Positions 1 to 64,000 of a stretch of DNA of 64,000 nt are shown piece after piece. Made by a program: the position numbers and the translations under genes. The notes under the pieces are model-generated. The model did no database searches, had not been told where the DNA came from, and was given only the letters and a program-made list of their open reading frames with translations. Source of the stretch: Segatella copri (lineage in GTDB: Bacteria > Bacteroidota > Bacteroidia > Bacteroidales > Bacteroidaceae); NCBI RefSeq assembly GCF_019249655.2, contig NZ_CP137557.1:1175001-1239000 (forward strand), in the 5' to 3' direction. Position 1 is the first letter of the stretch. Each line of letters starts with the position of its first letter.

Positions 1-89
1 GTGGTGCATATTATGTATACCACACTGTTTGCCCTACTTGCGGTTACTATCGTGGTAAGGTTGCAATCGTTAAGGAAGCAGCTGAATAA
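1..89 (+). CDS. rpmF: 50S ribosomal protein L32, 3' end (partial)
   Basis: Only the last 28 codons are inside the window (reading phase starts at base 3; stop TAA at 87-89). The tail contains the Cys-Pro-Thr-Cys-Gly zinc-ribbon half and a GKVAIVKE ending, as in L32 proteins of the large ribosomal subunit. The stop overlaps the fabH start by one base (TAATG), so the two are probably translationally coupled. The rpmF-fabH pairing is common in bacteria and links ribosome and fatty-acid synthesis. The identity is fairly secure from this short tail plus context. Confidence 0.85.
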   Translation, partial: GAYYVYHTVCPTCGYYRGKVAIVKEAAE

Positions 90-1102
90 TGGGTAAAATC
101 AATGCTGTAATCACAGGTGTAGGTGGATACGTGCCAGACTATATCCTCAACAACGAGGAGTTGTCGCGCATGGTGGATACCACAGACGAGTGGATTACCA
201 CACGTGTGGGTATCAAGGAACGCCGCATCCTTACAGAGGAAGGTCTCGGAACAAGCTATTTGGCGCGTAAGGCGGCAAAGCAGCTGATTCAGAAGACTGG
301 CGTGGATCCGGACACAATCGACGCACTGATTGTGACAACCACTACACCTGACTACAAGTTCCCTTCTACAGCATCTATTGTCCTCGGTAAGCTCGGACTG
401 AAGAATGCCTTTGCGTTCGACTTCTCTGCAGCTTGCTGTGGATTCTTGTACACCCTCGATGTTGCAGCTAGCATGATTCAGAGCGGCAGATACAAGAAAA
501 TCATCGTAATCGGTGCAGACAAGATGTCTTCACTCGTAGATTACACAGACCGTGCTACCTGTGTGCTTTTCGGCGACGGAGCAGGTGCTGTGCTTGTGGA
601 GGCAACAGAAGAGGAAAATGTAGGTGTTCAGAACTCATACCTTCGTACCGACGGACAAGGCTTGCCTTTCCTCCACATGAAGGCTGGTGGTTCTGTGTGC
701 CCTCCTTCACACTTCACCGTAGACCATCGTCTGCATTATCTTTATCAGGAAGGTCGCACCGTGTTCCGTTACGCAGTAACCGACATGAGCAACGACGTGA
801 TGAAGATCATGGAGATGAACAATCTCAAGGCTGAAGATGTGAACTGGGTGATTCCTCACGAGGCCAACCTCCGTATCATCGAGGCTGTGACCAAGCGTGC
901 AGGAATTCCACTTGACAAGGTGGTAGTTAACATCGACCATTATGGAAATACCAGTGCGGCAACAATCCCATTGGCACTCTGGGATGCAGAGAGCCAGTTG
1001 AAGAAGGGCGACAACGTCATCTTCACAGCATTCGGTGCAGGATTCGTACACGGTGCATCATTCTATAAGTGGGCTTATGATGGTGCTGCTTATGGCAAGT
1101 AA
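89..1102 (+). CDS. fabH: Beta-ketoacyl-ACP synthase III
   Basis: The 337-aa product is a normal-length FabH. It starts fatty-acid synthesis by condensing an acyl-CoA primer with malonyl-ACP in the cytoplasm. The thiolase-fold triad is visible: the nucleophilic Cys in SAACCGF (about residue 116), His in VIPHEANLR (about 257) and Asn in HYGNTSAA (about 287). The C-terminal glycine-rich FGAGFVHGA segment is also typical. The start codon overlaps the rpmF stop, so it is expressed in that operon. A long imperfect hairpin follows at 1141-1201. Confidence 0.97.
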   Translation: MGKINAVITGVGGYVPDYILNNEELSRMVDTTDEWITTRVGIKERRILTEEGLGTSYLARKAAKQLIQKTGVDPDTIDALIVTTTTPDYKFPSTASIVLGKLGLKNAFAFDFSAACCGFLYTLDVAASMIQSGRYKKIIVIGADKMSSLVDYTDRATCVLFGDGAGAVLVEATEEENVGVQNSYLRTDGQGLPFLHMKAGGSVCPPSHFTVDHRLHYLYQEGRTVFRYAVTDMSNDVMKIMEMNNLKAEDVNWVIPHEANLRIIEAVTKRAGIPLDKVVVNIDHYGNTSAATIPLALWDAESQLKKGDNVIFTAFGAGFVHGASFYKWAYDGAAYGK

Positions 1103-1140
1103 GACATATTAAAATAGGATAGAATAATTATCTATATAAG

Positions 1141-1201
1141 GAAACGCATCTTTCTTATTTCATCTCAACAAAAGTGAACTAAGCAAGGATGCGTTTCTTT
1201 A
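1141..1201 (+). terminator. Hairpin after fabH, probable terminator
   Basis: Perfect 10-bp arms at 1141-1150 and 1188-1197, spaced by about 37 nt and followed by a short T run. The large loop is unusual for an intrinsic terminator, so the function is tentative. Confidence 0.5.
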
Positions 1202-1263
1202 GCTTCATGCCAGGTTCTGGCAAACTCATTTAAACATTTCGTTTCAATCAATTTTTTTATCGT

Positions 1264-2145
1264 ATGCATAAAGCAGGTTTCGTAAATATCGTGGGCAACC
1301 CTAATGTGGGAAAGAGTACGCTGATGAATCAACTGGTGGGCGAGCGTATCAGCATCGCTACCTTCAAGGCGCAGACCACCCGTCATCGTATCATGGGTAT
1401 CGTGAATACCGATGACATGCAGATCGTGTTTTCCGATACTCCGGGCGTCTTGAAGCCAAACTACAAGATGCAGGAGATGATGCTCGCCTTCTCGGAGAGT
1501 GCGCTGGCGGATGCCGACGTGTTGCTTTATGTGACCGATGTGATTGAGAACCCTGAGAAGAACATCGACTTCCTGGAAAAGGTGAAGAAGATGAAGATTC
1601 CGGTGCTTCTGCTCATCAACAAGATTGACCAGAGCGACCCGAACAAACTGGGTGACACCGTGGAGAAATGGCACTCGCTGCTGCCGAATGCCGAGATTCT
1701 TCCTATCTCTGCGAAAAACAAGTTTGGCGTGGATATGCTCCTCAAGCGCATCAAGGAGCTGCTGCCTGAGTCGCCTGCGTTCTTCGACAAGGACCAGCTG
1801 ACCGACAAGCCAGCCCGCTTCTTCGTATCTGAGATTATCCGCGAGAAGATTCTGCTCTACTACGACAAGGAGATTCCTTATGCCGTAGAGGTGAGGGTGG
1901 AGCGATTCAAGGAGGATGACACCCGCATCCACATCAATGCCGTCATCTACGTGGAGCGTGATTCCCAGAAGGGCATCATCATCGGTCACCAGGGCGTGGC
2001 GCTCAAGAAGGTGAACACCGAGAGTAGAAAGGCACTTGAGAAGTTCTTCGGAAAGAAGATTTTCCTGGAAACCTTCGTGAAGGTTGACAAAGACTGGCGC
2101 AGTTCGCAGCGTGAACTCGATGCCTTCGGATATAATCCGGAATAA
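1264..2145 (+). CDS. era: GTPase Era, 16S rRNA maturation factor
   Basis: The 293-aa protein has the standard Era layout. The N-terminal GTPase domain shows G1 GNPNVGKST (about 12-20), G3 DTPGV (about 59), G4 NKID (about 120) and G5 SAK (about 149). The C-terminal KH RNA-binding domain contains GIIIGHQG (about 239-246), which binds the 3' end of 16S rRNA during 30S assembly. It is followed after 152 bp by der, a second ribosome-assembly GTPase, so the two may be co-expressed, although the gap holds an interspersed repeat. No clear TAnnTTTG promoter was found directly upstream. Confidence 0.96.
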   Translation: MHKAGFVNIVGNPNVGKSTLMNQLVGERISIATFKAQTTRHRIMGIVNTDDMQIVFSDTPGVLKPNYKMQEMMLAFSESALADADVLLYVTDVIENPEKNIDFLEKVKKMKIPVLLLINKIDQSDPNKLGDTVEKWHSLLPNAEILPISAKNKFGVDMLLKRIKELLPESPAFFDKDQLTDKPARFFVSEIIREKILLYYDKEIPYAVEVRVERFKEDDTRIHINAVIYVERDSQKGIIIGHQGVALKKVNTESRKALEKFFGKKIFLETFVKVDKDWRSSQRELDAFGYNPE

Positions 2146-2151
2146 TCTACC

Positions 2152-2286
2152 CCACCTCTCCCTGAATGTAATCGAGGGAGTAACTCTCGCCAGAGGGGCG
2201 AGGGCCGGAGCAAGGTCAGCTTCGGCAAATTATTAACTTGGATGCAGAGACCACATCCATGATACCTCCTCAAAGGAAGGAGGGTA
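2152..2286. repeat. Extragenic repeat-like element with GGAGGGG hairpins
   Basis: The era-der gap carries several short complementary runs: CTCTCCCT and AGGGAG near 2155-2180, CTCTCGCCAGAGGGGCGAG near 2186-2204, and CCTCCT with AGGAAGGAGG near 2265-2284. A similar CCCCTTCCGAAGGAGGGG hairpin occurs at about 54579-54596. The look is that of small interspersed repeats common in Bacteroidales intergenic DNA. Repeat-family membership is an inference. Confidence 0.45.
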
Positions 2287-2297
2287 AATGACTAATT

Positions 2298-3611
2298 ATG
2301 GCAAATTTAGTAGCAATCGTAGGTCGCCCTAACGTGGGTAAATCTACTTTATTCAATCGTTTGACTCAATCTCGCCGCGCCATCGTGAGCGATACAGCTG
2401 GTACTACCCGCGACCGCCAGTATGGCAAGTGCAGCTGGAACGGCAGAGAATTCTCTGTGGTGGATACCGGTGGTTGGGTCGTTAAATCAGATGACATTTT
2501 CGAGGATGCTATCCGCAAGCAGGTGTTGGTAGCTACCGAAGAGGCCGACCTGGTACTCTTCCTGGTAGATGTTAACACCGGTTTGACCGACTGGGATGAG
2601 GACGTGGCCCTGATCTTGCGTCGTGCCAAACTGCCTGTAATCCTTGTGGCAAACAAGGTGGACAACAGTGCTGAATACTATCAGGCTGCCGAGTTCTATA
2701 AGTTGGGCTTGGGCGACCCTCAGTGTATCAGTGCCGCAACAGGTGGCGGTACGGGTGACTTGCTCGACATCATATTAGACAAGCTTCAGGACAATCCTGA
2801 GGAAGCCATCGAGGAAGACATTCCTCGTTTCGCCGTGGTAGGTCGTCCTAACGCCGGCAAGAGCAGTATCATCAATGCCTTCATCGGTGAAGACAGAAAC
2901 ATCGTTACCGAGATTGCTGGTACTACCCGCGACAGTATCTATACCCGTTACGACAAGTTCGGCTTCGACTTCTATCTGGTTGATACCGCCGGTATCCGCC
3001 GCAAGAACAAGGTGAGCGAGGACCTGGAGTTCTATTCCGTGATGCGTTCCATCCGTGCCATCGAGAACAGTGATGTCTGCATCCTGATGCTCGACGCCAC
3101 CCGTGGTATCGAGACCCAGGATATGAACATCTTCCAGTTGATTCAGAAGAACAACAAGAGTCTGGTGGTGGTAGTAAACAAGTGGGACTTGGTAGAGGAG
3201 AAGAACCAGAAGGTGATTGATACCTTCGAGAATGCCATCCGCAAGCGCATGGCTCCGTTCGTGGATTTCCCTATCATCTTCGCTTCTGCTTTGACCAAGC
3301 AGCGCATCTTCCGCGTATTGGAGACTGCCAAGGATGTTTACCAGAACCGCAAGGCTCATATCGGAACCTCTAAGCTCAACGAGGTGATGTTGCCTATCAT
3401 TGAGGCTTATCCACCACAGAGCGTGAAGGGTAAGTATATCAAGATCAAGTACTGTACCCAGTTGCCAAACACCACGATTCCATCGTTCGTGTTCTATGCC
3501 AACTTGCCACAGTATGTAAAGGAGAACTATCGCCGCTTCCTGGAGAACAAGATTCGTGAGAACTGGTCGTTGCATGGTTGTCCAATCAACGTCTTCATTC
3601 GTCAGAAGTAA
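2298..3611 (+). CDS. der: Tandem-domain GTPase Der (EngA), 50S assembly
   Basis: The 437-aa protein has two consecutive GTPase domains, the hallmark of Der. Domain 1 has GRPNVGKST (8-16), DTGGW and NKVD; domain 2 has GRPNAGKSS (about 179-187), DTAGIRR and NKWDLV. A C-terminal KH-like domain ends in GCPINVFIR. It is needed for large-subunit assembly. It sits between era and a small lipoprotein gene on the same strand. Length and motifs are complete. Confidence 0.97.
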
Positions 3612-3661
3612 GGGGAAGTGAAGAGTGAAGAACGAAGAGTGAAGAATCAAAATGTATAAAG

Positions 3662-4060
3662 ATGAAGAAACTTTTGATTTTTATGATAATAAGTATGGGG
3701 TTGGGACTTTCTTCCTGCAAGGAGGAGCGTCCTGACCCTTCTTACTTTGCGGGTATCGCCGCAAAGGGTTACTACGACTTGCTCCTTGAGGGCAAGTACG
3801 AGGAGTATGTTTCCGGTTTCAACCAGCCCTACCGCATCCCGAAGGGCTATCATGACCAGCTGCTGCTCAATGCCCGGATGTATGTGGAGCAGCAACAGCT
3901 GGAGCACCAGGGCATAGCGAAGGTGAACGTGCTGAATGCCAAGGCAGACACCGCCCACCACGTAGCCGATGTCTTCCTGCAGCTAGCCTTCGGCGACAGC
4001 ACCAAGGAGCAGATTGTGGTTCCGATGGTGGAGGTGAAGGGTGAATGGAAGATGAGATAG
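3662..4060 (+). CDS. Small predicted lipoprotein of unknown function
   Basis: The 132-aa product starts with a short basic-hydrophobic signal ending in a lipobox (LSSC, Cys about 19), so it should be lipidated and membrane anchored. The mature part has A-KGYYDLLLEGKYEEYV, a helix, then alternating beta strands ending in a charged GEWKMR. This resembles small DUF4878/NTF2-like lipoproteins, but the assignment is a guess from shape. The 50-bp gap after der contains a simple GAAGAGTGAAGAA repeat. No function is claimed. Confidence 0.7.
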   Translation: MKKLLIFMIISMGLGLSSCKEERPDPSYFAGIAAKGYYDLLLEGKYEEYVSGFNQPYRIPKGYHDQLLLNARMYVEQQQLEHQGIAKVNVLNAKADTAHHVADVFLQLAFGDSTKEQIVVPMVEVKGEWKMR

Positions 4061-4069
4061 GAGTAATGT

Positions 4070-4460
4070 ATTGACTACGATAAGATTCGCATGCTGATTC
4101 GTCATGACAAGAACTTCGACCATGATGCCAGCATCATTCAGGAACTGGTTACCAAGGGTTATGTTATGGGTAATCTCGTAGAGAATTTTCCTGCTGAGCG
4201 TATCAACGACCCGGATAACTTCTCTTTGTGATATTTATAAGGATATGACCGATTCTTATATTGTAGAACTGAAGTACTGCAAGTCGAACACTAGTGATTC
4301 TCAAGTGCAGCAACTTTTCAGGGATGCTGCTGCCCAAGTTTCCCGTTATGCCGAGAGCAACATGGTGAAAGAGTTGGTGAAGACCACTATACTTCATAAA
4401 CTCGTGGTTGTTTATCGAGGGGTGGATATGGTGCTATGTGAGGAGCTGCTTGAGCAATAG
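4070..4460 (+). pseudogene. Remnant of AAA-ATPase/PD-(D/E)XK nuclease gene
   Basis: Two adjoining reading segments match parts of the family represented at 49722-51336. Segment one (4070-4231) reads like the ATPase C-terminal region (RMLIRHDK, HDASIIQ, INDPDNF) and then stops. Segment two (about 4233-4460) reads DSYIVELKYCKSN to the end, including the E-x-K half of the nuclease motif. The N-terminal ATPase and about 90 central residues are missing. This is a decayed copy with an internal deletion, not a functional gene. A strong terminator follows. Confidence 0.85.
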
Positions 4461-4476
4461 TGTCAGAAATCATGTG

Positions 4477-4517
4477 AAAATCCGCAGTCTTGACCTATAT
4501 CAAGGCTGCGGATTTTT
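4477..4517 (+). terminator. Intrinsic terminator
   Basis: Arms of about 16 nt (4478-4493 and 4500-4515) pair with one G-T wobble around a 6-nt loop and end in a T run. It closes the remnant gene and isolates the downstream secreted-protein cluster. Confidence 0.85.
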
Positions 4518-4645
4518 CGCTTCTTTTTGCCCGAAATGATGGAAATGTGCATTTGGGTGTTTGCGCAAACATACGGAAAAATGCAGAAAAGACAACAATT
4601 CACTGTTAAAAATGCGTTGCTTTAACGAAAAATAACACTATTTTC

Positions 4646-4677
4646 TTTGCTGGTTTCAATTATTTGTTTTAAATTTG
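4646..4677 (+). promoter_or_regulatory. Bacteroidota-type promoter for secreted-protein cluster
   Basis: TTTG at 4646-4649, 20-nt spacer, TAAATTTG at 4670-4677. This matches the Bacteroidota consensus TTTG-N19..21-TAnnTTTG. Transcription would start near 4685, giving a leader of about 215 nt. Confidence 0.8.
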
Positions 4678-4899
4678 CCATCGAAATAAAGAATCGGGAC
4701 GTAACTATGACCAAAAAAGAGAAAGTCTAAGAATGACGAAACTAACAACGAAAAAATAGAATTCCGAACAAGAAATTACGGTTATGAATAACGAAATAAG
4801 AACAACGAAACTCAGTTTTAGAATTTAAGGACTTAATTTTGCCGAGATTACTCTTCCCATTCTAAGAACATAAATTTAACTTTTTAAAACTTACAACGT

Positions 4900-5658
4900 A
4901 TGAAACAGAACGTACTACTTTCAATGTTGGCAATGACTGTCCCAATGGCAGCATTCGCTGATGCTAATGTACCTACTGCAAAAGATGTATATTCTTCTGC
5001 CGGTGGATTTGTGACATTTGATGTTTCATTGGTGCCTGGCGAATATACTATCGCAGCTAAGCCAACTAAGAACGAGACCGTGAAGGTTATGGTAGATGGT
5101 AAGGAAGTATCTACCTTCACTGTAAAAAAAGAAGGCAATGTGAAGATTCAGGCTACTGTTGATGAGAAGACAGAGTTTGAGTCAGCATTTGTGTTGACAC
5201 TCAAGTATGATTTTGCGGTTGTAGCTGACCCTTTTGCAAAGAAACTTGAAACCGTTACAGCTGGTATTGTAGATAATACTGCTGCCATCCAGGCTAGTGT
5301 TGCTTCTATTGAAGCAAAAATAGAGAATTTGAAGAAGGGTGATTATAACTTCTATAAGATTCAGCAGCTCTATTTGGAAGATAACTCTATCTATGTTAGA
5401 GATCTGAATAACTCATTGGAACAGTTGGGTAAGGATGTTAAGGCTGCAAATGATAATCTTAAAGCTAAGAATACTGCGTCTGGTCTTATAGAGACTGTAG
5501 AGACTCAGTTGGCTGAAATCGAGACACTTATCGGTACCAGTACAGATTACGCTAAGGTAACTAAGGGCTATGAGGCTCAGGTAAAGGCTTTGAGAACTGC
5601 AAAGGATGCTAAGGCTAAGGCTCTTGCTACTTCTTATGAGGTTCTTCTCAAATTTTAG
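4900..5658 (+). pseudogene. N-terminal fragment of giant secreted coiled-coil protein, cut by IS
   Basis: The 252-aa reading frame starts with a signal peptide (hydrophobic core followed by AAFADA). Next comes a beta-rich domain (about 25-110: GGFVTFDVSLVPGEYTI, VKVMVDGKEV) and then Ala/Lys/Asp-rich helix. Codons up to 5639 are native; the last residues (VLLKF and stop) come from the insertion sequence at 5640. Removing the IS (5640-7503) and one target-duplication copy joins 5639 to 7512 in frame and restores a single ORF of 5,991 nt (1,996 aa) ending at 12762. This fragment can still be exported but lacks the coiled-coil rod, dockerin-like and cohesin-like parts. Confidence 0.9.
5632..5639. 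repeat. Left target-site duplication of ISL3 element (8 bp)
   Basis: TCTTATGA directly before the left terminal repeat; the identical octamer follows the right repeat at 7504-7511. An 8-bp duplication is typical of ISL3-family transposition. Confidence 0.92.
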
Positions 5659-7503
5659 TACAAAGCCCCAATTTTTATATGAAGGAGCAATATTTTTGAG
5701 AAAGTTTAATATAAAAAATTAGCGATTGTCTCCAAAAATATGTAAGTTTAAAGTGATCATAAAATATGACTTACAATGGATACAATCGCTAACAGATGCA
5801 AAATTATAAAAAAGATAAGGAACAACCAAATAAAATCCGATATAAATGCTTCTATGGCCGGAGAAAAACTTCTTATGGACATTTTTCCTGCCATAGATGG
5901 CTTTTTTATCACAAGTTGTGACTTCTCTTCCACGGAACTCAAAATGGTTCTCGTGAGTACGGCTACCCATGCCTTCTGCGACCGTTGTGGCCAGAAAACC
6001 ACTCATACCCGTGGCTGGCAAAAGAGAACGGTCACGATGTGTCCTTTAGGGTGTAAACGGTTTGTTCTCACCCTTTACATGCGCCGTTTTTACTGCCAGT
6101 CTGATAAACATATATTTGTAGAGCAACAGACGAAGTGGCTAAACAAATATGCAAGATTCAGTGTAAGATGCATAGAGTTGATGAACCAGCTTCATATACA
6201 TATGTCATCTGTGTCGACCTCCAAGGTCATGAGAAAGATGGGAATCACCTGCTGTCCAAATACTTGCATAAATCATTTGAAAAAGATCCAAAGACTTCCA
6301 GACAGGACTGCCAGGAATATAGGCATAGATGACTTTGCCAAGAGAAAGGGACATACCTATGGCAGTGTTATCGTAGACCATGACACAGGCGAGATTTTGG
6401 AACTGATAGACTCTAGAGATTCTTCGATTGTGGCAAATGTCTTGAAACAATACAAGAAAGTCGATACTATCACTCGTGATAGGGGACGATGCTTCATTAA
6501 GGCTATCAAGCAAGGAGCCCCATCAGCACATGCTATCACAGACAAATTCCATGTCATTGAAGACTTGACGAGCGCAGTCTTTCCAAAGATTCTGCAGGAG
6601 TTTTTGCATAAGAGAATGGAGTTGCTGACTCAAGGTCTAGTTGGTCCCATTAAGCCACAAATAAGTAGAGGTTGGCTTTATACCAGCATATATGCAGTCT
6701 TGGAATCGATGTGCAAGGATACAAGAAGAATCAAGAAAATGGCTGAATGGAACACTTTCATGGATCTTTATGCAAGGCAAGGACTGACTTTGAGTGAAAT
6801 CCATGACAAAACAGGGTTTGATGGATTTAAGATGGGAAAGCTAAGGAACACCAAATATGAGGACTTGCTCAACCCAACGCAACTAAGGGCTTACAAAGCC
6901 ATAGAATCTATTACAAACAGGATTCTCTGTAAAAAGTCATTGGATTACTCTGTGGTTACCAAGGGGTTACATTCTACAGAGAAGAAAGAAATACTGAAAA
7001 GACTTCTTTTTCTACTGAGAGAAAAATGGAAGGAAGACTGGAAGGCATACGATGATGCCTACAAGGCATTTCTTGCAAAGGCAACTATCAGGAGCGAAGA
7101 GTATGACCTTTGGAATTCAATAGTTCACTTCAACTGGAAAACCAAGACTGATACAGTCAGATTGTTTCTGCAGGACTTGCATATTACCGATTTAGCCTAT
7201 TATATAACAACATTTCAAGGCATTTTGAGCGGAGAGGTCAAAATGAACTTGTACAAATGGATTAACATGGTCATAGGATGTGGTAATGAGAAAATGGAAA
7301 AGTTTGCCAAAGGACTGATTAAGGACTATTCCGCCATCAATAATTCTATTGCTAGCAAATTGAACAATGGAATCCTTGAAGGTTCGGTCAACAAGATAAA
7401 GACCGCAAAGCGAATTATGGGTGGAAGAGCATCGATTTCTCTTTTGCAGATAAAGGTCTCCTCAAACTTAGATACATAAATGTACCAAAATTTGAGAAGA
7501 ACC
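5640..7503 (+). mobile_element. Complete ISL3-family insertion sequence (1,864 bp)
   Basis: Terminal inverted repeats of 23 bp lie at 5640-5662 and 7481-7503 and differ at one position. They are flanked by identical 8-bp TCTTATGA duplications. One transposase gene fills the element. Intact ends, an intact ORF and a perfect duplication indicate a recent insertion. It sits in the same orientation as the host gene and interrupts it. Confidence 0.95.
5776..7479 (+). CDS. ISL3-family (IS204/IS1001/IS1096/IS1165) transposase
   Basis: The 567-aa protein has an N-terminal zinc-finger-like region (CDRCGQKT about 69, then CPLGC and YCQSDKHIF). The DDE catalytic domain follows, with candidate acidic residues in IGIDDFAKRKGH (about 181), TITRDRGR (about 234) and NNGILEGSVNKIK (about 540). 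The ending KRIMGGRASISLLQIKV matches the family pattern. Its TAA stop (7477-7479) is directly followed by ATG at 7480, which starts the downstream host-gene fragment. It catalyses cut-and-paste movement of this element. Confidence 0.95.
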   Translation: MDTIANRCKIIKKIRNNQIKSDINASMAGEKLLMDIFPAIDGFFITSCDFSSTELKMVLVSTATHAFCDRCGQKTTHTRGWQKRTVTMCPLGCKRFVLTLYMRRFYCQSDKHIFVEQQTKWLNKYARFSVRCIELMNQLHIHMSSVSTSKVMRKMGITCCPNTCINHLKKIQRLPDRTARNIGIDDFAKRKGHTYGSVIVDHDTGEILELIDSRDSSIVANVLKQYKKVDTITRDRGRCFIKAIKQGAPSAHAITDKFHVIEDLTSAVFPKILQEFLHKRMELLTQGLVGPIKPQISRGWLYTSIYAVLESMCKDTRRIKKMAEWNTFMDLYARQGLTLSEIHDKTGFDGFKMGKLRNTKYEDLLNPTQLRAYKAIESITNRILCKKSLDYSVVTKGLHSTEKKEILKRLLFLLREKWKEDWKAYDDAYKAFLAKATIRSEEYDLWNSIVHFNWKTKTDTVRLFLQDLHITDLAYYITTFQGILSGEVKMNLYKWINMVIGCGNEKMEKFAKGLIKDYSAINNSIASKLNNGILEGSVNKIKTAKRIMGGRASISLLQIKVSSNLDT

Positions 7504-10500
7504 TCTTATGAGAAGGGTACTGCTGTTGCTGATTTCGTAGAAAAGGATGTTAAGGCTTGGCAGACAGAACAGTTGGCTGCTATTAAGGCGTTGAAAGGCA
7601 ATATTGAAGTTGCTAATGCCAATGACAACGATTATAATGAAGTTGCTAAGTTAGTAGCTGCATCTGAGGCAAATCGTAATGAAAAGACTCAGGAACTGTT
7701 GAAGCTTTTGCCTTCTGATGATGAGGTTTTGGGTAAGTTGTTGACTGATGCTCAGAACGAAATTGGGGAATTGAACAAGAAACTCTTGGCTGTAAAGACT
7801 GAGGCTCAGAATGGTACAGCAGAGTCTCATGATAATGCGACAGCAACCAAGAAGGCTAATCAGACAGCTTTAGCTGAGGTAGATGCTGATATCAATGCTG
7901 TTGTGGCAAAATATACCGGTTGGCAGAAGACTTATTCTGTAGAATTGAATGCGTCTGCAGAAAAGACTGCTAATTTGAAGAAGGTGACTGCTAAGGCTGA
8001 TGCTACATCTGCACAGTTGACCAAGAAGGCTACAACTATTGAGACTGCTATTGCTTCTGAGACAGCTAAGTTGAAGGCTGATGCTATCGCTCATAAGCTC
8101 GGTACTTATGCATGGACTACTATCCAGGGTGATATTGATGCCCTAGGTGTAATTGTAGGTAATTATAATAATGTTGCTATAGCCTTGACTAACTATAATG
8201 CAGCTATTGCTAAGTTGGAGAAGACTGCTACAGATAAGAATGTTACCGTAACCGTTAAGGTTGACGGTAAGGATAAGACTCAGACTTACGCAGAACTTAT
8301 TGCAGGTTTGAAGACAAGAGTTGCTAAGGTTCAGGCTGATTTCGATACAGCAAAGAAGGCTGCTGATGACAAGTTTGCTGCTGCTATTGCTGGTGTGAAG
8401 TTAGATGCTGATATTCAGACAGAAGCAGAGTCTTGGACAACTTCTTACGAGGCTAATAAGTATAAGTTTGATAACGCAAATCTTATTAAGGTTGCTACAG
8501 ACAAGGTTGATGCAGCCAAGGCAGACATCAAGAGTGCCTTCGATAGAATTGATACTTATAAGTTCGACTTCGATACTTACGGAAAGAAGGCTGAGACATT
8601 GCATGAGCAGTTGGGTAAGGTAAACCTTCAGGTTAATGATCTGGATGTACAGGTCAAGGCTTTGGATCCAAATGGTGCACCTGATAAGGCTATTGAAGGC
8701 GTAGGTAAGATCAATGAAACGTTGAAAACTGTCAGTGCAGACTTGGATAAGTTGACCATCGCTGCTGATGAGGCTAAGACCGCATTTGTTCCTGTTAAGG
8801 AGCTGAAGGCTACAGCTGATTCTAAGGTTGCCGAGTTGACTGCTAGTCATAAGGAGGTAGTTGCTCTGAATAAGGATGCTTCTGCTAAGTTTACTGAAGC
8901 TTGCGCTACCGCAGAGAAAGATATTAATACCATAACTGCCAATATTAAGACATCTTATGAGGCTGAAACCTTAGTTACAGACTGGAAGGATTCTAAGGAT
9001 AAGGATGGTAAGGTTATCAAGGGTTTTGAGACACTGTTGAAGGATCTCGCTACAACTCTTGCAGGATTGAAGGCTGATGCAAATGCAGCTAATGATAACT
9101 TGACTGCTAAGGATGCTCTTGTAAAGGCAATTACTACTTATGGTATTGCTGATAAGGTGGCTGCGGCTGATAAGGCACTTGGAACACTTGAGCATAAGAC
9201 ATTTAAGGATCAGCTTGCTGGATACAAGACAGAAAAAGCTGCCATTGATAAGGCTATCACTGATGCATACACGGCTGGCAAGGCAAAGGCTGAGCAGACT
9301 GCAATTACTCAGCGTATCCAGAGCTTGGCAAACAATTTGACAAACTTTGCTACAAATGTTCCTATTGTTGTTGCTAATAAGGACGCTTTGGATAATACCA
9401 CTTCTGATTTGGATGCAGCTTGGACAAAGGCATTCAATGATATCACAAATAGTGATGCTTCATCTAAGGTGAAGGAGTGGCAGGTTAAGCTGAATGAGCA
9501 GAAGGTATTGTTGGATGCAGCTAAGAAGAATGTTGCTTCTTCTTATGATGCTGGAACATTGCTTGATAGCAAGAAGTTGGAAATCAGCAAGCAGTTGGAG
9601 ACCATCCAGACCGAGGTTACTTCTATTGTGAAGGAGCAGGAAGCTGGTTACAATGCAGCTATTGCTGCCGACAACAAGGTGGTTTACGAGGACTTCCTGA
9701 GTGAGGCTAATCTGACCCAGACCATTATCAATAATGCGAAGGTTACAATCAATGGTTATCTGAATATCAACCATGATGTCTTGAAGCTCAATGTTGAAGA
9801 ACTTGATAAGGTTTCTAAGGCTCTTAAGGAGATTGATGTTTATCAGGCTAGCTTGGAAGACTTGAAGGCTAAGACTCTCAAGGAATATCAGGATACCAAG
9901 GCTCCTGCGTTGTTTGATGTAGCTGGTAATAATAAGAAGGCAGCTAATGCTTATCAGGGTAAGGTTACCCTTAAAATGAATAACTTGTCTTCTATTATTA
10001 ATAAGAAGGCTAATGATTTATATGCAGCTAAGTTCACTGAGGGTCTTGCCAAGAGCGTAACAGACCGTAAGACAGAGTTGGATAAGGTTGTTTATGACAA
10101 GAAGATGGTAACTTCTGCATTTACAGATGTTCAGAATGTTATTGATGAGATTACAGCACTTGCTGCTGATCAGGTTAATTTGATGATTAATCTTGATACT
10201 CAGATTCTTGACAAGATTCAGAATGCTGAAGACGCAAAGTTGCTTGACAAGGCTACAGCTAAGGCTTTGAATGATGATTATAGCGCTAAGCTTTCTGAAC
10301 TCGAGGCTGATGCAAAGGCAAAGGAAACCGAAATGGCTGCGTTTGTTCATGCTGATAGAGATAAGGATCTTGATGCCTTCAAGGAGAATGTAACTGCATC
10401 TGTTGGAGAGGCAAAGAAGAAGGTTGCTGCTGAAAAGTTGGCATTGACAAATTATGAGGCTGTTAAGGCTGATTTCGCTAAGTATGATAAGGCTAAGGCT

Positions 10501-12762
10501 GTTTATGAGACAGCAAAGAAGGCTGATGGTATCGCAAAGGCTAATGATGTTATCCGTAAGGAGTTGGCACCTAAGTTCACAGAGTTGGATGCTAATTTGG
10601 CTGCCGCAGAAAAGTACTATTTGGCTTACTTCTTTGATACATCAGCACTGAAGGCTGCTTCTAAGGCAATTGGTATTGATATCAATACTAAGAAGGCAGA
10701 GCTTGAACAGGCTAGAGTTGATAAGCTTAATAAGAGTGAATATGAGACTGCAATTGCTGGTTTTGCAAAGCGTATAGAGGCACTGTATGAAAGTGCTAAT
10801 AATACAGAGCAGGCCGCTATTAGCGCTGAGATTGCTAGTATTACTGCTGATAAGGATCAGGCCGTTAAAGGCTTCAATGCTGCAGGTGAGACAGAAAAGG
10901 CTACAGAGATTGAGAAGTTCTTCGAGACAAATTGCATGAATTTGGCTGCTGAATTTAGTAAATTGACGTTGCCAGAAGACTTGGCTGAGACTCAGGCTAC
11001 ATATATTGCTTGGGAAAAGAAGGTTGCCAAGGCTCATGCTGGTATCATCAACTTGTGGAAGGCTGATTTGACAGAGTCTACCTATAAGACTTTGGTTCAG
11101 AATTTCGATGTAGTTAAGGCAGAGTATGATAAGCTTGCTAATATCGTAACAACTGGTCATGAGCCTGTGAAGAAGGCTTATGCTGATAAGGCAGCTGAAC
11201 TTGGTGTTAAGGTGAACGAGCTTAAGGCTTCTTTGGAGGACGATAAGGCTAATGGCTTTGTTATGCTTTACAATACCAAGCGTCAGAGTGCAATTGATGC
11301 ATTAGGTGACGAGATTGAGCCTGTATTGAAGAAGGCTGATGCTAAGGAGACAGCATGGAAGACCAATGACAATGTGAAGGCATCTCTTGATACTCAGTTG
11401 CAGGCATTGAACACAAAGCTTGAGACTGTAGTGGATGCTATCGCAGAGCTTCCTCATGTAGCTGGTACTCTTGATGTTAGTGTTAAGAATATTACTGATG
11501 AGATTAAGTCTGTTACTGAGAGTATAGCTCTTGAAGCTCAGGCTGGAAAGCTTGTTGAAGGTTCTTACAAGACAAACGTAGACAATATTGCTGCTAGCAT
11601 TAAGAATTTGAACCTTGGTGCTCACAATTCTGAAGCTACTGGTGTTATCAAAGATATCCAGAGTATCTGTGATGGTATTATATCAGCAAATTACAATGCT
11701 ACTTTGAAGAGTGATGCTATAGCTGTTAATGATAAGATTTCTTCTTTGAAGGAATTCAACACCAATATGTTTAATGGCAATCGTTCTTATGTAAAGGATA
11801 TTAATGGTAATCAGATTAAGGATAAGGATGGCAAGGACATCACTATGTTGGAGAAGTTGCCAGACTATCTCGCAGAGGTATATCCAGCTGTTCTCACTAA
11901 GGCAGATGAACTCGCTAAGGAGCTGAATCTGATTAACATGAAGGCTAAGAACCATATTGGTGACGCTGACCTTGATGAGACTGTAACTGTTAATGACTAC
12001 TCTGAGGTTCGTTCTTGGATTATCGAGAACAAGGAGTACAAGGATCTTGCAGTTGACAAGGCTTGGGCTGGTGATGTTAATGGTGATGGCTTCTTCACTG
12101 TTGCTGACTTGACTCAGATTTCTAATATCATCTTCTACGGTGACCCTGCTGGTGAGAAGGTTGAGGAAACTGAGGGTGGTACAACAAGAGCTCGCGTTGT
12201 AAGAAGTGCTACTTCTGCTGATGGTGAACTTGCTGTTACCAAGACTGGTGAGGAAACTACCGTATTCGGTAAGACTGTTCAGATTGCAGTTGAGGTGGCT
12301 CATCAGGCAACATTCACTGCTGGTCAGTTCGATATCCAGTTGCCAGCTGGCATGAAGCTCGTAGGTCAGACATTGTCAGATCGTGCTAATGGTCATGAGT
12401 TGTTGAGCAACGAGATTGCAGACGGCAAGTATCGCTTCTTGGCTTCTACTATCGACAACAATGCATTCAATGGCAACAGTGGTGCTATCGTAGTGCTTAG
12501 CGTCGAGGTAGGTAGTGATTACAATGGCGGCGATATCCAGGTATCTAATGTCATCTTCTCTGATGCAAAGGGACGCTCTTATAGCATTACTAGAGGCATC
12601 GGTGATGGTACAGGCGAGACCACAGGTATCAACGCAATCACTGCACCTACTATGAAGGAGCGTATCTTCTCTATCGGTGGTATGGTGAAGAAGTCTATCC
12701 AGAAGGGTATTAACATCATCGTTGGTGAGGATGGTACTGCTCGCAAGGTAGTTAAGAAGTAA
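7480..12762 (+). CDS. C-terminal fragment of giant protein: helical rod, dockerin-like and cohesin-like domains
   Basis: This is a 1,760-aa ORF. Codons before 7512 are IS-derived (MYQNLRRTS...), and the native sequence resumes at YEKGTAVADF. Residues of about 10-1480 are an Ala/Lys/Asp/Thr-rich helical region with coiled-coil or spectrin-like character. About 1494-1552 is a two-loop dockerin-like segment: loop 1 DADLDETVTVND, loop 2 DVNGDGFFTVAD, both with good calcium-ligand spacing. About 1583-1715 is a cohesin-like beta sandwich (FDIQLPAGMKL, FLASTIDNNAFNGNSG). About 1716-1760 is the C-terminal motif (GINAI, IFSIGGM, KGINIIVGEDG) frequent at the ends of secreted Prevotella proteins. The IS removed the signal peptide, so if translated from 7480 it would stay cytoplasmic. 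The exact function is unknown. Confidence 0.85.
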   Translation: MYQNLRRTSYEKGTAVADFVEKDVKAWQTEQLAAIKALKGNIEVANANDNDYNEVAKLVAASEANRNEKTQELLKLLPSDDEVLGKLLTDAQNEIGELNKKLLAVKTEAQNGTAESHDNATATKKANQTALAEVDADINAVVAKYTGWQKTYSVELNASAEKTANLKKVTAKADATSAQLTKKATTIETAIASETAKLKADAIAHKLGTYAWTTIQGDIDALGVIVGNYNNVAIALTNYNAAIAKLEKTATDKNVTVTVKVDGKDKTQTYAELIAGLKTRVAKVQADFDTAKKAADDKFAAAIAGVKLDADIQTEAESWTTSYEANKYKFDNANLIKVATDKVDAAKADIKSAFDRIDTYKFDFDTYGKKAETLHEQLGKVNLQVNDLDVQVKALDPNGAPDKAIEGVGKINETLKTVSADLDKLTIAADEAKTAFVPVKELKATADSKVAELTASHKEVVALNKDASAKFTEACATAEKDINTITANIKTSYEAETLVTDWKDSKDKDGKVIKGFETLLKDLATTLAGLKADANAANDNLTAKDALVKAITTYGIADKVAAADKALGTLEHKTFKDQLAGYKTEKAAIDKAITDAYTAGKAKAEQTAITQRIQSLANNLTNFATNVPIVVANKDALDNTTSDLDAAWTKAFNDITNSDASSKVKEWQVKLNEQKVLLDAAKKNVASSYDAGTLLDSKKLEISKQLETIQTEVTSIVKEQEAGYNAAIAADNKVVYEDFLSEANLTQTIINNAKVTINGYLNINHDVLKLNVEELDKVSKALKEIDVYQASLEDLKAKTLKEYQDTKAPALFDVAGNNKKAANAYQGKVTLKMNNLSSIINKKANDLYAAKFTEGLAKSVTDRKTELDKVVYDKKMVTSAFTDVQNVIDEITALAADQVNLMINLDTQILDKIQNAEDAKLLDKATAKALNDDYSAKLSELEADAKAKETEMAAFVHADRDKDLDAFKENVTASVGEAKKKVAAEKLALTNYEAVKADFAKYDKAKAVYETAKKADGIAKANDVIRKELAPKFTELDANLAAAEKYYLAYFFDTSALKAASKAIGIDINTKKAELEQARVDKLNKSEYETAIAGFAKRIEALYESANNTEQAAISAEIASITADKDQAVKGFNAAGETEKATEIEKFFETNCMNLAAEFSKLTLPEDLAETQATYIAWEKKVAKAHAGIINLWKADLTESTYKTLVQNFDVVKAEYDKLANIVTTGHEPVKKAYADKAAELGVKVNELKASLEDDKANGFVMLYNTKRQSAIDALGDEIEPVLKKADAKETAWKTNDNVKASLDTQLQALNTKLETVVDAIAELPHVAGTLDVSVKNITDEIKSVTESIALEAQAGKLVEGSYKTNVDNIAASIKNLNLGAHNSEATGVIKDIQSICDGIISANYNATLKSDAIAVNDKISSLKEFNTNMFNGNRSYVKDINGNQIKDKDGKDITMLEKLPDYLAEVYPAVLTKADELAKELNLINMKAKNHIGDADLDETVTVNDYSEVRSWIIENKEYKDLAVDKAWAGDVNGDGFFTVADLTQISNIIFYGDPAGEKVEETEGGTTRARVVRSATSADGELAVTKTGEETTVFGKTVQIAVEVAHQATFTAGQFDIQLPAGMKLVGQTLSDRANGHELLSNEIADGKYRFLASTIDNNAFNGNSGAIVVLSVEVGSDYNGGDIQVSNVIFSDAKGRSYSITRGIGDGTGETTGINAITAPTMKERIFSIGGMVKKSIQKGINIIVGEDGTARKVVKK
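7504..7511. repeat. Right target-site duplication of ISL3 element (8 bp)
   Basis: TCTTATGA, identical to 5632-5639. Reading resumes in the host gene frame from here. Confidence 0.92.
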
Positions 12763-12782
12763 TAATAAAAAGAATAGTTGAG

Positions 12783-12839
12783 GGTATCAGTTGCTGCTTT
12801 CCCTCTGGAAAAAGGCAACTGATACTTGATACCTTTTCT
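12783..12839 (+). terminator. Hairpin pair after giant-protein gene
   Basis: Perfect 11-bp arms at 12784-12794 and 12815-12825. A competing pairing exists between GGTATCA (12783-12789) and TGATACC (12827-12833), followed by TTTTCTT. It lies between two genes of the same cluster, so it may be a terminator or an attenuator that lowers read-through. Confidence 0.6.
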
Positions 12840-12873
12840 TCAAGATTAAAACAACATTTAAAATTATAATAAT

Positions 12874-13932
12874 ATGAAGAAATTATTCAACACACTGATG
12901 TTTCTCGCATTGGGCAGTGCCGCAACTTATGCTGATAACACGCTCAGAATCGCTGATTTCGTAATCAACGCCGGAGAACAGAAAACATTGGAAATTGAAC
13001 TCAATAATGATGATAACGCATTATCTTCATTGCAGTTTGATATAGCACTTCCTAAGGGATTGACTTACGTAGATGGTAGTGTTGTTAAGGCAACAGATCG
13101 TATCACTCGTACCAGTCATACCGTAAAGGTTGTTGCGCAGAAGAACGGAGACTATCGTTTTGGTATCTTCTCTAATGAGGCTCAAGACAAGGCTCAGGTA
13201 GCTATTGCTGGTAAGGCTGGTGCCATCCTTTCTATTACAGTGAAGGCTGAGGAGAATTGCGAAGGTGGTGTTATCACTTTCAATGAGATTACTGGTAGTG
13301 ATGCTACTGTAGCTGGTAAGGTTGAAAAGGTTCCTGTAAAGGGCGTTGCTGGTAAGGCTTCAGTTTCTGCAGGTGAGTTGGCAGTAACTAGCACAAAGAA
13401 TCTTTTCCTTGCTGGTAAGAAGGTTGTTGTTGACTTCAACGTCAAGAATGATGTGAAGTTGTCAGGCATGTCTGCTATTGTTACTCTTCCAGAGGGTGTT
13501 ACATTTGCAGAAGGTGACAAGGTGGTTTACGGCAAGCGTCTTTCTGAAAACGTAGTTGCTGATGTTGCTGCTGTAGAAGGTAAGACAAATACTTATAAGT
13601 TGACTCTTAGCTCTTTCACAAATGATGTATTTGCAGAAGGTGATGCTCTCTTTGGCTTGAATCTCGTTGCAGGTGAAGGCTTCAAGGGTGGTGACTTGGT
13701 TCTTTCTGAGGTGAAGTTCGCTAATCCTAAGGGTATCGAATTCTTGGTAGAGAACGCATTTGCTTATAAGTTGAATGCTACTCTCGTTGGTGCAGATAAA
13801 TGGTCAATTAATGATGTTTATGACGTTGTTTCTGTTATGAAGGGTGTAAAGGTGCATCCTGATGCTGATATGACAGAAGATGGTCAGGTAAATATCAATG
13901 ATGTTTATTCTGTAGTTGGATTAATGAAGTAG
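12874..13932 (+). CDS. Secreted protein with two cohesin-like domains and a dockerin-like tail
   Basis: The 352-aa protein begins with a signal peptide (MKKLFNTLMFLALGS...YADN). Residues of about 22-160 and 168-295 are two similar beta-rich, cohesin-like domains (LQFDIALPKGLTYVDG; MSAIVTLPEGVTFAEG). The last 50 residues form a dockerin-like pair: a degenerate first loop (WSINDVYDVVSVMK) and a second loop DMTEDGQVNIND with good calcium-ligand spacing before VYSVVGLMK. It belongs to the same cluster as its neighbours and could bridge them. Assignment rests on fold-like patterns; no enzyme motif is seen. Confidence 0.75.
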   Translation: MKKLFNTLMFLALGSAATYADNTLRIADFVINAGEQKTLEIELNNDDNALSSLQFDIALPKGLTYVDGSVVKATDRITRTSHTVKVVAQKNGDYRFGIFSNEAQDKAQVAIAGKAGAILSITVKAEENCEGGVITFNEITGSDATVAGKVEKVPVKGVAGKASVSAGELAVTSTKNLFLAGKKVVVDFNVKNDVKLSGMSAIVTLPEGVTFAEGDKVVYGKRLSENVVADVAAVEGKTNTYKLTLSSFTNDVFAEGDALFGLNLVAGEGFKGGDLVLSEVKFANPKGIEFLVENAFAYKLNATLVGADKWSINDVYDVVSVMKGVKVHPDADMTEDGQVNINDVYSVVGLMK

Positions 13933-13947
13933 TATAATTTTAAAAAA

Positions 13948-15228
13948 ATGAATATTATGAAAAAGAATATGTTCGTAGCAAAGTTGGGTATGTTCCTGAT
14001 GATGCTTTTCGGTAGTGTTTCTATTGTTAATGGTGCGGATCTCGTTCAGTTGGCTGCGCCTACAATTACAGTCGATGGTCCTATCAAGATGATTCCTGGA
14101 ATGGAAGCTGAAATTTCCATTAACTACGAGAGTAAAGATGAGTACTCTGGTTACCAGATGAAGGTTGCTTTGCCTGAAGGTCTTTCAGTAGTAGAGGAAA
14201 AGGACGAAGAGGGTGAGATTGTCTATGGTACTCTTGGTGATGCTTGCTCTGCTAAGTATCATGCTTCAGATATTTCATTCAAGGACAATGAGATTTTCTT
14301 CATCGTATTTAGTGTAAAGAACACTATGTTGAAGAAGGGTACATTGTGCAAGTTCAAGGTTAAGGCTAATGAGAAGTTGGCTAAGGACGCTAAGATTGAG
14401 CTTAGAGAAGTAATGTTTGCTGCTATTGGTGTTACCAGCGGTTATCTTACTTTGCCAGAAATCACAGTCAACAACATCAAGGACGAGTGGGATGCTAACG
14501 AGGCTGCAAATACCAAGATCAATGAGGCTCTCATGACTACAATGACTGCATTGGATGCTGCTGATGCTACAATCAACGAAACCTGCCTTGAGTCTTTGAG
14601 AGAAGGTTATCTCGACAAATTGGCTGACTGCGCTACCGTTATCAACCAGAAGGGTATGGAGTTGAGCGCCAAGTATGCTGCTATCGAGTTAACAGAGAAG
14701 GATGTTGAGGACTTCGTTGCAGTTTGCGCTGAGACTCAGACAAAGATTCAGGCAATCCTTGATGAGGCTGCTGCGATGACTAAGAAGTTCGAGACTAACG
14801 AGGCTGCTAACGCTACATTCCAGGCTGCCTTTACTGAGATTTCTACTCTGTTGAATGACGCTGATGCTAAGATCAACGATGAGTGCCCAGACGTTAAGGA
14901 TACTTATCTTGATCAGTTGGCAGAAATTGCAACTCAGGTTAATCAGAAGGGTATGGAGCTTGGTTCTCTCTACGCTGCTGTTGAGTTGACACAGGAAGTA
15001 GCTGATAAGGCTGCTGCTGAAATCAATGCATTTGCTGCTCAGATTAAGGATATCGTTGCTGCTGCTGTTAAGGCTCAGAATGAGATTGCTACTGGTATCC
15101 ATGGTATCAATGCAGACTTCCAGAATGCTGAGGCTGTTTACTCTATCGGTGGTGTTCGTCTGAACAAGGCTGCTAAGGGTGTGAACGTAGTTATCAGAAA
15201 TGGTAAGGCTATTAAGGTTGTGAAGTAG
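13948..15228 (+). CDS. Secreted protein with cohesin-like domain and duplicated helical unit
   Basis: This is a 426-aa product. The start may be the ATG at 13948 or 13957; both give a signal peptide ending near VNGAD. About 38-180 is a cohesin-like beta domain (YQMKVALPEGLSVVEE). About 182-262 and 283-360 are two copies of one helical unit, each with NEAAN, (D/N)ADA, INxxC, YLDxLA and NQKGMEL landmarks. The last 30 residues (VYSIGGVRLNKAAKGVNVV) are the C-terminal motif also present in the giant protein. It lies 15 bp after the dockerin-tailed gene, and the terminator at 15288 ends the cluster. Function unknown; a structural or adhesive surface role is inferred. Confidence 0.75.
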   Translation: MNIMKKNMFVAKLGMFLMMLFGSVSIVNGADLVQLAAPTITVDGPIKMIPGMEAEISINYESKDEYSGYQMKVALPEGLSVVEEKDEEGEIVYGTLGDACSAKYHASDISFKDNEIFFIVFSVKNTMLKKGTLCKFKVKANEKLAKDAKIELREVMFAAIGVTSGYLTLPEITVNNIKDEWDANEAANTKINEALMTTMTALDAADATINETCLESLREGYLDKLADCATVINQKGMELSAKYAAIELTEKDVEDFVAVCAETQTKIQAILDEAAAMTKKFETNEAANATFQAAFTEISTLLNDADAKINDECPDVKDTYLDQLAEIATQVNQKGMELGSLYAAVELTQEVADKAAAEINAFAAQIKDIVAAAVKAQNEIATGIHGINADFQNAEAVYSIGGVRLNKAAKGVNVVIRNGKAIKVVK

Positions 15229-15287
15229 TACGAGTGACTTCCCCTATCCGCTGATAGGTGTAATAGTAAGAAAAAAGTATAAATTTA

Positions 15288-15318
15288 AGAGGGGCATCGC
15301 AAGATGCCTCTCTTTTTT
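15288..15318 (+). terminator. Intrinsic terminator of the secreted-protein cluster
   Basis: 11-nt arms (15288-15298, 15303-15313; one wobble), GCAA loop and a T6 tract. The bases after it (15315-15345) recur almost exactly after another terminator at 59348-59378. Confidence 0.9.
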
Positions 15319-15448
15319 GTTTGATTAGCATGTATGTTGTCTAATGGGTGCAAGACAGTAAACCAAGAGGTTGTGGAGTCTGAAGGTTAGTGCCTTACCC
15401 CGAGAGACCCATCCCTATTTCCTTTTTTGAAGAAAGTCGTTGATTTTC

Positions 15449-15479
15449 TTTGCGTTTCCAATAAAAAAGTGTATCTTTG
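15449..15479 (+). promoter_or_regulatory. Promoter of truncated Rpn-type nuclease gene
   Basis: TTTG at 15449-15452, 19-nt spacer, TATCTTTG at 15472-15479. The upstream GAAGAAAGTCGTT word is shared with the toxin-antitoxin cassettes at 55-59 kb. Confidence 0.75.
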
Positions 15480-15527
15480 CGACAGAATTGCAATATTGCG
15501 TCCACGACCATATAAAACGTAAGAAGA

Positions 15528-15950
15528 TGGCAAGGTTTATAGATCCACGTGGAGGCAGAGTGTATGGATATATTTGATTGTTGGATTTATATAATGAAGA
15601 ATATGAACATGTTTGAGCAGATGCCATTCAGCGAGAAGTATCCAGTCTTCCGCAAGTTGGCAGAAATAGGCGACCTCCGCAAGCTTTCCCGCGAAGAACT
15701 TGAGCTTTATGACGAGGACATCAAGAATATGCGTGATATATACGCCACCAGAAAGTTTGATGAGAAAAGAGGAATGGAAAAAGGGCGTGCAGAAGGAATG
15801 GCTGAAGGAATGGCGAAAGGAATGGCGAAAGGTGAACTGTCTAAAGGTTTGGAAGTAGCCCGTAACTTGTTGGCAATGGGTATGTCTTGGACTCAAATCA
15901 TACAAGCTACTGGATTAACGGAAGACCAGCTGAAGCAACTTCAGTCGTAG
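15528..15950 (+). pseudogene. Rpn-family nuclease, copy with 470-nt internal deletion
   Basis: It begins exactly like the intact copy (MARFIDPR at 15528). It then jumps at 15551 to the sequence equivalent to 16731, losing 470 nt that encode the catalytic D...ExQ core. 470 is not a multiple of three, so the first frame ends in a stop soon after. The remaining 3' part is open from GTG 15549 to 15950 and is almost identical to the intact copy, apart from one extra 12-bp GMAK repeat unit. The promoter is preserved, so a non-catalytic 133-aa C-terminal protein could be made by reinitiation. Confidence 0.9.
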
Positions 15951-15990
15951 TGTATGTACATATCCACTAGGCGTTTCTCTTAGCATAAGT

Positions 15991-16042
15991 TACCCGTCAG
16001 GTGTTTCTCTGAATTTCAAATTGCTGGAGCACCTGACGGGTA
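15991..16042. repeat. Extragenic hairpin, 13-bp perfect arms
   Basis: TACCCGTCAGGTG (15991-16003) and its exact reverse complement (16030-16042) enclose a 26-nt loop. It lies between the two Rpn copies and may serve as a terminator, but T runs are weak. Confidence 0.6.
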
Positions 16043-16158
16043 AAATCTTTCTACCTGAGTTGTGTTTCAGCCCCAAAACCGAACAGGTCTAAAATCTGTG
16101 TCATTATCCTCCCATACTTCTTCCTTTTCTTCTTTTAAAAAGAAAATCCCAGAATTTC

Positions 16159-16189
16159 TTGGCAGTTTCAATAAAAAAGTGTATCTTCG
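16159..16189 (+). promoter_or_regulatory. Promoter of intact Rpn-type nuclease gene
   Basis: TTG at 16159-16161, 20-nt spacer, TATCTTCG at 16182-16189. The leader up to the ATG is near-identical to that of the truncated copy at 15472-15527, so the two arose by duplication. Confidence 0.6.
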
Positions 16190-16236
16190 CAGCAGAAATG
16201 CAATATTGCGTCCACGACCTTATAAAACTTAAGAAG

Positions 16237-17118
16237 ATGGCAAGATTTATAGACCCACGTGTCGATTGGGCTTTCAAGCGAATCTTTGGAAGCGAGGACA
16301 CGAAAGAATGCCTGATAACATTCCTGAACGGACTGTTTGAAGACGAGTTGGTAATCAAGGACGTGACGTTTGCCAAGACCGAAAAACTTGGCTTGCGCCC
16401 CGATGACCGTGGTGTGGTCTTCGATGTCTATTGCATCACAAACGAGGACAAGCATATCATCGTCGAGATGCAGAAGAAAGAACAGGAATACTTTGCCGAC
16501 AGGGCATTGTATTACACGGCACGTGCCATTGTGCAGCAGGGGGTTCGTGGAATCTGGGACTATCACTTGGCTCCAGTCTATACGGTATGTTTCATGGATT
16601 TCGTGTCGTCGAGTCCGATATTAAAGAAGTTTCGCACCGACTTGGTGCTTACCGATTTGCAGACACGCCAGCTAGTGTCCGACAGGATGCGTATTGTGTA
16701 CCTCCAACTGCCCTTGTTCGACAAGCATACGGAGGCAGAGTGTATGGATATATTTGATTGTTGGATTTATATAATGAAGAATATGAACATGTTTGAGCAG
16801 ATGCCATTCAGCGAGAAGTATCCAGTCTTCCGCAAGTTGGCAGAGATAGGCGACCTCCGCAAGCTTTCCCGCGAAGAACTTGAGCTTTATGACGAGGACA
16901 TCAAGAATATGCGTGATATATATGCCACCAGAAAGTTTGATGAGAAAAGAGGAATGGAAAAAGGGCGTGCAGAAGGAATGGCAGAAGGAATGGCTAAAGG
17001 TGAACTGTCTAAAGGTTTGGAAGTAGCCCGTAACTTGTTGGCAATGGGTATGTCTTGGACTCAAATCATACAAGCTACTGGATTGACGGAAGACCAGCTG
17101 AAGCAACTTCAGTCGTAG
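16237..17118 (+). CDS. Rpn-family recombination-promoting nuclease / PD-(D/E)XK transposase-like protein
   Basis: The 293-aa protein is counted from ATG 16237 (MARFIDPRVDWAFKRIFG). An upstream in-frame ATG at 16159 lies inside the promoter and is rejected. The N-terminus has the family hallmark FKRIFGSEDTKECLITFLNG. The PD-(D/E)XK core shows D in VVFDVYC (about 73) and E-x-Q in HIIVEMQKK (about 84-86). A C-terminal low-complexity GMAEGMAKG repeat precedes GMSWTQIIQATGLTEDQL. Such Rpn proteins (PDDEXK_2) cleave DNA and stimulate RecA-independent recombination in studied members. The cellular role here is not known. Confidence 0.88.
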   Translation: MARFIDPRVDWAFKRIFGSEDTKECLITFLNGLFEDELVIKDVTFAKTEKLGLRPDDRGVVFDVYCITNEDKHIIVEMQKKEQEYFADRALYYTARAIVQQGVRGIWDYHLAPVYTVCFMDFVSSSPILKKFRTDLVLTDLQTRQLVSDRMRIVYLQLPLFDKHTEAECMDIFDCWIYIMKNMNMFEQMPFSEKYPVFRKLAEIGDLRKLSREELELYDEDIKNMRDIYATRKFDEKRGMEKGRAEGMAEGMAKGELSKGLEVARNLLAMGMSWTQIIQATGLTEDQLKQLQS

Positions 17119-17186
17119 TGTATGTACATATCCACTAGGGTGAAATCTGTGTGAAGGCACCCAGTAAGGGCAAAATGGGTTTATCT

Positions 17187-17441
17187 TGAGCCTCATTTGA
17201 AGTTGAAGTGAGGCTCAAGTAAACCTTAATAGAGGCTCACGTAAACTTTATCTGAGCCTCAAACCAACTTGAGATGAAGCTTACTTCATTGGCAAATGAA
17301 GCCTGTTTCAATAATCAATGAAGCCTGCTTCACTGATTCATGAAGCAGGCTTCGAGATTCAGCGAAGCCTTTTTGCTTCACTGCTTACGCAAAATCGTGA
17401 GGGATAAAGCCAAAATCGTGAGGGATGCGTGAGGGATAAAT
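17187..17441. repeat. Three families of short palindromic repeats in a convergent gap
   Basis: In the 374-bp gap between convergent genes (17119-17492) three repeat blocks follow one another. (1) TGAGGCTCA/GAGCCTCA words at about 17187-17262. (2) GAAGCCTGCTTC-type words in both orientations at about 17274-17384. (3) AAATCGTGAGGGAT, present twice plus a partial, at about 17390-17440, with a further ATCGTGAGG inside the 3' end of the ABC gene at 17514. No gene was found here. Hairpins from these repeats could end transcripts from both sides. Confidence 0.75.
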
Positions 17442-17492
17442 CCCTATTTTCTGGTATCTGTCACGCAGGTAATCCCGCTATATTTCAATAGC

Positions 17493-18302
17493 TTAAAAAC
17501 TTTTTTTCAGGAAATCGTGAGGGGTGATAGATGATTTGCAAGATTCTTCCATCTCAGCCTTCTTCACCTTTCTGAACAAATCGGAGGCGAAGACGAGGTC
17601 ATTGAGCTTCTCGTTGGTGGCGCTCATCACCTGGTCCTTGTTGCCCTGCCACTCCTTGTGGCCCTGGTAGATGAAGCAGATGTTCTCGCCGATGCCCATT
17701 ACCGAGTTCATATCGTGGGTATTGATGATAGTGGTCATGTTGTAATCCTTGGTGATGCCCGAGAGAAGTTCGTCGATGACGAGTGATGTCTTCGGGTCGA
17801 GACCAGAGTTTGGCTCATCGCAGAAGAGATACTTCGGGTTCATCACGATGGCACGGGCTATCGCCACACGCTTCTGCATACCTCCCGAAATCTCACCAGG
17901 GAATTTCTGCTGTGCCTCTATCAGATTCACACGGTCGAGACATTCCTGTGCGCGCTTCACGCGTTCCTTATAATTAAGGTTGGAAAACATATCGAGCGGA
18001 AACATCACGTTCTCCAGTACATTGAGCGAGTCGAAAAGGGCGGCGCTCTGGAAAATCATTCCCATCTCACGGCGCATCATCACCTTTTCATTCTTGTTCA
18101 TGTGAACAAAGTCACGACCGTCGTAGAGCACCTGACCGCTGGTAGGTTCCAGGAGTCCGACGAGATTCTTCACCAAAACCGTCTTTCCCGAACCACTCTG
18201 ACCGATGATCAGATTGGTCTTGCCGGTTTCGAATTGCACGCTGATATTATCGAGTACGGTCTTATCGCCGAATTTTTTCGTAAGATTTTTAACTTCTATC
18301 AT
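17493..18302 (-). CDS. mlaF: MlaF-like ABC transporter ATPase (phospholipid/MCE type)
   Basis: The 269-aa ATPase has Walker A GQSGSGKT (about 34-41), signature ISGGMQKRVAIARA (about 139) and Walker B LFCDEPNSGLDP (about 160). The PNSGLDP form and pairing with an MlaE permease mark the MCE/Mla transporter class that moves phospholipids between inner and outer membranes. It lies 47 bp downstream of the permease in one operon. No MCE-domain (MlaD) gene follows before the convergent Rpn gene, so the substrate-binding partner must be elsewhere. Its last codons contain one copy of the ATCGTGAGG repeat word. Confidence 0.9.
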   Translation of the reverse strand: MIEVKNLTKKFGDKTVLDNISVQFETGKTNLIIGQSGSGKTVLVKNLVGLLEPTSGQVLYDGRDFVHMNKNEKVMMRREMGMIFQSAALFDSLNVLENVMFPLDMFSNLNYKERVKRAQECLDRVNLIEAQQKFPGEISGGMQKRVAIARAIVMNPKYLFCDEPNSGLDPKTSLVIDELLSGITKDYNMTTIINTHDMNSVMGIGENICFIYQGHKEWQGNKDQVMSATNEKLNDLVFASDLFRKVKKAEMEESCKSSITPHDFLKKSF

Positions 18303-18349
18303 AGTTCACTTCTTTAACTGAGAATTTTAGAAAGAATTGTAGAGAGAGT

Positions 18350-19096
18350 TTAAGAGAGTATCTGGGTAAGGAACACATCAGAGAAGAGGATGAGTACGCT
18401 GGAGCATACCACGGCGTCGGTGGAAGATTTACCCACCTCTACCGAACCGCCTTCTACGGTGTATCCGAAATACGATGCCACACTCGAGATGATGAATGCG
18501 AAGAAGAGACTCTTGATGATACTCATCCACACAAACCACTGGTTGAAGTTGTGCTGCAATCCCAGGGTCAGGTCGTCGGGCGGCAGGATGTGCCCGATAT
18601 ATGCCGTGGCGTAAGCGCCCACCGTGCCCAGCAGGGATGAGAAGATAACGAGGAACGGCATGATGGTAACCAATCCCAGAATCTTAGGAAGAATCAGGTA
18701 GCACGCCGAGTTGACACCCATGATGTCGAGGGCATCAATCTGCTGGGTTACTCGCATGGTGCCCAGCTCGGAGGCGATATTGGAACCTACCTTACCCGCC
18801 AGAATCAGACACATGATGCTGGAAGAGAACTCCAGCAGCATGATTTCTCGGGTGGTATAGCCCGAAACCCATCTCGGCATCCAAGGACTCTGGATGTTGA
18901 GTTTCATCTGGATGCAGATAACTGCACCGATGAAGAACGAGATGAGAAGCACGATGCCGATGGAGTCGACACCCAGCTGCGACATCTCCTTGATATACTG
19001 TTTCAGGAACATGCGCATACGTTCAGGGCGTGAGAAAGCACGCCCCATCAATATGAGATATTTACCGAAGGTGGTAAGCCATTTTTCTATTATCAT
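18350..19096 (-). CDS. mlaE: MlaE-family ABC transporter permease
   Basis: The 248-aa integral membrane protein has about five hydrophobic segments (for example IGIVLLISFFIGAVICI, ILGLVTIMPFLVIFSSLL, IIKSLFFAFIISSVASYFG). It contains the family signature around EFSSSIMCLILAGKVGSNIASELGTM and the conserved G-Y-x-V-E-GG near the end. It forms the channel for the ATPase encoded next (17493-18302). It is the first gene of the operon, with a minus-strand -7 box at 19122-19129. Confidence 0.92.
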   Translation of the reverse strand: MIIEKWLTTFGKYLILMGRAFSRPERMRMFLKQYIKEMSQLGVDSIGIVLLISFFIGAVICIQMKLNIQSPWMPRWVSGYTTREIMLLEFSSSIMCLILAGKVGSNIASELGTMRVTQQIDALDIMGVNSACYLILPKILGLVTIMPFLVIFSSLLGTVGAYATAYIGHILPPDDLTLGLQHNFNQWFVWMSIIKSLFFAFIISSVASYFGYTVEGGSVEVGKSSTDAVVCSSVLILFSDVFLTQILS

Positions 19097-19121
19097 GCTG
19101 TATAATCTATAAAATATGGTG

Positions 19122-19129
19122 CAAAATTA
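19122..19129 (-). promoter_or_regulatory. -7 element for mlaEF operon
   Basis: TAATTTTG read on the minus strand, 26-33 bases before the mlaE start. A possible TTG lies about 22 bases further upstream. Confidence 0.6.
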
Positions 19130-19203
19130 ACCAAAATCCTCTAAAAAACTGCAATATTATGAATAGTTTTTGATTTTTAAAGCGATATTTCCACCTTTTT
19201 TAG

Positions 19204-19211
19204 TATTTTTG
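19204..19211 (+). promoter_or_regulatory. -7 element for lptB
   Basis: TATTTTTG fits TAnnTTTG and lies 18 bases before the ATG. No clear -33 TTTG at the expected distance. Together with 19122-19129 it forms a divergent promoter region. Confidence 0.6.
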
Positions 19212-19229
19212 CAACCAAATTAGCTAATT

Positions 19230-20057
19230 ATGGACGAAATAATGAATGAAGTACAACCTTCTTCCGAGGAAAAACTGGTTCTCAGAACGGAAGGGTTGGT
19301 AAAGCGCTATGGCAAGCGTACCGTTGCCAACGGCGTGACGATAAATGTAAAGCAAGGTGAGATTGTGGGTTTGCTGGGACCTAACGGTGCAGGCAAGACC
19401 ACCTCTTTCTATATGACCACGGGTCTGGTAGTACCTAACGAGGGCCATGTGTATCTGGGTGACCAGGAAATTACGAAGTTTCCGGTGTACAAGCGTGCAC
19501 GTGCCGGCATCGGATATCTGCCTCAGGAGGCGAGCGTGTTCCGCAAGATGAGTGTGGAAGACAACATCATGTCGGTATTGGAGATGACGGGCAAGCCAAA
19601 GGAGTATCAGAAGGAGAAGCTGGAGAGCCTGATCAACGACTTCGACCTTCAGAAGGTGCGCAAGAACCTGGGCGACCAGCTTTCGGGAGGTGAGCGCCGC
19701 CGTGTGGAGATAGCCCGCTGCCTTGCCAACGACCCTAAGTTCATCATGCTCGATGAGCCTTTTGCCGGAGTAGACCCAATCCAGGTGGAGGAAATCCAGC
19801 ACATCGTGTGGAAACTGAAGTACCGCAACATCGGAATCCTCATCACCGACCACAATGTGGATGAGACGCTTACCATCACCGACAGAGCCTATCTGCTCTT
19901 CGAAGGCCGCATTCTTTTCCAGGGCACTCCGGAGGAACTGGCAGAGAACAAGACGGTGAAGGAGAAGTATCTTACCACCAGTTTTGTACTCCGCAAGAAG
20001 GACTTCCAGCTGCTTGATGAGCAGAAAAAGGCGAAAGAAGCAGAGAAAGATGGTTAA
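19230..20057 (+). CDS. lptB: LPS export ABC transporter ATPase LptB
   Basis: The 275-aa protein has Walker A GPNGAGKTT (about 50-58), the Q-loop YLPQEASVFRKM characteristic of LptB, signature LSGGERRRVEIARCL (about 150) and Walker B FIMLDEPFAGVDP (about 172). It powers extraction of LPS from the inner membrane with LptFG. The C-terminal tail is highly charged (KKAKEAEKDG). A second in-frame ATG at 19242 is possible as start. It is divergent from mlaEF, so two outer-membrane lipid pathways sit back to back. Confidence 0.95.
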   Translation: MDEIMNEVQPSSEEKLVLRTEGLVKRYGKRTVANGVTINVKQGEIVGLLGPNGAGKTTSFYMTTGLVVPNEGHVYLGDQEITKFPVYKRARAGIGYLPQEASVFRKMSVEDNIMSVLEMTGKPKEYQKEKLESLINDFDLQKVRKNLGDQLSGGERRRVEIARCLANDPKFIMLDEPFAGVDPIQVEEIQHIVWKLKYRNIGILITDHNVDETLTITDRAYLLFEGRILFQGTPEELAENKTVKEKYLTTSFVLRKKDFQLLDEQKKAKEAEKDG

Positions 20058-20105
20058 AAAATCAAATTTTTCTCTTATATATTAGGTATATCCATTAAAA
20101 TTGTG

Positions 20106-20113
20106 TAATTTTG
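20106..20113 (+). promoter_or_regulatory. -7 element for tig
   Basis: TAATTTTG about 100 bases before the tig start; the -33 element is not evident. Confidence 0.55.
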
Positions 20114-20212
20114 CAAGCCGATTGTGTAGTGTGCGAGCCAAAAGGACAGTTGGAGAGCCTAACCAATTGAAATAGAAATATTAATAATAACAAAATAAAA
20201 AAAGAAATCAAG

Positions 20213-21571
20213 ATGAAAGTTTCATTTGAAAATCCTGACAAGATTAACGGTCTCTTGACTCTCGTAGTAGAGGAAGATGACTACAAGAACGAGGTTGAGA
20301 AAACATTGAAAGACTACCGTAAGAAGGCTAATGTTCCAGGTTTCCGTCCTGGTCAGGCTCCTATGGGTATGATCAAGCGCCAGTTTGGCCCATCTGTAAA
20401 GATGGAGGCTATCAACAAGATCGTAGGCCAGGAGATTTACAAGTATGTACAGGAAAACAAGATCCAGATGCTCGGCGAGCCTCTCCCATCAGAGAAGCAG
20501 GAGCCAGCTGACTTGGAGAAGGGTACTACATTCACATTCATGTTCGACATCGCTGTTGCACCTGAGTTCAAGGTAACTCTCAACGGTCGTGACAAGGTAG
20601 ATTACTATAACATCAAGGTTGACGACAAGATTCTCGACCAGCAGGTAGAGATGTACGCTCAGCGTGCAGGTAGCTACGAGAAGGGCGAGCAGTATGAGGA
20701 GAACGACCTTTTGAAGGGTGACATCCGTGAGCTCGACGAGAACGGTAACACCAAGGAAGGCGGTATCACAGTAGAGGGTGCTATCCTGATGCCTAGCTAC
20801 ATCAAGGTAGAGGAGCAGAAGAACCTCTTCAACGGTGCTAAGCTCGGTGACATCATCACCTTCAACCCTAAGAAGGCTTACCCAGAGAACGATACAGAGG
20901 TTTCTACTCTCTTGAAGATCGAGCGTGAGGCTGTGGCTGACCTGGAGTCTGAGTTCAGCTTCCAGATTACAGAAATCCAGCGCTTCAAGAAGCACGAGGT
21001 AAACGAGGAGCTCTTCAAGCAGGTATTCGGTGAGGATACTGACGTGAAGGACGAGGCTGCTTTCCGTGCTAAGATCGCTGAGGGCTTGCAGGAGCAGTTG
21101 GTTAACGACTCTGACTACAAGTTCATCCTCGACGTACGCGAGCACTGCGAGAAGAAGGTGGGCGAGTTGACTTACCCAGACGCTCTGTTGAAGCGCATCA
21201 TGTTGGCTAACAACAAGGATAAGGGTGAGGAGTTCGTAGAGAAGAACTACGAGCAGAGCATCAAGGAGTTGACATGGCACCTCATCAAGGAGCAGCTCAT
21301 CCAGGCTCAGGATATCAAGGTGAACGACGAAGACATCAAGGAGACTGCCAAGGAAGCAGCTCGTGCTCAGTTCGCTCAGTATGGTATGACCAACATTCCT
21401 GAGGAGTACATCGAGAACTACGCAAACGAGATTCTCAAGAAGGGTGAGTCAGTTGACGCATTGGTAGACCGTTCTATCGATCGCAAGTTGGCTGAGGCTC
21501 TTAAGAAGGCCGTAAAACTCAACGAAAAAGAGATTTCTGTAGAGGATTTCAACAAGATGATGCAGGAATAA
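20213..21571 (+). CDS. tig: Trigger factor, ribosome-associated chaperone
   Basis: The 452-aa protein has the three-part trigger factor order. The N-terminal ribosome-binding domain (1-115) contains PGFRPGQAP, equivalent to the L23-binding signature. A degenerate FKBP-like middle follows (about 150-245; GDIRELDENG, YPENDTEV). The long helical C-terminal chaperone arms reach the end. It folds nascent chains at the ribosome exit. It is followed by clpP and clpX on the same strand, the classic tig-clpP-clpX order. Confidence 0.95.
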   Translation: MKVSFENPDKINGLLTLVVEEDDYKNEVEKTLKDYRKKANVPGFRPGQAPMGMIKRQFGPSVKMEAINKIVGQEIYKYVQENKIQMLGEPLPSEKQEPADLEKGTTFTFMFDIAVAPEFKVTLNGRDKVDYYNIKVDDKILDQQVEMYAQRAGSYEKGEQYEENDLLKGDIRELDENGNTKEGGITVEGAILMPSYIKVEEQKNLFNGAKLGDIITFNPKKAYPENDTEVSTLLKIEREAVADLESEFSFQITEIQRFKKHEVNEELFKQVFGEDTDVKDEAAFRAKIAEGLQEQLVNDSDYKFILDVREHCEKKVGELTYPDALLKRIMLANNKDKGEEFVEKNYEQSIKELTWHLIKEQLIQAQDIKVNDEDIKETAKEAARAQFAQYGMTNIPEEYIENYANEILKKGESVDALVDRSIDRKLAEALKKAVKLNEKEISVEDFNKMMQE

Positions 21572-21602
21572 GCGTTTTTTTGAAAAAAAACTTCAAATAA
21601 TT

Positions 21603-21669
21603 ACGAGGTTATCGACTTTTTTTATTATCTTTGTTCCACCGAACGGGATGATGAGGTCGATAACCTCGT
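21603..21669 (+). promoter_or_regulatory. Long hairpin between tig and clpP enclosing a promoter
   Basis: Perfect 14-bp arms at 21603-21616 and 21656-21669, followed by TTTTCT. The loop contains TATCTTTG (21626-21633), a good -7 element. RNA started there would carry only the right arm; read-through RNA from tig would form the whole hairpin. Confidence 0.65.
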
Positions 21670-21706
21670 TTTCTGTTCTAAAAAACGAAGTAAAAAGCTA
21701 TAAGAT

Positions 21707-22369
21707 ATGAACGATTTTAGAAAATATGCTACCAAGCATCTTGGTATGAATGGTATGGTGCTTGACGACGTGATGAATGCGCAGGCTAAGTATTTGAACC
21801 CTTACATTCTGGAGGAGCGTCAGCTGAACGTTACCCAGATGGACGTGTTCTCCCGACTGATGATGGACCGCATCATCTTCCTGGGAACCGAGATTGATGA
21901 TTACACTGCCAACACGCTGCAGGCTCAGCTGCTCTATCTCGACTCTGTGGATAGCGGCAAGGATATCTCTATCTATCTGAACAGTCCTGGCGGTAGTGTT
22001 ACAGCCGGATTGGGTATCTATGATACCATGCAGTTTATCTCCAGCGATGTGGCTACCATCTGCACCGGTATGGCTGCTTCCATGGCTGCCGTGCTGCTCG
22101 TATCAGGTCAGGAGGGTAAGCGTTCTGCCTTGCCTCATAGCCGCGTGATGATTCACCAGCCATTGGGTGGTGTGCAGGGTCAGGCTTCCGACATCGAGAT
22201 TGAGGCTCGCGAGATTCTGAAGATGAAGAAGGAACTCTATACCATCATCTCTGAGCATTCTCATACTCCGTACGACAAGGTTTATGCCGACAGCGACCGC
22301 AACTACTGGATGACTGCCGAGGAGGCTAAGGAGTATGGTATGATTGACAATGTGCTGGTACGCAAGTAA
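21707..22369 (+). CDS. clpP: ATP-dependent Clp protease proteolytic subunit
   Basis: The 220-aa serine protease has its catalytic triad visible: Ser in GMAASMAA (about 124), His in VMIHQPLGG (about 149) and Asp in DSDRNYWM (about 198). It forms the tetradecameric chamber served by ClpX, encoded next. The SPGGSVTAGLGIYD segment (about 90) is the oxyanion-hole glycine motif. Its expression may combine read-through from tig with the promoter at 21626-21633. Confidence 0.97.
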   Translation: MNDFRKYATKHLGMNGMVLDDVMNAQAKYLNPYILEERQLNVTQMDVFSRLMMDRIIFLGTEIDDYTANTLQAQLLYLDSVDSGKDISIYLNSPGGSVTAGLGIYDTMQFISSDVATICTGMAASMAAVLLVSGQEGKRSALPHSRVMIHQPLGGVQGQASDIEIEAREILKMKKELYTIISEHSHTPYDKVYADSDRNYWMTAEEAKEYGMIDNVLVRK

Positions 22370-22434
22370 TCCTACTATATATAAATAGGTATATATAATT
22401 AAGGTATAAAGAAGAAAGAAAAGGAAGAAACATT

Positions 22435-23667
22435 ATGCCAAAGAAAGTTTGTAGCTTCTGTGGAAGAGGTGAAACGGAAGTTAAGTTGTTGATTACAGGT
22501 ATCAACGGCTACATCTGTGAGGATTGCGCCAAGCAGGCATACGATATTGTGCAGCAGACTGGCGTGTTGAACCAACAGGATGGAGCTGAAGGCAAGTTTG
22601 TATTGAAGAATGTGCCAAAGCCTGTGGAAATCAAGAAATATCTGGATGAGTATATCATCGGACAGGATCAGGCTAAGCGCCATTTGGCTGTATCGGTGTA
22701 TAACCATTACAAGCGTTTGCAGCAGCCTGCCGACAAGGATGGCGTGGAGATTGAGAAGAGCAACATCATCATGGTGGGCAGCACGGGTACCGGTAAGACC
22801 CTGCTGGCACGCACCATTGCCAAGATGCTCGACGTGCCTTTCACCATCGTGGATGCCACAGTGTTTACAGAGGCAGGTTATGTGGGTGAGGACGTGGAGA
22901 GTATCCTTTCCCGTCTGCTCCAGGTAGCCGATTACAATGTGGAGGCTGCCCAGCGCGGTATCGTGTTCATAGATGAGATTGACAAGATTGCCCGCAAGAG
23001 TGACAATCCATCCATCACCCGCGACGTGAGCGGTGAGGGTGTGCAGCAGGGACTGCTGAAACTGCTGGAGGGAACCATGGTGAACGTTCCGCCAAAGGGA
23101 GGCCGCAAGCATCCAGACCAGGATTACATCCATGTGGATACCAAGAATATCCTCTTTATCTGCGGCGGTGCCTTCGACGGCATCGAGCGTAAGATAGCAC
23201 AGCGACTCAACACCCATGTGGTGGGTTACAACTCTGTGCAGAATGTAGCCAAGGTAGACAAGAAGGACCTGATGAAGTATATCCTGCCACAGGACTTGAA
23301 GTCGTTTGGCTTGATTCCTGAGATCATCGGCCGTCTGCCAGTGCTCACTTATCTCAACCCATTAGACCGTGAAGCCCTGCGCAAGATTCTGGTAGAGCCA
23401 AAGAACTCTATCGTGAAGCAGTATATGAAGCTCTTCGAGATGGACGGCATCAAGCTCAGCTTTACCGAGGATTCACTCGACTACATGGTGGATAAGGCTG
23501 TGGAGTATAAGTTGGGAGCCCGTGGACTTCGTTCTATCGTGGAGGCTGTGATGACAGACGCCATGTTTGAGGTTCCTTCACAGAAGGTGAAAAAGTTTGA
23601 AGTAACATTGGATTACGCCCAGCACCAGCTTGACAAGGCACATCTGGGTCAGTTGGAGTCAGCATAA
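22435..23667 (+). CDS. clpX: ATP-dependent Clp protease ATP-binding subunit ClpX
   Basis: The 410-aa AAA+ unfoldase has an N-terminal C4 zinc-binding domain (CSFCGRGE ... CEDC, residues 5-31), Walker A GSTGTGKT (about 114) and Walker [11 protein letters not shown] (about 176). Sensor regions and the C-terminal ARGLRSIVE follow. It recognises tagged proteins and feeds them to ClpP. It lies 65 bp after clpP on the same strand; the AT-rich gap shows no terminator. Confidence 0.97.
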
Positions 23668-23710
23668 GTGCTGCAAAGGTGCTAATCGTGATTCGATGAA
23701 ATAAATGAAA

Positions 23711-23740
23711 ATCAGTTGGGCTTCGTCGCCCAATTGATTT
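23711..23740 (+). terminator. Intrinsic terminator after clpX
   Basis: 11-nt arms (23711-23721 and 23728-23738, one G-T pair) with a 6-nt loop and a short T run. Confidence 0.75.
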
Positions 23741-23781
23741 CTACATACCATATAAAGACATAAAAAAATAACAAGTTGGAT

Positions 23782-25965
23782 ATGACGGAACAGGTAAATC
23801 TTACGGAGCAATTGAAACATTATTTCGGTTTCGATTCTTTTAAAGGCGAACAGGAAGCTATTATCAGGAACCTGATGGACGGCAACGATACCTTTGTGCT
23901 GATGCCTACAGGTGGTGGTAAGAGCTTGTGCTATCAGTTGCCATCCTTGATTATGGATGGTACAGCCATCGTCATCTCTCCATTGATCGCCTTGATGAAG
24001 AACCAGGTGGATGTTATCAATGGACTGAGCGAGGATGATGGCGTGGCTCACTATCTCAATTCATCCCTTAACAAATCGGCCATCGAGAAGGTGAAGGGCG
24101 ACATCCTGAGTGGTAAGACCAAACTCCTTTATGTGGCACCGGAATCCTTGACCAAGGAGGATAACGTGGAATTCTTGAGAAGCATCAAGATTTCGTTCTA
24201 TGCTGTCGATGAGGCGCACTGTATCTCTGAGTGGGGACATGACTTCCGCCCAGAGTACCGACGCATACGCCCTATTATCAACGAGATAGGCAAGGCACCG
24301 GTGATTGCCCTTACGGCAACGGCTACCGACAAGGTGCGCACAGACATCAAGAAGAATCTGGGCATAGTGGATGCCCGCGAGTTCAAGAGTTCGTTCAACC
24401 GTCCAAACCTCTTCTATGAAGTACGTCAGAAGACTAACGACATAGACCGCCAGATTATCATGTTTATCCGTCAGCATCCTGGTAAGAGCGGTATCATCTA
24501 TTGTCTGTCTAGAAAGAAGGTGGAGGAACTTGCCGAAGTGCTCAAGGCTAACGACATCAAGGCAGCGCCTTATCATGCCGGACTGGATTCTGCCACCCGT
24601 TCGCAGACTCAGGACGACTTTCTGATGGAGCGTCTCGACGTGATTGTGGCTACCATCGCCTTCGGTATGGGTATCGACAAGCCGGATGTAAGATTTGTCA
24701 TTCACTATGATATTCCTAAGAGTCTGGAAGGCTATTATCAGGAGACTGGACGTGCGGGACGCGACGGTGGCGAAGGCATCTGCATTGCTTTCTATGCACG
24801 CAAGGACCTGAGAAAGCTGGAAAAATTCATGGAGAACAAACCTGTGGCAGAACAGGACATCGGCCGACAGCTCTTGCAGGAAACAGCGGCATACGCTGAG
24901 TCTTCGGTGTGCCGACGCAAGATGCTGCTGCATTATTTCGGTGAGGAGTATAATGTGGAGAACTGCCACAACTGCGACAACTGTCTGCATCCTACCGAGA
25001 AGTTTGAGGCGAAGGATGCCCTGGTGGTTGTATTGCAGGCGGTGGCTGCCGTGAAGGAGAACTTCCGACAGGAGTATATCATCGACTTCGTGAAGGGCCG
25101 TGGCACCGACGATATCGTATCTCACAAGCACGACCAGCTGGAGGAGTTTGGTGCAGGCGAGGATATGGATGCCAAGGTATGGAATCCGGTGATTCGCCAG
25201 GCGCTGATAGCGGGTTATCTGAAGAAAGACGTAGAGAACTATGGCTTGCTGAAGCTCACTGCAGCCGGCAAGCGCTATCTGAAGGCTCCGAAATCGTTCA
25301 TGATTGTAGCCGACAAGGAATTCAAGGACGATTATGTGGAGCGCAGTCATGATGGCGGCACCAATGTGGAGGCATTGGACCCGGCACTCTTTGCCATGTT
25401 GAAAGACCTGCGCAAGAGTGTGGCTAAGAAGCACAAGCTGCCACCATACGTCATCTTCCAGGACATTTCTCTGGAGCAGATGGCTACCATGTATCCGCAC
25501 GACCTTCAGGAGCTGCAGAACATCCAGGGCGTGGGTGCCGGCAAGGCGAAGCGCTACGGCAAGGAATTCTGCAAGCTGATTCAGGATTATTGTGCGGAGA
25601 ACGAAATCGAGCGCCCTGAGGAAATCAGAGTGAAGACCGTGGCGAAGAAGTCGCTGCTCAAGGTGAGCATCATCCAGAGCATCGACCGCCAGGTGGACCT
25701 GGAAGACCTGGCTAGTGCCAAGGGGCTGGAATTTGCCGATTTGTTGGATGAAATAGAAGCAATCGTGTATAGCGGCACCAAGTTGAACATTGATTATTTC
25801 ATAGAAGACAGGATGGATGACGACAAGATAGACGACATCTACGACTACTTCATGGAGAGTGAAACAGACGACTTGGAAGCGGCACTTGATGAGTTGGACG
25901 AAGACTACACAGAAGAGGACATTAGACTGATTAGAATCAAGTTTTTGTCCGAACAAGCCAACTAA
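23782..25965 (+). CDS. recQ: RecQ family ATP-dependent DNA helicase
   Basis: The 727-aa protein is counted from ATG 23782 (an upstream TTG at 23776 is possible). It has motif 0 FGFDSFKGEQ, Walker A MPTGGGKSLCYQ (about 38-49) and DEAH box DEAHCISEWGHDFRPEY (about 143). Motif VI is QETGRAGRDG (about 317). The zinc-binding CRRKMLLHYFG...CHNCDNC precedes RQC and HRDC domains (LPPYVIFQDISLEQMA, about 550). An acidic C-terminal extension of about 110 residues goes beyond the E. coli length (about 610). It acts in recombination repair and replication-fork processing. Confidence 0.95.
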   Translation: MTEQVNLTEQLKHYFGFDSFKGEQEAIIRNLMDGNDTFVLMPTGGGKSLCYQLPSLIMDGTAIVISPLIALMKNQVDVINGLSEDDGVAHYLNSSLNKSAIEKVKGDILSGKTKLLYVAPESLTKEDNVEFLRSIKISFYAVDEAHCISEWGHDFRPEYRRIRPIINEIGKAPVIALTATATDKVRTDIKKNLGIVDAREFKSSFNRPNLFYEVRQKTNDIDRQIIMFIRQHPGKSGIIYCLSRKKVEELAEVLKANDIKAAPYHAGLDSATRSQTQDDFLMERLDVIVATIAFGMGIDKPDVRFVIHYDIPKSLEGYYQETGRAGRDGGEGICIAFYARKDLRKLEKFMENKPVAEQDIGRQLLQETAAYAESSVCRRKMLLHYFGEEYNVENCHNCDNCLHPTEKFEAKDALVVVLQAVAAVKENFRQEYIIDFVKGRGTDDIVSHKHDQLEEFGAGEDMDAKVWNPVIRQALIAGYLKKDVENYGLLKLTAAGKRYLKAPKSFMIVADKEFKDDYVERSHDGGTNVEALDPALFAMLKDLRKSVAKKHKLPPYVIFQDISLEQMATMYPHDLQELQNIQGVGAGKAKRYGKEFCKLIQDYCAENEIERPEEIRVKTVAKKSLLKVSIIQSIDRQVDLEDLASAKGLEFADLLDEIEAIVYSGTKLNIDYFIEDRMDDDKIDDIYDYFMESETDDLEAALDELDEDYTEEDIRLIRIKFLSEQAN

Positions 25966-26032
25966 TCACGTTAAATAGCATTAATAAGGTAAGATTTTCG
26001 TGAAAATGGAACTCTATCTGAGAAATTATTGC

Positions 26033-26040
26033 TAAATTTG
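26033..26040 (+). promoter_or_regulatory. -7 element for guaB operon
   Basis: TAAATTTG 28 bases before the guaB start; the -33 box is weak. Confidence 0.6.
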
Positions 26041-26050
26041 CACGCAATAA

Positions 26051-27553
<1,503 letters not shown>

Positions 27554-27570
27554 TTATTTGAATAGAAAAA

Positions 27571-29052
27571 ATGAAATTTTATGCGCTTTTCGCAGCTATG
27601 CTCCTTTCGGGGGGCATAGCTTTTGCTCAAAACGACGACCCTACTATCATGACCATCAATGGTCAGCCTGTCAGTCGTTCCGAATTTGAATATTCTTACA
27701 ACAAAAACAATTCCGAGGGTGTCATCGACAAGAAATCTGTTGATGAGTATGTCGACCTGTTCGTCAACTACAAGCTCAAGGTGTTGGCAGCTAAGGATGC
27801 CCGTATCGATACGCTCAGTTCCTTCAAGAAGGAATTCCTTCAGTATCGCGACCAGCAGATTCGTCCTACGATGATCAATGAAGCAGATGTCGTTGCGGAA
27901 GCGCATAAGATTTATAATGAAACCAGAGAGCGTGTCACCAAGGCGGGCGGTATGGTTAGACCAGCCCACATCATGATACGTTTGGGCCAGAAGGCTACAG
28001 CCGAGGAACAGGAGAAGGCGAAGCTGAAGGCTGACTCTATCTATAATGCCCTTGCCGACCGTTATGTTATCGAGAAGGTAAAGAACAAGAAGGTAAAGAA
28101 GTTGGTGAAGAGTGCTGACTTTGCCGAGATGGCCAGGAAATACTCAGATGATAAGGGCTCTGCCGTAAGAGGTGGCGATATCTCATGGATTTCGAAGGGA
28201 CAGACGGTAAAGGCTTTCGAGGAAACAGCATTCTCCATGAAGAAGGGAGAAATCAGTAAGCCTGTATTGTCGGAGTTTGGCTATCACATCATCAAGTTGG
28301 AGGATAAGCAGGATTTCTTCCCGTACGATTCGGTGAAGAACGATATTCTCCGTTTCATCGATGCAAGGGGAATCAGAGAAAGAATCGTTGACCAGAAGCT
28401 GGATTCCATCGTGAAGACATTGCCTGCGGGAACCGACCGCGAGACAATTCTGGATAAGAAGACAGCCGAGTTGACTGCCAAGGACAGCAATCTGAAGTAT
28501 CTGGTACAGGAATACCACGACGGACTGATGCTCTATGAGATCAGCAACCGCATGGTTTGGGAAAAGGCTGCGAAAGACGAAAAGGCTTTGGCTGCTTATT
28601 TTGCCAAGAACAAAAAGAAATACAAGTGGGAGCAGCCTCGTTTCAAGGGCATTGCTTACCATGTGAAGGATGCCGCTGACGTGGCAGCCGTGAAGAAATG
28701 TGTGAAGGGTAAACCTTTCAGCGAATGGGCTGAGTTGCTGCGCAATGCATTCAATGCCGACTCGGTGGTGCGCATTCGCGTGGAGAAAGGTATCTTCAAG
28801 GAGGGAGACAATGCCTTGATTGACTCGGTGGTGTTCAAGAAGAATGCCAAGGTAGAGAAGGTGAAGGATTATCCTATCGATGCCACTTTCGGAAAGATTC
28901 TCAAGAAGGGTCCTAAGGAATATACCGACGTGAAGGCGCTGGTGGTTGCCGACTATCAGGACCAGCTGGAGAAAGACTGGGTGGCTGGTTTGAGAAAGAA
29001 ATATCAGTTCGTGGTCGACCCTGAGGTGCTGGCTACGGTAAACAAACATTAA
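27571..29052 (+). CDS. Periplasmic parvulin-type peptidyl-prolyl isomerase (PpiC-like)
   Basis: The 493-aa protein has a signal peptide (FAAMLLSGGIAFAQ). The parvulin domain spans about residues 130-255, with VRPAHIMIR, FAEMARKYSDD, GGDISWISKGQ and FGYHIIKLED marking its strands. The C-terminal half is a SurA-like helical region. It probably assists outer-membrane protein folding. It sits between guaB and a second parvulin, the tandem arrangement common in Bacteroidales. The exact client proteins are unknown. Confidence 0.9.
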   Translation: MKFYALFAAMLLSGGIAFAQNDDPTIMTINGQPVSRSEFEYSYNKNNSEGVIDKKSVDEYVDLFVNYKLKVLAAKDARIDTLSSFKKEFLQYRDQQIRPTMINEADVVAEAHKIYNETRERVTKAGGMVRPAHIMIRLGQKATAEEQEKAKLKADSIYNALADRYVIEKVKNKKVKKLVKSADFAEMARKYSDDKGSAVRGGDISWISKGQTVKAFEETAFSMKKGEISKPVLSEFGYHIIKLEDKQDFFPYDSVKNDILRFIDARGIRERIVDQKLDSIVKTLPAGTDRETILDKKTAELTAKDSNLKYLVQEYHDGLMLYEISNRMVWEKAAKDEKALAAYFAKNKKKYKWEQPRFKGIAYHVKDAADVAAVKKCVKGKPFSEWAELLRNAFNADSVVRIRVEKGIFKEGDNALIDSVVFKKNAKVEKVKDYPIDATFGKILKKGPKEYTDVKALVVADYQDQLEKDWVAGLRKKYQFVVDPEVLATVNKH

Positions 29053-29079
29053 TATATATTTATCAGAACGGACGTATCA

Positions 29080-30531
29080 ATGAATACTGGATATAAAATG
29101 AGTCTGGCGTTTGTGGCATTGCTCTTGGTAATAGGCATGAGTGCAAGCGCCTCACGTATGGGGATGAGCCGCCATGCTTCTGCAGCCGAAGCAGATTCGA
29201 GCCAGCAGGAAGCGAAGGGTGACTCGGAGAATATAGCCCCAGGCAGCGTCGTTGACGAGGTGATTTGGGTAGTCGGCGATGAGGCTATCTTGAAGTCGGA
29301 TGTCGAGGTGACTCGACTTCAGGCTGAAGCAGAAGGAATCAAATATGCTGGCGACCCTGACTGTTCCATTCCGGAGCAGCTCGCCGTGCAGAAACTCTTC
29401 CTCCATCAGGCAGCCATCGACAGTATCGAGGTTTCTGAATCGGAAGTGATGCAGGGCATCGACGACCAGATCAATCACTGGATTTCCATGATTGGTTCGC
29501 GTGAGAAACTGGAGGAATACCGCAAGCAGAGCGTTACCCAGATGCGCCAGCAGATGCACGATGATTTCAAGAACCAGCAGCTCATCCAGAAGATGAAGCA
29601 GGAACTGGTGAAGGATATCAAGGTTTCGCCTGCCCAGGTGCGCAAGTATTTCAACAACTTGCCAGCCGACAGCATTCCTTTCGTGCCAACTGAGGTGGAG
29701 GTGGAGATTCTCACCATGCAGCCTCGTATTCCTATGGAGGAAATCAACCGTGTCAAGAACCAGTTGCGTGACTTCACCGACCGTGTGAACAAGGGTGAGA
29801 CCACTTTCGCAACCTTGGCTCGTCTGTATAGTGAAGACCCGGGTTCTGCCCGCATGGGTGGAGAGATGGATTATATCGGTAGAGGTATGTTGGACCCAGC
29901 GTTTGCCAACGTGGCATTCAACCTAACCGACCCGAAGAAGATTTCCAAGATTGTGGAGTCGGAGTTCGGTTATCATATTATCCAGCTCATCGACAAGCGC
30001 GGTGACAAGATTAAGTGCCGTCACATTCTGCTGAAGCCAGTGGTTTCTCAGGAGGCTATCGACAAGTCAATCGGTCGTTTGGATTCCATCGGCAACGACA
30101 TCCGTGCCAAGAAATTCTCTTTCGAGGATGCAGCAGGTGCCTTGTCTGACGATAAGGATACCCGAAACAACAAAGGTCTGATGGCAAATGCCACTTCTGC
30201 CGACCGCACCTCTAAGTTCCAGATGAAGGATCTTCCTACCGAGGTGGCACGCGTGGTAGACACCATGAAGGTGGGTCAGGTATCAGCGCCTTTCACCATG
30301 GTAAACAGCAAGGGCAAGACCACTTGCGCCCTGATTAAGCTGGTGAGCCGTGTAGATGGTCACAGAGCCACCATCACCGAGGACTTCCAGGTGATGAAGG
30401 ACGTGGTACTTGCCAAGGAAAGAGAAAAGACTTTGCATGATTGGGTAGTCGACAAGATTAAGAGGACCTACGTTCGCATGAACGACCGCTACAAAGATTG
30501 CAAATTTGAATATCAAGGTTGGGTTAAATGA
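29080..30531 (+). CDS. SurA-like periplasmic chaperone/peptidyl-prolyl isomerase
   Basis: The 483-aa protein has an N-terminal hydrophobic signal; the start could also be ATG 29098. A SurA-type N-domain (about 60-200; VVDEVIWVVGDEAILKSDVE) is followed by two parvulin modules. The first, about 205-315, contains YSEDPGSARMGGEMDYIGRG and FGYHIIQLIDKRG. The second, about 315-425, contains IKCRHILLK and FSFEDAAGALSDD. Its last codon overlaps the next gene by 4 nt (ATGA), indicating translational coupling with the OstA-like LPS-transport protein. Confidence 0.9.
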   Translation: MNTGYKMSLAFVALLLVIGMSASASRMGMSRHASAAEADSSQQEAKGDSENIAPGSVVDEVIWVVGDEAILKSDVEVTRLQAEAEGIKYAGDPDCSIPEQLAVQKLFLHQAAIDSIEVSESEVMQGIDDQINHWISMIGSREKLEEYRKQSVTQMRQQMHDDFKNQQLIQKMKQELVKDIKVSPAQVRKYFNNLPADSIPFVPTEVEVEILTMQPRIPMEEINRVKNQLRDFTDRVNKGETTFATLARLYSEDPGSARMGGEMDYIGRGMLDPAFANVAFNLTDPKKISKIVESEFGYHIIQLIDKRGDKIKCRHILLKPVVSQEAIDKSIGRLDSIGNDIRAKKFSFEDAAGALSDDKDTRNNKGLMANATSADRTSKFQMKDLPTEVARVVDTMKVGQVSAPFTMVNSKGKTTCALIKLVSRVDGHRATITEDFQVMKDVVLAKEREKTLHDWVVDKIKRTYVRMNDRYKDCKFEYQGWVK

Positions 30532-32312
30532 TCAGTAACAGACATTATAATAATATCAAGAACGGGCATAGAATCTTTTTCGCATTGATTCTATGCCTAT
30601 TTGGGTTTTCTTTGGTGCTAGCTATGCAGGCACCTAAGAGGAAGCACAAGAAGCGCCCTCAGGGAGACAGAGTCTATCTTCTCCATGCCGATGAGCTGCG
30701 CTACGACATGTATGGCAACAATCCGGATGCCCAGATTGTGAAGGGCAAGGTTTCCTTCATGCATCAGGGCGGTCACCTCACCTGCGACAGTGCCTATTTC
30801 TATCAGGGTTCCAACTCGGTGAAGGCATTCGGTCATGTGCATTATCGCCAGGGAGACACCCTCTCGCTTACCTGCGAAAGGGCTGATTACGATGGAATGA
30901 TGCAGATGATGCATGCCCGCAAGAACGTGGTGCTGCGCCATCGCCGACAGACGCTGCTTACCGACAGTCTGGATTTCGACCGTCTGTATAACATGGCTAA
31001 CTTCTTCGACGGCGGTACGCTGATTGACGGCAAGGATAAGCTGGTTTCCGACTGGGGAGAGTATCACACCGAGACCCGAGAGGCAAAGTTTGTTTTCAAC
31101 GTAAAGCTGCGCAGCGGCAAGGATGTGATTACCACCGATACCTTGTATTATGACGTACCTACATCCACTGCCCATCTGGTGGGACCATCTCGGATTATCT
31201 CGGGTGCCAGCGTGGTGAATACCCACGATGGTTACTATGATACCAAGACCGATAAGGCGAAGCTCTTTGGCCGATCTACGCTGGTGGATAAGGACAAGTC
31301 CATCACCGGCGACAGTCTCTACTATGTAAAGAATGGCGAGAGCACGGGTTATGGCAATGTGGTGTATGTGGATAAGAAGAATAAGAATACGCTGACATGC
31401 AACTATCTCCGATATAACGAGAAAACCGGTAAGGGATTCGCAACCAAGAATCCTGTTGTTGTCGACTATTCGCAGAAAGATACCTTGTGGATGCATTCGG
31501 ATACGATGCGCATCTACACTTTCAACATCAATACCGATTCCGTTTACCGCAAGGTGCATGCCTATCCTCATGTACGTGCCTTCCGCAATGACATCCAGGC
31601 AGTATGTGATTCCCTGGTATTCAATTCCCAGGACTCCTGCATGACGATGTATAAGGATCCTATTACCTGGAATCTCAATCGCCAGTTGCTGGGTGAGGAA
31701 ATCAAGGTATATATGGCTGATTCCACTATCCGCTTTGCCCATGTGCTGCGTCAGGCACTTTCCATCGAACAGATGCCCGACAAGGAGCACTTCAATCAGA
31801 TTACATCCAGCGAGATGAAGTCTTATTTCGACAAGGGCGAGATGAAGATGTCGGAAGCCATCGGTAATGTGCAGACCGTGTATTACATGACTAACGACAA
31901 GGACAGTTCGCTGGTGGGTCTCAATTATCTGGAGACCGATACCATGCGTATGTATCTGGGAGCGGCACGCAAGCTGGACAAGATTTGGACCAACAAGTTT
32001 ACCAGTACGATGTATCCGATGACCCAGATTCCGCCAGCCAAATATAAACTGCCTAATTTTGCCTGGTTCGAAGATATCCGTCCTAAGGATAAAAACGACA
32101 TCTTTGTATGGCGCGGCAAGGCGAAGGGTTCCGAGCTGAAGGAAATCAAGCGCCATCAGGCTCCGCTTCAGACGCTTCAGAAAAACGCATCGGTAGAAGT
32201 GCCTGAAAAGGAAAAAGACTTAGTAGAAGAGCCTAAGGTGGTATCTTCCAAGGTTTCGGCAAAGCAGAAGACTTCCAAGGCAAGAGCCAAGAAGAAACCA
32301 GGTGTTCGATAG
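30528..32312 (+). CDS. OstA-like LPS-transport protein (LptA/LptD N-domain family)
   Basis: The 594-aa protein has one N-terminal hydrophobic anchor (about 15-35), followed by repeated OstA-type beta-jellyroll segments. These are visible as recurring blocks such as VKGKVSFMHQGGHLTCDSAYFY, FGHVHYRQGDTLSLTCERADYD and TGDSLYYVKNGESTGYGNVVY. The C-terminus is a Lys-rich tail (AKQKTSKARAKKK). It probably forms the periplasmic LPS bridge served by LptB. It is translationally coupled to the SurA-like gene and 30 bp from mutL. Confidence 0.85.
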   Translation: MISNRHYNNIKNGHRIFFALILCLFGFSLVLAMQAPKRKHKKRPQGDRVYLLHADELRYDMYGNNPDAQIVKGKVSFMHQGGHLTCDSAYFYQGSNSVKAFGHVHYRQGDTLSLTCERADYDGMMQMMHARKNVVLRHRRQTLLTDSLDFDRLYNMANFFDGGTLIDGKDKLVSDWGEYHTETREAKFVFNVKLRSGKDVITTDTLYYDVPTSTAHLVGPSRIISGASVVNTHDGYYDTKTDKAKLFGRSTLVDKDKSITGDSLYYVKNGESTGYGNVVYVDKKNKNTLTCNYLRYNEKTGKGFATKNPVVVDYSQKDTLWMHSDTMRIYTFNINTDSVYRKVHAYPHVRAFRNDIQAVCDSLVFNSQDSCMTMYKDPITWNLNRQLLGEEIKVYMADSTIRFAHVLRQALSIEQMPDKEHFNQITSSEMKSYFDKGEMKMSEAIGNVQTVYYMTNDKDSSLVGLNYLETDTMRMYLGAARKLDKIWTNKFTSTMYPMTQIPPAKYKLPNFAWFEDIRPKDKNDIFVWRGKAKGSELKEIKRHQAPLQTLQKNASVEVPEKEKDLVEEPKVVSSKVSAKQKTSKARAKKKPGVR

Positions 32313-32342
32313 TATAGTTCTTATTTTAAAATCTAAACGACG

Positions 32343-34220
32343 ATGAGTGATGTCATTCAACTTTTACCCGATTCTGTTGCCAATCAGATAGCGGCAGGAG
32401 AGGTGATACAGCGTCCAGCTTCCGTAATCAAGGAGCTGGTTGAGAACGCTGTGGATGCAGGCGCCCGGAATATCCATGTATCTGTGGTGGATGCCGGTCG
32501 CACCAATATCCAGGTCATTGATGATGGCAAGGGAATGTCGGAGACCGATGCCCGATTGGCTTTCGAGCGTCATTCCACCTCGAAGATCCGCAAGGCAGAT
32601 GATCTCTTTGCACTCCGCACCATGGGATTCCGTGGTGAGGCTCTCGCCTCTATCGCCGCAGTGGCGCAGGTGGAACTGAAAACCCGACAGGATAGTGACG
32701 AGATAGGTACGCTGGTTGCCATCTCAGGATCCCGATACGAACGGCAGGAACCTTGTGCCTGTGCCGTGGGAACCATCTTCTCGGTGAGTAACATCTTCTA
32801 TAATGTTCCGGCTCGAAGAAAGTTCCTCAAGTCGAACGCCACCGAACTGAATAATATCCTGACTGCCTTTGAGCGCATTGCCCTGGTGAATCCGCAGATT
32901 ACCTTTACCCTGCGCAGCAATGGCACCGAGGTGTTCAATCTTCGTGCGGCGAATCTGCGCCAGCGCATTCTGGATATTTTCGGAAAGAAGTTTAATCACG
33001 ACCTGCTGCCAGTGAACGTGGAAACCACCATGTGCAAGGTGACTGGGTTTGCGGGCAAGCCTGAGTCGGCACGCAAGAAGGGAGTTCATCAGTTCTTCTT
33101 TGTCAACGGAAGATACATGAAGCACCCTTATTTCAACAAGGCTGTGATGGCGGCTTACGACCGGCTGATTCCGCTGGGCGAGCAGGTGCCGTACTTTCTC
33201 TATTTCGAGGTAGACCCAAAAGACATTGATGTCAACATTCACCCTACCAAGACCGAAATCAAGTTTGAGAACGAACAGGCCATCTGGCAGATTCTCTCGG
33301 CGGCAGTGAAGGAAAGCATCGGCATGTTCAATGATGTGCCTACCATCGATTTCGATACTGAGGATAAACCGGAGATTCCTGTTTACAATCCTGAAGTTCC
33401 TGCATCCACGCCGGCTCCGAAAATCAGTCTGAATCCTAGCTACAATCCTTTCAAGGTTCATTCTTCTTCCAATGCCAAGCCTGTGGGTGCCGGTTTTCCG
33501 GGACCTTCGAGCACCAAACCGGAGGTTGACCAGAACTGGGAGCAGCTCTACGAGGGGCTGAAAGACCAGGATGAACAGCAGCATACGATGGAACTTTTTG
33601 ATAATCCGGATCAGGAAGCGAGTGAAGGAACTTCGCCAAGCAGTATCATTGCAGAGAAATCTCCTTCTCATTATCAGTATAAGGGTAAGTATATCATGAC
33701 CGCCGTGAAATCGGGTCTGATGATTATCGACCAGCATCGTGCCCATGTGCGCATCCTCTTTGAGCAGTATCTGCGCCAGTTGAAGGATCGCACCTTCCAT
33801 TCTCAGAAGGTTCTCTTCCCGGAAGTGGTTCAGTTTCCGATGTCGGAGAAGGTTATCTTCGAAAAGATATTGCCCGAGATGAACGAGATGGGCTTCGAAT
33901 TGGAAGACTTGGGTGGTGGCAGTTATGCCGTCAACTCAGTGCCTGCCGGATTGGAGGGAATGAATCCCGTAAAACTGGTACAGGATATGGTGGCGAGTGC
34001 TGTAGAGAAAGGTGTATCTGCCATGGAAGAAATCAATACATCCCTGGCACTCTCGCTGGCTCGCCAGGCAGCTATACCTCATGGACAGGTGTTGAGCAAC
34101 GACGAGATGGAGGGTTTGGTGAACGGACTTTTCGCCTGCGAGAATGTGAACTACACCCCCGACGGCAAGTCGGTGCTTTGCATCCTGCAGCAGCAGGAGA
34201 TAGAGCATCTTTTGGGATAG
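32343..34220 (+). CDS. mutL: DNA mismatch repair protein MutL
   Basis: The 625-aa protein has a complete GHKL ATPase: [11 protein letters not shown] (about 31-41), DDGKGMS (about 60), RHSTSKI (about 78) and [13 protein letters not shown] (about 98). A variable Pro/Ser-rich linker (about 350-450) leads to the C-terminal dimerisation domain. The position of the endonuclease motif DQHA-x2-E-x4-E reads [12 protein letters not shown], lacking the Ala and first Glu. The C-terminal CPHGRP motif is absent (NYTPDGKS instead). It is therefore probably an endonuclease-deficient MutL. Confidence 0.95.
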
Positions 34221-34322
34221 AGCGGGCGGATATATAATAATGTACATATATAATAAGGTGTATATATAATAATGTATATATAATTATAGTATAGGTAAAC
34301 CATAAGTTAAAATCAGAAAGAA

Positions 34323-35489
34323 ATGAAAAAGTTATTAGCTATGCTGGCTTTGGCTAGCGTTACAATGGGAAGTTTTGCTCAGGACGTGACTCCTGATGAA
34401 AAGTATAGTATTGCCACCAATTCTTTTGCAAGCAATTGGTTCGTGCAGGTAGGTGCCGACTGGAATGCCTGGTATTCTGCCGAGGAGAGAGGACATGGCA
34501 TGGCGAAGAGTCCATTCAAGAAGTTCCGCTCTAATCCAGGTGTATCACTTGCCATCGGTAAGTGGTTTACACCAAGCATCGGTCTCCGTACCAAGCTTCA
34601 AGGCATCTGGGGCAAAAAGGTGGATGCCGACTGGAACGATGGTACCAACGAAGGCAATGGCAACAAGTATTGGGCATTGAACGAGCAGGTGATGTTCAAC
34701 CTGAGCAATCTTTTCAAGGGCTACAGAGAAAACCGCATCTGGGATGTGATGGCATTTGCCGGTGCCGGTGTGGGTCGTTCGATGACCTATAACACATACG
34801 CCCTGGATTATAGTGCCGGTGTTCACTCTTCCTGGAAGGTAGCCAAGAAGACCAGCGTCTTTGTGGAGGCAGGCGTGAATACCTTCGATCATAACATCGA
34901 CAACTGCAAGGGTGTAGCCGACCAGAGCTGGAAGCGCCGTTGCAACAATTTCTATGCCGAGGTGGGCTTGACCTTCAACCTGGGTAGTGCAAAATGGAAG
35001 AAGGCTCCGGATATGGATGCAGTCAATGCACTTCATCAGTCAGAGCTTGATGCCTTGAATGCAGCCCTGGCAGATGCCAATGCAGAGAATGAGCGTTTGC
35101 AGAAGCTGGTAGAGAACCAGCCAAAGAATGATGCTGCTGCCAAGACAGAGGCTGCTGCTCCTGCATTCGCCAACACTCCACTTTCTGTGTTCTTCAATAT
35201 CGGCAAGTCTTCTATTGCATCCAAGAAGGATTTGGTAAATGTGAAGGCTCTTGCTGAGTTTGCGAAAGAGAATGATACCAAATTGCTGGTTACCGGTTAT
35301 GCTGACTGTGCTACAGGTTCTCAGGCATTCAATCAGAAACTCTCTCAGAAGCGTGCTGAGCAGTTGGCAAAGCAGCTTGTGAAGATGGGTGTGGATAAGA
35401 ATAACATCGAAATCAAGGCAAACGGCGGTGTGAAGGAGTTGAAGCCAAACTCTTATAATCGTCGTGCAACCGTTCAGATTGCAGAGTAA
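34323..35489 (+). CDS. OmpA-family outer-membrane protein
   Basis: The 388-aa protein has a signal peptide (MKKLLAMLALASVTMGSFAQ) and an N-terminal beta-barrel region (about 30-230) rich in aromatic strand ends. A short coiled segment (LDALNAALADANAENERLQKL) precedes a C-terminal OmpA/MotB peptidoglycan-binding domain (about 275-388). That domain contains FFNIGKSSI, TGYADCATGSQAFNQKLSQKRA and the closing NRRATVQIAE. It ties the outer membrane to peptidoglycan and is probably abundant. An AT-rich leader (34221-34322) with repeated TATATAATA words precedes it. Confidence 0.93.
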   Translation: MKKLLAMLALASVTMGSFAQDVTPDEKYSIATNSFASNWFVQVGADWNAWYSAEERGHGMAKSPFKKFRSNPGVSLAIGKWFTPSIGLRTKLQGIWGKKVDADWNDGTNEGNGNKYWALNEQVMFNLSNLFKGYRENRIWDVMAFAGAGVGRSMTYNTYALDYSAGVHSSWKVAKKTSVFVEAGVNTFDHNIDNCKGVADQSWKRRCNNFYAEVGLTFNLGSAKWKKAPDMDAVNALHQSELDALNAALADANAENERLQKLVENQPKNDAAAKTEAAAPAFANTPLSVFFNIGKSSIASKKDLVNVKALAEFAKENDTKLLVTGYADCATGSQAFNQKLSQKRAEQLAKQLVKMGVDKNNIEIKANGGVKELKPNSYNRRATVQIAE

Positions 35490-35499
35490 TCTCCCTATA

Positions 35500-35536
35500 A
35501 GAAGGCACTTTTCCCCGTGAAAAGTGCCTTCTTTTC
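35500..35536 (+). terminator. Intrinsic terminator after the OmpA-family gene
   Basis: Perfect 14-bp arms (35500-35513 and 35519-35532) with a 5-nt loop and a T-rich tail. Confidence 0.92.
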
Positions 35537-35575
35537 ATGTATTTTTTGAGAAATTTGAAAAAAAACGGGAAAAAG

Positions 35576-35607
35576 TTTGGTGGAATCAAATATTTGTAGT
35601 ACCTTTG
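35576..35607 (+). promoter_or_regulatory. Promoter of tRNA-Val cluster
   Basis: TTTG at 35576-35579, 20-nt spacer, TACCTTTG at 35600-35607. The first tRNA starts 20 bases later. Confidence 0.85.
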
Positions 35608-35627
35608 CAACCGCTTACGAAAAGTAA

Positions 35628-35702
35628 GGGCGCTTAGCTCAGCTGGTTTAGAGCATCTGCCTTACAAGCAGAGGGTCGGCGGTTCGAATCCGTCAGCGCC
35701 CA
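35628..35702 (+). tRNA. tRNA-Val(TAC), copy 1
   Basis: 75-nt cloverleaf. The acceptor arm GGGCGCT pairs with AGCGCCC. The anticodon loop is CTTACAA (anticodon TAC, reads GTA), and the T loop is GTTCGAATC. The discriminator is A and CCA is not encoded. Confidence 0.97.
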
Positions 35703-35711
35703 CAGGGGTGT

Positions 35712-35750
35712 TCCCTGTGACTCACTTTTGTGGTTGCAGGGATTTTTTTT
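35712..35750 (+). terminator. Terminator-like hairpin in the first tRNA spacer
   Basis: TCCCTG...CAGGGA imperfect stem followed by T8. It could release part of the transcripts after tRNA copy 1. Confidence 0.55.
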
Positions 35751-35752
35751 CA

Positions 35753-35827
35753 GGGCGCTTAGCTCAGCTGGTTTAGAGCATCTGCCTTACAAGCAGAGGG
35801 TCGGCGGTTCGAATCCGTCAGCGCCCA
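35753..35827 (+). tRNA. tRNA-Val(TAC), copy 2
   Basis: Identical over 75 nt to copy 1; same acceptor stem, TAC anticodon and A discriminator. Confidence 0.97.
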
Positions 35828-35878
35828 CGGAACTTGGTTTCGTGATTAACTGAAGAAAGAAATCCTTACTTATCATAA

Positions 35879-35953
35879 GGGCGCTTAGCTCAGCTGGTTT
35901 AGAGCATCTGCCTTACAAGCAGAGGGTCGGCGGTTCGAATCCGTCAGCGCCCA
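35879..35953 (+). tRNA. tRNA-Val(TAC), copy 3
   Basis: Identical over 75 nt to copies 1, 2 and 4. The spacer before it shares CGGAACTTGGTTTCGTGATT and TATCATAA words with the next spacer. Confidence 0.97.
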
Positions 35954-36005
35954 CGGAACTTGGTTTCGTGATTTTAATTTTAGAAAGAATATTTATTTAT
36001 CATAA

Positions 36006-36080
36006 GGGCGCTTAGCTCAGCTGGTTTAGAGCATCTGCCTTACAAGCAGAGGGTCGGCGGTTCGAATCCGTCAGCGCCCA
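36006..36080 (+). tRNA. tRNA-Val(TAC), copy 4
   Basis: Identical over 75 nt to the other copies. A strong terminator follows within 10 bases. Confidence 0.97.
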
Positions 36081-36088
36081 CCCTTATG

Positions 36089-36122
36089 AAGGTCTTCCAA
36101 CAAAAGTTGGGAGACCTTTTTG
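36089..36122 (+). terminator. Intrinsic terminator of tRNA cluster
   Basis: 13-nt arms (36089-36101 and 36106-36118, one wobble) with an AAAA loop and a T run. Confidence 0.92.
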
Positions 36123-36176
36123 TTTTAATTAAAGCTAAATAATTCCTTGTTATTCTGTTTTTTCAAAGGAATTGCT

Positions 36177-36184
36177 TAACTTTG
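36177..36184 (+). promoter_or_regulatory. -7 element for purB
   Basis: TAACTTTG 37 bases before the purB start; a weak TCTG lies 19 bases upstream. Confidence 0.6.
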
Positions 36185-36221
36185 CACCCTATATTATATA
36201 TAATACGTATTATTAATTATT

Positions 36222-37571
36222 ATGGATTTAGATTTATTGACTGCCATATCACCTATTGATGGTCGTTACAGGGGAAAAACAGAGCAACTCGCTAACTACT
36301 TTTCAGAGTATGCTCTTATTCGTTATCGCGTGCGCGTAGAGATTGAGTACTTCATTACTTTATGCGAATTACCTTTGCCACAGTTGGCTTCTTTCGACAA
36401 GCAGCTGTTTGAGCGTTTGCGTGACATCTATCGCAATCTCGACGAGAAGGGAGCACAGCGTGTGAAAGACATTGAGAAGATTACCAACCATGACGTGAAA
36501 GCCGTTGAGTACTTCATCAAGGAAGAGTTCGACAAGATTGGTGGCTTGGATGCCTACAAGGAGTTTATCCACTTCGGTCTGACTTCTCAGGACATCAACA
36601 ACACCAGTGTGCCTCTCTCAGTAAAGGAGGCTCTGGAAGAGTGCTTCTACCCACAGGTAGAGGAGTTGATTGCACAGCTCCAGACTTACGCTGATGAGTG
36701 GAAGGATGTTCCAATGTTGGCAAAGACTCATGGTCAGCCTGCATCTCCAACCCGCTTGGGCAAGGAAATCATGGTTTACGTTTATCGTCTCACCGAGCAG
36801 CTCGAGTCTTTGAAGGCTTGCAAGATTACAGCTAAGTTTGGTGGTGCCACTGGTAACTACAATGCTCATCATGTGGCTTATCCAGAGTATGACTGGCGTG
36901 CCTTCGGCAACAAGTTCGTAAGCGAGAAGCTGGGCTTGGAGCGCGAGCAGTATACCACACAGATCAGCAACTATGATCATCTGGGTTCCATCTTTGATGC
37001 CATCCGCAGAATCAATACCATCATCATCGACTTGGACCGTGACTTCTGGATGTACATCTCTATGGATTACTTCAAGCAGAAAATCAAGGCTGGTGAGGTT
37101 GGTTCCAGTGCGATGCCACACAAGGTAAACCCTATCGATTACGAGAATAGCGAGGGTAACCTCGGTATTGCCAATGCCATTCTCCAGTTCCTGGCACAGA
37201 AGCTTCCAGTAAGCCGCTTGCAGCGTGACCTTACCGACAGCACCGTGCTCCGCAACATCGGTGTGCCTCTCGGTCACAGTGTCATCGCCATCCAGAGCAC
37301 ATTGAAGGGCTTGCGCAAGCTCATCCTCCACGAGGAGAAATTGCAGGAAGATTTGAATAATACATGGGCTGTAGTGGCTGAGGCTATCCAGACCATCCTT
37401 CGCCGTGAGGCTTATCCTCATCCATACGAGGCATTGAAGGCTCTCACCCGTACCAATACCCACATGACCGAGGAGACTATCCACGAGTTTATCAAGGGAT
37501 TGAACGTGAGCGACAGCGTGAAGGCTGAGCTGATGGCTATCACTCCAAGTAATTATACAGGTATATTTTAA
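36222..37571 (+). CDS. purB: Adenylosuccinate lyase
   Basis: The 449-aa enzyme splits adenylosuccinate to AMP and SAICAR to AICAR, two steps of purine synthesis. The fumarase/aspartase superfamily signature GSSAMPHKVNPIDYEN (about 293-308) contains the mobile catalytic Ser. TSQDINN (about 122) and KTHGQPASPT (about 168) carry active-site residues. It resembles the E. coli-length PurB class. Single gene with its own promoter; no neighbouring purine genes. Confidence 0.96.
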   Translation: MDLDLLTAISPIDGRYRGKTEQLANYFSEYALIRYRVRVEIEYFITLCELPLPQLASFDKQLFERLRDIYRNLDEKGAQRVKDIEKITNHDVKAVEYFIKEEFDKIGGLDAYKEFIHFGLTSQDINNTSVPLSVKEALEECFYPQVEELIAQLQTYADEWKDVPMLAKTHGQPASPTRLGKEIMVYVYRLTEQLESLKACKITAKFGGATGNYNAHHVAYPEYDWRAFGNKFVSEKLGLEREQYTTQISNYDHLGSIFDAIRRINTIIIDLDRDFWMYISMDYFKQKIKAGEVGSSAMPHKVNPIDYENSEGNLGIANAILQFLAQKLPVSRLQRDLTDSTVLRNIGVPLGHSVIAIQSTLKGLRKLILHEEKLQEDLNNTWAVVAEAIQTILRREAYPHPYEALKALTRTNTHMTEETIHEFIKGLNVSDSVKAELMAITPSNYTGIF

Positions 37572-37682
37572 GTATTATCTGATCCCCTAAGGGCAGGAAA
37601 AGTACAGACATATCATATCAAGTTTAAATATAAATAATAAGATTTATTAACTCGGCCGTGAGGCTTTTATTTAAGAAGTAAT

Positions 37683-39206
37683 ATGGATTCAGAAATCGAA
37701 AACAAACCACAGAGTCAATCGTCAGGCAACGAGAACACCCGAGAGGGCTTCAGCGCAGGCGGTTATCAGAAGAGTTATCGTAGTGTAGGTCGCTCACAGC
37801 GTCCACGTATTAACAGTCATCGCCCATCTTATGGCAGCGATAGAAGTAGTAACAGCAGTAGCGAGGGTGGCTTCCGCCCAGAAGGATTCGGAGCTGGCCT
37901 GCAGGGTAATTCGGGCAGCAGCGATCGTCCACAGCGCAGCAGCTATGGCAGCAGCAGCCGTGGTGGCTATGGCCGTCCACAGGGTGGCTACAACAGCAAC
38001 CGTGGTGGCAGCAGCTATGGTAACAGCCGTGGCGGTGGTTATGGCCGTCCACAGGGTGGCTACAACAGCCGTCCTCAGCAGGGTGGTTACAATAGCCGTC
38101 CTCGTTTCAACAATAATGCAGAAGGTGACGACCAGCATCAGTCTAATGGTGGTTACCAGCCACGTCAGCAGGGTGGCTACGGCCGTCCACAGGGTGGTGG
38201 CTATGGCAACAACCGTGGCGGTGGTTACGGCAACAACCGTGGTGGTGGCTATAACAGCAACAACCGTGGCGGTGGCTATGGCAACAACCGTGGCGGTGGC
38301 TATGGCAACAACCGTGGCGGTGGCTATAACAGCAACAACCGTGGCGGTGGCTATGGCAACAACCGTGGTGGTGGCTATAACAACAACCGTGGTGGCGGCT
38401 TCCGCCAGCACACTCCTGGATACGATCCAAATGCTAAGTATAGCATGAAGAAGCGCATCGAGTACAAGGAGGAGAATATCGACCCAACAGAGCCATTGCG
38501 CTTGAACAAGTTCCTTGCCAATGCTGGTGTATGCTCTCGCCGTGAGGCTGATGAGTTCATCCAGGCTGGTCTGGTAACTGTCAATGGTGAGGTAGTTACC
38601 GAGTTGGGTACCAAGATTCTTCGCACCGACGAGGTGAAGTTCCACGATGCAGTGGTATCTTTGGAGAAGAAGGTATATGTATTGCTCAACAAGCCAAAGG
38701 ATTACGTGACAACCAGCGATGATCCTCAGCAGCGCAAGACTGTGATGGACCTCGTGAAGGATGTATGCCCTGAGCGTATCTATCCTGTAGGTCGTCTCGA
38801 CCGTAACACAACAGGTGTGCTCCTGTTGACCAACGATGGTGACCTGGCTTCTAAGCTGACTCATCCTAAGTTCTTGAAGAAGAAGGTATATCACGTACAC
38901 CTCGACAAGAACCTCACTTCTCACGATATGGATCAGATTCGTGAGGGTATTACCTTGGATGACGGCGAGATCAAGGCAGACGCTATCGAGTATGCTGACG
39001 ATCGCGACAAGTCACAGGTAGGCATCGAGATTCACAGCGGCAAGAACCGTATCGTTCGCCGTATCTTCGAGAGCCTCGGTTATCGTGTAACCAAGTTGGA
39101 CCGTGTACAGTTTGCAGGTTTGACCAAGAAGAACCTCCGTCGTGGTGACTGGCGCTTCCTTACAGAGAAGGAAGTTGACATGCTCCGCATGGGTGCTTTT
39201 GAATAA
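37683..39206 (+). CDS. RsuA/RluB-family pseudouridine synthase with Gly-Arg-Asn repeat extension
   Basis: The 507-aa protein has two halves. Residues 1-235 are a low-complexity tail rich in Gly, Asn, Arg and Tyr with repeating RGGGYGNN and RGGGYNSNN units, like RNA-binding RGG tails. From about 270 there is an S4 domain (LRLNKFLANAGVCSRREADE). The synthase domain follows, with catalytic Asp in GRLDRNTTGVLLLT (about 377) and HPKFLKKKVYHV. The family modifies rRNA uridines; RluB (23S U2605) is the likeliest match. The tail nearly doubles the usual length of about 250-300. Confidence 0.92.
   Translation: MDSEIENKPQSQSSGNENTREGFSAGGYQKSYRSVGRSQRPRINSHRPSYGSDRSSNSSSEGGFRPEGFGAGLQGNSGSSDRPQRSSYGSSSRGGYGRPQGGYNSNRGGSSYGNSRGGGYGRPQGGYNSRPQQGGYNSRPRFNNNAEGDDQHQSNGGYQPRQQGGYGRPQGGGYGNNRGGGYGNNRGGGYNSNNRGGGYGNNRGGGYGNNRGGGYNSNNRGGGYGNNRGGGYNNNRGGGFRQHTPGYDPNAKYSMKKRIEYKEENIDPTEPLRLNKFLANAGVCSRREADEFIQAGLVTVNGEVVTELGTKILRTDEVKFHDAVVSLEKKVYVLLNKPKDYVTTSDDPQQRKTVMDLVKDVCPERIYPVGRLDRNTTGVLLLTNDGDLASKLTHPKFLKKKVYHVHLDKNLTSHDMDQIREGITLDDGEIKADAIEYADDRDKSQVGIEIHSGKNRIVRRIFESLGYRVTKLDRVQFAGLTKKNLRRGDWRFLTEKEVDMLRMGAFE
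38170..38400 (+). repeat. In-frame tandem repeats encoding the RGGGYGNN tail
   Basis: Units of 24 and 27 bp (GGTGGCTATGGCAACAACCG type) alternate through this stretch. They are prone to length change by slippage while staying in frame. Confidence 0.8.
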
Positions 39207-39226
39207 GGAACATATCAAATTATAAG

Positions 39227-39255
39227 AAAGGAGACTAGTCTTTAGTCTCCTTTTT
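39227..39255 (+). terminator. Intrinsic terminator before asnS
   Basis: Perfect 11-bp arms (39227-39237 and 39243-39253), 5-nt loop, T5 tail. Confidence 0.9.
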
Positions 39256-39271
39256 AACCTATTAATTAACA

Positions 39272-40699
39272 ATGGAAAAAGTAAAAAGAACTAAAGTCGT
39301 TGACTTGCTCAAGAGCACAGCCTACGACTCAATCGTGAATGTTAAGGGATGGGTACGTACCCATCGTAGTAGCAAAGCAGTCGATTTTATCGCTCTTAAC
39401 GATGGTTCTACTATTAATAATATTCAGATAGTAGTCGACCCATCAAAGGTCGATGAGAATCAGCTCCGCCAGATTACCACTGGTGCCTGCATCAGCGTAG
39501 TAGGTACCTTGGTAGAGAGCCAGGGTGCCGGTCAGAGTGTTGAGATTCAGTGCGAAAGCATCGAAATCTACGGTCTCTGCGGCAGTGACTATCCAATGCA
39601 GAAGAAGGGACAGAGCTTCGAGTACATGCGTCAGTATGCTCACCTCCGTCTTCGTACCAACACCTTTGGTGCCGTGATGCGTATCCGCCACAACATGGCG
39701 ATGGCTATCCACACCTACTTCCACGAGCATGGATATTTCTATTTCAATACTCCTCTCATCACAGCCAGCGACTGTGAGGGTGCAGGTCAGATGTTCCAGG
39801 TTACAACCAAGAACCTCTACAATCTGAAGAAGACCGAGGATGGCAAGATTGACTATTCTGATGATTTCTTCGGCAAGCAGACTTCACTGACCGTTTCTGG
39901 TCAGTTGGAGGGTGAGCTGGGTGCCACAGCACTCGGTGCTATTTACACCTTCGGTCCTACCTTCCGTGCAGAGAACAGTAACACTCCTCGCCACCTGGCT
40001 GAGTTCTGGATGGTTGAGCCAGAGGTTGCTTTCCTGGATATGGATGGTTTGATGGAGCTAGAGGAAGACTTCATCAAGTATTGTATCCGTTGGGCACTGG
40101 AGCACTGCAAGGACGACCTTGCTTTCTTGAACAAGATGATTGACAAGGGTTTGATTGCTCGTCTGGAGGGCGTATTGAATTCAGACTTCGTTCATCTTCC
40201 ATATACCGAGGGTATCCGCATCCTGCAGGAGGCTATTGCCAACGGCAAGAAGTTTGAGTTCCCATGCGAGTGGGGTGACGACCTGGCTTCAGAGCACGAG
40301 CGTTTCCTCGTAGAGGAGCACTTCAAGCGTCCTGTTATCATGACCAACTATCCAAAGGCCATCAAGGCATTCTATATGAAGATAGACGAGGAGGAGAGCG
40401 GCTTCGGCGGCAAGAGCGGTCAGACCGTTCAGGGTACCGACGTACTGTTCCCACAGATTGGTGAGATTATCGGCGGTTCTGTCCGTGAGGAGAGCTACGA
40501 TAAGTTGATGGGTGAGATTGAGGACCGCAACATCCCTATGAAGGATATGAACTGGTATCTTGATACCCGTAAGTACGGTTCATGCCCACACGCAGGTTTC
40601 GGTCTCGGTTTCGAGCGTCTGATTCTCTTCGTAACCGGTATGCAGAACATCCGCGACGTGATTCCGTTCCCACGTACACCAAAGAATGCAGAGTTCTAA
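39272..40699 (+). CDS. asnS: Asparagine--tRNA ligase
   Basis: The 475-aa class II synthetase has an N-terminal OB fold anticodon-binding domain ([25 protein letters not shown], about 19-43). Motif 2 is [22 protein letters not shown] (about 229) and motif 3 is GFGLGFERL (about 444-452). An Asn-type insertion, rather than Asp-type features, supports AsnRS. The start lies only 17 bases after the upstream terminator, with no obvious TAnnTTTG box between. Confidence 0.95.
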
Positions 40700-40734
40700 T
40701 TTCCGTTGATATCAACGAAAACAGAATATAGAAT

Positions 40735-40770
40735 AAGCGAGGCTTCTTTTTCAGAGGTCTCGCTTTTATT
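40735..40770 (+). terminator. Intrinsic terminator after asnS
   Basis: 13-nt arms (40735-40747 and 40753-40765) with two wobble pairs and a TTTTATTTT tail. Confidence 0.8.
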
Positions 40771-40830
40771 TTGCCTGCTTAGCTCATATTTTGGCAGCTA
40801 GGCTCATATTTCGCCTGCTTAGCTCTGGGT
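40771..40830. repeat. Three tandem 20-bp repeats
   Basis: Units 40771-40790, 40791-40810 and 40811-40830 share the pattern (T/C)(C/G)GCCTGCTTAGCTCATATT with a few changes. Each carries a GCTNAGCTC core. Confidence 0.8.
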
Positions 40831-40877
40831 TTTGGTTATTTTTACATCTTTTCTTCCTCTTTTTCATTATTTTATTG

Positions 40878-40885
40878 TACCTTTG
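40878..40885 (+). promoter_or_regulatory. -7 element for trpS
   Basis: TACCTTTG 28 bases before the trpS start; no clear -33 element. Confidence 0.6.
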
Positions 40886-40913
40886 CAGCTAAATTATTAA
40901 AATCGTAAGAAAA

Positions 40914-41999
40914 ATGGGAAAGATTATATTGACGGGCGACCGTCCTACAGGTAAACTTCACCTGGGTCACTACATCGGCTCATTGCAGCGCCGAGTACAG
41001 CTTCAGAATGCTGGCGACTTCGATAGAATGTTCGTTTTCATGGCCGACGTTCAGGCTTTGACAGATAATGCCGATAACCCGGAGAAGATTCGCCAGAACA
41101 TCACAGAGGTAGCACTCGATTATCTTTCTGCGGGTCTCGATCCACAGAAGTGTACACTCTATATCCAGAGTATGATTCCTGAGTTGGCAGAGTTGACTAC
41201 CTACCTGATGAACCTCATCTCTGTATCTCGTGTTCAGCGTAACCCAACCGTGAAAACAGAGATCAAGATGCGTAACTTCGAGGCAAACATTCCTCTCGGT
41301 TTCTTCTGCTATCCTGTGAGCCAGGCTGCCGACATCACCGCTTTCAAGGCAACAACCGTGCCTGCCGGTGAGGACCAGGAGCCTATGCTGGAGGTAACCC
41401 GCGAATTGGTTCGCCGTTTTAACCAGACTTATGCGCCTGTATTGGTAGAGCCAGAGATTCTGCTTCCTGAGATTGCTTGCTGCCGTCGCCTTCCAGGAAC
41501 TGATGGTAAGGAGAAGATGAGTAAGAGTCTCGGCAACTGCATCTACATGAGCGATGACGAGAAGACCGTTTGGAAGAAGGTGAAGAAGATGTCTAACGGT
41601 GAGCCACGCATGAGCATGGAAGAGCCTGGACATCTGGAGGGAAATGCCGTGTTCACTTATCTGGAGGCATTCTCTACTCCTGAGGACTTCGCTGAGTTCT
41701 GGCCAGAGTTCAAGACTTTGGATGAGTTGAAGGAGCAGTATGTGAAGGGTGGTATCGGTGATGGCACCTGCAAGAAGTTCCTGAACAGCGTCATCAACAA
41801 GATGCTTGACCCAATCCGTGCCCGCCGTCATGAGTTTGAGCAGGATATTCCTGAGGTATTCAATATCCTGAAGAAGGGTAGCGAAGATGCCCGCGAATTT
41901 GCAGCCCAGACCATGGACGAGGTTCGCAAGGCAATGCGCATCGACTACTTCAGCGATGCTGCCTATATTGAGGAGCAGGCTGCGAAGTTTAGAATTTAG
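40914..41999 (+). CDS. trpS: Tryptophan--tRNA ligase
   Basis: The 361-aa class I synthetase has the HIGH-equivalent HLGHY (about 17-21) in GDRPTGKLHLGHYIGS and the KMSKS motif GKEKMSKSLGN (about 200-210). RNPTVKTE and AADITAFKA are family landmarks around the Trp pocket. Normal length for the bacterial enzyme. It stands alone between the asnS terminator and a transporter gene. Confidence 0.95.
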   Translation: MGKIILTGDRPTGKLHLGHYIGSLQRRVQLQNAGDFDRMFVFMADVQALTDNADNPEKIRQNITEVALDYLSAGLDPQKCTLYIQSMIPELAELTTYLMNLISVSRVQRNPTVKTEIKMRNFEANIPLGFFCYPVSQAADITAFKATTVPAGEDQEPMLEVTRELVRRFNQTYAPVLVEPEILLPEIACCRRLPGTDGKEKMSKSLGNCIYMSDDEKTVWKKVKKMSNGEPRMSMEEPGHLEGNAVFTYLEAFSTPEDFAEFWPEFKTLDELKEQYVKGGIGDGTCKKFLNSVINKMLDPIRARRHEFEQDIPEVFNILKKGSEDAREFAAQTMDEVRKAMRIDYFSDAAYIEEQAAKFRI

Positions 42000-42085
42000 T
42001 TTATAGTTAATAGTTTATAATTGATAGTTAGGCATACGCCGTTTCGGAAAGTACATTCTTAATTATTGATTATTGATTTTTAATT
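42000..42085. repeat. AT-rich TAGTTTATAGTTAATAG repeat
   Basis: The trpS-MATE gap contains TTTATAGTTAATAGTTTATA and ATTATTGATTATTGATTTTTAATT words. These are related to the inverted repeat at 45156-45208 and to AT-rich repeats seen in many Bacteroidales genomes (inference). Confidence 0.5.
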
Positions 42086-43372
42086 ATGAATAAACGAATA
42101 TTGCAATTAGCGGTGCCGTCGATAATATCCAATATCACGGTACCGCTTTTAGGTTTGGTGGATGTTGCCATCGTGGGCCATATTGGTGATGCGGCTTATA
42201 TCGGAGCCATCGCCGTGGGCTCGATGCTCTTCAATGTCATCTACTGGCTCTTCGGATTCCTGAGAATGGGAACCAGCGGAATGACTTCGCAGGCTTTGGG
42301 CAGGAGAGACTTTGCCGAAGTGCTGAGGCTTCTGGTTCGTTCTCTGGGCATCGGCGTAGGAATAGGACTCCTGTTCTTTATCCTGCAGAGATGGATTATC
42401 GGCTGCGGATTGTGGGCGATGTCACCGGAAGCGGATGTCGTGGAACTGACCCGCAGATATTGCTATGTCTGTATCTGGGGAGCGCCTGCCGTGCTCGGAC
42501 TCTATGGATTCACGGGCTGGTTTATCGGTATGCAGAACACCCGAATCCCGATGGTGGTGTCGCTCTCTCAGAATGTGGTGAACATCGTAGCCTCCCTGGT
42601 GCTCGTCTTTGTTTTCAGGATGACGGTAGAGGGCGTGGCGCTCGGCACGGTCATCGCCCAATGGTGGGGATTCCTGCTGGCATGCGTGCTCTATCGGCTT
42701 TACTATCGCCGGTTGGGCAAGTATGATTATCGCCAGCATCTCTTCGACTCTGAACCGCTGAAGCGATTCTTCTCTTTAAACAGAGACATCTTCCTCCGCA
42801 CCGTATGTCTGGTGGCAGTGAACCTCTTCTTTACGGCAGCAGGTTCCCGCGAGAGTACGCTGGTGCTGGCTGTCAACACGTTGCTGATGACGCTTTTCAC
42901 CATCTTCTCCTATTTCATGGATGGCTTTGCTTATGCGGCAGAGGCATTGAGCGGCAAGTATTATGGTGCCGGGAATAGGGTAGCGTTCCGGGAGGTGGTC
43001 AGGCGGACGATGGGTTTCGGAGTGGGCGTAGCCATCGGTTTCACCTTATTATATATAATAGGTGGCGAGAATTTCCTCTCTTTACTGACCAGTGATGAGC
43101 GGGTGATAGCGGCATCGGGTGAGTATTTCGGTTGGGCGATACTGATACCCCTGGCAGGAATGCCGGCATTCGTCTTCGATGGCATCTTCGTGGGCATCAC
43201 CCGCTCGAAGTCGATGCTCTGTTCCACCGCCGTGGCCTCAGCCTCGTTCTTCGCATTGTTTTTCGGGCTACATCCTCTGCTAGGCAACCATGCCCTGTGG
43301 CTTGCCTTTATCCTCTACCTCGTTTTGCGAGGTATCGTATTATTCGTCATTTACCGTAGCCAACTGCGGTAA
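42086..43372 (+). CDS. MATE-family efflux transporter
   Basis: The 428-aa integral membrane protein has about twelve hydrophobic segments. The N-terminus LAVPSIISNITVPLLGLVDVAIVGHIGDAAYIGAIAVG is the typical MATE start. FRMGTSGMTSQALGRRD is the conserved segment after helix 2. DinF/NorM-type proteins exchange Na+ or H+ for organic cations. The substrate cannot be told from sequence. No linked regulator. Confidence 0.9.
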   Translation: MNKRILQLAVPSIISNITVPLLGLVDVAIVGHIGDAAYIGAIAVGSMLFNVIYWLFGFLRMGTSGMTSQALGRRDFAEVLRLLVRSLGIGVGIGLLFFILQRWIIGCGLWAMSPEADVVELTRRYCYVCIWGAPAVLGLYGFTGWFIGMQNTRIPMVVSLSQNVVNIVASLVLVFVFRMTVEGVALGTVIAQWWGFLLACVLYRLYYRRLGKYDYRQHLFDSEPLKRFFSLNRDIFLRTVCLVAVNLFFTAAGSRESTLVLAVNTLLMTLFTIFSYFMDGFAYAAEALSGKYYGAGNRVAFREVVRRTMGFGVGVAIGFTLLYIIGGENFLSLLTSDERVIAASGEYFGWAILIPLAGMPAFVFDGIFVGITRSKSMLCSTAVASASFFALFFGLHPLLGNHALWLAFILYLVLRGIVLFVIYRSQLR

Positions 43373-43568
43373 ATGGCGAATTGTGTTTTAATGGGATATA
43401 ATACTAGAAATAATGCACATTGTTCTTGAAAAATTGCACACTTGAAATATTGTGTGCGCATTTTCGGGAAAAACTACATTAATTTAGTTTAAAACTTACG
43501 CCGATATTCTTTTTCTTTGCATAATTTTCGTAATTTCGCACAGCAAAACTAGAAAAAAATAGAGTAAA

Positions 43569-43748
43569 ATGACAGCAGAAGAATATTATCAGCAGGGAAA
43601 CGCCTGGCGGAAGCAAGGCGACTTTAAGCATGCCCTCGACTGCTATATGGAGGCCATCGCCCTCGACCCCGAGAGTCCGGCTGTAGCGGCAAAGGAGATG
43701 CTTGATAATATCATGAGCTTTTATTGCAAAGACTACTACAATCCATAA
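43569..43748 (+). CDS. 59-aa tetratricopeptide-like protein leading the kor operon
   Basis: ATG 43569 opens a 59-codon frame (MTAEEYYQQGNAWRKQGDF ... DYYNP). It contains one TPR-type helix pair: YYQQGNAWRKQGDF followed by ALDCYMEAIALDPES, with consensus G, A and P positions. Such mini-TPR genes precede 2-oxoacid:ferredoxin oxidoreductase genes in other Bacteroidales (recalled, not searched). It lies 67 bp before the ferredoxin subunit gene. A role in complex assembly is a guess. Confidence 0.8.
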   Translation: MTAEEYYQQGNAWRKQGDFKHALDCYMEAIALDPESPAVAAKEMLDNIMSFYCKDYYNP

Positions 43749-43815
43749 TGCTCTATGTGGACCGCAGCAGCCTTGGCTACTCCAAAAGTAAAGATAATAA
43801 GAAAAAATTTAGAAT

Positions 43816-44046
43816 ATGAGCAAGATTAAAGGGGCTATTGTAGTCGATACCAAGCGTTGCAAGGGATGCGCGCTCTGCGTAGAGGCTTGTCCTCATCATG
43901 TCATCGCATTGGCCGAGAAGAAGGTCAATGTGCATGGTTATCGCTATGTAGAGGCAGCTGTGCCTGATGCATGCGTTGGCTGTACTTCGTGCGCCATCGT
44001 CTGCCCAGACGGTTGCATCACTGTTTATCGAAAGAAGGAGGACTAA
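43816..44046 (+). CDS. korD: 2-oxoacid:ferredoxin oxidoreductase delta subunit (2[4Fe-4S] ferredoxin)
   Basis: The 76-aa protein has two Cys-x2-Cys-x2-Cys-x3-Cys-Pro clusters (CKGCALCVEACP at about 15-26 and CVGCTSCAIVCP at about 54-65). Each binds a [4Fe-4S] centre. It passes electrons from the thiamine enzyme to external ferredoxin. It is the first enzyme gene of korDABC, 3 bp from the alpha subunit. Confidence 0.92.
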   Translation: MSKIKGAIVVDTKRCKGCALCVEACPHHVIALAEKKVNVHGYRYVEAAVPDACVGCTSCAIVCPDGCITVYRKKED

Positions 44047-44049
44047 ACA

Positions 44050-45138
44050 ATGGCAAATCAAGAAGTAACATTAATGAAGGGCAATGAGGCGATAGCCCAT
44101 GCCTGCATCAGATGTGGTGCGGATGGCTTCTTTGGCTATCCTATCACACCTCAGAGTGAGATTATTGAGACGCTGGCTCTGCTCAAGCCTTGGGAGACAT
44201 CGGGAATGGTGGTTCTGCAGGCTGAGAGTGAGGTGGCGGCTATCAACATGGTTTATGGTGGCGCCGGTGCCGGAAAGCGTGTCATCACCACCTCGTCAAG
44301 TCCAGGTGTGGCTTTGATGCAGGAGGGCATCTCCTATATGGCAGGTGCCGAGATTCCGGGTGTTATCGTCAACGTGCAGCGTGGCGGTCCGGGCTTGGGT
44401 ACCATCCAGCCATCACAGAGTGATTATTTCCAGGCTACCCGTGGTGGCGGTAATGGTGATTACAACGTCATCGTGCTGGCTCCTGCATCGGTTCAGGAGA
44501 TGGCTGATTTCGTAGATCTCGCCTTCACCCTTGCCTTCAAGTATCGCAATCCGGCGATGATTCTGAGCGATGGCGTCATCGGACAGATGATGGAGAAGGT
44601 GGTTCTGCCTCCGGTAAAACCACGTCGCACCGAGGAGGAGATTGCTAAGGAGTGTCCATGGGCTACCATCGGCCGTCCTAAGAGTCGCCCTGTCAACATT
44701 ATGACCTCTCTGGAACTCAAGCCTGAGGTCATGGAGGCACGCAACATCGCCCTTCAGGAGAAATATCAGAAGATTCGTGATACCGAAGTAAGATATGAGA
44801 TGGAGCAGATGGAGGATGCCGACTATGTTATCGTAGCCTTCGGCAGTGCGGCACGTATCGCCGAGAAGAGTATCGAGAATGCTCGTGAGCAGGGCATCAA
44901 GGTAGGATTGTTCCGTCCTATCACCCTCTGGCCTTTCCCTGAAAAGGAGATTCATGAACTTGCCAAGACCAAGAAGGGCATTCTGGTTGCCGAAATCAAT
45001 GCAGGTCAGATGGTTCAAGATGTGCGTTTGGCTGTGAATGGCCAGACTCCAGTGGAGCACTTCGGTCGCCTGGGCGGCATCGTGCCTGAGCCAGAGGAAA
45101 TCGTTGAAGCGCTGAAAAAGTTAACAGTTAACAATTGA
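44050..45138 (+). CDS. korA: 2-oxoacid:ferredoxin oxidoreductase alpha subunit
   Basis: The 362-aa protein has the pyrimidine-binding domain start KGNEAIAHACIRCGADGFFGYPITPQSEI and the SSPGVALMQEGISYMAGAEIPGVIV segment. A transketolase C-terminal-like domain (VIVAFGSAARIAEKSI) follows. With KorB it binds thiamine diphosphate and decarboxylates a 2-oxoacid, making acyl-CoA and reduced ferredoxin. 2-Oxoglutarate and branched-chain oxoacids are both possible substrates; the gene name is by convention. Confidence 0.9.
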   Translation: MANQEVTLMKGNEAIAHACIRCGADGFFGYPITPQSEIIETLALLKPWETSGMVVLQAESEVAAINMVYGGAGAGKRVITTSSSPGVALMQEGISYMAGAEIPGVIVNVQRGGPGLGTIQPSQSDYFQATRGGGNGDYNVIVLAPASVQEMADFVDLAFTLAFKYRNPAMILSDGVIGQMMEKVVLPPVKPRRTEEEIAKECPWATIGRPKSRPVNIMTSLELKPEVMEARNIALQEKYQKIRDTEVRYEMEQMEDADYVIVAFGSAARIAEKSIENAREQGIKVGLFRPITLWPFPEKEIHELAKTKKGILVAEINAGQMVQDVRLAVNGQTPVEHFGRLGGIVPEPEEIVEALKKLTVNN

Positions 45139-45155
45139 TAGTTAACAGTTAATGG

Positions 45156-45208
45156 TTTATAGTTAATAGGAGGCTGCGCCCTATAAACTGTAAACTATTA
45201 ACTATAAA
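45156..45208. repeat. Inverted repeat between korA and korB
   Basis: Perfect 14-bp arms (45156-45169 and 45195-45208) in a gap of 79 bp, with GTTAACAGTTAA words just before. It may limit read-through or protect the mRNA. Similar words occur at 42000-42085. Confidence 0.7.
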
Positions 45209-45217
45209 TTAAATAAA

Positions 45218-45982
45218 ATGAATGATATAATTTCACCAGAAAATCTGGTATATAAGAAGCCTACGCTGATGAACGATACCCCGATGCACTATTGCCCGGG
45301 CTGTTCGCATGGCGTAGTTCATAAGCTCGTTGCCGAGGTCATCGAGGAGATGGGCATGGAGGATAAGACGGTGGGCGTTTGTCCGGTGGGCTGTGCCGTA
45401 TTCGCTTATCGCTATTTGGATATCGACTGGCAGGAAGCTGCCCATGGCCGTGCTCCTGCTGTGGCTACGGGTATCAAGCGTATGTGGCCAGACCGTCTCG
45501 TCTTCACCTATCAGGGCGATGGCGACCTGGCGTGCATCGGTACCTGCGAGACCATCCACGCCCTGAACCGTGGCGAGCATATCGCCATCATCTTCATCAA
45601 CAATGCCATCTATGGTATGACCGGTGGACAGATGGCTCCAACCACCCTGTTGGGTCAGAAGACCGCTACCTGTCCTTACGGACGAGAGGCAGATCTTCAT
45701 GGTTATCCACTGAACATCACCGAACTTGCCAGCCATCTGCAGGGTACCTGCTATGTAACCCGCCAGAGTGTGGAGACCGTGGCAAGCATCAAGAAGGCAA
45801 AGAAGGCAATCCGCAAGGCTTTCGAGGCAAGCATGCAGGGCAAGGGTTCCAGCCTGGTAGAGATTGTTTCTACCTGCAACAGCGGATGGAAGCTCTCACC
45901 TGTTGAGGCGAACAAGTGGATGGAAGAGAACATGTTTAAGCAGTATCCTAAGGGCGACCTGAAGGATACAACAAATTTGTAA
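45218..45982 (+). CDS. korB: 2-oxoacid:ferredoxin oxidoreductase beta subunit (thiamine diphosphate)
   Basis: The 254-aa protein has the N-terminal CPGCSHG cluster ligand region and the thiamine diphosphate/Mg motif GDGDLACIGTCETIHALNRGEHIAIIFINNAIYGMTGGQ (about 100-138). It completes the catalytic centre with the alpha subunit. Five bases separate it from korC. Confidence 0.93.
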   Translation: MNDIISPENLVYKKPTLMNDTPMHYCPGCSHGVVHKLVAEVIEEMGMEDKTVGVCPVGCAVFAYRYLDIDWQEAAHGRAPAVATGIKRMWPDRLVFTYQGDGDLACIGTCETIHALNRGEHIAIIFINNAIYGMTGGQMAPTTLLGQKTATCPYGREADLHGYPLNITELASHLQGTCYVTRQSVETVASIKKAKKAIRKAFEASMQGKGSSLVEIVSTCNSGWKLSPVEANKWMEENMFKQYPKGDLKDTTNL

Positions 45983-45987
45983 GAACA

Positions 45988-46533
45988 ATGAAGACAGAAA
46001 TCATTATATCCGGTTTTGGTGGTCAGGGTGTCCTTTCGATGGGAAAGATCCTGGCCTATTCAGGACTGATGGAAGACAAGGAGGTAACCTGGATGCCTGC
46101 TTACGGACCAGAGCAGCGTGGCGGTACGGCCAACGTGACGGTCATAGTGAGCGACAGCCGCATCTCTTCGCCTATCCTGAGCCATTACGATGTAGCCATC
46201 GTGCTCAACCAGCCATCGCTCGATAAGTTCGAGTCAAAGATTAAGCCTGGCGGTATTCTTATTTATGATGGTTATGGCGTGATGAATCCTCCACAGCGCA
46301 AGGACATCACCATCTATCGCATTGATGCGATGGACAAGGCTGCCGAGATGAAGAATTCAAAGGTGTTCAATATGATTGTATTGGGCGGACTGCTGAAGGT
46401 TTGCCCAGTGGTGAGCACCGGCGGTTTGAACAAGGCACTCTACAAATCATTGCCAGAGCGTCATCATGGTCTGATTCCATTGAATATGAAGGCTGTGGAA
46501 GAGGGAATGAAGATTATCGAAAAGATTGATTAA
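45988..46533 (+). CDS. korC: 2-oxoacid:ferredoxin oxidoreductase gamma subunit
   Basis: The 181-aa protein has IIISGFGGQGVLSMGKILAYSG at the N-terminus and WMPAYGPEQRGGTANVTV, the CoA-binding gamma-domain signature. The MIVLGGLLK segment is conserved. It is the last gene of the operon. Confidence 0.92.
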   Translation: MKTEIIISGFGGQGVLSMGKILAYSGLMEDKEVTWMPAYGPEQRGGTANVTVIVSDSRISSPILSHYDVAIVLNQPSLDKFESKIKPGGILIYDGYGVMNPPQRKDITIYRIDAMDKAAEMKNSKVFNMIVLGGLLKVCPVVSTGGLNKALYKSLPERHHGLIPLNMKAVEEGMKIIEKID

Positions 46534-46597
46534 TCCTTTAGAGAAAGTCGAATCATTCATTTCGAAAATATCGAATAATAATTTAAATATTTGCCGT

Positions 46598-48607
46598 ATG
46601 ACTAAAAAATCCAACAATCTATTGTCCCTCTTCGGGGCACTCTTACTAACCTCGTCGCTCCAGGCCCAGAGTCTGCTGCCAAAACCGCAGCAGGTTACGA
46701 TGGGCAAGGGCGTGTTCAACACCAGCGACGGTGTGAAAGTAGAAAACCAAGTAGGCGCTGATGCCGAGAATATCTATACCAAGGCATGGAATGTCAAGGT
46801 GAACGATGCAGCCAAGCGAGTGGTGAAGTTTACTCCACTCGCCAATGCATCTTCGCCAGAGGCATACCGGCTTCGTGTGGCACCTGATGCCATTGAAATC
46901 AGTGCCGCCAGCAGCGAAGGCTTTCTTCGTGCCTGGCAGACCATGAAGCAGCTTACCACCAAGAAAGGCATCGCATGCTGCGACATCGTGGATGCACCTG
47001 CCTACAAGTGGCGCGGCTTGATGCTCGATGTTTCCCGTCATTACTTCCCAATCTCCTTCCTCAAGAAGCAGATTGATGTGATGTCGGAATATAAGTTCAA
47101 CCGTCTCCATATCCATCTGACTGATGCAGCCGGATGGCGCATCGAAATCAAGCGTTATCCTAGACTCAACAATTTCGCCGCCTGGCGTTCGGGTAAGTTA
47201 TGGAAAGACTGGAATGCCAATGGCAACAAGTATCTGGAGCAGGGCAGCGAGGGTGCCGAGGGTGGTTACTATACCCAGGATGAACTCCGCGACCTGGTGA
47301 AATATGCTGCCGAGCGTGGCATCACCATCGTTCCGGAAATCGAGATGCCGGGTCATTCAGAGGAGGTGCTTACCGCATATCCAGAGTTATCCTGTACCCA
47401 TGAACCTTACAAGCAGGCAGATTTCTGTCCGGGCAACATCGGAACCTACGATTTCCTGGAGAATGTCTTGAAAGAGGTGATGGATATCTTCCCTTCTCAT
47501 TACATCCATGTGGGTGGCGATGAGGCTGCGAAGAAGTCGTGGGGCAGTTGTGCCCTCTGCCAGAAGAAGATGAAGGAGCTGGGCATCGACCATGTGGATG
47601 GATTGCAGGCTCATCTCATTTCCCACATGGGCAAGTTCCTGAACGAGCATGGTCGCCAGCTCGTGGGGTGGGATGAGGTGATAGCCGGAAATCTCTCCAA
47701 GAATACCACCGTGATGGTTTGGCGTGGCACCGAACTGGCACACGAGGCCATCAAGCATGGCTACGACGTGGTGATGTCGCCGGGAGCCTACTGTTACTTC
47801 GATATGTATCAGGATGCACCGGGCACCCAGCCAGTGGCAAATGGCGGTTTCATTCCTACCGAGAAGGTGTATAGCTACGTGCCGGGAAGCGATCTTCCTG
47901 AGGCGGAGCGCAATATGATTACCGGTGTGCAGGCAAACCTCTGGACCGAGCATATTCCTACTCCAGAGTATGCCGAGTATATGCTTTATCCTCGTGCCTT
48001 GGCTCTGGCAGAGATTGGCTGGAACGGAACCAAGACCAAGAACTATCCTGAGTTTAAGACCCGTGCCCTGGCGCAGATAGAACACCTGAAGGCTGAAGGC
48101 GTGAATCCATTCGAGCTGAAGAAGGAGATTGGTGAGCGCAAGGAGAAGATGAAGCCGGTGCAGCACAAGGCTGTGGGTGCCAAGGTTACCTATAACCATG
48201 CTTACAACCGCTACTATCCTGCGGCTGGCGAACAGACGCTGGTGGATGGCAATATGGGCGGTTGGGCTCATGGCGACGGTCGCTGGCAGGGCTTTATCGG
48301 CAAGGATTGCTTCGATGTTACCATCGATCTGGGTAATTCTACCAAGATCAGCAGCGTAGGCACCGACTTCATGCAGAGCAGCGGTCCTGAGATTTTCTAT
48401 CCTTCTCAATATACGGTATCAGTTAGTGAGGATGGCAAGAACTTCACCCAGGTATTCGACAAGAAATATGAGTCGAGCAAGGAGCCGATTCTGAACTTCA
48501 AGACGCTTACCTGGAAGGGCAGCAAGACAGCCCGCTACATCCGGGTTCAGGCAAAGCCAAGCAGCTTCGGCGGCTGGCTATTTGTGGATGAAATTATCGT
48601 GAAATAA
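46598..48607 (+). CDS. Secreted beta-N-acetylhexosaminidase (GH20) with C-terminal discoidin-like domain
   Basis: The 669-aa enzyme is counted from ATG 46598, which gives a clean signal peptide (LFGALLLTSSLQAQ). The upstream ATG at 46526 would overlap korC and bury the signal. GH20b N-domain (LLPKPQQVTMG), then the catalytic barrel: RGLMLDVSRHYFP, HLTDAAGWRIEIKRYP and the catalytic Asp-Glu pair in HVGGDEAAKKSW. From about 545 a discoidin/F5-8-like carbohydrate-binding module follows (LVDGNMGGWAHGDGRWQGF ... ARYIRVQAKP). It removes terminal GlcNAc/GalNAc from glycans such as mucin or N-glycans. Confidence 0.95.
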   Translation: MTKKSNNLLSLFGALLLTSSLQAQSLLPKPQQVTMGKGVFNTSDGVKVENQVGADAENIYTKAWNVKVNDAAKRVVKFTPLANASSPEAYRLRVAPDAIEISAASSEGFLRAWQTMKQLTTKKGIACCDIVDAPAYKWRGLMLDVSRHYFPISFLKKQIDVMSEYKFNRLHIHLTDAAGWRIEIKRYPRLNNFAAWRSGKLWKDWNANGNKYLEQGSEGAEGGYYTQDELRDLVKYAAERGITIVPEIEMPGHSEEVLTAYPELSCTHEPYKQADFCPGNIGTYDFLENVLKEVMDIFPSHYIHVGGDEAAKKSWGSCALCQKKMKELGIDHVDGLQAHLISHMGKFLNEHGRQLVGWDEVIAGNLSKNTTVMVWRGTELAHEAIKHGYDVVMSPGAYCYFDMYQDAPGTQPVANGGFIPTEKVYSYVPGSDLPEAERNMITGVQANLWTEHIPTPEYAEYMLYPRALALAEIGWNGTKTKNYPEFKTRALAQIEHLKAEGVNPFELKKEIGERKEKMKPVQHKAVGAKVTYNHAYNRYYPAAGEQTLVDGNMGGWAHGDGRWQGFIGKDCFDVTIDLGNSTKISSVGTDFMQSSGPEIFYPSQYTVSVSEDGKNFTQVFDKKYESSKEPILNFKTLTWKGSKTARYIRVQAKPSSFGGWLFVDEIIVK

Positions 48608-48822
48608 CATGCCCTGAACCAACGGTCACCGGCCGAAGGGAAAGGTAAAGGGCAGAAGCTCCTAGCCCAGGGCAACACCCTGGTGTAAATATATTATCAA
48701 TCATGTCGCCCTGAAAGGGCAAAAGCTTTCAAATGGCTTTTGTCTTTTCAGGGCGACTTGTTTAATTTAGTTTAAATCCTGAACAATTCTTGTTTATCTC
48801 TAGATAAAATTGTATCTTTGCC
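48608..48822. repeat. Extragenic repeat region with long hairpin
   Basis: The 381-bp gap before the HU gene carries CCCAGGGCAACACCCTGG-type palindrome (about 48666-48682) and a 22-bp stem with two mismatches (48705-48726 with 48736-48757). The stem contains GCCCTGAAAGGGC and is followed by TTG and T-rich DNA. It probably also terminates the GH20 transcript. The GCCCTTTCAGGC core recurs at 53294-53333 and 56455-56494. Confidence 0.7.
48790..48820 (+). promoter_or_regulatory. Promoter of HU-related gene
   Basis: TTG at 48790-48792, 20-nt spacer, TATCTTTG at 48813-48820. The transcript would begin just before the four 21-bp repeats. Confidence 0.8.
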
Positions 48823-48837
48823 GTGGAGAAAGTTATG

Positions 48838-48921
48838 TTCAAAGCTTTTGAACTTAAGTTCAGGGCCTTTGAACTTATATTCAAAGCCTTTGAACATAGG
48901 TTCAAAGCTTATGAACGAAGC
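48838..48921 (+). repeat. Four tandem 21-bp near-palindromic repeats in leader
   Basis: Units start at 48838, 48859, 48880 and 48901, each built on TTCAAAGCTTTTGAA with a variable 6-nt tail. Every unit is itself nearly palindromic. The block is open in one frame (FKAFELK, FRAFELI, FKAFEHR, FKAYERS). It lies inside the transcribed leader of the HU-related gene. Confidence 0.9.
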
Positions 48922-48988
48922 TTTCTGCTAGGATTAGAAACAATTATCAATCGTAATAACATCAATAACTATAAGGAGAAGAAACAAT

Positions 48989-49627
48989 ATGGCAAAGTAC
49001 AAGTTGCAGGAATTGCCTGATTTCAATAATGACGGCAAGCGTAAGGTTTATCCCAAGATGGTGGCCAATCGTACACTATCTCGCAAGGAGTTTATCGACA
49101 AGATGCAGGGTTATCATCGTGGCATTTCTCCGAGTACCACTGAAGCCGTGCTGATGGATGTGGAAGATATGCTGGTTCGCATGCTTTCCATGGGCTATAA
49201 TGTGAATCTGGAAGGTCTCGGCACCTTCTCTCTATCCTTGGGTTTCGAGGATGACAAGCCTACCGAGATGCAGGGTGATGATGATAAGATGGCCTATCGT
49301 AAGGTGGGCGTAAGAGACGTCAACTTCAAGGCATCTCCCGATTTCATCCAATCTGTGAAGCGGGAAACCGACCCCGATCTTGAGCGTGAAATGAGTGGAG
49401 TGAAGCAGATTTTGAAGCAGAAATATACCCGCGAGGAGCGTATCGCCCGAGCCCTGGATGTCATCGATGAGAATGGCTTCATCGGTCTTACCGACTATGC
49501 CTACATCAACAACTTGAGCCGCACCGCCGCCTCCTTGGAATTGAAGGAGATAGATAGCGACCATGAAGCCCCTATCCGCTCAGTGGGTCAGCACAGTCAC
49601 AAGGTTTGGGTGAGGAGAAAAAAATAA
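48989..49627 (+). CDS. HU-related DNA-binding protein
   Basis: The 212-aa protein has an HU/IHF-like core: RKEFIDKMQGYHRGISPSTTEAVLMDVEDMLVRMLSMGYNVNLEGLGTF (about 30-78). This is followed by an extension (about 130-212) with IARALDVIDENGFIGLTDYAYINNLSRTAAS. The extension resembles a winged-helix-like module and has a basic VWVRRKK end. A good ribosome site (AAGGAG) precedes the ATG. It is probably a nucleoid protein. The palindromic leader repeats suggest autoregulation or RNA-level control. Confidence 0.85.
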   Translation: MAKYKLQELPDFNNDGKRKVYPKMVANRTLSRKEFIDKMQGYHRGISPSTTEAVLMDVEDMLVRMLSMGYNVNLEGLGTFSLSLGFEDDKPTEMQGDDDKMAYRKVGVRDVNFKASPDFIQSVKRETDPDLEREMSGVKQILKQKYTREERIARALDVIDENGFIGLTDYAYINNLSRTAASLELKEIDSDHEAPIRSVGQHSHKVWVRRKK

Positions 49628-49654
49628 GATAAAGTATGATTTCTCATCATTTTC

Positions 49655-49686
49655 TTTGGTAGTTAGGAAATATTATTGTAGTTTTG
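49655..49686 (+). promoter_or_regulatory. Promoter of AAA-ATPase/nuclease gene
   Basis: TTTG at 49655-49658, 20-nt spacer, TAGTTTTG at 49679-49686; ATG follows 35 bases later. Confidence 0.8.
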
Positions 49687-49721
49687 CACAAAGAAAGAAT
49701 AAAGTCTAAAAAGTAGTAGAT

Positions 49722-51336
49722 ATGGAACAGAAGAAGAAACGCATATATCGCAAGCGCATCCCTTATGGCATGATGAATTTCGAGGATGTTAGAAAGGATG
49801 ATTGCTATTATGTGGATAAGACTCCGTTTATAGAAGAAATAGAGGCAGCAAATAAGTTTTTCTTTTATGTTCGCCCTCGCCGATTCGGCAAGAGCCTTAC
49901 CCTTTCTATGCTCCAGAATTACTATGATGTGAACAAGAAGGATAAGTTTGAGCAGCTCTTTGGTGATCTTTATATAGGTAAGAATCCAACCCCTGAGCGT
50001 AATTCCTTTTTGGTGCTGAATCTGAATTTCTCTGTAGTTGCAGCTGGTATCGACGATTATAAGGATGGTTTGGATGCTACCTGTAATATCAGTTACAATA
50101 TTTTCTGTGATGTTTATCAGCAGTATCTTCCTAAAGATATCAAGGAGGAAATGAATAAGCAGGAAGGGTGTATCGACCAATTGCAATATATCTGTCAGGA
50201 GTGTGATAAAGTTGGTCAGCAAATCTATCTCTTCATAGATGAGTACGACCATTTTACCAATAAGATTCTTGCTGAGCCGCAATATATGACCAATTATCGC
50301 AAGCAGACGCATGGCGAAGGCTATCTGCGTCTCTTCTTCGATGCGGTAAAGGCGGCTACAAGTACATCCTTGAAGCGTGTTTTCGTGACGGGTGTCAGTC
50401 CTGTGACGATGGATGATTTGACCAGTGGTTTCAACATCGGCACCAACTATTCCTTGAGCGCCGAGTTTAACGAGATGACGGGATTTACGGAGGAAGAAGT
50501 ACGTGAGATGTTGACCTACTATTCTTCGGTTTGTCCTTTCCGTCATTCCGTGGATGAACTTATCCAGGTGATGAAGCCATGGTATGATAACTATTGCTTT
50601 GCTATCAACAGATATGGTCAGGTAACGATGTATAACTCTGTAATGGTGCTGTATTTCATCGACCAGTATATTCACAATAATTGTGATATTCCTCGTGATA
50701 TGATAGAGGATAATATCCGTGTAGATTATAACAAGCTTCGTATGCTCATCCGCCACGACAAGGAGTTTGCCCATGATGCCAGCATCATCCAGCATCTGGT
50801 TACGGATGGATTTGTTACGGGAAACTTGAAAAGGGGATTTCCTGCCGAGAGCATCAACGATCCGGACAATTTCGTCAGTTTGCTCTTTTACTTTGGCATG
50901 TTGACCATTGATGGAACCTATCGTGGCAAGACCAAGTTTGTGATTCCTAACGAGGTGGCTAAAGAGCTGATTTATGCTTATTTGCTAGAAGGGTGAGTCG
51001 TATGTGCATGGCTTTACCTTGGCGATGACCTGTCAGAATATGTTCTATCGTCCTATCTCTGAACTGGACAACCAGGCTGGTTATGCCGACATCTTCCTGC
51101 GTCCGCTCTTGGAGAATTATCCGGATATGGAGCATTCATATATTGTGGAGTTGAAATATTGCAAGTCGGATGCCACCGATGAGCAGGTAGAGAAGCTGAG
51201 AGAGGCAGCCATCGCTCAGGTCAATCGCTATGCAGATAGTGATGTGGTGAAATCTGAGGTAAAGACCACCCGCCTTCACAAGATTGTTGTGATATTCAGA
51301 AGCGTGGATATGGTGGTGTGTGAGGAGATAGAATAA
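49722..51336 (+). pseudogene. AAA-ATPase-like/PD-(D/E)XK_9 nuclease gene, broken near the middle
   Basis: Frame one (49722-50996, 424 aa) has the AAA-ATPase-like domain: IPYGMMNFEDVRKDDCYYVDKT, the P-loop variant RPRRFGKSLTLSML (about 51-64) and Walker B LFIDEYDHF (about 172). It stops just after AKELIYAYLLEG. The nuclease half continues in another frame (51004-51336; KGESYVHGF..., D in AGYADIFL, E-x-K in IVELKYCK). Family members normally have about 40 further residues between these points, so a deletion plus a frameshift has split the gene. The ATPase half still has a good promoter and may be made. A more decayed relative lies at 4070-4460. Confidence 0.85.
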
Positions 51337-51376
51337 AGTTACCGTATCTTTATCAGAACAATTAATTATCATTGAT

Positions 51377-53260
51377 ATGAAAAAAATAAATTATTTTGTT
51401 GGACTGTTGATGCTGCTTGTTGCCACTACAGCACAAGCCAAGCGAGTTGTTGAGCGTCCTTACTTCTTAGGCTCAAACAATCACAAATTAGAGATTGAGC
51501 GTGTTACACTCGATAAGAAAGCTACATTTCTTGCCGTGAAAATATATCAGGCCAGTGGAGAGGTGGGCATAGATTCACATGCTTCTATTATGGCAAATGG
51601 AGTGAAATATGACTATATTGGCAGCAAGCAGTTGCCTAAAGGGGTATTCGTGAAAGTGCCCGAATGTGGATATGTTGCAGCCACATTGCGCTTTAAACCA
51701 ATGCCCGAGACTACAACAGAGTTTGACTTTCGTGAAATAGCCGACAATTCCGGCTGGAATATTTATGGAGTGCGTCTCGATGGCAAGCTTCCACAGGCCG
51801 ACATTCCGCAACACTTACTGCAACAAGCACCTGATAAGAACAGCAAGTTACCAGCAACCGACCTTAATCTTGGCAAGACTGTTGTAGCCGTGCGCTTGCT
51901 TGGATATAAACCAGAATACAAGACCACGCTCGATATTATAGTTGATAATTGGTTCTCGCCACAACGCATGCCATTCGCCCATGACTCTATAGGCGTAGAT
52001 GGCACTTGTCGAGTCAGCGCCAATGCGATATTGCCAACTGTAGCAACTATACGCATAAACAGAATGGAGATACCGTTTCTTGCCGTACCTAACGACACGA
52101 CAACCGTGACCATCGACCTACCAACACTTACCCTTGCTGCTACACACCTTTTTGCAAATGATTCTGAAGTAAAGAAATTTGTATGGTTTGAAGGCAAACA
52201 CGCTGCTGTAGATACCGAATTGCAGAGCGTAAAGAATATGCTTGATGTATATGGCGATACTTTCTTTGATGATATCTGCGGAATGACTCCATTGCAATAT
52301 CGTAATTATGTGCAGCAGAGCTATGAACGACTATCGGCTGCCATCAATTCCAATGCAGCTATTGGCTCCGCCACCCGAACATTGGCGCAGAATATCCTGT
52401 CTATGAATTATGCATCGGCTCTGTTTGGCTTTAAAAACAATATATCTATGGCTCCAATGATAACTGGTAAAAGAGGAGTGCCACGTGCCGACATGCGTAT
52501 CGACACGCTGTCTTACTTCAAGCCGCTGGAGCAACTATCCGTGCTTCGTTCAAAGAATCAGCGTTACTATCATTATCTATCCGACTTCACGTCAGCTCTT
52601 CGCCGTCAATATATGTCTGCCGACCCTTTGTTGGACGATATCGCTATTGGTAAGCGTCTAAGCCGTTCGTTCAACCGCAAATGTCCTCTTACAGAACAGC
52701 AGATAGCGGTGGCTCATGACAGTATAGCCAACGATATGGTGCGCGAATTAATTCTTGCCAATAACGATGATTTAAAGTCGCAACTGTCAGCTGCCAACAA
52801 AAAAATGGAAGAGATTAAAAAGACGGCCAATACCTCTTCTTCATACTTATCAATTATTGACATAGACCCTAAGATGTCTGCCCAGCAGATATTACCCACG
52901 ATAACAGATAAGTATAAAGGTAAAGCTGTGCTCATCGATTTCTGGAACACGTGGTGCGTGCCATGCAGGGCAGCAATGTCGGCCATTCGTCCTTTGAAAG
53001 AACAACTTCATGATGTGGTGTATGTCTATATAGCCGATGCCTCATCGCCTGTAGATAAATGGGGCGAGATGATAAAGACAATAAGTGGCGTGCATGTGCG
53101 CTTGACCAAAGAACAGGCTGCTGCTCTTGCCGAAATTCATAAGTTCTCAGGCATTCCTACCTATTTTGTTGTAAATAAGGAAGGAAAGATAACCTATCAG
53201 AAGACAAGCTTTCCTGGAGTGGAAACGTTAAGGGAGCAACTGGTATCTGCCATGCATTAA
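51377..53260 (+). CDS. Secreted TlpA-like thioredoxin-domain protein
   Basis: The 627-aa protein has a signal peptide (FVGLLMLLVATTAQA). The N-terminal 480 residues are of unknown function with beta-rich segments. The C-terminal thioredoxin-like domain begins near 500 (KGKAVLIDFWNTWCVPCRAAM) with the redox pair C-V-P-C (about 530) and cis-Pro region FSGIPTYFVVNKEG. Such proteins reduce disulfides or oxidised partners in the periplasm. The substrate of the large N-region is unknown. Confidence 0.88.
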   Translation: MKKINYFVGLLMLLVATTAQAKRVVERPYFLGSNNHKLEIERVTLDKKATFLAVKIYQASGEVGIDSHASIMANGVKYDYIGSKQLPKGVFVKVPECGYVAATLRFKPMPETTTEFDFREIADNSGWNIYGVRLDGKLPQADIPQHLLQQAPDKNSKLPATDLNLGKTVVAVRLLGYKPEYKTTLDIIVDNWFSPQRMPFAHDSIGVDGTCRVSANAILPTVATIRINRMEIPFLAVPNDTTTVTIDLPTLTLAATHLFANDSEVKKFVWFEGKHAAVDTELQSVKNMLDVYGDTFFDDICGMTPLQYRNYVQQSYERLSAAINSNAAIGSATRTLAQNILSMNYASALFGFKNNISMAPMITGKRGVPRADMRIDTLSYFKPLEQLSVLRSKNQRYYHYLSDFTSALRRQYMSADPLLDDIAIGKRLSRSFNRKCPLTEQQIAVAHDSIANDMVRELILANNDDLKSQLSAANKKMEEIKKTANTSSSYLSIIDIDPKMSAQQILPTITDKYKGKAVLIDFWNTWCVPCRAAMSAIRPLKEQLHDVVYVYIADASSPVDKWGEMIKTISGVHVRLTKEQAAALAEIHKFSGIPTYFVVNKEGKITYQKTSFPGVETLREQLVSAMH

Positions 53261-53293
53261 CATTCGGCACTGAACATTTGAGATACCGTTTAT

Positions 53294-53333
53294 GTATGGT
53301 TGAAATTGCCCTTTCAGGCAGTTTCAACCATAC
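53294..53333. repeat. Palindromic extragenic repeat, copy A
   Basis: 17-nt arms (53294-53310, 53317-53333, one mismatch) around CTTTCA; core GCCCTTTCAGGC. A close copy lies at 56455-56494. It sits between convergent genes and could terminate both. Confidence 0.8.
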
Positions 53334-53341
53334 AGATCGAA

Positions 53342-53665
53342 TTATTTAACAGGTACAAAACGACTAACCTCGCCCAACTTGTTTTGCATAACGAGCGTAT
53401 CCTTGCGAAATGAGATGTGTTGTACGATAGTGTTCCCCCAATAGTCTAGGGACATACTATCGCCTGCAAACTTATAAGATATCGCCACAATAGGATCTTC
53501 ATCAATATAATACAAACTATCCTTGTCGATTTGGAATACAGCAATCTTATCATCACTTGCTGCCCAAGTCCCAAACAATCGGGACTGAAGACTATGCTGA
53601 GGCGAAGATGCCATGCAAGACAGCATAATAAAAACTACTATTGAAATAATATATATATTTTTCAT
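53342..53665 (-). CDS. Small predicted lipoprotein, possible immunity protein
   Basis: The 107-aa product has a signal and lipobox (VFIMLSC, Cys about 17). The mature part is a small beta-rich domain (LFGTWAASDDKIAVFQIDKDSLYYI ... ISFRKDTLVMQNK), similar in shape to lipocalin-like lipoproteins. It lies directly downstream, on the same strand, of a toxin-like C-terminal fragment (53763-54122). A role as a lipid-anchored immunity protein is therefore an inference from position only. Confidence 0.6.
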   Translation of the reverse strand: MKNIYIISIVVFIMLSCMASSPQHSLQSRLFGTWAASDDKIAVFQIDKDSLYYIDEDPIVAISYKFAGDSMSLDYWGNTIVQHISFRKDTLVMQNKLGEVSRFVPVK

Positions 53666-53762
53666 ATTTGAATATCTTATGTAATATATAACTTAATTGT
53701 TGAATATAGTATAATTGTGTAGTCTCTTTTTAAAATGAGACTATAAATTTTTGATTCTATAA

Positions 53763-54122
53763 TTAGTACTGCCTGATTTCTATATGAAACGCAGGATCAT
53801 GAGAATTAAATGGATCTAATAATTTTGTCACTCTCCTAGATAGCGCACTGTGAAATGCTGATTGTTTATCAATAGGAACTCTCTGAAAAGAAATATCAAT
53901 AACATTCATTCTTTTTAATGTTTCAGGTGTTCCACAATGATGGGACACATTATATGGTCCTAGTTCATATATTTTATCTATCATCTTCTGTTTATCTGGA
54001 TAGCATTTCTGAACTTCCGTTCCCGCTGGTGCATATCTAATATGCTTTCCCTGACGCTCATTATTAAACATTGCAGTAGCCTGAGACTCATATTCTTTTT
54101 GTTTAGAAGATGTCCCCGGCAC
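53763..54122 (-). pseudogene. Detached toxin-like C-terminal fragment
   Basis: A 119-codon frame on the minus strand ends at TAA 53763. The only upstream start is a GTG inside a hairpin, so no credible start exists. The sequence (YAPAGTEVQKCYPDKQ, GPYNVSHHCGTPETLKRM, SALSRRVTKLLDPF, AFHIEIRQY) is compact and looks like the C-terminal tip of a longer secreted or polymorphic toxin. It is not assigned to a named family. The conserved-looking His-His-Cys could be catalytic. The N-terminal carrier is missing. Confidence 0.5.
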
Positions 54123-54139
54123 GGAATCATGTCGGGGAC
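54112..54139 (-). terminator. GC-rich hairpin downstream of DUF5053-like gene
   Basis: GTCCCCG (54112-54118) pairs with CGGGGAC (54133-54139). There is no strong T tract on the minus side, so terminator function is tentative. Confidence 0.5.
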
Positions 54140-54159
54140 GGTTGTGTGAATAGATAACC

Positions 54160-54570
54160 CTATGCTAACTGCAAAGAGCTAATGCGTTGTCCAATCTCCT
54201 TGACGGCACGATTGAAAATATCTTTCTGCTCGGAATTGAGTGTGTAAATATGACCACGAACCTCTGAGCCATTGAGGCGCTGAGAGAGCCATGCTGCGCT
54301 TTTACCGAAGTATTCCTGTGCGATGTATCGAAGTGGCAGCAACTTGTAATCTTCCTCTGCGAGCTGCTCACGCAAAGTCAGGACTTCACTCTGAAGCTGC
54401 TCCATCTTTTGGCTGATGAAAGCCTTCGCCTCTTCTCTATCACTATCATCAGCATTCAATTTGATGTAGTTTAAAATCTCTATTTTTCGAGCTTCGCTCT
54501 TTTCGTCTTCCTTGCCTGCAAGAGAAGCGTATTCCTTAAGTAAATCCGTGTTATTATTCATATCTATCAT
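54160..54570 (-). CDS. DUF5053-like protein with helix-turn-helix-like segment
   Basis: The 136-aa product is mostly charged helix: coiled-coil-like residues 40-80 (AKAFISQKMEQLQSEVLTLREQ), then LLPLRYIAQEYFGKSAAWLSQRLNG, which has the spacing of a helix-turn-helix. The end is basic-neutral (ALKEIGQ-like). It resembles the DUF5053 proteins of Bacteroides/Prevotella accessory regions (recalled). The start may be ATG 54570 or the in-frame ATG at 54561. It is preceded by a 55-aa gene on the same strand, probably co-transcribed. Function unknown; DNA binding is possible. Confidence 0.7.
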   Translation of the reverse strand: MIDMNNNTDLLKEYASLAGKEDEKSEARKIEILNYIKLNADDSDREEAKAFISQKMEQLQSEVLTLREQLAEEDYKLLPLRYIAQEYFGKSAAWLSQRLNGSEVRGHIYTLNSEQKDIFNRAVKEIGQRISSLQLA

Positions 54571-54601
54571 TTTTTATCCCCTTCCGAAGGAGGGGAGATT
54601 T

Positions 54602-54769
54602 TTAATTCTTTTTTCTTTTCTTAATCAGAACTGAAAGCTGGTCTAAAACGCTGTCTGTAAACTTCCAATATGTTTCATCATCAATGTGATAAGCCTCTCT
54701 CAGCCTGATGTAATCACTTAGCAGCTTCTTCTTAATTCTAATCTGCTTTTCTAGCTCTTCTTCATTCAT
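54602..54769 (-). CDS. 55-aa hypothetical protein upstream of DUF5053-like gene
   Basis: ATG at 54767-54769 opens 55 codons (MNEEELEKQIRIKKKLLSDY ... LIKKRKKN). It is a charged helical protein with a Tyr/Asp-rich middle (REAYHIDDETYWKFTDSVLD). It ends 31 bases before the DUF5053-like start, with a -7 box at 54816-54823 upstream. The pair resembles small two-gene accessory modules, but no family was recognised. Confidence 0.6.
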   Translation of the reverse strand: MNEEELEKQIRIKKKLLSDYIRLREAYHIDDETYWKFTDSVLDQLSVLIKKRKKN

Positions 54770-54815
54770 CTATTGAGTTTCAAATTGTTAAACATCTAGT
54801 TATCTATTCACGATG

Positions 54816-54823
54816 CAAAGATA
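54816..54823 (-). promoter_or_regulatory. -7 element for the 55-aa/DUF5053-like pair
   Basis: TATCTTTG on the minus strand, about 47 bases upstream of the 55-aa start. Confidence 0.6.
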
Positions 54824-55088
54824 CATAAAAGTCTTTTAATAACCAAATTAAACATAAACTTTCTTTTATGTTTGACTCGTTTTTAACATTTGGGCACAAA
54901 AAAGCCATCGACGTTTGATATATTTATATTTAATAATATTTATCTCTAATATCTCTAATGAGTTTATCAGTTTTTTGCTTGATAAACGTGAAAATGGACC
55001 ATACGCAGAATAAGTATCATTGTCTTTCAGTATTATCTGATGCTGAAAGGCTTTTTTGTGTCTTAAAATGAAGAAAGTTGTTCTTTTC

Positions 55089-55120
55089 TTTGGCATTTCC
55101 AATTCTTTTCATTAATTTTG
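55089..55120 (+). promoter_or_regulatory. Toxin-antitoxin cassette promoter, copy 1
   Basis: TTTG 55089-55092, 20-nt spacer, TAATTTTG 55113-55120. It lies within a segment of about 110 bp (55030-55150) repeated at 55500-55620 and 58835-58951. Confidence 0.85.
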
Positions 55121-55150
55121 TGGCGTTAATTTAAAAGAAAGGATTTTGAT

Positions 55151-55372
55151 ATGGCAGCAACTGTTTTTAATCAAGCACAGCTTGAACTTTTAGATATGAT
55201 GCAATGGGTAAAAAGCCCGGAAGCATTGGCAGAATTGAAGCAAGTTATCTCTGATTTCTTTGCCAAGAAGGGACAGGAAGAATTAGATGCAATGTGGGAG
55301 CGTGGGGAAATGACAGAAGAAAAGCTGAAGAGCTTTGAGACATTGCACGAAAGAACTCCTTATCGCCGATAG
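55151..55372 (+). CDS. Antitoxin-like protein of a PIN-domain toxin pair
   Basis: The 73-aa product is helical and acidic (NQAQLELLDMMQWVKSPEALAEL, EELDAMWERGEMTEEKLKSFETLHERTPYRR). This family sits before PIN-domain toxins in Bacteroidales and is sometimes mis-annotated as dephospho-CoA kinase (recalled). The downstream toxin has lost everything except its last 37 codons (55376-55489). It is therefore an orphan antitoxin, possibly still protective against related toxins. A second, frameshifted copy lies at 58952-59159. Confidence 0.78.
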   Translation: MAATVFNQAQLELLDMMQWVKSPEALAELKQVISDFFAKKGQEELDAMWERGEMTEEKLKSFETLHERTPYRR

Positions 55373-55375
55373 TTA

Positions 55376-55489
55376 TACATAGTAACAGAAGATCATCATT
55401 ATGATGTCTTGAAAGAAATCCCGTTTCCTAAGGTAGATGTGATTAAGTTAAGGGAGTTTATGTTGGAACTTCAAACTATCTCAGAATAA
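55376..55489 (+). pseudogene. C-terminal remnant of PIN-domain (VapC-like) toxin
   Basis: The open segment YIVTEDHHYDVLKEIPFP ... LELQTISE and stop matches the C-terminal end of PIN-family toxins (VTEDHH-type strand, then PKV-DVI). The start and catalytic N-terminus are deleted right after the antitoxin stop and the TTAT that normally overlaps the toxin ATG. The N-terminal half of a related toxin survives at 59162-59338. Confidence 0.75.
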
Positions 55490-55560
55490 ATCCAGCCTTT
55501 CAGCATTTCTGATTCTGAAAGGCTTTTTTGTATCTTAAAATGAAGAAAGTCACTCTTTTC

Positions 55561-55592
55561 TTTGGCATTTCCAATTCTTTTTGTTACTTTTG
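55561..55592 (+). promoter_or_regulatory. Toxin-antitoxin cassette promoter, copy 2
   Basis: TTTG 55561-55564, 20-nt spacer, TACTTTTG 55585-55592. Same flanks (GAAGAAAGTC, CATTTCCAATTC, TGTGGCGTTAATTTAAAAGA) as copies 1 and 3, though the gene it drives is unrelated. Confidence 0.85.
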
Positions 55593-55620
55593 TGGCGTTA
55601 ATTTAAAAGAAAGGAACAAG

Positions 55621-55899
55621 ATGGAAACGATTAATATTCAGTTTCAAGTACCTTCTACAGGTCAATATACGCTTGACGAATTTGTCGCTAAGCTCAAAGA
55701 CTATGCTGAAAAATTAGCTGCTTCTATCTCCAAATCAGGAAATAGTTACCAGGAAAGATATATGAGCCAGGCAGAGCAGGAAGCCTATGTGGCAGAAAGC
55801 CTCAACCGTGCTCTTGATGAAATGGAAGCTCATAAGAAGAATGGGACTAAGCCGATGAGTTTTGCTGATTTTATGGCTAAACTTGATGAGGAGAATTAG
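55621..55899 (+). CDS. Antitoxin-like protein, toxin partner deleted
   Basis: The 92-aa product is counted from ATG 55621, right after the AAAGAAAGGA leader. An upstream in-frame ATG at 55528 lies in the promoter and is rejected. METINIQFQVPSTGQYTLDEFVAKLKDY looks like an N-terminal DNA-binding or dimerisation region, and the C-terminal MSFADFMAKLDEEN like a toxin-binding tail. It shares the promoter cassette of the PIN-toxin modules. Only five codons (55902-55919) of the next gene survive. Confidence 0.65.
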   Translation: METINIQFQVPSTGQYTLDEFVAKLKDYAEKLAASISKSGNSYQERYMSQAEQEAYVAESLNRALDEMEAHKKNGTKPMSFADFMAKLDEEN

Positions 55900-56377
55900 T
55901 CATGGAAGTTGAAATATGAATTAAAATACATACAAGAACCGCCCCCACTATCATGTCAGCAATCGCAAACATCAAGCATTGATAACGCCATTTTTTTATA
56001 TTGATGTCACGTATGCTTTCGAAGTACTCAAAATAGCAATGGTCATATTTTGATATGGACATAATATAAAGCGACAAACAAAATAATATCAATACAATAT
56101 AGCAGACCGTTATTTTGTGCCCTAGAAAGAGGCTAACTAAAACCATAAACAACAAGGCTATAGGTGCAGAAAGAACACCAATTATAGCGATTGAATGATT
56201 GTTTGCCACCCATAGCGAATCACGTCTTAATCGTTTTTTATCATTATGCCCTAGTATGTTTTTACCAAATGTTATCTTTGCGTCTATTGCCAAATCCCAT
56301 TGGGAAAGCATATCGCTTATAACATAATTTAGAATATTGTAATAATATACAAATGTTCCCAGATAATTTCTTTTCAT
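55877..56377 (-). CDS. Small membrane protein, duplicate copy 1 (extended C-terminus)
   Basis: The 166-aa product starts at MKRNYLGTF (56377). The longer upstream frame crosses unrelated sequence. Three hydrophobic spans are visible (SIAIIGVLSAPIALLFMVLVSLFLG, CYIVLILFCLSLYIMSI, LMFAIADMIVGAVLVCILI). It is over 98% identical to the copy at 57597-58067, but its stop was lost at the duplication boundary, so it gains 10 foreign residues (STSMTNSPHQV-type tail). The gene runs into the antitoxin 3' end on the opposite strand. Function unknown; membrane immunity protein is one possibility. Confidence 0.7.
   Translation of the reverse strand: MKRNYLGTFVYYYNILNYVISDMLSQWDLAIDAKITFGKNILGHNDKKRLRRDSLWVANNHSIAIIGVLSAPIALLFMVLVSLFLGHKITVCYIVLILFCLSLYIMSISKYDHCYFEYFESIRDINIKKWRYQCLMFAIADMIVGAVLVCILIHISTSMTNSPHQV
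55902..55919 (+). pseudogene. Five-codon stub of the lost toxin gene
   Basis: ATG 55902 reads MEVEI then stop. It is cut at 55914, where the duplicated membrane-protein segment begins. That boundary explains the loss of the toxin partner. Confidence 0.45.
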
Positions 56378-56380
56378 ATT
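55914..56380. repeat. 467-bp direct repeat, copy 1
   Basis: Nearly identical to 57601-58070: a few substitutions and one 3-bp indel near the right end. It encloses the membrane-protein gene. Confidence 0.92.
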
Positions 56381-56454
56381 CACTCTCAGTCCCGTTACCA
56401 ACTGATCAGTCAATGGCTTACGCTGCTTCTTAATCGAAATATATAGAACAATCT

Positions 56455-56494
56455 GTATGGTTGAAATTGCCCTTTCAGGCTGTTCCAACCATAC
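56455..56494. repeat. Palindromic extragenic repeat, copy B
   Basis: Same 40-bp palindrome as 53294-53333 with two to three changes. Downstream bases (AATCGAA) also match. Confidence 0.8.
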
Positions 56495-56639
56495 AAATCG
56501 AAAAATAGAATCAGAGAGCCGTCCTTCAAATTCTCCTCCGTAACAACCACCAGCTCTACAAAGAAGAACAGGACTTTTGAGACGAATCAATTAATCCGCC
56601 AAAACCAACACTGTTTATTCAGCCAGTATTCGGTTACAC

Positions 56640-56987
56640 TTATTGATCTTCTAGGACAAATGAAAATAAAGGCATATCACAAAAATGACTTTTAAAACCT
56701 CTTATGTAAGATTCGGATTTATTGCAACTATTTTGCACGTAATCGTAATATGACTCATTTGGAGTTCTATCATAATACCAATTATCATCCGAGTAGTCTA
56801 TAGCAGAATTATTCATACTATATACATCACCACCCAAAATCGGAATCGCTAAAAGTTTGCATAATTGCACTATTTTAAGTGCTTCTTGGTATGGAAAAGC
56901 ATAGCCTTCAATACCTAAATTCTTCAAGGAATAATATTCTGTAATATTATTACCTCGAATAATTGAAATTATATCATTCTGTTTCAT
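56640..56987 (-). CDS. Imm40-like immunity protein
   Basis: The 115-aa product carries a pattern I associate with the Imm40 immunity family: AFPYQEALKIVQLCK, the strand IPILGGDVYSMN, DNWYYDRTPNESYYDYVQNS and the helix ESYIRGF. Such proteins neutralise polymorphic or contact-dependent toxins. No cognate toxin is adjacent; the only toxin-like piece is at 53763-54122. The gene directly follows an IS1634-type transposase fragment, 1 bp apart on the same strand. The family call is from memory. Confidence 0.6.
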   Translation of the reverse strand: MKQNDIISIIRGNNITEYYSLKNLGIEGYAFPYQEALKIVQLCKLLAIPILGGDVYSMNNSAIDYSDDNWYYDRTPNESYYDYVQNSCNKSESYIRGFKSHFCDMPLFSFVLEDQ

Positions 56988-56988
56988 T

Positions 56989-57378
56989 TTAAGGGTCTAA
57001 ATAATCTATGATTAATATATCCGTTTGGCTCTTTGATAAATTCAAATACACCATTTTTTCGCGAGCCTTGCGCTCGGCGATGAGACGGGGATTGTTCTCC
57101 TGGGCATACTTGCTGCTACGGTACTTCACATATTGAGACATGGCTTCCTCGTAGAGCTTTGGGTTATTGCACATCACGCTTTGGCCATCCTCAATCATAG
57201 TGGTAAGCATGGCTGCCAGTCGGTTACGTTCATCCTTGTCAAAGCCGGGAAGTTCTCCAAGACAAAGGACACTACGATGCTTAGTCTTGCCATTTTTGTC
57301 GATGTAAGACTTCGTGAGACGGTAGTAATTAATACCCCTGCCTTGTCTCATCTCATTTCGGACAAGTAGCGCAAACAT
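56989..57378 (-). pseudogene. IS1634-like transposase, N-terminal fragment
   Basis: A 129-aa frame (MFALLVRNEMRQGRG, YIDKNGKTKHRSVLCLGEL, ERNRLAAMLTTMIEDGQ, KAREKMVYLNLSKS) matches the start of IS1634/IS4-group transposases, which are normally about 550-600 aa. The catalytic domain is gone; the frame ends just before the Imm40-like gene. Its leader (57379-57600) is AT-rich and contains the likely former IS end. Confidence 0.7.
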
Positions 57379-57596
57379 GAATCAGATAGTGTGGATGGTG
57401 GTATAATGGTTTACAGAGCAGAACTATATCCACAGGTTGATCTTATGATAGCCGTCAGCATTAATAAATTACGCTTATATCAAATTGTTTTCGTTTCAAT
57501 TCTTTTAGCCAAGATTTTTACGACCAAAATTATTTTTCAAAAATTTTCAGGGTGTTTTTGTTAGCATAAAAATCGACCCCAAATTTTTATGTGGGC

Positions 57597-58067
57597 TCAT
57601 ATATGAATTAAAACACATACAAGAACCGCCCCCACTATCATGTCAGCAATCGCAAACATCAAGCATTGATAACGCCATTTTTTTATATTGATGTCACGTA
57701 TGCTTTCGAAGTACTCAAAATAGCAATGGTCATATTTTGATATGGACATAATATAAAGCGACAAACAAAATAATATCAATACAATATAGCAGGCCGTTAT
57801 TTTGTGCCCTAGAAAGAGGCTAACTAAAACCATAAACAACAAGGCTATAGGTGCAGAAAGAACACCAATTATAGCGATTGAATGATTGTTTGCCACCCAT
57901 AGCGAATCACGTCTTAATCGTTTTTTATCATTATGCCCTAGTATGTTTTTACCAAATGTTATCTTTGCGTCTATTGCCAAATCCCATTGGGAAAGCATAT
58001 CGCTTATAACATAATTTAGAATATTGTAATAATATACAAATGTTCCCAGATAATTTCTTTTCTTCAT
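57597..58067 (-). CDS. Small membrane protein, duplicate copy 2 (native C-terminus)
   Basis: The 156-aa product (MKKRNYLGTFVYYYNILNY ... VLVCVLIHI) has three predicted membrane spans and a soluble N-terminal third. It differs from copy 1 at only a few residues (Val/Ala, Ile/Val, one extra Lys). The two copies flank the Imm40-like gene and the IS1634 fragment in direct orientation. Family not recognised. Confidence 0.7.
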   Translation of the reverse strand: MKKRNYLGTFVYYYNILNYVISDMLSQWDLAIDAKITFGKNILGHNDKKRLRRDSLWVANNHSIAIIGVLSAPIALLFMVLVSLFLGHKITACYIVLILFCLSLYIMSISKYDHCYFEYFESIRDINIKKWRYQCLMFAIADMIVGAVLVCVLIHI

Positions 58068-58070
58068 ATT
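57601..58070. repeat. 470-bp direct repeat, copy 2
   Basis: See 55914-56380. The repeats are 1,687 bp apart start to start, so recombination would remove the Imm40-like gene. Confidence 0.92.
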
Positions 58071-58235
58071 TTAATTATTATTTATAGTACTGCCGTTTAT
58101 TAGACAGCGTTTAATATTAATTTAAGAATATAATTCAGAACAAGGAGAAAGAGGTATAAGCCTCTCTGTCTTGCTCTGGCTTGCTGTTAGCAAGACTTTT
58201 TGTTTTGGTCACAGCAAAGTTAAGCAATTATTATT

Positions 58236-58358
58236 TCACTTCCAAATGTTGGCAGAGAGTGTATTGCTCAGTCTCCAGCCGACGATGAAACGGCTGTAAA
58301 CGTCTATTATAGCATAGAGGTACATAAAGCCTTCTTTCATGGGGATTTATGAGATATC
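58236..58358 (-). pseudogene. IS3-family transposase, internal fragment
   Basis: The minus-strand frame reads DIS-stop-IPMKEGFMYLYAIIDVYSRFIVG and WRLSNTLSANIWK. This is the rve/integrase core around the second catalytic Asp of IS3-family OrfB. The flanking parts are missing and one stop interrupts it. Confidence 0.75.
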
Positions 58359-58384
58359 CGTACTCTGACTTTTCCTGATTTCAG

Positions 58385-58487
58385 TAGACACTTTTTTACT
58401 TTATAAACTAGAAAGGTAGACACTATCAATTTCATAAAACTGAAATAGTAGACACTCCTTATTTTTTGTTCCTAATTTGATAGACAC
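58385..58487. repeat. Four TAGACAC heptamers at 32-bp period
   Basis: TAGACAC starts at 58385, 58417, 58449 and 58481, each exactly 32 bp apart, with unrelated AT-rich spacers. The first and third are preceded by TTCAG/TGAAATAG-like words. It lies between two IS3 fragments and may be a transposase-binding end. Confidence 0.8.
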
Positions 58488-58585
58488 AATAAAAAGAATC
58501 GTACTATATTTGTAGTCACTACTCTTCCACTGGACTTACCGAACCCGGACTTGCTCTTTTGGTCCTGCAAAGATACACAATCTTT

Positions 58586-58798
58586 TTAAGAATCCTTCTT
58601 TTTCGAAGTATAAATTTTCTTTTTCCACATCTTTTGTTGGATTCCTTGCTCCAAATGTACTTTTGACGGAGTTTTATAGCCTATACTCATGTGTGGTCTG
58701 CGGTTATTATAGAATTGTATATAACGACCGATGGTATCCCTAGCACATTCCACACGTTCGGCAATGGCATTGTCTGTTGGCTTATAGTCTTCCGTCAT
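58586..58798 (-). pseudogene. IS3-family (IS150-like) transposase, C-terminal fragment
   Basis: The 70-aa frame (MTEDYKPTDNAIAERV, then ARDTIGRYIQFYNNRRPHMSIGYKTPSKVHLEQG) matches the end of IS3-family OrfB, including the final catalytic Glu region. The usual segment between AIAERV and ARDTI is deleted. On the minus strand it lies upstream of the internal fragment at 58236, so the two come from different or rearranged copies. Confidence 0.82.
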
Positions 58799-58888
58799 GC
58801 TAATACTGATATCATATTCCTGTAACTTCTGAACATTATCTGATGCTGAAAGGTTTTTTGTGTCTTAAAGCGAAGAAAGTCGTTCTTT

Positions 58889-58921
58889 TTTGGGCATTTC
58901 CAATTCTTTTCGTTAATTTTG
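58889..58921 (+). promoter_or_regulatory. Toxin-antitoxin cassette promoter, copy 3
   Basis: TTTG 58889-58892, 21-nt spacer, TAATTTTG 58914-58921. The surrounding cassette matches copies at 55030-55150 and 55500-55620. Confidence 0.85.
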
Positions 58922-58951
58922 TGGCGTTAATTTAAAAGAAAGGATTTTGAT

Positions 58952-59159
58952 ATGGCAGCAACTGTTTTTAATCAAGCACAGCTTGAACTTTTAGATATGA
59001 TGCAATGGGTAAAAAGCCCGGAAGCATTGGCAGAACTCTGATTTCTTAGCCAAGAAGGGACAGGAAGAATTAGATGCAATGTGGGAGCGTGGGGAAATGA
59101 CAGAAGAAAAGCTGAAGAGCTTTGAGACATTGCACAAAAGAACTCCTTATCGCCGATAG
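58952..59159 (+). pseudogene. Antitoxin-like gene, frameshifted copy
   Basis: Almost identical to 55151-55372, but 14 nt are missing after GCATTGGCAGAA (about 59035), causing a frameshift and a TGA. The 3' end (AMWERGEMTEEKLK, RTPYRR) is intact in the other frame, and its stop adjoins the toxin ATG. Confidence 0.85.
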
Positions 59160-59161
59160 TT

Positions 59162-59338
59162 ATGAATATTGTTTTGGACACCAATTGCCTTGTTATTGCA
59201 ATTTCAAGGCAAAGCGAATACCATCAAGTATGGCAAGATTTTCTTGCTGGTAAATTGATTATCAAGGATCATACGATGGCTGCCCTTGGTTTGGGCGGTA
59301 AACCGTATAAGAAAATAAAGGTGACGCATCTTATTTGA
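59162..59338 (+). pseudogene. N-terminal fragment of PIN-domain toxin with foreign tail
   Basis: ATG 59162 opens a 58-aa frame. MNIVLDTNCLVIAISRQSEY is a typical PIN-domain start with the first catalytic Asp (LDTN). After about residue 35 (FLAGKLII) it switches to KDHTMAALGLGGKPYKKIKVTHLI, which does not look like a PIN domain and may be the end of another deleted gene. The C-terminal catalytic acids are absent, so it should be inactive. Confidence 0.75.
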
Positions 59339-59351
59339 TGCGCCACCTTTT
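59318..59351 (+). terminator. Intrinsic terminator
   Basis: Stem GGTGACGCATC with GATGCGCCACC (one mismatch), 5-6-nt loop and a TTTT tail. Followed by a 31-bp segment (59348-59378) nearly identical to 15315-15345. Confidence 0.85.
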
Positions 59352-59394
59352 GTTTGACTAGCACGTATGTTGTCTAATATCGGACAGCAATAGA

Positions 59395-60477
59395 TTAAGA
59401 AAGTGTTGCTTCAATGTCTTCAATTGTAGGCAACTGGCTCTGTATGTTTTCAGGCATGAGCTTAGATAACTGATATTCGGAGATGCCTATTGGCTGATTG
59501 GTTGATTCAAGAGCATATTGAGCCATCACATTGTTCTTGGTTTTGCAGATAAGCAAACCTATCGTAGGGTTGTCAGTAGGCTTCTTTTTTATATGGTTTA
59601 CTGCACTCACATATACGCCCAACTGTCCCAGATGTTCTGCTTTGAATTTAGTAATCTTCAGCTCAACGACCACATAGCAGCGCAGTTCCAAGTGATAGAA
59701 AAGCAAATCGGGATATACCGTATCTTCTCCTACTTGTAGTGGAACTTGACTCCCGACAAAAGCAAAGCCGGTACCCAATTCAAGCAAGAAACGTGTGACA
59801 TTTTGGGTAAGTCCATGTTCCAACTCTCGCTCTCTGTATTCACCATCAAGCGTGAGGAAGTCGAAATTATAGGGGTCTTTCAATGTTTGAGCAGCCAATT
59901 CGCTTTGAGGATTAGCCAACAGTCTTGTGAAATTATTCACAGCCTTTCCCTGTCGCTCATACAGATTGGTATCAAGAAAATTGAGAAGAATTGCACGGCT
60001 CCAGCCATTTTCTACAGTCTTTTTCAAGTAGAACACGGCACGATTAACGTCCTTGCATTGCGATATGATATACAGATGATGCCCCCAAGGAACGGAGAAG
60101 AAAGCCTCCTCGCTTATTTGGACAACAGGTTGTTGCCCATCATCTTTGCTTAATTTGGCAACAGGTTGTTGCCAAATTGTAATTCGCTGATTATAAAACT
60201 CATACCATTGGCGAATATACCTTAGATTACGATAGGAAAACCCTTTCATATCAGGAAACTCCGCCATAAGTTCACGGCTCAATTCTTTGAGCCAGCCATC
60301 GCCCCAAGATGCAGATTTCTGCTTTTCGCAGATGTCAGCACCCATACGCCAATAAAGGCGAAGCAATTCTGTGTTCACCTTTATTGCCGCCTTTATTTGT
60401 GCGCTGCGTATATCTTTCTTCAACAGCGAGACCCAGCTTTTGAACTCGCTATTGCTTGCCAATGTCATATTTGCCAT
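59395..60477 (-). CDS. YhcG/DUF1016-family PD-(D/E)XK nuclease
   Basis: The 360-aa protein has the full two-domain form. The N-terminal DUF1016 part (about 1-165) contains VNTELLRLYWRMGADICEKQ, GWGDGWLKELSRELM-like text, GFSYRNLRYIRQWYEFY and VPWGHHLYIISQCK. The C-terminal nuclease part (about 180-345) contains D in TVYPDLLFYH and E-x-K in CYVVVELKITKFK, with the following LGQLGVYVSAVNH. Family members occur near restriction-modification and mobile genes; the precise role is not settled. It lies at the edge of the decayed accessory island. Confidence 0.92.
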   Translation of the reverse strand: MANMTLASNSEFKSWVSLLKKDIRSAQIKAAIKVNTELLRLYWRMGADICEKQKSASWGDGWLKELSRELMAEFPDMKGFSYRNLRYIRQWYEFYNQRITIWQQPVAKLSKDDGQQPVVQISEEAFFSVPWGHHLYIISQCKDVNRAVFYLKKTVENGWSRAILLNFLDTNLYERQGKAVNNFTRLLANPQSELAAQTLKDPYNFDFLTLDGEYRERELEHGLTQNVTRFLLELGTGFAFVGSQVPLQVGEDTVYPDLLFYHLELRCYVVVELKITKFKAEHLGQLGVYVSAVNHIKKKPTDNPTIGLLICKTKNNVMAQYALESTNQPIGISEYQLSKLMPENIQSQLPTIEDIEATLS

Positions 60478-60575
60478 ATTCTATACCTTTTCAAATCTGC
60501 CACAACACTATGGCTTTAAACAGGATCACCTATATTGCATCCACACGCTTTTACAGGTGACCCATTAAAACAGCC

Positions 60576-61418
60576 TTATTCTACCAGTCGGATGCTCATA
60601 GGGCTTACGGTGATGAGGCGCTTCTTGTAGAGGTCGCCTATGGCACGCTTGTAAACCTTCTTGCTCACGTGGAAACGCTCGTAGATGTCGTCGGCCTCGC
60701 TCTTGTCGCCAAGGTTGCACTCGCCGTCGTTGTCCAGAAGATACTGGTAGAGGGTTTCGGCGAAATCGGCTGTCTGCTGGATGCCGGTCTTCTGCAGGGT
60801 GACGTCTATCTTTCCATCAGGACGAACTCTTCCGATGTAGCCCTTCATCTTGTCACCCGTGTGGATGTACTGGAAGATCTGGTCCTGATAGAGCAGACCC
60901 GGATACTGGTTGTCGATGATAACCTTGAAGCCGAGGTCGGTTTTCTGCCAGATGAGGAGATCCACCTCATCGCCATGCTTGTAGTGAGGATGGTCTTCGT
61001 TGAGATAACGCTCTATCTTGGCAGAGGCAACGATGCGGTAGCTCTCCTCGTCGATGTGGATATGCACGATGTAGGAGTTGCCGAGCACCATGCGCTTCTT
61101 CTGCTCGCGGAACGGGCAGAAGATGTCCTTCATCAGTCCCCAGCCCAGGAAGGCTCCGTATTCGTTGACCCATTTCACTTCGAGATAGGCGAAGTCGCCG
61201 ACTTTAGCCAATGGGGTTTCGGTGGTAGCGATGAGGCGCTCTTCCTGGTCGAGATAGATGAAGACATCCAGCTCGTCTCCGATGCCAGCGTCTTCTGGAA
61301 CGTAGCGGGATGGAAGGAGGATTTCTCCCTCGTCACCACCATCGAGATACAGACCGAAATCTACTTTCTTTACGATGCGAAGGCGATTGTAATCGCCGAG
61401 TTTTATCTTTTTTGCCAT
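60576..61418 (-). CDS. CvfB-like S1 RNA-binding protein
   Basis: The 280-aa protein has tandem S1-like beta barrels (YNRLRIVKKVDFGLYLDG, DFAYLEVKWVNEYGAFLGWGL, KGYIGRVRPDGKIDVTLQK) and a C-terminal winged helix (DDIYERFHVSKKVYKRAIGDLYKKRLI). This is the CvfB/YitL layout, a regulator that binds RNA in staphylococci. It lies 31 bp after lolD on the same strand, so the two are probably one transcript. Confidence 0.88.
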   Translation of the reverse strand: MAKKIKLGDYNRLRIVKKVDFGLYLDGGDEGEILLPSRYVPEDAGIGDELDVFIYLDQEERLIATTETPLAKVGDFAYLEVKWVNEYGAFLGWGLMKDIFCPFREQKKRMVLGNSYIVHIHIDEESYRIVASAKIERYLNEDHPHYKHGDEVDLLIWQKTDLGFKVIIDNQYPGLLYQDQIFQYIHTGDKMKGYIGRVRPDGKIDVTLQKTGIQQTADFAETLYQYLLDNDGECNLGDKSEADDIYERFHVSKKVYKRAIGDLYKKRLITVSPMSIRLVE

Positions 61419-61449
61419 ATCATATTATTTTCGAGAATATAAAATGCTT

Positions 61450-62199
61450 TTAGATGCAATCTGCGGATGATTCTGGTTCTTCTGCAGCAGACTCTTCCTT
61501 GTTATCAGCAGTTTCTTCCTTGTTATCAGCAGCTCCTGCCTCCACCGTTTTCTCTATCATTCCATCCTTGAGATGGATGGTGCGGTCGGTGATGGACGCA
61601 AGACCCTCATCGTGGGTAACGATGACGAAAGTCTGACCGAACTTGTCTCTCAGGTCGAAGAAGAGCTGGTGAAGCTCTGCCTTGTTCTTGGTGTCGAGAC
61701 TTCCTGATGGCTCATCGGCAAGGATGACGGCAGGGTTGTTGACCAGGGCTCTTGCCACGGCTACACGCTGCTTCTCACCACCGGATAACTCGGCAGGCTT
61801 GTGGTTGGCTCTGTCGCTCAAACCCATGAATTCCAGTAACTCCTCGGCACGCTCCTTGGCTTCCTTTCTGCCCTTTCCGGCGATGAAGGCAGGAATCATG
61901 ATGTTCTCCAGGGCGGTGAACTCAGGGAGAAGCTGATGGAACTGGAAGACGAAACCGAGATGCTGGTTGCGGAAATCGCTCAGCTTCTTGGTGCTGAGGC
62001 TGCGCACATCCACACCATCCACCTCAATGCTGCCACTATCTGGCTTGTCGAGGGTACCGATAATCTGGAGAAGTGTGGTCTTGCCGGCACCACTAGGTCC
62101 GACGATGCTTACCACCTCGCCCTTGTCAATATGCAGGTCGATGCCCTTAAGCACCTGCAGGGAGCCGAAGCTCTTGGTTATACCTTTTATATCAATCAT
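61450..62199 (-). CDS. lolD: LolD-like lipoprotein-release ABC ATPase
   Basis: The 249-aa protein is counted from ATG 62199 ([12 protein letters not shown]); the upstream frame start at 62238 is rejected because it spans the promoter. Walker [10 protein letters not shown] (about 37-45), signature [15 protein letters not shown] (about 140) and Walker [13 protein letters not shown] (about 160) are present. An acidic tail ([18 protein letters not shown]) contains a small in-frame duplication and is not part of the usual fold. It should power LolCE-type lipoprotein sorting; the permease gene is not in the window. Confidence 0.88.
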
Positions 62200-62225
62200 T
62201 TTCTTATTCAAAGTTATTTTGCAGG

Positions 62226-62233
62226 CAAAATTA
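62226..62233 (-). promoter_or_regulatory. -7 element for lolD-cvfB
   Basis: TAATTTTG on the minus strand, 27 bases before the lolD start. Confidence 0.6.
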
Positions 62234-62297
62234 AGCAAAATATTTGAAAATGCCTAATTTTAAGAGATAAAAAGAAATAAGTAGAGATATAAAAAAA

Positions 62298-62335
62298 CAA
62301 AACGAGCCTTATTCTTGCAAATAAAGCTCGTTTCA
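62298..62335 (-). terminator. Terminator of GH28 operon
   Basis: AAACGAGC (62300-62307) pairs with GCTCGTTT (62326-62333), with extra TTATT/AATAA pairing. On the minus strand it is followed by a long T run. Confidence 0.82.
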
Positions 62336-62373
62336 GTACTCAATTCTGTATTACTTTCTATAAAATGTATGTG

Positions 62374-63765
62374 TTATTTCAACCCGTCGGCATCGCCTGT
62401 GGTCTTCAATCCGTTGCTCTTGCTGCGAGGGGTGATATTCACTTTCTTTGCCATGGTGTTCTCGATGAGGCTGGCATCGAATGCCATTTTCTTGTCGGTG
62501 CAGGTGATGTCTTCGAAGGTGAAATCCACCAGACGATACTTGTCGCTCTTGGCTACATCGAAGAAGTTGTCGCAATCCATCTGGATGTTCTTCATCGTGA
62601 TGTTGTTGCACTGGCTCAACGGCATGTCCTTGCGGTCGCCCGGCTTGAAGAACTGGGTCCATGGGCGGATGACGAGGAAACTGCCTGTGATGCCCTGGAT
62701 GTTATCCACCGTTACGTACTCGTAATGCTGAGGCGTATCAGGGCGCATCTTCAGCCAGAGCACGCGCTGTGCCTTATCCACCTTGATGTTGCGGAGCACA
62801 ATGTTGCGGTCTTTCACACTTTCGCTGCCAAGAGTCAGACAGCCATGCACGGTTCCGTAATGGCAATTCTGGATGAGCACATTATATACCGGACCATTCT
62901 CCAGTGCCTGGTCTGCCCAGGTTCCCTTACCGCCCTTGATGGCGATGGCATCATCGTTTACGCTCATGTAGCAGCCATCCACCAGCACATCGTGACAGAC
63001 ATCAATGTCGATGGCGTCGCTGCTTGGTGCCCGCATGCCACTGGTAGGGGCGAAGATGGTGCAGCCCAGGAAGCGGACGTGGTCGCAACGGTAGATGTGG
63101 TTGGTCCAGAACGGACTGTTCTGAATATGCACATCCTGCAAGGTTACGTTGCTGGAGTTGCTGATATAAACGAGACGAGGACGCTGTGCATCCTTGTTGG
63201 TACACTGTCGGTTCCAGGTGCGACGAATCCAGAACTCCTCCCAGTAGTGATAACCGTTTCCGTCGATGGTACCCGGACCGGCGATGGTGAAGCCATCACA
63301 TTTGTCGGCATTGATGAATGCCGAGAAGTATTTGCAGGTTTCGCCCTCGATGCGGGTTTCTACCACAGGGAAGTTGGCGATGCGGTCGCTTCCTTTCAGT
63401 TTTCCGCCTTCTGAAACATAGAGATGAGTCTTTGGCTTGAAGAAGAGGGCACCGCTCTGATAGGTTCCGGCAGGTACCACGATAACGCCACCGCCATCCT
63501 GGGCAGCACGGTCGATGACAGCCTGGATAGCCTTGGTCTGAATCAGGGTGCTATCCGCCTTTACACCATAGTCGGTGAGAACGTATTTCTTGCCCAGGGT
63601 ATCCACGTTCACCTTCTGGGCGTTGCTGAACCAGGCATCCATCTTTGTGCCATCAGGCCAAAGCTCGGTTTGTGCCTTCTTTGCTTTCTTCTGTTTCTTA
63701 GCGGCGTTGGCGCTTAGTGGCGAAAACGCCACCAGGCAAGCCATCAGCCAGATATATTTCTTCAT
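62374..63765 (-). CDS. Secreted GH28 polygalacturonase-like enzyme
   Basis: The 463-aa enzyme has a signal peptide (MACLVAFSPLSANA). The N-terminal pectate-lyase-like start is TDYGVKADSTLIQTKAIQAVID. The right-handed beta-helix contains the GH28 catalytic acids in SSDAIDID (about 257) and VNDDAIAIKGG (about 277), plus HGCLTLGSES (about 307). It hydrolyses galacturonic-acid linkages in pectin. It is downstream of a GH105 gene on the same strand, a pairing typical of pectin or rhamnogalacturonan utilisation loci. Confidence 0.92.
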   Translation of the reverse strand: MKKYIWLMACLVAFSPLSANAAKKQKKAKKAQTELWPDGTKMDAWFSNAQKVNVDTLGKKYVLTDYGVKADSTLIQTKAIQAVIDRAAQDGGGVIVVPAGTYQSGALFFKPKTHLYVSEGGKLKGSDRIANFPVVETRIEGETCKYFSAFINADKCDGFTIAGPGTIDGNGYHYWEEFWIRRTWNRQCTNKDAQRPRLVYISNSSNVTLQDVHIQNSPFWTNHIYRCDHVRFLGCTIFAPTSGMRAPSSDAIDIDVCHDVLVDGCYMSVNDDAIAIKGGKGTWADQALENGPVYNVLIQNCHYGTVHGCLTLGSESVKDRNIVLRNIKVDKAQRVLWLKMRPDTPQHYEYVTVDNIQGITGSFLVIRPWTQFFKPGDRKDMPLSQCNNITMKNIQMDCDNFFDVAKSDKYRLVDFTFEDITCTDKKMAFDASLIENTMAKKVNITPRSKSNGLKTTGDADGLK

Positions 63766-63787
63766 GATTTGTTTCTTTCTTACCTTT

Positions 63788-64000
63788 TTACTTTTTTACC
63801 TTTACAAGCTTGTAATACTCTGCAGCACCAAGTAGGAGGCAGCCTGTGCCGTAGTCCTCGAAGTCTGGGACTGATGTGAAGGTGACAGGCTGACCGGCTG
63901 CAGGATCCTTTCCTGTGCCCTGATTGTAGCCGATGAAGCCATCCTCGTGAACCGATGCGGCAAGCGCCTTCCATGCCTTGTCCATCGCCTTCTGATAGGT
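63788..64000 (-). CDS. GH105-type unsaturated rhamnogalacturonyl hydrolase, 3' end (partial)
   Basis: Only the last 70 codons are present; the gene continues beyond the window. The tail KAWKALAASVHEDGFIGY, PAAGQPVTFTSVPDFEDYGTGCLLLGAAEYYKL is the characteristic end of GH88/GH105 alpha/alpha-barrel enzymes. They remove unsaturated uronic acid from pectin fragments. It lies 22 bp before the GH28 gene, so the two are co-transcribed. Confidence 0.85.
   Translation of the reverse strand, partial: TYQKAMDKAWKALAASVHEDGFIGYNQGTGKDPAAGQPVTFTSVPDFEDYGTGCLLLGAAEYYKLVKVKK

Follow-up and report, generated by a model that had tools for sequence, protein, structure and literature searches.

The question raised by this locus of Segatella copri is what a bacterium could build from three neighbouring genes, here called A, B and C, that code for cohesins and dockerins. 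We consider it reasonably probable that their products form an enzyme-free rod assembly at the cell surface, held together by cohesin-dockerin clasps, and that one specificity pair, the dockerin of B and the cohesin of C, is exchanged between operons. Scans against Pfam and NCBIfam gave no name to A, B or C, and no relative of C was found among the viral contigs searched. In the window, meaning the whole stretch of 64,000 nucleotides that was analysed, the genes and modules were laid out as follows, with putative signal peptides assigned by inspection.

4900 to 5658, forward strand: N-terminal piece of A, with a putative signal peptide, a beta domain and the onset of the helical region
5632 to 5639, no strand: left copy of the 8-bp target-site duplication, TCTTATGA, flanking the insertion sequence
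5640 to 7503, forward strand: ISL3-family insertion sequence of 1864 bp, with 23-bp terminal inverted repeats (one mismatch) and a transposase at 5776-7479
7504 to 7511, no strand: right copy of the target-site duplication, flanking the insertion sequence
7480 to 12762, forward strand: remaining piece of A, a 1,760-aa reading frame with a helical rod followed by dockerin, cohesin and tail; its ATG sits in the end of the insertion sequence
11956 to 12147, forward strand: dockerin of A, two loops, each intact, with recognition positions unlike between the repeats
12220 to 12594, forward strand: cohesin domain of A
12616 to 12756, forward strand: C-terminal tail of A, Bacteroidota-type, GINII
12874 to 13932, forward strand: protein B, 352 aa, with a putative signal peptide, two cohesins and a dockerin
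12934 to 13341, forward strand: cohesin 1 of B
13360 to 13779, forward strand: cohesin 2 of B
13780 to 13929, forward strand: dockerin of B, loop 1 degenerate and loop 2 intact; an exchangeable cassette in relatives
13948 to 15228, forward strand: protein C, 426 aa, with a putative signal peptide, a cohesin, a helical-looking insert and a tail
14086 to 14415, forward strand: cohesin of C, assigned by profile only
15088 to 15225, forward strand: C-terminal tail of C, GVNVV

The preliminary description had taken these for three adjacent secreted proteins, which does not hold in this genome, where the rod gene A is split by the insertion sequence. The latter has a DDE_Tnp_ISL3 transposase, matching NF033550 (NCBIfam, E 6.6e-62), together with the terminal inverted repeats and the 8-bp target duplication that is usual for the ISL3 family. 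Codons of A reach position 5639 in the first reading frame, the remainder of which is insertion sequence, and the gene is unbroken in the intact relative P0184; intact A relatives measure about 1,990 aa. As the signal-peptide portion (4900-5639) is thereby parted from the rest of A, the strain of the window probably makes no intact rod.

The cohesin-like domains that had been noticed in the trio were borne out, by models of the A and B domains, which show the cohesin beta-sandwich fold, and by profile for C. Sequence identity to solved cohesins is about 9-19%, and with a threshold of E ≤ 1 the Pfam model PF00963 matched none of the three window proteins, although in the B alignment four of the 19 members were matched at E ≤ 0.1, the best at 1.4e-7. 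Of A, the last 480 residues were modelled, and the structural matches cover its cohesin only; a single continuous coiled coil was rejected for the rod, separate helices being seen in this end. The calcium loops described as dockerin-like stood in full for A, which has the two tandem F-hand loops of a type I dockerin (PF00404). They stood in part for B, whose family profile is supported and whose window copy retains one intact loop only. The A dockerin profile retrieved PDB dockerins at E 1.2e-9 and 1.4e-8, and a dockerin match was obtained for 12/12 members of the A-dockerin alignment at E ≤ 0.05; despite this family-profile support, the window copy falls under the Pfam cut-off for PF00404.

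A gene-neighbourhood search found A followed by B on the same strand again in other Prevotellaceae. In the first set of nine relatives, A lay directly 5' of B on the same strand in four loci (L001, L002, L003 and L005); the A-like neighbour in L004 was shorter (918 aa), L006 and L008 were without the unit, and L007 and L009 were not scored for it. The same arrangement was seen in 8/10 high-scoring B loci, a set from which G250, ranked just above G143, was left out, the upstream neighbours being shorter in L059 (1542 aa) and L060 (868 aa). Starting from A matches (E below about 1e-44, with four new ones added later at E ≤ 1e-50), a cohesin gene was found directly 3' of A on the same strand in 11/11 loci (L064-L068, L070, L071 and L077-L080). 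These tallies are lower bounds, with the best few candidates scored per genome. The preliminary description had staked its proposal on cohesin and dockerin folds and on a trio conserved as a unit, and both were found. LytTR genes also occur near these operons, within about 1.2 kb 5' of A in seven relatives (L001, L002, L054, L055, L058, L062 and L064) and just 3' of C in L056; there is none in the window, and in L005 the 1.4 kb preceding A contain none.

Reading of 24 A-bearing loci (A being partial in L003, L057, L061 and L068) revealed a simple rule. Where B ends in a dockerin, a separate C carrying a cohesin and a tail comes next (trio, 10 loci); where B itself ends in a tail, no C was found (duo, 7 loci). 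The rule holds in 17/17 classed loci, which are related and do not represent 17 independent events; on the A tree the two labels require three changes, of which at least two are forced by well-supported branches. The seven unclassed loci comprised one cut by a contig end (L064), one ambiguous case (L071) and five larger clusters of cohesin proteins (L065, L066, L067, L068 and L070). From this trade-off we propose that C probably gives B a tail through a predicted pairing of the B dockerin with the C cohesin.

The same trade-off, together with the putative signal peptide of a B that has no tail, would suit a purely transient role, in which the B dockerin binds the C cohesin in the periplasm and the tail of C carries B through type IX secretion, the complex serving export and not a lasting surface structure. 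SprA (SprA_N) was indeed found in all 11 genomes tested, these being 10/10 locus carriers and G007. However, seven tails compared with NCBIfam at E up to 10 gave no relevant match, and no type IX C-terminal sorting domain appeared in whole-protein Pfam and NCBIfam scans of A, B and C; we regard this explanation as distinctly unlikely. The A tail was modelled with a pLDDT of about 49. The GxN(V/I)(V/I) motif was rejected as a mark of the assembly, as it is also present on a solved arabinanase.

The cohesins and dockerins of the trio share their folds with those of the cellulosomes of Clostridium thermocellum and Ruminococcus flavefaciens, complexes that likewise have symmetric repeats in their dockerins and a logic of adaptors and anchors; a dual binding mode of dockerins is named in the title of PDB 2vn5. 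Unlike these complexes, the trio has a giant helical rod and Bacteroidota tails. Its proteins yielded no enzyme domain, in agreement with the reported lack of a glycosidase or protease, and no carbohydrate-binding module (Pfam). Neither the trio nor its classed relatives contain a scaffoldin-type cohesin array, with at most two cohesins per protein in the window and three in the relatives. Membership of a cellulosome, which the preliminary description had already set aside, was rejected on these features of the trio.

A reduced analogue, in which the trio would display other dockerin-bearing proteins, such as enzymes or LRR proteins of the BspA type, at the cell surface, appears quite unlikely. 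Such a scaffold would give a role to the A cohesin, which has no obvious partner within the locus, and genome G001 does encode two further dockerin proteins elsewhere, one of LRR_5/Big_2 type with the dockerin at its C-terminal end, the other combining Big_2 with a cohesin and a dockerin. Moreover, other Bacteroidales (G007, G047, G079 and G183) have 41-95 recognised dockerins against 1-5 recognised cohesins, some of these dockerins sitting on rhamnogalacturonan lyases. In the 11 carriers tested, however, recognised dockerins number only 0 to 7 per genome, a lower bound since profiles such as PF00404 miss some; the two G001 proteins examined outside the locus are not enzymes, and trio and duo loci offer 1-3 cohesins per protein and no long array.

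Module-by-module comparison of operons suggested that the B dockerin and the C cohesin have moved together. L005 and L054 share 80% amino acid identity in the A rod, 90% in the A dockerin, 79% in the A cohesin and 70% and 62% in B cohesins 1 and 2, but 43% in the B dockerin and 41% in the C cohesin. L054 and L056 show the reverse: 24%, 44%, 61%, 37% and 35% for the same five modules, and 90% and 88% for the B dockerin and C cohesin. DNA identity and dS shift across the same modules. At the genome level, L054/L056 is the single clear instance of such co-exchange. A weaker candidate is L005/L055, whose B dockerin (61%) and C cohesin (77%) exceed the B cohesins (44% and 38%), the B dockerin not being above the A dockerin (63%) or A cohesin (69%). 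Among database B proteins, taken on their own, bodies with cohesins 95-99% identical carry dockerins just 36-44% alike, and two bodies and two dockerin alleles were found in each of their four possible pairings. Dockerin recognition positions differ between alleles yet agree across both repeats, with 59/76 agreements against a shuffle mean of 18.4; after removal of four near-duplicates from the 19 alleles the agreement was 49/60 (mean 14.1), and in both sets 0/20,000 shuffles were as high.

The moved block runs from the B dockerin through the C cohesin, a contiguous stretch of some 700 bp, and linkage alone could move the two modules together. The pattern might thus reflect no more than a surface locus that often undergoes homologous recombination, without selection on the pair. 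Omega inside the block is low (0.06-0.11), and its right edge is blurred by a C tail that is similar across the three operons and most similar in L005 and L056, which belong to one genome, with L005/L054 identity returning to 91% only in the DNA after C; these points are as expected of neutral exchange. Its left edge, on the other hand, coincides with the module boundary between B cohesin 2 and the B dockerin, in genomes and database proteins alike, and recognition positions that change in step in both repeats would not be anticipated under neutral drift. We therefore hold neutral recombination to be unlikely as the whole explanation. The motif at the loop positions, which is both variable and symmetric, and the co-exchange also tell against the notion that the domains are merely structural, a beta-sandwich and a calcium-binding linker that do not bind each other, as does the co-occurrence of both partners of a known binding pair in the classed loci. 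Low identity to solved cohesins and the degenerate loop 1 of the window B dockerin are compatible with that notion, which we judge very improbable.

Beyond the preliminary description, there is evidence for the exchange of the B dockerin and C cohesin and for a predicted wiring of the proteins. In the assembly that we favour, A would form a helical rod, roughly 1,500 residues long, with a C-terminal base of dockerin, cohesin and Bacteroidota-type tail; B would be a small clamp with two cohesins; and C, with its single cohesin and its tail, would serve as an adaptor. Insertion of the A dockerin into a B cohesin would allow one B to join two rods at their bases, and insertion of the B dockerin into the C cohesin would supply B with its missing tail, as a surface anchor or export signal. 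The former pairing is predicted less surely than the latter, from module distances (Spearman 0.77 and 0.81 for the A dockerin against B cohesins, with the rod little lower at 0.69) and from there being no other dockerin in duo loci; the correlation was discarded as proof, being confounded by shared ancestry. Diversification and swapping of the B dockerin/C cohesin pair would insulate co-resident systems or make the assembly lineage-specific. The bindings, the surface location and the rod function are the parts of this proposal that we infer. More tentatively, and with considerable doubt, the pair could be a polymorphic lineage tag, a set of exchangeable lock-and-key alleles that sit where the rods of a surface coat are based and decide whose subunits enter whose coat (kin discrimination, or insulation between co-resident Prevotella). 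The assembly and its rivals are not mutually exclusive.

Several known systems resemble parts of this locus. The gene for the ScaC adaptor of R. flavefaciens, a small scaffoldin with dockerin and cohesin, shows polymorphism among strains; ScaC is a cellulosome part, and co-exchange of a dockerin and its partner cohesin between operons is not described in the accessible text of that report (PMC3197198). ANME archaea have dockerin and cohesin proteins not tied to cellulose breakdown and of uncertain role, and non-cellulosomal cohesins occur elsewhere (PDB 2xdh; Peer 2009 as cited in PMC9012536); their architecture differs, with no rod-clamp-anchor operon described in the portions available (PMC9012536). 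Among the nearest structures to the A cohesin and B cohesin 2 are cohesin-like modules from glycosidases that Clostridium perfringens secretes (2jh2, 2vo8 and 2w1n), but 2vo8 and 2w1n come, by title, from glycoside hydrolases, unlike the enzyme-free trio. Within the same phylum, dockerins are reported in rumen Bacteroidetes and Prevotella, in the available text on CAZymes, DUFs or CBMs or as per-bin counts, as opposed to an enzyme-free operon (PMC7480376, PMC6071333, PMC5742341), and their function within Bacteroidetes PULs is termed undefined in one of these papers (PMC7480376). Our literature search, with most subscription papers outside its scope, returned no account of this operon, of dockerin-allele exchange, or of cohesin-dockerin pairs as lineage tags or in kin discrimination.

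If the proposal is correct, gut bacteria of the Prevotella group would build enzyme-free rods with clasps whose main known setting is the enzyme complexes that degrade fibre, and would shuffle clasp specificity between lineages. Protein engineers would then have in these alleles a natural collection of orthogonal cohesin-dockerin pairs, and gut strains would differ in a surface marker. The locus would also offer an explanation, open to test, for some of the dockerins in rumen and gut Bacteroidota that have had none.

Gene A, which codes for a giant rod protein (a helical rod followed by a dockerin, a cohesin and a Bacteroidota-type C-terminal tail), was found in two pieces in the window:

4900-5658, first ORF of A, 252 aa, with a beta domain and a signal peptide by inspection
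5640-7503, ISL3-family element, 1864 bp, its transposase matching NF033550 (E 6.6e-62)
7480-12762, second ORF of A, 1760 aa, starting inside the IS end

The element ends in 23-bp inverted repeats and is flanked by an 8-bp duplication (TCTTATGA), and this target duplication, being perfect, points to a recent insertion. Uninterrupted database proteins of ~1,990 aa match the second-ORF part of A with up to 100% identity; one such relative, P0184, represents 474 member sequences, and the median length of the homologues was 1,989 aa (120 among the matches listed). Gene A is followed after 111 bp by B (two cohesins and a dockerin), and B after 15 bp by C (a cohesin and a tail). The window C (13948-15228) has a ~200-aa insert between cohesin and tail, while the C proteins of L001, L003, L005 and L054-L056 (loci in relatives) lack it and are 204-221 aa long. 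Elsewhere in the window, an engA RNA motif (Rfam RF02972, 2159-2265) lies directly upstream of a two-domain GTPase ORF (2298-3611), a transposase ORF of the PD-(D/E)XK nuclease family (PF12784, E 1.2e-52) at 16159-17118, downstream of the trio, and four tandem tRNA-Val(tac) genes at 35628-36082. At 46526-48604, ~31 kb away from the trio, is a glycosidase of the GH20 family that also has an F5/8 type C domain; a dockerin match was not found in it.

Within a set of nine loci (L001-L009), seven were checked for the unit (A directly upstream of B on the same strand). It was present in four, L001 (Prevotella sp. P2-180), L002, L003 and L005 (Prevotella or Prevotellaceae MAGs), with a shorter version in L004, and was not seen in L006 and L008. 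Few candidates were scored per genome in the genome draws, so their counts are lower bounds: the end of A was matched at E<=1e-50 in at least 18 of 398 genomes from the genus of G001, some dockerin-cohesin-tail match at E<=1e-20 in at least 59 of 249 from an earlier draw, and such a match in few, at least 4 of 295, drawn at order level, G001 itself among them. A cohesin gene was directly downstream of A in all 11 loci chosen by A match; in those chosen by B match, the gene directly upstream was A in 8/10 and a shorter cohesin/dockerin gene in 2/10. Larger versions (L065, L066, L067, L068 and L070) have an A-type giant followed by two to four more cohesin, dockerin or tail proteins. Ig-like or MBG domains occur in some of these, and none of the six proteins scanned from these clusters had an enzyme domain. 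A small LytTR-type regulator gene is close upstream of A in seven relatives (L001, L002, L054, L055, L058, L062, L064), with no match in the window.

What dockerins do in rumen Bacteroidetes PULs has been described as undefined (PMC7480376), 44% of predicted dockerins were reported without CAZyme modules and dockerin-cohesin proteins suggested to serve other functions (PMC5742341), and cohesin-dockerin sets of unclear role are reported from ANME archaea (PMC9012536). One genome without cohesins and dockerins was called consistent with other Bacteroidetes (PMC5831590); contrary to that remark, our genome searches found them in many genomes of the group. The Bacteroidaceae MAG RGIG4855 (G007; L007, L074-L076) has 86 Dockerin_1 matches and one PF00963 cohesin match. 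Six of its proteins were scanned. Five (721-1,569 aa) end in a dockerin, including two rhamnogalacturonan lyases and one weakly esterase-like protein, and the sixth (2,812 aa) carries a cohesin at its N-terminus and a dockerin at its C-terminus; this may be a Bacteroidota enzyme-docking system. Recognised dockerins and cohesins numbered 95 and 5 in G079, 51 and 3 in G183 and 41 and 4 in G047 (same genus draw).

Tails of all 17 classed loci were read by eye because the tail profile misses several. Ten are trios, in which a dockerin closes B and C follows as a gene of its own (the window, L001, L002, L003, L005, L054, L055, L056, L061 and L080; the L061 C cohesin matches PF00963 at E 7.7e-4, under the Pfam cut-off). 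The other seven (L057, L058, L062, L063, L077, L078 and L079) are duos with the tail at the end of B, and no further cohesin gene was found at E<0.01 in the stretch fetched; in L078 and L079 B is plain cohesin-cohesin-tail (359 and 362 aa). On the A tree the loci must have switched between trio and duo three times, with well-supported branches requiring at least two of the switches. On the simplest reading, the B dockerin and C cohesin would replace a covalent link between B and its tail.

All four cohesin/dockerin combinations were present among four database B proteins: cohesins are 99% identical and dockerins 44% in P0004/P0005, with corresponding values of 96% and 42% in P0013/P0021, 48% and 100% in P0004/P0021, and 48% and 98% in P0005/P0013. 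The window B and P0002 share 97% in the cohesins and 66% in the dockerin. A docking gene polymorphic between strains has a precedent in scaC of R. flavefaciens (PMC3197198). L005 and L054 are closely related operons from different genomes; their amino acid identity is 80% in the A rod, 90% in the A dockerin, 79% in the A cohesin and 70 and 62% in the two B cohesins, falling to 43% in the B dockerin and 41% in the C cohesin. Between L054 and L056 the same modules share 24, 44, 61, 37 and 35%, rising to 90% and 88%. L005 and L055 are a weaker case: the B dockerin (61%) and C cohesin (77%) are more alike than the B cohesins (44, 38%), yet the A dockerin stands at 63% and the A cohesin at 69%.

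DNA identity between L005 and L054 is 93-98% over the A tail, spacer and B signal, and 78-83% in the A cohesin and dockerin. The B cohesins share 68-73%, the stretch from B dockerin to C cohesin 50-53%, the C tail 75% and the DNA past C 91% (58 aligned bases). The C tail is similar across L005, L054 and L056 and near-identical between L005 and L056 (two copies in one genome), a likeness in all three operons that blurs the right edge of the exchanged block. Values of dS for L005/L054 were 0.09-0.49 in the B signal, A tail and rod, 0.55 in the C tail and 0.8-1.2 in the A dockerin and the cohesins of A and B; the C signal reached 1.45, and the B dockerin and C cohesin were highest at 2.1-2.5. For L054/L056 the rod and first B cohesin were saturated, and B dockerin to C cohesin gave 0.41-0.97. 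These contrasts between modules indicate separate genealogies, beyond fast substitution alone. The main caveat is that B dockerin and C cohesin, being adjacent in the DNA, may have been transferred together by mere linkage. Genome G005 holds two complete trios (L005 and L056). Their modules are only 41-45% identical (A cohesin 59%), as would be expected of trios insulated from each other, yet their C tails are near-identical.

In the assembly we propose, the A dockerin would enter a B cohesin, placing two rods on each B clamp, and the B dockerin would enter the C cohesin, joining the clamp to a tail. For the A cohesin no partner is certain, an LRR-dockerin protein of G001 being one candidate. 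SprA, the translocon of the type IX secretion system, was found in all 10 carriers tested and in G007, and from the signal peptides and tails we infer a location at the cell surface.

Dual-mode type I dockerins have symmetric repeats. Across 19 alleles the two B dockerin repeats agree within the allele at 59 of 76 loop positions (10, 11, 13 and 14), the first repeats of the window and P0002 dockerins being read by alignment because the loop is degenerate; shuffling gave a mean of 18.4 and a maximum of 38, so that none of 20,000 shuffles reached 59. This agreement stands even though 11 different residues occur at position 11 over alleles and repeats. The A dockerin showed no such agreement (10/48 against a shuffle mean of 10.1; 12 sequences). 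With a symmetric, variable motif in the one and none in the other, the B dockerin looks like a diversifying lock and the A dockerin like a more conserved one.
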